Shown here: positions 1 to 20,500 of the stretch, piece by piece
How positions within the stretch are numbered: the stretch's first letter is position 1
How the letters are laid out: the number at the start of each line of letters is the position of its first letter
Notes under the pieces: generated by a model
Databases searched by the model: none
Seen by the model: the letters and a program-made list of their open reading frames with translations, nothing else
What the model was told of the DNA's origin: nothing
DNA from: a virus
Length of the DNA: 20,500 bases
IMG/VR virus record: IMGVR_UViG_3300034190_001591
Span: 1-20,500 of that record
Reading direction: 5' to 3' (one strand)
Translations under genes and position numbers: made by a program

Positions 1-104
1 ACGGTAATTAAACCTTTATCCAATGTGTCAGCAGATAGTAAAGCAGCAGCAATATATTTGCCACTAAATTCACCTGCATAAGTTGTTGTTAATGATACAC
101 TCAT
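1..104 (-). CDS. Major capsid protein, N-terminal part (runs off the left edge)
   Basis: Only the first 34 residues are in the window. They begin MSVSLTTTYAGEFSGKYIAA and continue with a Leu/Ala stretch and a TLDKG motif. An N-terminus of the type TTTYAGE...YIAxAL...DTLDKG is common in Bacteroidetes phage capsid proteins. The ATG at 104 follows the acidic scaffold-like gene by 22 nt, which is where the capsid gene sits in protease-scaffold-capsid cassettes. The HK97-like fold cannot be judged from this fragment. The identification rests on the N-terminal pattern and on gene order. Confidence 0.6.
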   Translation of the reverse strand, partial: MSVSLTTTYAGEFSGKYIAAALLSADTLDKGLIT

Positions 105-126
105 TTTATTTAATTTTTAGTTGTTA

Positions 127-738
127 TTAATTATTTAGTTTTGCCATTACTCGGTCAATAGTAGTGCTTTTTCTGTTTTTAGAAACACTAAATTTCGAGA
201 TTACTTTTTTAATTTCTGGATTTGATACAATAGGCTCGGCACTTGGTTCGCTTAGTTCAGCTTGTACTTCGACAGGAATTTCGTTTAACTCAACTCTTTC
301 GTGTTTAGCTAATTCTTCTGTTAAAAGGTTTCCTAAATCCTCGCTTAAATCCTCTTTTGGTTCTAGCATTGCTTTGATTTCTTCAATCATATCTTTAACC
401 TCTGCTAGTTCTTCTTTAGTAGCGTAAGCCATTTCTTGTTCTTCTGCTGCTTCAACCTCTTCAACCTCTTCTTCGGTTTCTTCTTCGGCTTCTGTATCTT
501 TGATTTCAGAAATAACACCCTCTTCGGCTACTACTAATATTTTACCATCTTCCAATGTGTAGTCACCAACAGGCAAAGCTACTTTTTCGTCTTCTGTAAC
601 GATAAAAACCTCTACACCACTTTCAAAAGCATCAGCTTCAATGACTGTTCCGTTGTCTAGTTTCATTTGTTCTAGCTTAACTTCCTCGTTAAGATTTAAA
701 ACATTTTTGATTTGTTCAATCACTTTGTTTGATTTCAT
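127..738 (-). CDS. Acidic scaffold-like protein upstream of the capsid gene
   Basis: This is a 203-residue, strongly acidic protein. Residues 25-80 read as a compact beta domain with the pattern LDNGTVIEAD...GVEVFIVTED...LPVGDYTLEDGKILVVAEEGVI. Related domains of this kind (G.....aP.Gey.LedG..ivVe.G.I) occur in Bacteroidetes phages next to XkdF-like proteases. Residues 82-102 are almost entirely Glu with some Val and Ala. Residues 105-130 are a predicted helix or coiled coil (EELAEVKDMIEEIKAML), and the C-terminus turns basic. Position between protease and capsid, acidic charge and coiled coil all suit a head scaffold. No catalytic motif is visible. A decoration or assembly role is the alternative. 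Confidence 0.6.
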   Translation of the reverse strand: MKSNKVIEQIKNVLNLNEEVKLEQMKLDNGTVIEADAFESGVEVFIVTEDEKVALPVGDYTLEDGKILVVAEEGVISEIKDTEAEEETEEEVEEVEAAEEQEMAYATKEELAEVKDMIEEIKAMLEPKEDLSEDLGNLLTEELAKHERVELNEIPVEVQAELSEPSAEPIVSNPEIKKVISKFSVSKNRKSTTIDRVMAKLNN

Positions 739-777
739 ACTTATATATAATTTAGATTAATTTAATTTGTATTTTCG

Positions 778-1242
778 TTATCCTTTTTTCTGAATTATGA
801 ACCATTCTACACCATTACTCCAAACTTGTATTCCCTCGTAAGGCTTGTTTATTAAATAGTCATTTGTTGAGCCGTCTAAGGTCTGTCCGTTTATTGGTGT
901 TAATTCAACGTGCGTGTTTGTAGTAAAACCTCCATTTGTTAAAAACCTTAAAACTCTGTTTGTATTTATTGGAAGCGTTGCATCTGGTAAATTTAAAACC
1001 GTTACTTGTACGCCACCACTAGGATTGACCCACGTTAGTTTTATTAAAGATGTTGTGTTATATGCGATATCTGACAAATTAATTACATCGCCAGTTGTAA
1101 CGGATAAATTTAAAGGTATAATAAAATTGTTTACATCGTTTATTGTGGTTTGTTTAGTAACCCCACCTTGTACTGTTGCGAATAATTCACCACCTTGTAA
1201 TTCTGTTGCTTGTGGTAATTCGCTTATTTTTACGTTTGCCAT
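778..1242 (-). CDS. Head- or tail-fibre-like structural protein
   Basis: This is a 154-residue protein with an N-terminal motif KISELPQATELQGGELFATV followed by QGGVTKQTT. The pattern KISELP.A..L...E.f..VQ.g.TkqtT is known from N-terminal anchor segments of phage fibre and appendage proteins. The rest is Thr-, Asn- and Val-rich and looks like beta structure. It ends with IQVWSNGVEWFIIQKKG, a typical closing strand of such fibre domains. The start codon overlaps the stop of the 75-residue gene upstream by one base (TAATG), so translation is likely coupled. A virion appendage is the best guess; the exact location on the particle cannot be told. Confidence 0.5.
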   Translation of the reverse strand: MANVKISELPQATELQGGELFATVQGGVTKQTTINDVNNFIIPLNLSVTTGDVINLSDIAYNTTSLIKLTWVNPSGGVQVTVLNLPDATLPINTNRVLRFLTNGGFTTNTHVELTPINGQTLDGSTNDYLINKPYEGIQVWSNGVEWFIIQKKG

Positions 1243-1469
1243 TATGGTATGATATTATAGTTATTTTCTTGAAGTATTAAATCTCCGTTTTCTTGTGCTA
1301 AAAAATCTTGTTGTATAGGTGTTCCAGAAGTGCTACCAATTCCTTGAGCCATTATATCACCATTACAACACTTAATAGAATAAGCATCCCTATCCCTACA
1401 TAAACAACCCTTACGACCACCCTTTGGGCTTGTTTTACTTGGTGTGAATAGTTTTTTAAATAAAGTCAT
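1242..1469 (-). CDS. Small Cys-containing phage protein
   Basis: This is a 75-residue protein with a basic N-terminus (MTLFKKLF) and a GGRKGCLCRDRDAYSIKCCNG segment holding Cys22, Cys24, Cys34 and Cys35. After it comes AQGIG and a tail that repeats a short phrase (FLAQENGDLILQENNYNIIP). I recognise this as a recurrent small protein of Bacteroidetes phage structural regions, but its function is not known to me. The CxC...CC arrangement could bind a metal or form disulfides. It lies between two structural-region genes with a 1-nt overlap downstream and no gap upstream, so a virion-associated or assembly role is an inference from position only. Confidence 0.6.
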   Translation of the reverse strand: MTLFKKLFTPSKTSPKGGRKGCLCRDRDAYSIKCCNGDIMAQGIGSTSGTPIQQDFLAQENGDLILQENNYNIIP

Positions 1470-1829
1470 TTATACAATATTCCTTAATTCGGATAAAATT
1501 TGATTTGTTGTTCTTTTAAAATTAGTTAATTTACCTCTATTTCCTTTTATTTTCCCATCTAAATCAATTCCAATTTCTTTGGCTTTTCGTTCTAAAATAT
1601 TAAAACTTGCTATTGCTAAATCTATATCATTATCAACTGATTGCATTTCTTTGTATAATCTTCTTGATTTATTTAATATTTCGCCATATTCTGGCTCTGT
1701 TTTCATTAAGCTTTTTGATGATTTTTCAAATTGTTTTTTAAAATCATTCATTAAAGATAATTCTATTTTTTCAGGCTTTTGCTTTGTTAAATATTCGTTT
1801 ATTCTTTTTAATGCTTTTTCTTTACTCAT
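1470..1829 (-). CDS. Hypothetical helical protein in the head module
   Basis: This is a 119-residue Lys/Glu-rich protein that reads as nearly all alpha-helical, with heptad-like spacing in residues 25-80 (MNDFKKQFEKSSKSLMK, SRRLYKEMQSVDNDIDLAIA). I do not recognise the family. It sits 3 nt downstream of the prohead protease and directly upstream of the 75-residue Cys protein, and is clearly co-transcribed with them. Its place between protease and capsid would suit a minor head or scaffold-type protein. The sequence itself does not prove this. Confidence 0.55.
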   Translation of the reverse strand: MSKEKALKRINEYLTKQKPEKIELSLMNDFKKQFEKSSKSLMKTEPEYGEILNKSRRLYKEMQSVDNDIDLAIASFNILERKAKEIGIDLDGKIKGNRGKLTNFKRTTNQILSELRNIV

Positions 1830-1832
1830 AAT

Positions 1833-2435
1833 TTATTTATTTTCGCTATTTGTTATAATGTTAATTATTTCTTGCACCATTAAATCTTCTTTAGATAATC
1901 CCTCGTTAATTGGTTCTTTTGGGCGTTCCATTTTATCAGCGAAATATCCTTCAATACTAAAACCTTTCACTTTGCCTGTCTTTACAAACTCATTCCAGAT
2001 TTTATCGTTGTTTACTTTTACACTACCAACCCACGAACCCAAAGGTAAATTCATTCCGTACTTTACAGATTTATCGTGTACCTTATCTTCTACAATCCAA
2101 CTTTCAACCAAACTTAAACCCTCTAATTGGTGTTGATGTTCTAGTGTTGAGTTATTTTGTTTGCTATTCATTAAATACATTTGACTGGCTTTTAAGACAG
2201 TATCTTTTGAAAAATATATATAGTATTCATCTTCGCCATTGCGTCTATAAATAGGCTTATTTGGTATCAATAAAGCACCCATTAATATTCTACGCTCTCC
2301 ATCAATTTCTGCAAGTTTAAATTCTTGGCTTTTTAAAGCAACAAAATCTTCTTCTATTGCAGGGTTTTCAACTACGCTAATAGCTTCAATCCCTAATTCG
2401 CTTTCTTCGTCTAGTATTAATTCGACTATTCTCAT
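1833..2435 (-). CDS. XkdF-like prohead serine protease
   Basis: This is a 200-residue protein that matches the XkdF-type phage serine protease family, which matures the procapsid by cutting scaffold and capsid precursors. The N-terminus (ELGIEAISVVENPAIEEDFV) is the usual lead-in. The core follows as LMGALLIPNKPIYRR, YYIYFSKDTV, then STLEHQH with His100 as the likely catalytic histidine. Next come VESWIVEDKVHDKS (residues 110-123) and LPLGSWVGSVKV. KGFSIEGYF carries the likely nucleophile Ser160. Length and motif order fit the family. A 35-nt gap separates it from the upstream tape measure gene, which is an odd neighbour because the portal usually precedes this protease. Confidence 0.85.
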   Translation of the reverse strand: MRIVELILDEESELGIEAISVVENPAIEEDFVALKSQEFKLAEIDGERRILMGALLIPNKPIYRRNGEDEYYIYFSKDTVLKASQMYLMNSKQNNSTLEHQHQLEGLSLVESWIVEDKVHDKSVKYGMNLPLGSWVGSVKVNNDKIWNEFVKTGKVKGFSIEGYFADKMERPKEPINEGLSKEDLMVQEIINIITNSENK

Positions 2436-2470
2436 AATAATATATAATTAAATTTATTTATTTTTGTTTT

Positions 2471-4327
2471 TTATATTGTCGCTCCTTCAACTATATTGTT
2501 TTCTAAACTTTGGGCTGTTGTTACATCGTTTGCAACTACATAGGCTTGAACAGGTTGGTTCGTTTGTCCTGCAACCGCATCAGATAAAACACTTGTTTCC
2601 GTTGCTCCAACTACATTAAAACTTGGGGGTAATGATGTGGGTATTGATGGGGTTGAAATACTAGGAACTGATGCAGAAGCACTCGCCCCTGCTTTCGCTT
2701 TCGTTTTTGAAACTGCTTTTTTAACAGAACTAATAATACCAACACCTTGTGCAATAGCACTACCAATAGTAATTATATTTTGTGGAAAACCAATTTTAGA
2801 ACTTTCAGCTACGTTTTGTGCTGTTGAAACTCCCGCCGAACCAACCGCCTCAACACCTTTAAATGTAATTCTTTTTAAATCCATTATAGTTTCTTGCAGA
2901 GCTAAACCTTGTTTTATAAGTAACAAGGCTTTACCAATTCCTGATTCTGCATCTGCAAATTGTGATATAGCATCTACAACGGCTTTTTTATCTGCTATCT
3001 TTTGTTTGTCTAATTCTGCTTCTGCTTTATCAAGAGCTATTTTATTATCTAATCTTAAACCATCATAATAATCTTCTACTTCTTGTTTTTGTTCTTTTGT
3101 AGCTTTTAACCTATCTAGTTCAGCTAATTTACGTTCTTCTTCAAGGTTTATTTTTTCAAGTTCAGTTTCAGCATCTTTATCTTTTTGTTTTTGCCTATAT
3201 GCTTCTTGTATTTCTTGAATCTTTAGAAGTTTTTTATCAATTACTTCTGGTTCTTCTTCTGCTGCCTTTTTTGCTTCGTTTCTAGCTGTTAAAAGTTCTG
3301 TACTTAACCTCTTTTGTAAATTAAGTCTTTGTGTTTCTAACTGTATAACACTAGCTTCTAATTGTGCTGCTTCGTTTAAGTCGTCCTTATTACTTTTAGT
3401 TAAAGCGTTTTCTGTTTGTTTTGCTTCTAACCTTAATTTAGCTACTTCCGTTTCTTTTGCCGCTAAATCTTCACTAATTTTCCCTGCTTCTTCTAAAAAT
3501 TTAATGCGTTCCTCTGCTGTGAATTTATCTTTATTAACTGCTTTTTCTCTAAGTCTAGCAATATCTTGTTCCGCTTGTGCTCTTGAAACTATTAAATCCC
3601 TTGCTTTTTTTTCTGCGGTGGCTCTTTGGTCTGCAATTTTAGACGCTGCCTCTGAATCTGCTTTTATTTCTTTACCAAACGCCTTAACGGATTCAACCGC
3701 ATTATCTAAGCTATCAGTGACGCTATCTACACCCAAAACAACCTTACCAACGCTGTCAGCGGCAATCTTTCCTGCCTCTTTAAAATTACCTTTAAATAGC
3801 TGCTCAACCGCTTTACCTAAGTTTGGTATTAAGTTTAATAAACCCTCAAATCTATTGACTATATTATCTTTAATTAAATTAGCAAAGTCTTTTATTGATT
3901 GTTTAGGATTTTCAAAAACACTTATAATATTCTCGCCTAAGTCAGCTAATAAGTCTAAAAGGTTTCCTGTAACGCTACCAATAACACCGAGTATTTTTGC
4001 AAATTTATTTTGACCCTCCTCGCTTCTTGTAAATGCTTGGCTTAAAGAAGTAACCGCAATTAATAAAGCACCAATTCCTGTGCCTATTATAGCTACTTTT
4101 AAAGACTTAAAACCAGTTGTTACACCACTAATAGCACCCTTAAAAGCTGCAAATTTAGAAACCGCTCCACCTGTGGCTTTGTCAAGAGTTCCGCTCATTG
4201 CTTGGGTTGATTTGCTTGTTTCCTTGACTTCTTTGTTTACTCCATCAATACTTTTCTCTAAGTCATTTAAACCCTTTGTAGCCTTTTTACTATCTACGTT
4301 TAAATTAATAGTTTTTTCTATTGCCAT
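2471..4327 (-). CDS. Tail tape measure protein
   Basis: This is a 618-residue protein with a tape-measure build. The N-terminal helical segment (residues 1-50) has the common phrase KKATKGLNDLEKSIDGVNKE. A Gly/Ala-rich hydrophobic segment lies at about 73-98 (KVAIIGTGIGALLIAVTSL). A long charged coiled coil covers roughly residues 220-450, rich in Lys, Glu, Ala and Gln. A second Gly/Ile/Ala hydrophobic stretch lies near 515-535, and the C-terminus is Ser/Pro/Ala-rich. The protein should line the tail tube and set its length. By the usual rule of about 0.15 nm per residue, this suggests a tail near 90 nm. It begins inside the 46-residue upstream gene (10-nt overlap). Confidence 0.85.
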   Translation of the reverse strand: MAIEKTINLNVDSKKATKGLNDLEKSIDGVNKEVKETSKSTQAMSGTLDKATGGAVSKFAAFKGAISGVTTGFKSLKVAIIGTGIGALLIAVTSLSQAFTRSEEGQNKFAKILGVIGSVTGNLLDLLADLGENIISVFENPKQSIKDFANLIKDNIVNRFEGLLNLIPNLGKAVEQLFKGNFKEAGKIAADSVGKVVLGVDSVTDSLDNAVESVKAFGKEIKADSEAASKIADQRATAEKKARDLIVSRAQAEQDIARLREKAVNKDKFTAEERIKFLEEAGKISEDLAAKETEVAKLRLEAKQTENALTKSNKDDLNEAAQLEASVIQLETQRLNLQKRLSTELLTARNEAKKAAEEEPEVIDKKLLKIQEIQEAYRQKQKDKDAETELEKINLEEERKLAELDRLKATKEQKQEVEDYYDGLRLDNKIALDKAEAELDKQKIADKKAVVDAISQFADAESGIGKALLLIKQGLALQETIMDLKRITFKGVEAVGSAGVSTAQNVAESSKIGFPQNIITIGSAIAQGVGIISSVKKAVSKTKAKAGASASASVPSISTPSIPTSLPPSFNVVGATETSVLSDAVAGQTNQPVQAYVVANDVTTAQSLENNIVEGATI

Positions 4328-4458
4328 TTTATTTCTTGTTTTAATGTTTTGTAACCCTCTTTTAAAGTTGTAGGTAGTTTATATTTACCTTGTGCAATTC
4401 GTAAATTTTCGGTTTCTCCGTTTGCGTACTTTAAACTTTCTATTATTAATTTTATCAT
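4318..4458 (-). CDS. Small protein between the tail hub gene and the tape measure gene
   Basis: This is a 46-residue protein starting MIKLIIESLKYANGETENLR and ending QEIKWQ. The ATG at 4458 overlaps the stop of the 871-residue tail gene (ATGA), and its own stop lies 10 nt inside the tape measure gene. Such tight overlap on both sides supports a real, translationally coupled gene. I do not recognise a family. A small tail assembly factor would fit the position, but this is inference. Confidence 0.6.
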   Translation of the reverse strand: MIKLIIESLKYANGETENLRIAQGKYKLPTTLKEGYKTLKQEIKWQ

Positions 4459-7070
4459 AATGTTGTTTGAAATAAGTCTGTGTCAAATGCTCCAGCCTCT
4501 ACGCCATCAATATCGTAAATAGCCCTTAAAGATATTTTATAAGTTGTATCAGCGTCTAAATTACTAAAGCCGTAACCTACATCTCCTTGTAAATTAAAGT
4601 CATAATATTCTCCATCTAAATATATTTCGAACTTTACAAAATTAGTATCAGTTATATTATCAAATTGAACATTTATTGTACTACTTGTTTTGCTTGCTGT
4701 TTCTAAATTCTCAACTCTTTGTAAATCTAGTCTTTGACCGTTTAAACTTTGCGAAGTGTTTACATTTAAATTATATAATTCCAAGTCACTTTTGTTTGTT
4801 AGTAGATTTGTTTTTATAGAATTTATTCTGTACTCCGTTGTGCCTATAATAAATATATCGTTTAACCTATAATTTAAAATAACATTCAAAGGTAAGTAAG
4901 CAGAAACATTAGTTTTTCTTGAATTTCTAGCGAATAAATTAGCTACATAATTTCTGTAATACTTAGTAAATAAATCCTTTCGCTGACTTCCGATGGTTGC
5001 AGTTCCAGTGCTTAGTGTATATTCATCTACTTCAACGCCAAAATTTAATGTTTCAAGAAAATCTACTGTTGTAATATCTGTAATAGAATTGGATGGTCTT
5101 AAATAAGGATTTATATTATCTAAAGTACCATCAGGATATTCTAATAAAAGTGGGTAATTTGGGGAATCTGTGGATGTGCTAAAACAATAAAATAATAAAG
5201 GAGAACCTATTGTTGGTTCAAACTTCTTATCTAACATAGCACCTTGAACAATATCCGTTAAACTTCCATCGCTTTCATTACTCAATCTTTCGTACATCAT
5301 CTTTTCAAAATCAACTTCAACTTTGTAATCACCACCATCCCATTCATCATTGCCATAACTTTCTTGTGAAAATTTATTACCTTGCAATTCATCTGCATAT
5401 TGTACTAAATACGATTTTTTGCTTTTAAATTTAAATATCATATTTTTAAATTGCAGTAACTTAGATACAGTTTTTTTGCTAGTATCTACATATTCAGTAA
5501 TGTCGTAAACCTTACCAGCGTTGTAATAATCATCTAAAGGTAATACCGTTATAACTCCGTCCTCTTTATATGCAGTTAAATTAAACATCGTAAAGATATT
5601 TTTAAGAAAATCAAATATTTTCATCTTAGGCATTTGATTGGCTATAATAATAGTGTTTTCTTCTGATGTAGCTGCTTTTTGATAATTACCATTAAATCGA
5701 ATTTGAAAATTACCGCTATTAATTCTATAACCTTTTCTAACTGTTAATGTTTGATTTATTCCCAAAGTGTTTTCAGCATTTATATTTATAAATACATCTA
5801 TATGATGTGATCCATAATTATCCTTTGAAAACTCATAATTAAACTGTTGATTTCCTGTGCCATCTCCTTCAAATAAAACAGAATTGTCCTCAGCTCTTAA
5901 TATTTGAACGCTATAATTTAATGCTTGGTCTAGCGTTGTAACGCTCAACTCAAAAATATAACCCCATCTTTGAACCCACCAATTAACAGGCTGATGAAAA
6001 CAACTTGCAGGTCTTAAATCAGTTCCACTAACATAATTGTAGTTAGTTGCTGACGATGATGCGTTTTCAGGTAGATACCACCTATTGCTTATTTGTTGGA
6101 CTGCCCCCCCCTCATTAGCATTAGACATATAACCCTCCTCTCTATGAAGCCACATATATAATTTTTTAAAACTAGAACTATTAAAAAACTGTTGGCTGAA
6201 TTTAATTTGTGGATAAGTTGTTTCTATCGCATCAATTATAACTTTAGTTTTTAAAGCAGGCTTTAAATCCGCATAATTTAAGTAAGTATTTGTTATAGCA
6301 TCCTTGTAACCTACATTACCATTATATCCATATCGCATATTCTTACTGTGCGTTATAAGGGGGAATATTAAATCGTAACCCTCTGCCTCCCCACCCAATC
6401 TGCCAGTAACAAAACCGCTCGTATAATTAAAATTTAAACTATCTGGATATATCAAAGAACTCAATTCGTTTTCTGCTAATATTTTTTTAAATTCAACTGT
6501 TTCACCAGTAAACACTAACTTATAAGAATAAGCTACATTGTTTTTTAATTCAACAGATGTAAGCCTAAGTGAGCCTATTTTATAGTCAATGCCATTTAAT
6601 TGGATAAGTCCGTCACCTTGAAATCTAGCATCAAAACTATTATCTATTTCACTATTATAATAATGCTTAAAAAACTTATTATTATGTTTAGATGCAGGAA
6701 CACTAAACTGTTGGCTAAACGGTGCAAATATTTTAGATGGGTCTTTTACATTTTGAATAGTATCTGTAATTGACACGCTCTCATCTTTGAATAATTCAAG
6801 TTTTGTATAATCATCATAAATTTGGTAAGTTTGATTTGTGCCAGAAAAACCTCCCCCTGTAATATCTAAGGTATTAACGTTACCACCTGGAGCTATTGCA
6901 GTTATAGAACCAAGAATCCCAGAGTTTAAATCTTTAATTAATTGACCTACTCTGAAATCGCCTATTGTGAAATCTGTTGATGTATCTACAAGTCTAGTTC
7001 CATTATTAAAAAATTGAGCTTGACTGATGTATTTCCTACCCTCTCTAATATATAAGTCTATTATCTGCAT
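4455..7070 (-). CDS. Large tail protein, hub/baseplate-like, with C-terminal fibronectin III-like domain
   Basis: This is an 871-residue protein. The N-terminal part includes a Gly-rich beta segment (about residues 40-80) and then DPSKIFAPFSQQFSVPASKH (about 110-130), a phrase I associate with Bacteroidetes phage tail hub or tail-tip proteins. The middle is mostly beta with many aromatic and Asn residues. The last 75 residues look like a fibronectin type III domain: NVQFDNITDTNFVKFEIYLD, then GYGFSNLDADTTYKISLRAI. Such domains are common at the ends of siphophage tail-tip proteins and may touch the cell surface. It lies directly after the 369-residue gene with no spacer. A role in tail tip or host recognition is inferred. 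Confidence 0.65.
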   Translation of the reverse strand: MQIIDLYIREGRKYISQAQFFNNGTRLVDTSTDFTIGDFRVGQLIKDLNSGILGSITAIAPGGNVNTLDITGGGFSGTNQTYQIYDDYTKLELFKDESVSITDTIQNVKDPSKIFAPFSQQFSVPASKHNNKFFKHYYNSEIDNSFDARFQGDGLIQLNGIDYKIGSLRLTSVELKNNVAYSYKLVFTGETVEFKKILAENELSSLIYPDSLNFNYTSGFVTGRLGGEAEGYDLIFPLITHSKNMRYGYNGNVGYKDAITNTYLNYADLKPALKTKVIIDAIETTYPQIKFSQQFFNSSSFKKLYMWLHREEGYMSNANEGGAVQQISNRWYLPENASSSATNYNYVSGTDLRPASCFHQPVNWWVQRWGYIFELSVTTLDQALNYSVQILRAEDNSVLFEGDGTGNQQFNYEFSKDNYGSHHIDVFININAENTLGINQTLTVRKGYRINSGNFQIRFNGNYQKAATSEENTIIIANQMPKMKIFDFLKNIFTMFNLTAYKEDGVITVLPLDDYYNAGKVYDITEYVDTSKKTVSKLLQFKNMIFKFKSKKSYLVQYADELQGNKFSQESYGNDEWDGGDYKVEVDFEKMMYERLSNESDGSLTDIVQGAMLDKKFEPTIGSPLLFYCFSTSTDSPNYPLLLEYPDGTLDNINPYLRPSNSITDITTVDFLETLNFGVEVDEYTLSTGTATIGSQRKDLFTKYYRNYVANLFARNSRKTNVSAYLPLNVILNYRLNDIFIIGTTEYRINSIKTNLLTNKSDLELYNLNVNTSQSLNGQRLDLQRVENLETASKTSSTINVQFDNITDTNFVKFEIYLDGEYYDFNLQGDVGYGFSNLDADTTYKISLRAIYDIDGVEAGAFDTDLFQTTL

Positions 7071-8180
7071 TTATCTAATGTTGTTTATAGTGTCAAAAGC
7101 AAAATCTATTTTTATAGTGTAATTAATTAGCTTGTCGTTTAGGCTTGTTTTATAGCTAAAGCTACTATCCGTTACATTAACAGGCAAAACAATATTGTCA
7201 ATTTCAATCCAACAATCCTCGCTTAATTGCATTTGTTTAAATACCTCGTTGTATTCCTCTGGATAAAACCCTGTATTTAAGTCCATTTTTTCGTTACCCA
7301 TTTTATATAGGTTTTTCTTTTGGTGCTTGTCCGTTCCGTAACTATTGGCTGATAGTGTGTTTCTTTTGAAGTCCTCTGCCTTAGTAGATAATTGTTTATT
7401 GCTACGCTTAAAGAACCATATATTTTGCAATGCTCCAAACTTGTTTATAAAACTTAATTTATAAGGCTCGTATTTGCATTCTGTTATATTTTCAACTTTA
7501 ACAACCAAAACACCATCGTCTGAATTTATGTAAATAGTATCAACAGGGAATGTCACGTTACTGTCTAAAAACTCTTGTAAACATATACTACCCTCAAAAG
7601 TACCACCATCCCTATACACCCTGTCTGAAAATTCATCTGCTCCATTTACAGTATTTGAAACGTATTGTATTTGAGTTGATGATGTGGTTGTCGGTGCGAA
7701 ATTCCGCTCGTAAACTTCTACGTTTTCTGAATAATATTCTACGCTTGTAACCTTGCTTGTTTCAATAGGTAAAACAACTGGTGCATCATCTAACTTTACT
7801 ACCGTTAAATTTGACTGCAATAGTCCGCTATCGTTTTGAGGATTTACTCCTTGCTCAAAATATCCATAACCATAAAAGCCCTTTAATTCTACAAAAGGTA
7901 AATCACCAGAAACTCCATTTACTGTTCTGCGTATTTGATAATCAACCCACACAATTTCTGTTTCTAAATCATCTGCATTATAATCCATATAATCTTTCAC
8001 TAGTTCCGCTATCTCAAAATTAACAGTAAAATTTACTGCCGATGCTCTTAAAACATAAGTAGGGGTTATGGGTCTTGAGCCTTGAGTTCCATTATATATA
8101 TAAAGACGTATTTCGGCTTCTGTTAAACCGTTCAAGTTTAAATATACATAGTATGGACTTCTTACATTAATTTTTGCCAT
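7071..8180 (-). CDS. Tail structural protein
   Basis: This is a 369-residue protein, predominantly beta-like. It begins with MAKINVRSPYYVYLNLNGLT and GLTEAEIRLYIYNGTQGSRP. Later phrases include GFYGYGYFEQGVNP, an aromatic NIWFFKRSN segment near residue 255, and the C-terminal SYKTSLNDKLINYTIKIDFA. I recognise this as a conserved companion of the large tail protein in Bacteroidetes phages but cannot name a role with certainty. It lies between the gp10-like gene (1-nt gap upstream) and the 871-residue gene (directly adjacent). A distal tail or tail-tip component is the most likely option. Confidence 0.6.
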   Translation of the reverse strand: MAKINVRSPYYVYLNLNGLTEAEIRLYIYNGTQGSRPITPTYVLRASAVNFTVNFEIAELVKDYMDYNADDLETEIVWVDYQIRRTVNGVSGDLPFVELKGFYGYGYFEQGVNPQNDSGLLQSNLTVVKLDDAPVVLPIETSKVTSVEYYSENVEVYERNFAPTTTSSTQIQYVSNTVNGADEFSDRVYRDGGTFEGSICLQEFLDSNVTFPVDTIYINSDDGVLVVKVENITECKYEPYKLSFINKFGALQNIWFFKRSNKQLSTKAEDFKRNTLSANSYGTDKHQKKNLYKMGNEKMDLNTGFYPEEYNEVFKQMQLSEDCWIEIDNIVLPVNVTDSSFSYKTSLNDKLINYTIKIDFAFDTINNIR

Positions 8181-8181
8181 T

Positions 8182-8712
8182 TTATCGTTTTGTTAATTTT
8201 ATTAAATCTTTTTCTAGTCCTAGCGAATAGGCTTTTATTAAATCATCTGGGAGCCTTTTAAACGCTGCTACAAATGGCTTAGTAAAAAATAAACTAGGCT
8301 TCATTCCTTTTTGATATATACTTCTAGCAATTAAAAATGCCGTACTTTGGTAACTTAAAAACCGCCCTGTCTTTCTGTCTTTAAATTGTATTTTTTTTCT
8401 TTTAACATAGCTTTGCATTGCTTCGGTTAAACCGCCTTTACGTCCTGTTCCACTACCAAACCTAAACGGACTGTTGGGTGCTTTTGCACTTGAAGATTTA
8501 CCACGAACCCCTTTGTCCTGAAACTCTCCGTATTGCTCCATATTAAAGCCCAGTTCAGCCCCTTTTGTTGTCAGCTCTATATCGTACCCTAAACTATTAT
8601 AAAGTGCCTTAGTATCGTTCTTACTGCTTTTAGATAGATTACTTCGGCTTTGTTGTATAACGTATTTAGCGAACTTGTTTAATTCTTCTTGTAAAAACTT
8701 ATCCGCTAACAT
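8182..8712 (-). CDS. HK97 gp10-like tail completion protein
   Basis: This is a 176-residue basic protein. The N-terminus is amphipathic (EELNKFAKYVIQQSRSNLSK). The central motif YGEFQDKGVRGK (about residues 81-92) is the typical 'YGxFxDxGxxG' signature of HK97 gp10-like proteins, and a Gly-rich loop with SPFRFGSGTGRKGG follows. The C-terminal part contains the phrase FLIARSIYQKGMKPSLFFTK, which recurs in this family. These proteins act at the head-tail joint or in tail completion. The start overlaps the upstream gene by 7 nt. Assignment is by motif only. Confidence 0.7.
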   Translation of the reverse strand: MLADKFLQEELNKFAKYVIQQSRSNLSKSSKNDTKALYNSLGYDIELTTKGAELGFNMEQYGEFQDKGVRGKSSSAKAPNSPFRFGSGTGRKGGLTEAMQSYVKRKKIQFKDRKTGRFLSYQSTAFLIARSIYQKGMKPSLFFTKPFVAAFKRLPDDLIKAYSLGLEKDLIKLTKR

Positions 8713-9176
8713 ATTTCAATATCATTATTTACAAATATGTCAAACGTTGCAGTCCAACCTGCTACTTTGTTTTCAAACCTATCAACAAAAGGTTCTAAAC
8801 TTGCATCACCATCTAATTGATATTTATCACTGTATAAATCGCCACGCCTTAAAACTTGTACTAACTTATTTAAAACTGCCAGTTGTGTGTTTAAAACGTC
8901 CTGTTCGTTATTGTTTCCTATGAATATATCAGTAGTTGGTTCTTTGCTTTCATCTACAATATCCATTGCTAAAATAGAAATGTTAAACCGCAAAACGCTT
9001 TCTTGTGCAGTAACGGTATTTATAATCAAATGAGATAATGGAAATATTGACTGCTTAGACAAATCAATATCAAACAAATCACCCTCTGTAACGGTGTTTA
9101 CATTTATATCAGATAAAAGTTGGTCTTTTATTGCTTGGGTTAATAAATAATATCCTCTTATTCCTGTGTAACTCAT
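8706..9176 (-). CDS. Probable tail terminator/completion protein
   Basis: This is a 156-residue protein starting MSYTGIRGYYLLTQAIKDQL. It contains LFDIDLSKQSIFPLSHLIIN (about residues 50-70) and QDVLNTQLAVLNKLVQVLRR. These phrases recur in a Bacteroidetes phage family found beside gp10-like genes. Size, mixed alpha/beta pattern and position between the chaperone and the gp10-like gene match tail terminator or tail completion proteins of siphophages. The start overlaps the end of the chaperone extension by 4 nt (ATGA), so it is translated directly after the frameshift product. The specific role is inferred. Confidence 0.6.
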   Translation of the reverse strand: MSYTGIRGYYLLTQAIKDQLLSDINVNTVTEGDLFDIDLSKQSIFPLSHLIINTVTAQESVLRFNISILAMDIVDESKEPTTDIFIGNNNEQDVLNTQLAVLNKLVQVLRRGDLYSDKYQLDGDASLEPFVDRFENKVAGWTATFDIFVNNDIEIC

Positions 9177-9427
9177 TTGAATTTGCTTTTAATATTTCTT
9201 GCTTCTATTTCGTTTTTTTCTTTTGTATATGTTAAGTACGTCAAACATTCGTGAACGTTTAATTTAGTGATATCTTCAAATCTTGTAACATCTCCGTTAG
9301 CGATTGCATAGATTGAATTGTACCATCCCCATTTTGTAGTGAATCCAGATACTGCACTAAATTCTCTTCGTTCTGTTTGCTCGAAGAGTTCAGGATAACT
9401 GTCGATAAGTCTTTGCCTAAATCGTAA
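9173..9427 (-). CDS. Tail assembly chaperone, frameshifted C-terminal extension (gpT-like)
   Basis: This reading frame carries 84 residues from Leu (TTA at 9427-9425) to the stop at 9173. It is best explained as the -1 frame extension of the 9259..9903 gene. Its second half, KWGWYNSIYAIANGDVTRFE followed by ITKLNVHECLTYLTY, has the usual pattern of the C-terminal part of siphophage tail chaperone fusions (WGW...IY.lA.GDi..fd.i..l....CLtyL.y). An ATG exists at 9451 in this frame, but it lies before the slippery run and encodes only a short Phe/Cys lead with no homology-like character. Reading through the frameshift would give a fusion of about 243 residues (159 + 84). See the slippery site at 9426..9434. 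Confidence 0.7.
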   Translation of the reverse strand, partial: LRFRQRLIDSYPELFEQTERREFSAVSGFTTKWGWYNSIYAIANGDVTRFEDITKLNVHECLTYLTYTKEKNEIEARNIKSKFK

Positions 9428-9903
9428 AAAAAAACCATTGCACCAAAACAAGCATCTAAAGGATAATTCTTAGCATCTTCATTTATATCTGGGTCGTATT
9501 CTTTTAATGTATATCTTTGACCTTGTAGTAATTCAATAGGTCTGTATAAAACATTCATAGCTCTATGTAAGTTATCATTATCACCCATAAAGGTATCTAA
9601 GTCCACATATTCGCCAAAACTCATATTTTCTAAGTCTGGAATAAAACCGTAATCTTTATTGTTTAATTTAAACCTATTTAACATTTGATGCTCTACGTCA
9701 AACATATTATTTATAATAATACAAATATCTGTTATATCCTTAGCTTTCATTGAGCGTACAACCTCAACAGGCACTTTACAGAATATCTCTATCATTTTAG
9801 ATTGAACCTCTGATTCTTTTGTAATATCTAATTTTGAAAACTCTTGGTACTGCCCTAAGGTGATTTCGTTTAAAGATGTTGGTATGCTTAGTTTTACTTC
9901 CAT
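9259..9903 (-). CDS. Tail assembly chaperone, zero-frame product (gpG-like)
   Basis: This is a 214-residue protein, mostly helical. It starts MEVKLSIPTSLNEITLGQYQ, a common opening of Bacteroidetes phage chaperones ('sIP.slnEIxLgqYQ'). The middle includes FIPDLENMSFGEYVDLDTFM and HRAMNVLYRPI. At codons 157-159 (V-F-F) the gene crosses nine U residues, where a -1 shift would join it to the gpT-like extension. After that point the zero frame is Ser/Gln/Asn-rich (VILNSSSKQNEENLVQYLDS) and runs to the stop at 9259. The pair resembles lambda gpG/gpGT, which holds the tape measure protein during tail assembly. The location ahead of the whole tail module, not directly before the tape measure gene, is unusual. 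Confidence 0.7.
   Translation of the reverse strand: MEVKLSIPTSLNEITLGQYQEFSKLDITKESEVQSKMIEIFCKVPVEVVRSMKAKDITDICIIINNMFDVEHQMLNRFKLNNKDYGFIPDLENMSFGEYVDLDTFMGDNDNLHRAMNVLYRPIELLQGQRYTLKEYDPDINEDAKNYPLDACFGAMVFFYDLGKDLSTVILNSSSKQNEENLVQYLDSLQNGDGTIQSMQSLTEMLQDLKISLN
9426..9434 (-). other. Probable -1 ribosomal frameshift slippery site (nine U)
   Basis: The minus strand reads GG-TTTTTTTTT-AC. The zero frame is GTT TTT TTT TAC. The heptamer T TTT TTT allows two tRNAs to re-pair after a one-base slip back, continuing with TTA CGA TTT in the gpT-like frame. Both the position, near the end of the chaperone gene, and the shift direction match known tail chaperone frameshifts. I did not fold the downstream sequence for a stimulating structure. 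Confidence 0.65.
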
Positions 9904-9948
9904 ATTAATATATAAAGAAACTATTAATATTTTAGAAAGTATTAAAAC

Positions 9949-9977
9949 AAAAAAAAACCTATAAAATTAATTACAGG
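9949..9977 (-). terminator. Intrinsic terminator upstream of the tail chaperone gene
   Basis: The minus strand reads CCTGTAA-TTAATT-TTATAGG and then nine T. This forms a 7-bp stem (one G-T wobble) with a 6-nt loop and a long U tract, a classic Rho-independent terminator. It lies 8 nt after the stop of the 51-residue gene and before the virion gene block. It should separate transcription of the small gene from the tail module, at least in part. Confidence 0.7.
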
Positions 9978-9985
9978 CGTTTTTA

Positions 9986-10141
9986 TTATTTGTTCTGGTT
10001 GATATAGTATTCACAACCATTATTTACTATTGGCGGTTCTAAGAAATAAGATTGCCTATGTTGGTATGGTATAGCTTTGTATCTATAACAAGTTTCTTTA
10101 GCTTCACAACCTATTCCTTTGCACATTGTAATATCTGGCAT
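9986..10141 (-). CDS. Small four-cysteine protein
   Basis: This is a 51-residue protein found by reading the minus strand. It starts MPDITMCKGIGCEAKETCYR at 10141 and stops at 9986 after YYINQNK. The Cys residues are 7, 12, 18 and 43, spaced as CxxxxCxxxxxC...C, which could bind a metal. The phrase CYRYKAIPYQHRQSYFLEPP is one I recognise from small Bacteroidetes phage proteins of unknown function. It has its own terminator just downstream and an A-rich leader (AAAAAAAAACAAG) before the ATG. Confidence 0.7.
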   Translation of the reverse strand: MPDITMCKGIGCEAKETCYRYKAIPYQHRQSYFLEPPIVNNGCEYYINQNK

Positions 10142-10207
10142 CTTGTTTTTTTTTATAGGCGTCAAACTGTGTTATTACTATTAATGGGGGCTTTTATAGT
10201 TTTTAGT

Positions 10208-10390
10208 TTATATATTGCTAAGTGAGGTTTCTATTATAATTAAAGCCTCATTTTCTGTTGCTCCAAATTTTTCTTGAATAGTTCTACAAAGAGACAACGT
10301 GTTCTTGCTATCAGCTAAACCTTGTTCTAACATATTTTTTAATACTGTTTGTGTAAAATTTATTGCCTTTGTGATTTGTAAGAAATTCAT
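10208..10390 (-). CDS. Hypothetical small protein after terminase
   Basis: This is a 60-residue protein, MNFLQITKAINFTQTVLKNM at its N-terminus, with a helical pattern throughout and one Cys. An in-frame ATG exists further upstream at 10441, but that extension would run through the likely promoter -7 element (TATCTTTG). The ATG at 10390 is preceded by AAAACAAAACATT, the same leader that precedes the gene starting at 17608, so it is the preferred start. The family is unknown to me. It has its own promoter, which sets it apart from terminase. Confidence 0.65.
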   Translation of the reverse strand: MNFLQITKAINFTQTVLKNMLEQGLADSKNTLSLCRTIQEKFGATENEALIIIETSLSNI

Positions 10391-10428
10391 AATGTTTTGT
10401 TTTAAGTTGTTATTGTTTTTGTTCCCTA

Positions 10429-10471
10429 CAAAGATACACATTTATTTTAATTAATAAACATTTAATTAACT
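10429..10471 (-). promoter_or_regulatory. Phage promoter, copy 3 of a repeated type
   Basis: The minus strand has AGTTAATTAAATGTTTAT, then an A/T spacer, then TATCTTTG. TATCTTTG is an exact match to the Bacteroidetes -7 element TAnnTTTG. The upstream AGTTAATTAnnTGTTTAT block is shared with the elements at 16148..16189 and 17639..17682. The spacing from the TG of the upstream element is about 22 nt. It drives the 60-residue gene and perhaps the virion block. Confidence 0.65.
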
Positions 10472-10498
10472 TTTTTTTTATTTTTTTTATTCAACAGA

Positions 10499-11707
10499 TT
10501 AAGATACGGTATATTTACCTCTGTTTGGGTTTTGTAATTGAAAGCCTACTGCATAACGAACCGCATCTATTAAGTGGTTATATTTGTCTATTGGTGTATT
10601 TGATTTGCGTTCTAGCCAACGATAGTTATTTAGCTCTTTAATTAAGTTTGTGCTATCTGGACTTACAATAATATCATAATCTTGTAGTAAGCTGATGCCA
10701 TACGTTATACTTCCCTGTCCTTTTATACTTGGACGTACATTACAACCCTTTGCTTTTATTTCGCTTAACAGTCTTGGTTCGGCACTATCCCCAATGATTA
10801 AACCCTCTCTAGCGTGTTTTAAATTAAGTTGTGCTATTTGTGAAGTAGTTAGCCTTTGTAGATAAAAACATTCCTTTAAGTAAATACGTTTGTTTGTGCT
10901 ATCTATATTAACCTCAACCAGTGTACTAGGGTCTGCTGCGAAACCATAATCTTGACCCCACACGCTTGTACCTATATGTTTAAATTCTCCAACGCTCCAA
11001 TTATTAAATATAACTCCCTCTGCTTTGTTTAACCACGAACCTAACATTTGTTGTTTATACTTATCTGGTCGTCTTACTTTCATTTGCTCTATTTGGTCTA
11101 TATAGCTTTTAGATAGATTGTCTATATTGTCCTTATAGGTTGTGTGTATATATGTGGTGTTTTCTTTGGTTGCATTGCTACCCTCTTGAACCCCTCTATC
11201 TTCAAAGAAACGCTTGTATATAAAATGCTCTTTTGTGGTTGGGTTAAGTATTAATATTATTCTATTCGGTTTGCCTTGTTGTCTTACCGATAAATCAATG
11301 GTATCAAACTTTTGCTCGTCCACCAGTTCTTCCGCTTCATCAACTACCCAAGTAGTAATGCCTTGCAAAGATTTAAGGTTTGCAGTCTGGTCACCGCTTG
11401 AAGTTTTTATCCCTCTGAATATTATTTTACTTCCAGTCTTTTTGTTTAGTATTTCGTCTTTAGTTATATGGAAGTCTGCTATTGAACCAAACTGTTCTAG
11501 CTTGTCAATAAACTCTGGTATGATTGATATATAAGCCGATGTTAGTGTATAACGAGTAAACAGTATTGTATGCCCTTGTTCGTATGTAAGCATAACAAGT
11601 AAGGCGTTTACTGAAAATGACTTCCCAGAACCACGCCCACCGCTAATAATAAAATACCTACTGTCGCTTTCAACAATAGGCATATATTTTTTTTTAACTT
11701 TAATCAA
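10499..11707 (-). CDS. terL: Terminase large subunit
   Basis: This is a 402-residue ATP-driven DNA packaging motor and nuclease. The ATPase domain has Walker A GGRGSGKS (residues 23-30), an adenine/coupling region with LFTRYTLTSA, and Walker B with the catalytic Glu in WVVDEAEELV (120-129). LILNPTT at 152-158 is likely motif III. The nuclease domain follows with acidic residues Asp253 (WGQDYGF), Asp307 (IIGDSAEP) and Asp381 (HLIDAVRY). The order and length fit the Terminase_3/PBSX-type family. The start overlaps the small subunit gene by 8 nt. Confidence 0.95.
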   Translation of the reverse strand: MIKVKKKYMPIVESDSRYFIISGGRGSGKSFSVNALLVMLTYEQGHTILFTRYTLTSAYISIIPEFIDKLEQFGSIADFHITKDEILNKKTGSKIIFRGIKTSSGDQTANLKSLQGITTWVVDEAEELVDEQKFDTIDLSVRQQGKPNRIILILNPTTKEHFIYKRFFEDRGVQEGSNATKENTTYIHTTYKDNIDNLSKSYIDQIEQMKVRRPDKYKQQMLGSWLNKAEGVIFNNWSVGEFKHIGTSVWGQDYGFAADPSTLVEVNIDSTNKRIYLKECFYLQRLTTSQIAQLNLKHAREGLIIGDSAEPRLLSEIKAKGCNVRPSIKGQGSITYGISLLQDYDIIVSPDSTNLIKELNNYRWLERKSNTPIDKYNHLIDAVRYAVGFQLQNPNRGKYTVS

Positions 11708-11969
11708 CGAATTTAATTAAATCTTTAAAATTGATGTTTAAGCCCTCACTAGAGTTAAGGTCTATACTTTCCTTAGGTTTCCCATAACGATAGCTTAAAT
11801 ACAGTTGTACGGCTCTTATATCGCCTTTAGCTACTAACTGACCCAACACCCCTAATGCTTCTTCTTTGTCTATGATAGCATCTAAGCGTTCAATTAGTTT
11901 TTGTTCTTGTGCCTTTGGTTTACGTCCAGCTCCCTGTCTAGCTCCACCATTATTTTTTCTGTTATCCAT
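11700..11969 (-). CDS. terS: Terminase small subunit
   Basis: This is an 89-residue protein with N-terminal NNGGARQGAGRKPKAQEQK, the typical 'GGaRxGAGRKPK' opening of small terminase subunits of this class. A helical central part follows (LIERLDAIIDKEEALGVLGQ), and then IRAVQLYLSYRYGKP. The small subunit binds the packaging start site and recruits the large subunit. At 89 residues it is short for the family. Its 3' end overlaps the large subunit gene by 8 nt, and the upstream gap to the DnaA-like gene is about 62 nt. Confidence 0.85.
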   Translation of the reverse strand: MDNRKNNGGARQGAGRKPKAQEQKLIERLDAIIDKEEALGVLGQLVAKGDIRAVQLYLSYRYGKPKESIDLNSSEGLNINFKDLIKFVD

Positions 11970-12031
11970 ATTGAAATAAATTGTTTAATCAATCCTTATT
12001 AATATATAAACATATTTGTATTATTTTGTTA

Positions 12032-12553
12032 CTAGCACAATACAGGATTTTTAACTCGGTTGTTTAATAACGCTCCTTTTACTTCTTTTATAGTCTTTGG
12101 TTTCACCCTGTGCTTTAATAATGCTTTAAATGGGTCTAGTCGTGTTTGTTTAAACTCTGTTACTGTTTCTATATCCCATCCAGATAAAATGTCTGTAATG
12201 TCTTGTATTTCTTTAATTGTTTTATTTGTTTGTTTGTTTTTTATTTCTTTTTTTATTTTTTCCTGTTCTGGGTTGAAGAAAGGTTTTGAGAATACTAAAT
12301 CCAATTCTTTTATTATCTCATCGTGTTTCTTTTTGTATTCTACGCTTATAGTATCAATGCTATTAACGTGGTGTAATACGTTGCAATGACTTCTGCCTAT
12401 TGCTTCCCCAACTGCTCTAAATGTAGCACCGCTTTCATAACCTAGTTTTGAGAATACTTTTTTAGCATCTGTGAAATTTCGTTGTCTTGAATTGGTTGCT
12501 ATATCTAAATTAAATTTTTTATCTACTGCTTGTTTTATTGTTTCTAGTTTCAT
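12032..12553 (-). CDS. DnaA domain IV-like DNA-binding protein
   Basis: This is a 173-residue protein. Residues 1-66 look like DnaA domain IV: a basic helix with RQRNFTDAKKVFSKL, then the helix-turn-helix signature VGEAIGRSHCNVLHHV (about 48-63), close to DnaA's 'IGGRDHTTVLHA'. No AAA+ ATPase domain is present, so it cannot be a full initiator. The remaining 100 residues are Lys-rich and unrecognised (DITDILSGWDIETVTEFKQT). It may bind DNA at an origin or regulatory site. It lies between the small zinc-type gene (8 nt upstream) and the terminase genes. Confidence 0.75.
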   Translation of the reverse strand: MKLETIKQAVDKKFNLDIATNSRQRNFTDAKKVFSKLGYESGATFRAVGEAIGRSHCNVLHHVNSIDTISVEYKKKHDEIIKELDLVFSKPFFNPEQEKIKKEIKNKQTNKTIKEIQDITDILSGWDIETVTEFKQTRLDPFKALLKHRVKPKTIKEVKGALLNNRVKNPVLC

Positions 12554-12561
12554 ATTTGTTT

Positions 12562-12708
12562 TTAGTTAAATTCTGCGTGTTCTAAACACTCGCTGCAAAG
12601 GTTGTTACTTAATTGGCTTGGTTCTGCATTACAACAATCAGAGACTATGTATTCTTCTGTATGTGGGTTGTCTATTGCGTGTTGTATTATTTGTTTTGGT
12701 GTTTTCAT
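12562..12708 (-). CDS. Small zinc-ribbon-like protein
   Basis: This is a 48-residue protein read from the minus strand, MKTPKQIIQHAIDNPHTEEY at its start. Cys25, Cys26, Cys38 and Cys41, with His44 nearby, form a CC...CxxC pattern typical of a small zinc ribbon (SDCCNAEP, LCSECLEHAE). The ATG follows the upstream 44-residue gene by 5 nt. A role in nucleic acid or protein binding is suggested by the motif only. Confidence 0.65.
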   Translation of the reverse strand: MKTPKQIIQHAIDNPHTEEYIVSDCCNAEPSQLSNNLCSECLEHAEFN

Positions 12709-12713
12709 TGTGT

Positions 12714-12848
12714 CTATATTTTATTGTCTATTACTTCTATTAATTGTCTTAATTCTGAACGCTCCCATTCTCCTAACTTAACTCCGTTAATATTGAAGAT
12801 GTAGTAGTCTTTTCTTTCAGCTTTTTTTATTTCTATATTTATATACAT
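12714..12848 (-). CDS. Hypothetical small protein
   Basis: This is a 44-residue protein, MYINIEIKKAERKDYYIFNI at its N-terminus and RSELRQLIEVIDNKI at its end. It looks like a two- or three-strand sheet followed by one helix. The ATG at 12848 lies one base after the stop of the upstream 147-residue gene, supporting coupled translation. The family is not recognised. Confidence 0.6.
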   Translation of the reverse strand: MYINIEIKKAERKDYYIFNINGVKLGEWERSELRQLIEVIDNKI

Positions 12849-12849
12849 A

Positions 12850-13293
12850 TTAATCTAATTTAGTAAATTCAGTTATTTGTGTTTTATTTATTTCTTCTTT
12901 GTTTTCTTTGTATTGTTTTACAAGTGCTTCAATCATTACAAGTTCATCAATGCTAGCAGTTTTAATACTGTGCATTAAGCTATCTATTTTATTTAGTACA
13001 TTGGTACACATTTCAGGGTTGTTGTTGTATATCGCATTAAAACCCTCTTGATAAACGCTTTCTAATATATTGCTTGTTTTGTTTACTTGTAGCTTTACGT
13101 TTTGTTTAAATGCTTTACTGCCTTTTAAGTCATCGTTTGCTTCCAATAGTAATTGACTTATCAATACACATTTTAAATATGCTAAATGCCTGTCGTTTAT
13201 TGGTTCGTCTTGTACTCCCCTTACTTGTTCTTGGTGTTCTTGTTCTTTTTGTTCCATTTCTTTATAATATTCTATTTGTTTTTTTCTATCCAT
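12850..13293 (-). CDS. Hypothetical helical protein
   Basis: This is a 147-residue, mostly helical protein. The N-terminus is charged and Gln/Glu-rich (KEMEQKEQEHQEQVRGVQDE). No catalytic motif is visible. The gene starts inside the DUF3310 gene (22-nt overlap); a second Met at codon 12 is an alternative start with no overlap. It is followed by the 44-residue gene after one base. I do not recognise the family. Confidence 0.6.
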   Translation of the reverse strand: MDRKKQIEYYKEMEQKEQEHQEQVRGVQDEPINDRHLAYLKCVLISQLLLEANDDLKGSKAFKQNVKLQVNKTSNILESVYQEGFNAIYNNNPEMCTNVLNKIDSLMHSIKTASIDELVMIEALVKQYKENKEEINKTQITEFTKLD

Positions 13294-13499
13294 TGTTGTT
13301 GTTGTTCCCTAAGGTATTCTATTTCACGCCTTAAATAATCTGCTGCTTTTTCTAAGTCTTTTAATTCATCGTCTTTCTTTCCGCTTCTGCAAATATACTT
13401 AATTATATTTCCCCTGTTGAAGTTTAGTTCATAATCTTTTATAAAGTCTATAACATCATAGCCTTTACCGTTTTCGTAATGTAAATAAGTTGCTCTCAT
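13272..13499 (-). CDS. DUF3310 family protein
   Basis: This is a 75-residue protein with GKGYDVIDFIKDYELNFNRG, followed by IIKYICRSGKKDDELKDLEKAADYL. This is the standard signature of DUF3310, a short phage family often found beside nucleotide or DNA metabolism genes; the biochemical role is not established. The start overlaps the stop of the glycosyltransferase gene by one base (TAATG), tying it to the modification cassette in translation. Confidence 0.85.
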   Translation of the reverse strand: MRATYLHYENGKGYDVIDFIKDYELNFNRGNIIKYICRSGKKDDELKDLEKAADYLRREIEYLREQQQQWIEKNK

Positions 13500-14242
13500 T
13501 AAAATAAATTTATTTGTTTAGAATTTAAAATTTTATAACTATTCCTATTTAATAGTATTTCGTTTTCCCTTTTAGTATTTAACTTTATGCAATCACCCCA
13601 TTTTTCAATCAAGTATTTTATAGTTTCTTGTTCTAGAACTGACGTCCTGTAATCAACCGCACCACCTTTATTAGAATAATGTTTGAATGACATTAAGTAA
13701 TCTGCATAACGTATGCAGCCACCTTTTAATTTCATAAAACTTAAACAAAAATCATAATCTTCTTTTAGCTTTAAATTATTATCAAACCTTATTGTTGTGG
13801 GTTTTACTATTAAGAAGTCACCGACTATAAACTTGTTTAAATCAAATTCATTAAGTGCAAAGAATGGGTTATTAGTAGGTGGGAATCCTGCTAATTGATA
13901 ACCTGATTCAATAAATTTAGGCATTATATTCTCTAAGACTTTTAAAACAGTAACGTATTCTTTCGTTCTTTTCCCTGTAAAGTCATTAACCATTATTGAT
14001 TCAAGGTCGTCACTTAACTCAACGCAAATTGCATTTACATTAAAGCAATAATCTAAAGCTGCATTCCTACTATCCATTAAGTTCCCTGATGCTATTACAT
14101 TATTTGCTCCATTTAACTTATAATTATCAATATCTGTTTGGTCTTTAACAAAAAAAACAACATCTTCAGTTCCTACTTTTTCAAAAAAGTTTTTTACATT
14201 TTCGTGCCTGTTATGGCTTATGCAAGTTATAATATAATCCAT
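13499..14242 (-). CDS. TET/JBP-associated glycosyltransferase (TAGT-like)
   Basis: This is a 247-residue protein from the ATG at 14242. The ORF is open from an earlier ATG at 14281, but 14242 gives a TAATG overlap with the upstream stop and removes a 13-residue Ser/Asn/Lys lead, so it is preferred. Features fit a GT-A type glycosyltransferase: SGNLMDSRNAALDYCF (about 52-67), an acidic motif VELSDDLESI (74-83) as a DxD-like metal site, LKEDYDFCLSFMKLKGG (159-175), and HYSNKGGAVDYR near the end. This order (SRn.A..., DD, EDyDf...G, GG) matches the TAGT families found with TET/JBP oxygenases in phages. The likely job is to add sugar to a hydroxymethyl base in DNA made by the neighbouring dioxygenase. 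The sugar is unknown. Confidence 0.7.
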   Translation of the reverse strand: MDYIITCISHNRHENVKNFFEKVGTEDVVFFVKDQTDIDNYKLNGANNVIASGNLMDSRNAALDYCFNVNAICVELSDDLESIMVNDFTGKRTKEYVTVLKVLENIMPKFIESGYQLAGFPPTNNPFFALNEFDLNKFIVGDFLIVKPTTIRFDNNLKLKEDYDFCLSFMKLKGGCIRYADYLMSFKHYSNKGGAVDYRTSVLEQETIKYLIEKWGDCIKLNTKRENEILLNRNSYKILNSKQINLF

Positions 14243-14697
14243 TAAAATAATTTTGTTTGACTTGTTACTTTTTGAATACAAAACTTATCAGCATTTTTCT
14301 TGCTTAATAAATACCCTTTTTCAGTTCCACCCTTTGGAGTTTTAAAACCATTAAACAAAGGTAAATCATTAACTTCGTAAACTTGTTTTAAATGCTTAAC
14401 CGCAAAAATATAAAAGCAATCTACATCACCTATAACATAAAGCCAACTCTGGTCTTTATATATTCCGCTTGGGTGTTTCTTATAGCCATAATCACGCTCT
14501 ACGCTTATAAATAGGTTGCCAGTCTTTTTAAACATCTGGTCGTTCTTTATTTCAATACCTTGTCTGTTCTCGCCTTTGTGTATTTGCTCATCATAGGTTG
14601 TGTAATGGCTTAGATTAATCTTATGGTTTTCTGCGAACCAATCCATAATGAATGACTCAAACTTTAACCCCTTACTTTGTTTTGTTGTTGTTTTCAT
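14242..14697 (-). CDS. PD-(D/E)XK nuclease-like protein within the modification cassette
   Basis: This is a 151-residue protein. It begins MKTTTKQSKGLKFESFIMDW with Glu14 or nearby in the first helix. Residues 36-51 read YDEQIHKGENRQGIEIK, which gives an acidic residue and a G-I-E-x-K core (Glu49, Lys51) of a restriction-endonuclease-like fold. NLFISVERDYGYK follows, then a hydrophobic strand SWLYVIGDVDCFYIF. It lies between the dioxygenase (10-nt gap) and the glycosyltransferase (1-nt overlap). A nuclease acting on unmodified or modified DNA, or a resolvase, are both possible. The fold call is tentative. Confidence 0.5.
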   Translation of the reverse strand: MKTTTKQSKGLKFESFIMDWFAENHKINLSHYTTYDEQIHKGENRQGIEIKNDQMFKKTGNLFISVERDYGYKKHPSGIYKDQSWLYVIGDVDCFYIFAVKHLKQVYEVNDLPLFNGFKTPKGGTEKGYLLSKKNADKFCIQKVTSQTKLF

Positions 14698-14707
14698 TGT
14701 TTTTGTT

Positions 14708-15580
14708 TTATAGTGTTAAATACCCTGTTTTATCCATTTTAGCTTTTTGTAGTTCACCACTTGGGCTACTGCATTTAATCATATTTTCACGATAGTACAT
14801 CACAAAACTTATGCGTAACCAATCCTCGCTGCAATTAGTAAATTCTGTGTTTGCGTGCCACTTGTGTACGTCTGCGAATAATAAGTCAGTATTTTCTAAG
14901 TCAATTGCAACCCCAAACTCTGGCATCACAAAGTAACCTCCATCATAATTACCTTCCCGATACACTATAAGGTTCCCAAACCCCTCACGGAAATCACCAG
15001 CGTCTTGGTGACAAGCGGTGCGGAAGTTCTTATTGACTGTTACAGTTGTAAAGCTAGTGTCGCCTATAACATAATTTCTGTTCGTGCCATCTGCAATCGC
15101 CTTTTGTTTTGCGTGGTGTTCTGGGCATAGTTCAGCATATTTCTTATCAATGAATTCCACGAACGGTATGCCTTGTTTGAATTTATCAAAATGATTCTTA
15201 GCGAATGCGGTTGTTCTACAATATTTAACCATAGCACCACTATCCATAAAACCAACGTTACCAGATTCTACCTTATTGCCTACTGTTATATTACTAATGC
15301 TCCCGTCTTTTCTAATCCTTTTATGACTGCTACCACTAGCAGAACCACGACCCTCAGTCACTTCTATAGAGCCTTTAAAGGCATCAACCCCATTTTTAAG
15401 GACATCCATTGGTATTGCATTTTTCCTGAACCTAAATAATAAGTTCCCATAATTGTCATAGGCGTCGCAATCCTTTGTGATTAAAGTATTGTAATGGCTT
15501 GAGTCAAGGAATTTAGTTTTCAGCTTTGCAGCTTTACCGCTATCTAAAACTCTTTTTACTATTATTTTATCTATTTTCAT
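14708..15580 (-). CDS. TET/JBP-family 2-oxoglutarate/Fe(II) dioxygenase
   Basis: This is a 290-residue protein whose second half matches the TET/JBP superfamily, which oxidises the methyl group of thymine or 5-methylcytosine in DNA. Iron ligands are HQD at His191 and Asp193, and His242 in VHKWHANTEF. Arg256 in LRISFVMYYR should bind 2-oxoglutarate. Between them, REGFGNLIVY (198-207) and GGYFVMPEFGVAIDLENTDL (214-233) repeat the JBP pattern 'GFGNL...Y.GG...P....a.Dl...D.l.fd.H.WH.N'. The N-terminal half has no clear motif apart from a Gly/Ser stretch (GRGSASGSSHKR). Its start overlaps the 72-residue gene upstream by 14 nt. With the TAGT gene downstream, it likely makes the hydroxymethyl base for glycosylation. 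Confidence 0.85.
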   Translation of the reverse strand: MKIDKIIVKRVLDSGKAAKLKTKFLDSSHYNTLITKDCDAYDNYGNLLFRFRKNAIPMDVLKNGVDAFKGSIEVTEGRGSASGSSHKRIRKDGSISNITVGNKVESGNVGFMDSGAMVKYCRTTAFAKNHFDKFKQGIPFVEFIDKKYAELCPEHHAKQKAIADGTNRNYVIGDTSFTTVTVNKNFRTACHQDAGDFREGFGNLIVYREGNYDGGYFVMPEFGVAIDLENTDLLFADVHKWHANTEFTNCSEDWLRISFVMYYRENMIKCSSPSGELQKAKMDKTGYLTL

Positions 15581-15785
15581 ATCTTTGTTTTAGCACCTTT
15601 AAAAGTAAATCACTTAAATTTCCTTTTTGTTGGTAATCTTCTTTGAACTCTATCTTTATCCCTTTTTTACATAAGGCTTTAAATTCTTTTAACTCTTGCT
15701 TACTAAAGTAAAGTATTGTCGTTGTAATTTCAACATCTTCTATCGGTGAATTATCAACCCCCCATTCGTCATCAAATAATTTCAT
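15567..15785 (-). CDS. Hypothetical small protein upstream of the dioxygenase
   Basis: This is a 72-residue protein, MKLFDDEWGVDNSPIEDVEI at its N-terminus, then ILYFSKQELKEFKALCKKGI and a Lys-rich end. The N-terminal acidic segment and the C-terminal helix are the only clear features. It overlaps the dioxygenase start by 14 nt and follows the 56-residue gene after 2 nt, so it belongs to the same transcript. The family is unknown to me. Confidence 0.6.
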   Translation of the reverse strand: MKLFDDEWGVDNSPIEDVEITTTILYFSKQELKEFKALCKKGIKIEFKEDYQQKGNLSDLLLKVLKQRYENR

Positions 15786-15787
15786 AT

Positions 15788-15958
15788 CTATTTTATTAAT
15801 ATTAAATCAAGTTCTTCAGCAACGTGGTTAATATGTTCCTGAGTTGTTTGGCTCCAGTAACCCAACTGTATTAAATCATTCCCTTCAATGGTTGCGACGT
15901 GCCTATTATAACTGAATACTTTATTGCCTGTTACTTTTAAATTTGTTTTGTATTTCAT
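15788..15958 (-). CDS. Hypothetical small protein
   Basis: This is a 56-residue protein read from the minus strand. It starts MKYKTNLKVTGNKVFSYNRH and includes GYWSQTTQEHINHVAEELDL. It looks like a small alpha/beta protein, and I recognise similar short proteins from Flavobacteriia phages without a known role. The ATG is preceded by a 31-bp leader repeat that also precedes the 45-residue gene. Confidence 0.65.
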   Translation of the reverse strand: MKYKTNLKVTGNKVFSYNRHVATIEGNDLIQLGYWSQTTQEHINHVAEELDLILIK

Positions 15959-15985
15959 TGTTTTGTTTTTTAAGATACTGCAATA
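15955..15985 (-). repeat. 31-bp direct repeat, leader copy A
   Basis: This 31-bp sequence, minus strand TATTGCAGTATCTTAAAAAA followed by CAAAACAATGA, is identical to 16123..16153. It covers the start codon of the 56-residue gene, the leader and the last bases of a -7-like element. The upstream promoter block of copy B is not preserved here. Confidence 0.8.
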
Positions 15986-15988
15986 ATA

Positions 15989-16126
15989 TTAAATAAAGTT
16001 ATTGATTACTATAAATAAATCCCTTTGGTTTAATATATATTGGCAGTACCAATTATGTATTCCTTTTGTGTTTCCTGACAATATTTTACCTATTGTTGAA
16101 TCGTGTGTAACTTTTGTTTTGCTCAT
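15989..16126 (-). CDS. Hypothetical small protein
   Basis: This is a 45-residue protein, MSKTKVTHDSTIGKILSGNT at its N-terminus, then GIHNWYCQYILNQRDLFIVI. It is encoded between two copies of the 31-bp leader repeat and is driven by the promoter at 16148..16189. It has an A-rich leader (TTAAAAAACAAAACA) before the ATG. The function is unknown. Confidence 0.6.
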   Translation of the reverse strand: MSKTKVTHDSTIGKILSGNTKGIHNWYCQYILNQRDLFIVINNFI

Positions 16127-16153
16127 TGTTTTGTTTTTTAAGATACTGCAATA
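16123..16153 (-). repeat. 31-bp direct repeat, leader copy B
   Basis: This sequence is identical to 15955..15985. Here it overlaps the -7 end of the promoter 16148..16189, the untranslated leader and the start codon of the 45-residue gene. Identity over the leader plus start codon suggests recent duplication, or a conserved leader function in mRNA. Confidence 0.8.
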
Positions 16154-16189
16154 TAAAACATTTTTTACTTATAAACAATTAATTAACTA
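16148..16189 (-). promoter_or_regulatory. Phage promoter, copy 2 of a repeated type
   Basis: The minus strand has TAGTTAATTAATTGTTTATA, then an A/T spacer, then TATATTGC. TTG to TATATTGC spacing is 20 nt, within the Bacteroidetes range for TTG-N(17-23)-TAnnTTTG, though the -7 element has TTGC, not TTTG. It shares the upstream block and spacer composition with copy 1 (17639..17682), and the upstream block with copy 3 (10429..10471). It should drive the transcript that contains the dioxygenase and glycosyltransferase genes. Confidence 0.6.
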
Positions 16190-16196
16190 TTTTTTT

Positions 16197-16319
16197 TCAT
16201 AATAATGCTAATATTCTTAAATCTTCTTGTATGTCTTTAATCATTTTTAAAGCGTCTTTATAGTCTTGGTTCTCCATAGCTTCAATAACTATATCTAAGT
16301 CATATACAAATCTAATCAT
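16197..16319 (-). CDS. Hypothetical small helical protein
   Basis: This is a 40-residue protein, MIRFVYDLDIVIEAMENQDY at its start, then LKMIKDIQEDLRILALL. It appears helical. The ATG overlaps the stop of the exonuclease gene (ATGA), and it is the last gene before the promoter at 16148..16189. No family is recognised. Confidence 0.6.
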   Translation of the reverse strand: MIRFVYDLDIVIEAMENQDYKDALKMIKDIQEDLRILALL

Positions 16320-17029
16320 TCTGTTCTAAGTTTTAATAAGTGATAACATTCTGTGTATTTTTGCCTTGCTTTGCCTTTGTACTCTTGTTTAAATAACTGG
16401 TACATCTTTTTTGTGTATTGGTATTTTGTATCACAACCGTTAAACCACTTACTTGCAAACACCTTACCTTTACCCCTAAAATACTGAACGTTGTCAGCAC
16501 TATCACCGACGATCATTTGCTCGTAAAAATTATACAGGGCTTCGTCCTCGCTTATATCTAAAATCTTTTGATGCTTATAGTGGTAATTATATATAAGACA
16601 AGGGAACTGTTTATAGTCTTTGTCGATGCTTACTATCATAACATTATCACGCCCTATCTCGTTTGATAACTCAAACCAATATCTTGCAACCATATCATCT
16701 GTTTCTATTCCGTAACCCCAAACACTGTCGTATTGGTCTTTAACGTATTGGTGCATCTCATCTAATAAAGGCGGTAACTCTTGCTTTTTTCTATTGGCTT
16801 TGTAATCACTTGTAATTAGCTTTCTAAAGTTTCCTTTGCTACCGCTAAACGTTATCACTTTTTCAATAGGGTACATATCCTCAAGTTTGTTTACTATATA
16901 CATAAATTGCTCATCAAACTTAGCTTGTGAATCTTCTATGTCTCGATAGTATTTATCATCTTCTGGGTTCTCTCGTTTTTTATAACAAGCAGCAAATATT
17001 AAACTGTCTGCATCAACTAATAAAATCAT
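16316..17029 (-). CDS. 5'-3' exonuclease (flap endonuclease family)
   Basis: This is a 237-residue protein with the metal-binding pattern of phage FEN-type nucleases that remove primers and flaps. The motifs are: LLVDADSL with Asp6 and Asp8; NFRKLITSDYKANRK (67-81), with the basic residues of the active-site helix; IETDDMVARY with Glu109, Asp111 and Asp112; SIDKDYKQ with Asp136 and Asp138; and VGDSADNV with Asp176 and Asp179 at the start of the helix-3-turn-helix. The C-terminus is short and Lys/Tyr-rich. The start overlaps the small Cys gene upstream (ATGA). It fits beside the SSB and AAA genes as part of the phage replication set. Confidence 0.85.
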   Translation of the reverse strand: MILLVDADSLIFAACYKKRENPEDDKYYRDIEDSQAKFDEQFMYIVNKLEDMYPIEKVITFSGSKGNFRKLITSDYKANRKKQELPPLLDEMHQYVKDQYDSVWGYGIETDDMVARYWFELSNEIGRDNVMIVSIDKDYKQFPCLIYNYHYKHQKILDISEDEALYNFYEQMIVGDSADNVQYFRGKGKVFASKWFNGCDTKYQYTKKMYQLFKQEYKGKARQKYTECYHLLKLRTE

Positions 17030-17148
17030 TCTACATCTAAATTAAAGCACTCGGTTGAGCAATAATAATCTCCATTTGTTTCCGATGAACAACAAGCACA
17101 AAATGTTTGTTCGTCTGGTAAATCTATATAACTATCTAACCAATTCAT
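17026..17148 (-). CDS. Small Cys-rich protein upstream of the exonuclease
   Basis: This is a 40-residue protein, MNWLDSYIDLPDEQTFCACC at its start, with Cys17, Cys19, Cys20, Cys30 and Cys34. The CxCC...CxxxC layout suggests a small zinc-binding knuckle. It overlaps the gene upstream and the exonuclease gene downstream by 4 and 4 nt (ATGA junctions). The role is unknown; it may be a nucleic acid or protein partner of the replication set. Confidence 0.65.
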   Translation of the reverse strand: MNWLDSYIDLPDEQTFCACCSSETNGDYYCSTECFNLDVE

Positions 17149-17420
17149 ATATCGTATTTTTTTAAATCGTTTTGTAAGTGTTCTATTTGTTCTTGCATTT
17201 GTAAAAGTTGTTTGTTTTTATCAGCCCTTAACATTGCGAAGCGTTTTTTTAAAACTTCATTCTCCACATTTAAACCGTTTACATATTGCCCAATCTCTGT
17301 GATACCTTGCACCATATTTTTAAGGTCTGTATTTGCAGGTTTTTGTTTGCTCCATTCCATAACTAAATTAGCTATGTGGTTAAACCAAAGGTTGTATGAT
17401 TGTTTTTGTAGTAAAGTCAT
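17145..17420 (-). CDS. Hypothetical coiled-coil protein
   Basis: This is a 91-residue protein. The first part includes YNLWFNHIANLVMEWSKQKP. Residues 50-88 form a clear coiled coil (LNVENEVLKKRFAMLRADKN, then LLQMQEQIEHLQNDLKKY). No enzymatic motif is seen. It overlaps both neighbours by 1-4 nt. The family is not recognised. Confidence 0.6.
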   Translation of the reverse strand: MTLLQKQSYNLWFNHIANLVMEWSKQKPANTDLKNMVQGITEIGQYVNGLNVENEVLKKRFAMLRADKNKQLLQMQEQIEHLQNDLKKYDI

Positions 17421-17608
17421 TATATCTTAGAACCTATAATTAAACCAAAAGTAAAAATTAAAATACCAAAAAGTAAAAGAGTTCCTGTTATTATAAGGTT
17501 TCTAGTTTCTTGTTCTTTACGTTTTTTTTCCTGTAAATCTGCCTTAGTATAAACTTCAATACGGTTTTTTCTTGTTTCAATGTGCAATCCTGTTTTTGTC
17601 TTTTTCAT
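17420..17608 (-). CDS. Small single-pass membrane protein
   Basis: This is a 62-residue protein with a charged N-terminal half (LQEKKRKEQETRN at about 25-37). One membrane segment follows at about 38-60 (LIITGTLLLFGILIFTFGLI), ending GSKI. It is the first gene after the promoter 17639..17682 and has the leader AAACAAAAACAAAACATT before its ATG. It could be a holin-like or envelope-acting early protein, but one segment alone does not decide. Confidence 0.6.
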   Translation of the reverse strand: MKKTKTGLHIETRKNRIEVYTKADLQEKKRKEQETRNLIITGTLLLFGILIFTFGLIIGSKI

Positions 17609-17638
17609 AATGTTTTGTTTTTGTTTAATTAATATACC

Positions 17639-17682
17639 GCAATATACAACTTTATTTTAGTTATAAACAAATAATTAACTAT
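17639..17682 (-). promoter_or_regulatory. Phage promoter, copy 1 of a repeated type
   Basis: The minus strand reads TAGTTAATTATTTGTTTATA, then an A/T spacer, then TATATTGC, with 21 nt between TTG and TATATTGC. It matches copy 2 almost base for base across the block. The stop codon (TAA) of the upstream 156-residue gene lies inside the AGTTAATTA part, so the promoter begins within that gene's end. Confidence 0.6.
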
Positions 17683-18145
17683 TTTTTTTATTTATTTTTT
17701 CTTTTATATCAAAATAACTATCCCAAACCCCTGTTTTATTTTCTTCGTTTAAGTTAATTATTGTAGCGTCTTTTTCTTCCAACAGATAACAAGGTTTTAA
17801 TATTTTCTTTTTAGTCCAAAGTGTTGTGTCTGGGCAATAAATATCTTTTGTATTTAGTCCTTTTAGATTATTTAGCCAAAACATATAATTACCTTTAGGG
17901 TCATTTACTAAGTATAGAGCAACCTTTCCTGTTTCGATTAACTTATCGTGCTTAAATTTTTCTAATATTTTTGTATCATAGTATTTATTTCTAAACTTCA
18001 TTTCAATAACACATTCTTGACCCTTTGGCGTTGTGCCTGTTGCATCCCAACTCTCATTCCCTTTGCCTGTATGGGTTAAGTTCCAACCATCAAGGTTCAA
18101 AAGTGTTACTACTGCCTTTTCCCAGTTATGTATTTTTTCTATCAT
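17675..18145 (-). CDS. PD-(D/E)XK nuclease-like protein
   Basis: This is a 156-residue protein. The first helix has Glu9, then GKGNESWDATGTTPKGQECV and IEMKFRNKYY. Asp34, Glu48 and Lys50 form the D...ExK core of the restriction-endonuclease-like fold. KVALYLVND and MFWLNNL follow as later strands. Phage proteins of this type include Holliday junction resolvases and packaging or recombination nucleases. It overlaps the 66-residue gene by 4 nt and lies in the replication set, so a resolvase or recombination nuclease role is the more likely one. The assignment is by motif only. Confidence 0.6.
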   Translation of the reverse strand: MIEKIHNWEKAVVTLLNLDGWNLTHTGKGNESWDATGTTPKGQECVIEMKFRNKYYDTKILEKFKHDKLIETGKVALYLVNDPKGNYMFWLNNLKGLNTKDIYCPDTTLWTKKKILKPCYLLEEKDATIINLNEENKTGVWDSYFDIKEKINKKNS

Positions 18146-18342
18146 TTAATTTTGTTATATACGTTATCTATATCTTTTATCCACATTACTAATGTTTTAG
18201 GTCGGCAGCTACAAGGTTCGTGATAATTATGATTAAAATAACGAGCGTGTAACGTGCATAAGAGCCTATATTGGTCTTGTGTTAGTTTTGTGCTTACATT
18301 TGCTTTAAAATCTATCCACGCTTCTTGGTCATCTATTCTCAT
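18142..18342 (-). CDS. Hypothetical small Cys/His protein
   Basis: This is a 66-residue protein from the ATG at 18342 (MRIDDQEAWIDFKANV). An ATG 24 nt further upstream is in frame, but the chosen start gives the ATGA overlap with the upstream stop that is common in this window. The C-terminal half has Cys29, His38, His41, Cys44 and Cys46 (YHEPCSCRPK), a possible metal site, and ends with a helix (WIKDIDNVYNKIK). The family is not named. Confidence 0.6.
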   Translation of the reverse strand: MRIDDQEAWIDFKANVSTKLTQDQYRLLCTLHARYFNHNYHEPCSCRPKTLVMWIKDIDNVYNKIK

Positions 18343-18473
18343 AATTCTATATTTATATCGTTCCAATCTTCACGCCTTTGGTCGCAACCGCAATCGTCAC
18401 CCCATATTTTTTTAACTACCCACCGTATTCCAGTGTAGTAAGTAATGTAATAAACTAAATCTCCTAATCTCAT
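18339..18473 (-). CDS. Hypothetical small protein with CxC motif
   Basis: This is a 44-residue protein, MRLGDLVYYITYYTGIRWVV at its start, then DDCGCDQRREDWND. Short proteins ending in DCGC..RR...(L/W)N are familiar from Bacteroidetes phages without a known role. It overlaps both the sigma-like gene upstream and the next gene by 4 nt or less (ATGA junctions). Confidence 0.65.
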   Translation of the reverse strand: MRLGDLVYYITYYTGIRWVVKKIWGDDCGCDQRREDWNDINIEL

Positions 18474-18961
18474 AACTTATTTTTTATATGTTTCTTTGCG
18501 TTTGTATATGTATTGTAAAGCGAGTAATAACTTATTTTTGTGTTCCTGCTTAGTTCTGCAACGCTTACACCCTTAGAAACTATTTCAAATATCTTTTTAT
18601 CGTACCAATACATTTCATCTAATATGGTATCTATTTTGTCACGTTGCTTTGCCCATTCGGTTTCATTAATACCGCTTTCTTCTATTTCTTTTAGTTCGTT
18701 AATATCTTCTAAATAAACCTTTTTTTGTCTTAAACTAGCTTTGTATAAATTTGTATAAATACCTCTTAAAACTTTATAGCAATAATAATGATTTATTTCA
18801 TCTTTATAGTAAAGGTCTAAGCCTTTTTTTACATCAGCATCAAGTTGGATATACATCTCCATTACAACATCCTCACTCATTGAGGGGTTGCAGCCAAAAG
18901 ATTTTACTATGTTATTCCAGTCGTTGTGCTTTTGATAAGCTAGTTCTAAGATTGGTGTCAT
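18470..18961 (-). CDS. Sigma-70-like protein
   Basis: This is a 163-residue protein. Residues 8-75 have the helical layout of sigma region 2 (SMSEDVVMEMYIQLDA, then HYYCYKVLRGIYTNLYKASL). Residues 118-160 look like region 4 with a helix-turn-helix (YDKKIFEIVSKGVSVAELSR, then YYSLYNTYTNAKKHIKNKL). The middle is an acidic linker. Such proteins in Bacteroidetes phages are commonly called sigma factors. It could switch transcription to the repeated promoters seen in this window; this is inference. Its start is 9 nt after the AAA ATPase stop. Confidence 0.65.
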   Translation of the reverse strand: MTPILELAYQKHNDWNNIVKSFGCNPSMSEDVVMEMYIQLDADVKKGLDLYYKDEINHYYCYKVLRGIYTNLYKASLRQKKVYLEDINELKEIEESGINETEWAKQRDKIDTILDEMYWYDKKIFEIVSKGVSVAELSRNTKISYYSLYNTYTNAKKHIKNKL

Positions 18962-18970
18962 TTATTTTTA

Positions 18971-19927
18971 TTAAAAAGGTGCTTTTATTTGTTTGTTTGG
19001 TTTGTGAAACATAGGGCTTTTTGACAATGTATCTTTGTTTGAATTTTCTATTGTTTTGTTTGGTGTTAATGCTCTAGGTACAAAATATTCCAATGGGTCA
19101 TATATTTCGCCAACTACAAAAGGAAGCCCAAACTCATTAATACTAAAGCTAAACGTTTCAAAAGCGTAACCCCTAGAACGTTTGCAGCTTACTGTTATCC
19201 ATTCTTTATTAACTGTATTTATTTCTAGTTGTATTTGATTTTCTGTCTTTTTTTCTAAGAAGCTGCCTAAATGTCCTGTTGGCTTGTCGCTTCCATAATT
19301 ACTATGTATTACTGTTATTATATGACAATCATATTTAGCCGATAGTTGCATTATTTTTTGAACACATAAATTTGATTCTTCTAAATTATTCACATCAGAA
19401 ACCAAATCCGCAACGCCATCAATAATAACTAAACCGTTTTTACCTTTGTTTTGCTCTAAGCAATGTTCTATAAATTGTAAACGTTCCTTGTAACCTATTG
19501 TCCTAAGTGCGTATGTATGATAACAACCCACCTCTTTGGTGTTACTCATATCTTGAACACGCTTAAAAACTCGTTGAGCGTGCCAGTGACCTTGTTCTGT
19601 ATCGAAGTGCATTAAACAACGTCCATCTCTATGTCCTTTTAATTTACCTCCAAAATTGTTTCCACCGCTTAAATAAACTGATGCTAATAAACTAACAAAA
19701 AATGTCTTTTTACTTTTTGGCGGTGCTTGTACGAAACTAAAATTTCCATAAGTACCAATCGGAATAGGCATTGTAATATTGCCACCTTTCGCCTGTATAG
19801 TTTTTTCCCCTAAACTTAAAGCGGTTGGTGGGTATTCCATAACATCGTTGGTATCAATAGCACATTCTTCGGCTATTAACTCCATCAGCATATTATGGGT
19901 TGTTTGTTCTTCTGTTATCTCTTTCAT
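18971..19927 (-). CDS. RepA/RadA-like AAA ATPase
   Basis: This is a 318-residue protein of the RecA-like fold. The P-loop is unusual: FVQAPPKSKKTFFVSLLASV with APPKSKKT at residues 68-75, where Ala replaces the first Gly and Lys replaces the Gly before Lys-Thr. This form is known from RepA-like ATPases. Walker B is GLVIIDGVADLV (165-176), and IITVIHSN (203-210) is the sensor strand. GHLGSFLEKKTEN (218-230) is also typical. It likely acts in replication or recombination, as helicase or as a loader. It lies between the hairpin terminator and the sigma-like gene. Confidence 0.75.
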   Translation of the reverse strand: MKEITEEQTTHNMLMELIAEECAIDTNDVMEYPPTALSLGEKTIQAKGGNITMPIPIGTYGNFSFVQAPPKSKKTFFVSLLASVYLSGGNNFGGKLKGHRDGRCLMHFDTEQGHWHAQRVFKRVQDMSNTKEVGCYHTYALRTIGYKERLQFIEHCLEQNKGKNGLVIIDGVADLVSDVNNLEESNLCVQKIMQLSAKYDCHIITVIHSNYGSDKPTGHLGSFLEKKTENQIQLEINTVNKEWITVSCKRSRGYAFETFSFSINEFGLPFVVGEIYDPLEYFVPRALTPNKTIENSNKDTLSKSPMFHKPNKQIKAPF

Positions 19928-19955
19928 TGTTTTGTATTGTTTTTGTAAAGGTAAT

Positions 19956-19979
19956 AAAAAAGGCGGTTATTACACCGCC
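19956..19979 (-). terminator. Intrinsic terminator after ssb
   Basis: The minus strand has GGCGGT-GTAATA-ACCGCC and six T directly after. The 6-bp stem is perfect and fully GC-rich against an AT-rich background. It sits 8 nt after the stop of the SSB gene and 28 nt before the AAA ATPase start. A weak -7-like TACCTTTA follows, so the next gene may restart from its own promoter. Confidence 0.8.
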
Positions 19980-19987
19980 CTATTAAA

Positions 19988-20287
19988 TTAAAATGGTAAG
20001 TCGCTTGTTTCAGCTTCTTGTACTACTTCCTTAGCTTCTTCACGTTCAGCCTTTACAATGTTTCCATCAGTCCAAACCACTTGACCGTTGCCGATGTAAG
20101 TTCTTGGTTTCTTAGCCTCACGTTCTTCTTGTGTTTGGCTAATCATAATCGATGCGTTATTTCCGAAACGTGTTTCATCGTTTACACTCATTGTAAGGTT
20201 TACATAAACCGCACCGTCTTTCCCTGCGATAAATTTTTCCTTTGGTAATTTGTCTACTCTTAGTGAATAGTTGATAATTGCTCCCAT
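19988..20287 (-). CDS. ssb: Single-stranded DNA-binding protein-like
   Basis: This is a 99-residue protein. The body is beta-like (IINYSLRVDKLPKEKFI, GAVYVNLTMSVNDE, ASIMISQTQEE). An acidic tail follows and ends in TSDLPF, which resembles the conserved SSB C-terminal tip (D-D-I/L-P-F) used to recruit partners. The length is short for a bacterial SSB but suits a phage version. It is 24 nt after the probable annealing protein and is followed by a terminator. An OB fold is expected, not shown. Confidence 0.7.
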   Translation of the reverse strand: MGAIINYSLRVDKLPKEKFIAGKDGAVYVNLTMSVNDETRFGNNASIMISQTQEEREAKKPRTYIGNGQVVWTDGNIVKAEREEAKEVVQEAETSDLPF

Positions 20288-20311
20288 AATTTTACTTGTT
20301 TTTAATTGTTA

Positions 20312-20500
20312 TTATTTATTATTATTTTTAAAACTTTCGCTTTCATCTTCACCGAATACTCCCAACTCGTAAAAGCCTGTTAATTTTAACACTGCTCGGC
20401 TCATTGCTCTTTTTTCTGCCATTTCTGGAACATACCAACTATTTGTTGAACCATCTTTATAATTAGCACCTTTTAAGGCACTACCAAAAGTTTCAATAGT
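20312..20500 (-). CDS. C-terminal part of a probable single-strand annealing protein
   Basis: The last 62 residues of a gene that runs off the right edge. The visible part includes GANYKDGSTNSWYVPEMAEK and RAMSRAVLKLTGFYELGVFG, and ends in an acidic/Asn tail. The phrase PEMAExRAxSRAVL resembles segments of ERF/Rad52-type phage annealing proteins. The neighbouring SSB-like gene agrees with a recombination pair. The N-terminal part is needed for a firm call. Confidence 0.5.
   Translation of the reverse strand, partial: TIETFGSALKGANYKDGSTNSWYVPEMAEKRAMSRAVLKLTGFYELGVFGEDESESFKNNNK

Follow-up and report, generated by a model that had tools for sequence, protein, structure and literature searches.

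In a stretch of 20,500 nucleotides from a virus (positions 1 to 20,500 of the IMG/VR record IMGVR_UViG_3300034190_001591, hereafter the window), one gene very probably carries a conserved -1 recoding site from which a short and a long protein are made, both of them likely tail assembly chaperones. Most of the mRNA would be read straight to give a G-like short product of 214 residues. In a minority of events on the T9/U9 tract, reading would move one base back and add a helical extension, giving a G-T-like fusion of 243 residues, so that both proteins would be made, at some ratio. The pair may work like gpG/gpGT of phage λ, the short form coating the tape-measure protein and the extension recruiting tail-tube subunits, with both forms absent from the virion. 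Judged from the sequences compared, the frame relation, the invariance of the run, the selection on two frames from the run onwards and the lack of a nearby -1-frame ATG are established.

The slip site and its homologues

All features of the locus lie on the minus strand. The zero-frame, G-like open reading frame (9259..9903, 214 aa) encodes a mainly helical protein with the N-terminal motif IPTSLNEITLGQYQEF and is represented in an alignment of 43 members. The T9 slip site (9426..9434) lies in the codons GTT TTT TTT TAC, that is V157 (GTT, 9435-9433), F158 (TTT), F159 (TTT, 9429-9427) and Y160 (TAC), where the frame could change by a -1 slip after F159 or by one extra U in the mRNA. After a step back at 9427, the -1 frame reads TTA CGA TTT AGG and continues as an extension of 84 aa and a stop codon (9173..9427), modelled as all-helical and containing a T-like domain with KWGWYNSIYAIANGD. 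The 243-aa fusion (9173..9903) corresponds to join(9903..9427, 9427..9173), and the zero-frame tail of 55 codons and a stop overlies the -1 frame in a dual-coding stretch (9259..9426). The coordinates, frames, T9 and join of the first-pass annotation all hold. The motif WGW...IY.LA.GD that it had described in the extension is present as a pattern, except that the window has IY.IA (WGWYNSIYAIANGD) and not IY.LA; the extension carries KWGWYxSIYxIAxGD. Just upstream of the G gene, an inverted repeat CCTGTAA...TTATAGG followed by T9 (9977-9949, minus strand) resembles an intrinsic terminator; it was not among the results of the pattern scan.

Homologues were gathered from IMG/VR, GTDB genomes and phage records with both frames as queries, and removal of identical stretches left 372 distinct loci. 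An alignment of homologues had been suggested as a check on the run and its frame, and it bears the proposal out: a T9 (n=256) or T10 (n=114) with the -1 relation is kept in 370 of the 372, and none of the 372 has a run under nine T. The run occurs in three different codon phases across loci, and an in-frame slippery heptamer T_TTT_TTT is present in every -1 locus. A second IMG/VR record (L001/L081) is 100% identical to the window at the protein level in both frames. When 395 Bacteroidota genomes were scanned with the G and T profiles, G was found in the seed genome only, and the weak T matches elsewhere came without the motif.

Codon choice in the run is constrained too. In a non-redundant set of 154 sequences (less than 90% identity in the upstream coding part), TTC was never found among the Phe codons of the run, while four conserved Phe codons upstream of it are TTC in 6-44% of the same sequences. 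In 255 distinct T9 loci the second Phe codon never ends in C; a change to TTC would leave the zero-frame protein unaltered and would still give Leu in the -1 frame. The comparison indicates that the run is kept by selection as a homopolymer of at least nine T.

The two exceptions among the 372 are assemblies of a single virus, with T11 in L328/L415 and T12 in the near-identical L416. The T11 form reads the fusion in one frame, and the run is the sole indel in 3.7 kb between the T11 and T12 assemblies; the difference may be a real polymorphism or a homopolymer error. A homologue read in one frame through an indel in the run, which the first-pass annotation regarded as the observation that speaks against recoding, was therefore found in this one virus only, against 370 loci without it, and does not overturn recoding. 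The idea of a sequencing or assembly error, or of a decayed single-frame gene, draws on the error-prone nature of homopolymers and on this T11/T12 pair. It has practically no chance of being right: sequencing error is excluded because the 370 distinct loci, from many metagenomes and from isolated phages, all have the two frames in the same relation, and protein selection acts on the zero-frame tail (see below). The loci concerned are L328 (2972-2983), L415, L416 (1972-1984) and L417; a relative with 87% identity carries T10. Over the 610 kb of the 154 non-redundant loci, sense-strand A runs of at least nine are rarer than under a first-order model (17 against about 60 expected, lengths 9-11), and sense-strand T runs of at least nine are not scarcer than under that model.

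Two coding frames over one stretch

Codon-position entropy was computed at zero-frame positions 1/2/3 in 68 non-redundant ungapped sequences. Before the run the means are 0.57/0.42/1.20, the third zero-frame position varying most. Over most of the overlap they are 0.45/0.66/0.61, all three positions being restrained, and past the zero-frame stop they are 0.25/0.90/0.35, where the third position of the -1 frame varies most. The coding signature thus switches from zero-frame to dual at the run, and from dual to -1 at the zero-frame stop.

The overlap was also simulated by keeping one protein, redrawing its codons and scoring the other frame (mean BLOSUM62 and openness over 54 codons). With the -1 protein kept alone, 0.6% of draws had a zero frame without stops over 54 codons, and the mean BLOSUM62 of the zero-frame tail was 0.40 ± 0.06, against 2.45 in the real sequences. 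With the zero-frame protein kept alone, the -1 frame stayed open in 0.2% of draws and its mean BLOSUM62 was -0.02 ± 0.07, against 3.31. Since both frames are conserved beyond the simulation, the tail of the short product is selected in its own right and the overlap is a real two-frame gene, with protein selection on both frames for about 54 codons past the run. The earlier proposal of -1 recoding on a U run, of a fusion and of coding in both frames is thus backed by the 370 of 372 loci, by the entropy and by the simulation.

Relatives among isolated phages are the Nonlabens phages P12024L and P12024S (Inhavirus), direct homologues at about 30% protein identity with the -1 frame and the same neighbouring families. 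They carry CTT TTT TTT TAT at the equivalent site, followed in the -1 frame by LSFRERLRDLYPEL...KWGWY (KWSWY in P12024S). Their zero-frame product is 175 aa long, compared with 214 aa in the window, and the zero-frame tail past the run is shorter in the Nonlabens group (15-26 codons), so no particular length is required. The two records give two hypothetical proteins (genes 40/41 and 38/39) without recoding. The second genes (JQ823123.1 24473-24640; JQ823122.1 23663-23830) begin at an ATG that lies within the conserved -1 domain, which costs them its first ~28 residues; annotation as a recoded fusion could take their place.

A rival reading has two separate genes, as the annotators of P12024L/S called them, the -1 open reading frame having its own start through reinitiation at a TTG, for instance the one at 9451 in the window (the first-pass annotation had given this codon as ATG). 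Such an arrangement is very unlikely. It would require no conservation of the T run, the start called by the P12024L/S annotators removes part of a conserved domain, and in 156 loci the open -1 frame showed no ATG close to the junction, an observation that counts against an independent start.

Gene neighbourhood and probable role of the products

The surroundings of the pair are those of a tailed-phage structural module, with a terminase large subunit (TerL), a neck/tail-completion-like protein (phrog_29822) and a tape measure. The order in the window is a small open reading frame, TerL (10499..11707, minus; PF04466/PF17288), a 77-aa open reading frame, G/G-T, phrog_30964, phrog_29822 (a weak 'tail completion or Neck1' match), phrog_35281, phrog_38559 and a tape-measure-like protein (2471..4327, minus; phrog_20660 at E 6.7e-11 and other tape-measure PHROGs). 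In P12024L the families come in the same order, with additional genes ahead of the tape measure. The tape-measure gene of the window is directly followed by an XkdF-like head maturation protease (2435-1833, minus; PF14550), and a protein at 738-127 (minus) matches the C-terminal part of phrog_24921, the same PHROG as the XkdF-like protease. Head genes seem to come after tail genes here, with the protease and the scaffold-like part split.

The likeness to λ gpG/gpGT consists in -1 recoding by which a small protein gains a minor form with a C-terminal extension, within a tailed-phage structural module. The overlapping frames with a conserved -1 shift (370/372) and an X_XXY_YYZ heptamer in register, as in λ-type pairs, are found here. 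The position is different: the λ G/T genes adjoin the tape-measure gene, whereas the window pair, which does not lie between a major tail protein gene and the tape-measure gene, follows TerL and the 77-aa open reading frame and is separated from the tape measure by four genes. It is therefore not placed as λ G/T, contrary to what was first proposed. The pair also has no detectable profile similarity to λ G/T, the λ shift site differs from the T9/T10 of the window family, and in the window the zero frame stays open for ~54 codons beyond the slip, where it and the extension overlap as two frames under selection. It is not filed as a member of the λ type; on the recoding evidence it probably works like one. 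Phage P2, which has a contractile tail, encodes the chaperone pair gpE/E+E' with an overlapping -1 frame and the shift site T_TTT_TTG. The T-rich site, the chaperone pair and the overlap are alike in P2 and the window, but the P2 heptamer is short and not a homopolymer of at least nine.

The short product matches phrog_32199 (function unknown) in 43/43 members of the alignment and phrog_166 ('tail protein') weakly in 16/43. Neither it nor the -1 frame of the window has a match in Pfam or NCBIfam, and Pfam, NCBIfam and the PDB offer no relative that would name the protein a chaperone. AlphaFold gave a fairly confident, mainly helical model of G (pLDDT 79) and a helical model of the extension (pLDDT 75). 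G had no significant match in the PDB by sequence or by fold, and the T domain had none there by sequence; its model was compared with viral predicted structures. In BFVD, the G and T models, searched separately, match eight common viral proteins of 226-267 aa (A0A516L5A8, A0A6J5SVK3, A0A6J5N3F3, A0A6J5N0W0, A0A6J5MY57, A0A6J7WJY4, A0A6J7WDG4 and A0A6J7XA66), which suggests that both halves may occur as one-frame fusions elsewhere. Since the matches on the T side are weak, at E 0.016-0.43, and come without residue ranges, they count as support and not as proof. The fold matches in the viral library are uncharacterised models and one 'tail assembly chaperone' at E 0.23. Flavobacterium phage 6H was a weak fold match in this library; neither T9 nor the KWGW frame was seen in the region inspected.

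The fusion could be real and serve head-tail joining or another assembly step. This is unlikely, even if the order TerL - G/G-T - phrog_30964 - phrog_29822 in both phage groups and the lack of chaperone profile matches fit it. Against it stand the weak phrog_166 matches and the hallmark of chaperones itself, a small helical protein of a long-tail module that carries a conserved -1 extension. The chaperone-like role proposed at the outset is kept as the best guess.

Slippage by RNA polymerase or by the ribosome

One inserted U and a -1 ribosomal step yield an identical protein. We slightly favour RNA polymerase inserting one U as the main event over the ribosome slipping on U_UUU_UUU, and both may contribute. 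The preference arises because no conserved signal other than the homopolymer was found and because nine-T runs are efficient slippage sites in bacterial transcription. In vivo, stretches of nine A or T make bacterial RNA polymerase slip efficiently, T9 being a classical site (PMC5009743). The first-pass annotation had called for a search for a downstream pseudoknot or stem, and none emerged from folds without explicit pseudoknots: RNAalifold returned 0 pairs for 41 sequences, single-sequence folds were no better than shuffles (z -0.66 and -1.14 for the window) and Rfam gave no match. Transcriptional slippage yields two protein forms in the Shigella gene spa13. At a nine-base run in dnaX of Thermus thermophilus it is likewise productive and gives two protein forms (PMC5009743). 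Neither dnaX nor spa13 is a phage assembly gene, and slippage in the window is inferred.

Purely ribosomal -1 slippage, with tandem tRNA-Phe re-pairing on U_UUU_UUU as at λ G/T and with an incidental T9 length, has somewhat less than an even chance. To our knowledge, the recoding cases of tail chaperones are ribosomal. They are cited as precedent for ribosomal slippage (PMC5009743), and a tested bacterial chaperone cluster showed 6-7% frameshifting (PMC3711429). Every run contains an in-frame T_TTT_TTT, and the T's on either side of it follow mostly from the encoded residues, V/L/I/F before it and Leu/Phe of the -1 frame after it. However, in E. coli U_UUU_UUU shifted far less readily than A_AAA_AAG (PMC5009743), the search for a conserved stimulatory structure was negative, and the doubly tolerated C described above is absent. 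The absence of TTC may nevertheless be explained by weaker ribosomal slipping on TTC. T11 and T12 in one virus would not yield both G and G-T by -1 slippage and would suit transcriptional slippage, yet they may be assembly errors. As most T's around the core heptamer are set by the two proteins, the run length alone does not decide between transcription and translation, and for the same reason a statistical split of the two models failed.

The recoding device itself is already known from other phages; no existing annotation was found for the gene family, the long two-frame overlap or the all-T slip site. The host type of the window phage is marine Flavobacteria-type. That RNA polymerase slippage on T9-T10 sets the chaperone short:long ratio across a large Bacteroidota phage family, with the overlap as a true two-frame gene, has a little less than an even chance. 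With this finding, a widespread family of Bacteroidota phages that has hardly any annotation would gain a recoded chaperone pair, and records listing two hypothetical genes would be corrected. The slip site seems to be made up of the homopolymer alone and is conserved over 30-100% protein identity, and this makes it a clean case for telling transcriptional from ribosomal recoding, in hosts whose programmed frameshifting has received little study. The overlap, ~54 codons read in both frames, is a well-sampled natural overlapping gene.

Follow-up and report, generated by a model that had tools for sequence, protein, structure and literature searches.

Burke et al. 2021 reportedly describe the experimentally studied phage TETs as members of a pathway that runs from a cytosine-C5 methyltransferase (C5-MTase) through 5-methylcytosine (5mC) to 5-hydroxymethylcytosine (5hmC) and on to glycosylation. 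The TAGT glycosyltransferases are said to have been named by Iyer et al. in 2013. Pfam calls their family (PF20691) 'TET-Associated Glycosyltransferase', and the TET-TAGT pair is a known, computationally described kind of system. The thymidine hypermodifications of phages ViI, M6 and W-14 (Lee et al. 2018; PMC6449724) go through 5-hydroxymethyldeoxyuridine (5hmdU), which is thought to be made before replication by a thymidylate-synthase-like enzyme; ViI DNA contains 5-(2-aminoethoxy)methyl-dU (5-NeOmdU), formed via 5hmdU (PMC6449724). Glucosylated 5hmdU was stated in 2019 to be unreported in phage genomes (PMC6449724).

The window analyzed here, that is, the whole stretch of DNA under study, is an entire linear viral contig of 20.5 kb and a fragment of a marine phage; as the contig is linear and of this length, the window may be incomplete. 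A sequence-only reading had proposed that it encodes a TET/JBP-type oxygenase and, one gene further on, a TAGT glycosyltransferase, together forming a DNA base hypermodification module. The genes of the window and the segments compared in other phages are collected in Table 1, where labels such as L006 or L053 denote the relatives' loci or records used for comparison.

Table 1. Positions of the genes and segments discussed in the text
Record	Feature	Positions	Strand	Basis or remark
Window	Repeated stretch of ~25 nt, two copies	16190-15960	-	ahead of short ORFs
Window	72-aa protein gene	15567..15785	-	overlaps TET start by 14 nt; 22 loci
Window	TET/JBP-type Fe(II)/2-oxoglutarate dioxygenase, 290 aa, ATG start	14708..15580	-	Pfam Tet_JBP and AlphaFold2 fold
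Window	Middle protein, 151 aa	14242..14697	-	conserved in TET loci; possible PD-(D/E)XK-like nuclease
Window	TAGT glycosyltransferase, 247 aa	13499..14242	-	Pfam PF20691, PHROG 842
Window	DUF3310 protein	13272..13499	-	Pfam PF11753, 52.5 bits; TAATG overlap with TAGT
Window	Gene with a DnaA C-terminal domain match	12032-12553	-	slightly under Pfam cut-off
L003	C5-MTase-like gene, 213 aa	1954-2595	+	three genes upstream of TET
L053 (Nonlabens phage P12024L)	Exchanged segment	16207-18674		TET, TAGT, methyltransferase
L075 (phage P12024S)	Exchanged segment	16313-17855		ATPase/GNAT gene
L055 (Stenotrophomonas phage DLP6)	TET cluster	2499-6789		TET, TAGT, nucleotidyltransferase
L027	Two TET genes and kinase-like gene	4398-6922	+	65 kb contig
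L054 (Pelagibacter phage HTVC112P)	TET and its neighbours	6973-9195		ParB-like gene, FkbM-type methyltransferase

Ten nucleotides separate the TET gene from the middle gene, and the middle gene is joined to the TAGT gene by a TAATG overlap. A second TAATG overlap, at 13499, links the TAGT gene to that of the DUF3310 protein. Because of these overlaps and the 10-nt gap, the stretch 15785-12850 reads as one operon. The TAGT start is likely the ATG at 14242, which takes part in the TAATG overlap; the TTG at 14281 chosen by the ORF finder falls within the middle gene. The DUF3310 gene belongs to the same transcription unit and probably lies outside the modification module. Upstream of the operon the stretch TTGCAGTATCTTAAAAAACAAAACAATG occurs twice ahead of short ORFs and is perhaps a promoter or leader. 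Between the operon and the terminase genes lies a gene with a near-threshold match to the C-terminal (DNA-binding) domain of DnaA.

How well do the two enzymes fit their families? The TET protein scored 85 bits (4.5e-24) against Pfam Tet_JBP (PF12851), whose curated cut-off is 34.9, and the profile search of the whole contig gave one match (86.4 bits). The residues His191, Asp193, His242 and Arg256, named in the sequence-only reading as the HxD...H...R set, are exactly at these positions and are invariant in an alignment of 55 TET relatives. The AlphaFold2 model (pLDDT 91.5, pTM 0.88) agrees with the double-stranded beta-helix fold of the family, and the sequence carries the HxD motif, the distal His and the 2-oxoglutarate-binding Arg. 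The best 26 matches of this model in a PDB fold search are all DNA-acting TET/JBP enzymes (TET2, NgTet1, CcTet, and CMD1), with E-values down to 1.6e-12. By family and fold, the window TET would oxidize the 5-methyl group of pyrimidines in DNA. Decay or inactivity of the module in the window phage is very improbable: the catalytic residues are all intact and invariant, the reading frames are open and tightly coupled, and other contigs carry copies of the TET protein that are 98-100% identical.

The TAGT protein lies near the edge of its family, with 33.3 bits against PF20691 (curated cut-off 27.5) and 8.8e-13 against PHROG 842. It shares with the family both a score above this cut-off and the linkage to a TET gene in the same operon. 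The motifs DD (D78-D79) and KEDYDF (160-165) are present, and R12, R59, D78, and D162 are invariant across 26 TAGTs. The TAGT profile gave weak matches to GT-A/GT2-type structures (9jma, E 0.007; 5tze, E 0.03). TAGT was linked to TET in 23 of 49 records from several phage groups. By family, the window TAGT would glycosylate hydroxymethyl-pyrimidines in DNA.

What had been read from the letters about the two families and the gene coupling stood up to profile searches, structure prediction and inspection of the gene borders, and the general reading, a module for DNA base oxidation plus glycosylation, is strongly supported. The best overall explanation, more likely than not, is a post-replicative DNA hypermodification module with thymine as the preferred target. 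The oxygenase would act on pyrimidines after their incorporation into phage DNA and hydroxylate the 5-methyl; with a nucleotide sugar as donor, the TAGT would then glycosylate the resulting 5-hydroxymethyl group. Both activities are predicted from the enzyme families. If the substrate is thymine, the product would be a glycosylated 5-hydroxymethyluracil (5hmU) similar to base J. Host restriction enzymes would plausibly be unable to cut DNA modified in this way.

A different division of labor, in which TET is a counter-defence demethylase erasing host-type marks (5mC or 6mA) and TAGT modifies a protein, lipid or other phage product, appears quite improbable. The fold matches do include the fungal bifunctional 5mC/6mA enzyme CcTet. 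In other loci, however, the partners of TET are transferases that modify DNA. In phage P12024L an N6/N4-type DNA methyltransferase directly follows TAGT, whereas the window and relatives lacking such an adjoining gene still keep the TET-TAGT pair. The nearest solved relatives of TAGT, although weakly matched, act on lipid-linked or cell-wall sugars; the recurrent linkage of TAGT to TET across phage groups speaks against such a division.

If the hypermodification module is accepted, then we can ask: which pyrimidine does it act on, thymine or 5mC? The sequence-only reading had left the choice between the two undecided and had seen no C5-MTase in the window, and a PF00145 search confirmed this for the 20.5 kb of this incomplete genome. 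The search was also negative for the complete genomes of P12024L, DLP6, HTVC112P, and Cr30 and for close relatives of 28 and 30 kb. A homologue of thymidylate synthase/dUMP hydroxymethylase (PF00303), a possible source of hydroxymethyl-pyrimidine nucleotides, was found neither in the incomplete window nor in P12024L, DLP6 or HTVC112P, and Cr30 carries one.

On the phylogenetic tree two sets of phage TETs stand apart, that of the window and the Melnitz-type clade. In almost all Melnitz-type loci the gene just upstream of TET encodes a C5-MTase, and a TAGT sometimes follows TET. Among phage TETs with upstream sequence, a C5-MTase lies at most two genes upstream in 58 of 59 TETs with Asp at residue 264 and in all three with Gly (61/62 together), against 0/51 of the window type, which has Arg there. 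The Fisher p-value of 1e-31 overstates the case, since the rows are related.

Such counts bear directly on the possibility that the same module has 5mC as its target, so that a C5-MTase provides 5mC, TET converts it to 5hmC and TAGT glycosylates the latter. The window being incomplete, the C5-MTase may be encoded beyond its ends, or 5mC may come from the host. This is how the best-studied phage TETs work, and the Melnitz-type loci show the corresponding gene order. Moreover, locus L003, whose TET is 98% identical to that of the window, has a short C5-MTase-like gene nearby; its product matches PF00145 and has the PPCP and ENV motifs, is without the target-recognition part, and has no counterpart at that place in the window. 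C5-MTase-like genes also occur in the TET neighbourhoods of L028 and L030. Nevertheless, the absence of PF00145 from the complete and long related genomes, its absence from the two genes upstream of all window-type TETs counted, and the partners of TET in the window's own subclade make 5mC the less likely target.

These partners are as follows. The subclade comprises 14 rows with full support, and TAGT follows most of its TETs. In L020 and L025, TET is followed instead by a protein of ~365 aa and a P-loop kinase. The L020 TET is 71% identical to that of the window, and the adjoining transferase is homologous (E 5e-25) to Vi01_199 of Salmonella phage ViI, itself a match (3.2e-58) to the Pfam family ADDT, 'amino acid:DNA transferase'. 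The ~365-aa protein is also homologous (E 1.4e-77) to gp3, which lies beside TET in Coopervirus mycobacteriophages. In L032 there is a direct match to ADDT (1.8e-17), while L038 has an additional PLP enzyme resembling that of the ViI group. As the same kind of TET feeds ADDT-type enzymes and no 5hmdUMP synthase was found in the genomes searched above apart from the Cr30 homologue, the simplest explanation has TET converting thymine to 5hmU within DNA.

The P-loop kinase and TAGT were rejected as markers of a thymine pathway: both also occur beside C5-MTase-linked TETs, and so the ADDT link alone speaks for thymine. Dinucleotide bias proved uninformative about the sequence context of the target, since the ratios for GpC and further dinucleotides hardly differ between P12024L, which has TET, and its sister phage P12024S, which lacks it. 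By guilt by association, thymine is the likelier target with a somewhat better than even chance, and it is preferred over 5mC by a moderate lean of the evidence.

Two positions of TET may be connected with the choice of base. In the residue alignment to TET2, Y262 and R264 correspond to Y1902 and H1904. Residue 264, eight positions after the catalytic Arg, is a candidate specificity residue: every window-type TET has R there, whereas TETs linked to a C5-MTase have D or G and those of the Coopervirus type have L; the pattern is clean and comes from two or three clades with few independent events. Five positions after the first His, D196 is kept in the window and C5-MTase-linked types and replaced by N in Coopervirus. 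D196, if anything, suits the cytosine reading, because NgTet1 has at this position the Asp that contacts the 5mC amino group.

The module also has to be considered together with the variability of its second enzyme. L006 and L009 have 95% identical DNA through the whole of the middle gene, to its final base; their TAGTs are unrelated, and 92% identity resumes shortly ahead of the DUF3310 gene. Compared with L015, L014 carries one additional, inserted TAGT. When 16 loci whose TETs share at least 79.6% identity are compared pairwise, the TAGTs are less than 35% identical in 48 of the 120 pairs. Clustering of the TAGTs of 20 loci at 45% identity gave five groups, three of them within the 16 loci with similar TETs. 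Near-identical phages thus differ by wholesale replacement of the glycosyltransferase, with TET and the middle gene unchanged, and what varies in the arms race is probably the sugar. Selection, perhaps by modification-dependent restriction enzymes, may have driven this change of sugar. The TAGTs exchanged beside a constant oxygenase form a ready-made series for finding out how well different sugars protect against particular enzymes of this kind.

It is useful to follow the module across other phages. A scan of viral contigs for TET gave 51 relatives, and a scan of genome contigs for bacterial or prophage relatives found none. In the cultured, complete Nonlabens phage P12024L, whose TET is 70% identical, gp26 and gp27 are TET and TAGT, followed by the methyltransferase mentioned above. 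The sister phage P12024S, which infects the same host strain (Persicivirga sp. IMCC12024) and has 97% identical flanks, has an ATPase/GNAT gene in place of this cassette and neither TET nor TAGT; the ATPase/GNAT gene is possibly another modification or defence cassette. This replacement shows the module behaving as an exchangeable accessory cassette, and it is dispensable for the growth of phages of this genus on that host. Since the two phages are near-identical, share one host and differ in possession of the module, the question is testable with existing isolates.

Stenotrophomonas phage DLP6 has a distant R264-type TET, a TAGT and a sugar-type nucleotidyltransferase in one cluster. The nucleotidyltransferase was published as ModA, and the TET is annotated as 'SNF2 DNA repair protein'; TETs in phage records are frequently misannotated, as SNF2, queuine tRNA-ribosyltransferase or DnaJ. 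DLP6 DNA is listed as resistant to restriction enzymes in a review (PMC8228603, Table 1). As a test between T and C this was discarded, the source stating 'restriction resistant' only, which singles out neither base. Other phage loci have different genes beside TET. In L027 two nearby TET genes are followed by a P-loop kinase-like gene, and the contig is without TAGT. In Pelagibacter phage HTVC112P, which has neither TAGT nor C5-MTase, TET is flanked by a ParB-like gene and by an FkbM-type methyltransferase, and the hydroxymethyl base might be O-methylated instead of glycosylated. In L044 and L045 TET is followed by genes for a class II glutamine amidotransferase-like protein, an amidoligase-like protein and possibly a GNAT; this suggests that still further side chains are built on the oxidized base.

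The middle gene, to which the sequence-only reading gave no role, is conserved in the window's clade and confined to TET loci (15 matches in one search, 21 loci in another count); a further copy, in L173, also accompanies a TET. The protein had zero Pfam families above cut-off and zero PDB sequence matches. Its AlphaFold2 model is of moderate quality (pLDDT 80), and the best fold match is the PD-(D/E)XK enzyme I-Ssp6803I, a weak one (E 0.14, prob 0.75). A helix with E14 is followed by E43...E49-x-K51, of which E-x-K is conserved. The gene may encode a nuclease, judging from this model and motif. A match to the restriction enzyme NgoMIV (11 bits, cut-off 23) is not evidence and was set aside. 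Speculatively, the middle protein would act on unmarked DNA as a nuclease or support modification in another way. The 72-aa gene is conserved directly upstream of TET in the same clade, and its product gave zero matches in the Pfam search.

The complete proposal combines base-J-like glycosyl-5hmU made from thymine, a constant TET, a sugar varied by TAGT exchange and possibly a mark-discriminating nuclease; in this full form it is tentative, with slightly less than an even chance. If thymine is indeed the target, viruses of bacteria would have their own counterpart to the base J of kinetoplastids, and an origin of TET/JBP enzymes in phages would gain support. In sequencing and labelling, a phage TET specific for T would be of practical use.

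The clade described here, free of C5-MTase, linked to thymine pathways and swapping its glycosyltransferases, is a variant of the known TET-TAGT pair, in which nearly the same TET is accompanied by at least three TAGT families of less than 45% identity. With the C5-MTase-linked phage TETs, here the Melnitz type, it shares a phage TET in a modification cluster, in some cases with TAGT, and differs from them in the upstream C5-MTase and in residue 264. The window TET resembles TET2, NgTet1, CcTet, CMD1, and JBP1/2 in fold, in the HxD...H...R set and in the stacking Tyr at R+6, while its identity to the solved structures of this family is 10-13%, its Arg stands where TET2 has H1904 and its substrate is predicted. 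With the thymidine hypermodification of ViI, M6, and W-14 the connection is that close TET relatives use the same ADDT-type transferase and kinase step. In contrast to those phages, no thymidylate-synthase-like gene was found in the incomplete window or in P12024L, and TET would make 5hmU within DNA. The kinetoplastid base J pathway would work alike, a thymine hydroxylase being followed by a glycosyltransferase; here the product is predicted, and JGT of the base J pathway and the window TAGT are likened by role and not by established homology.
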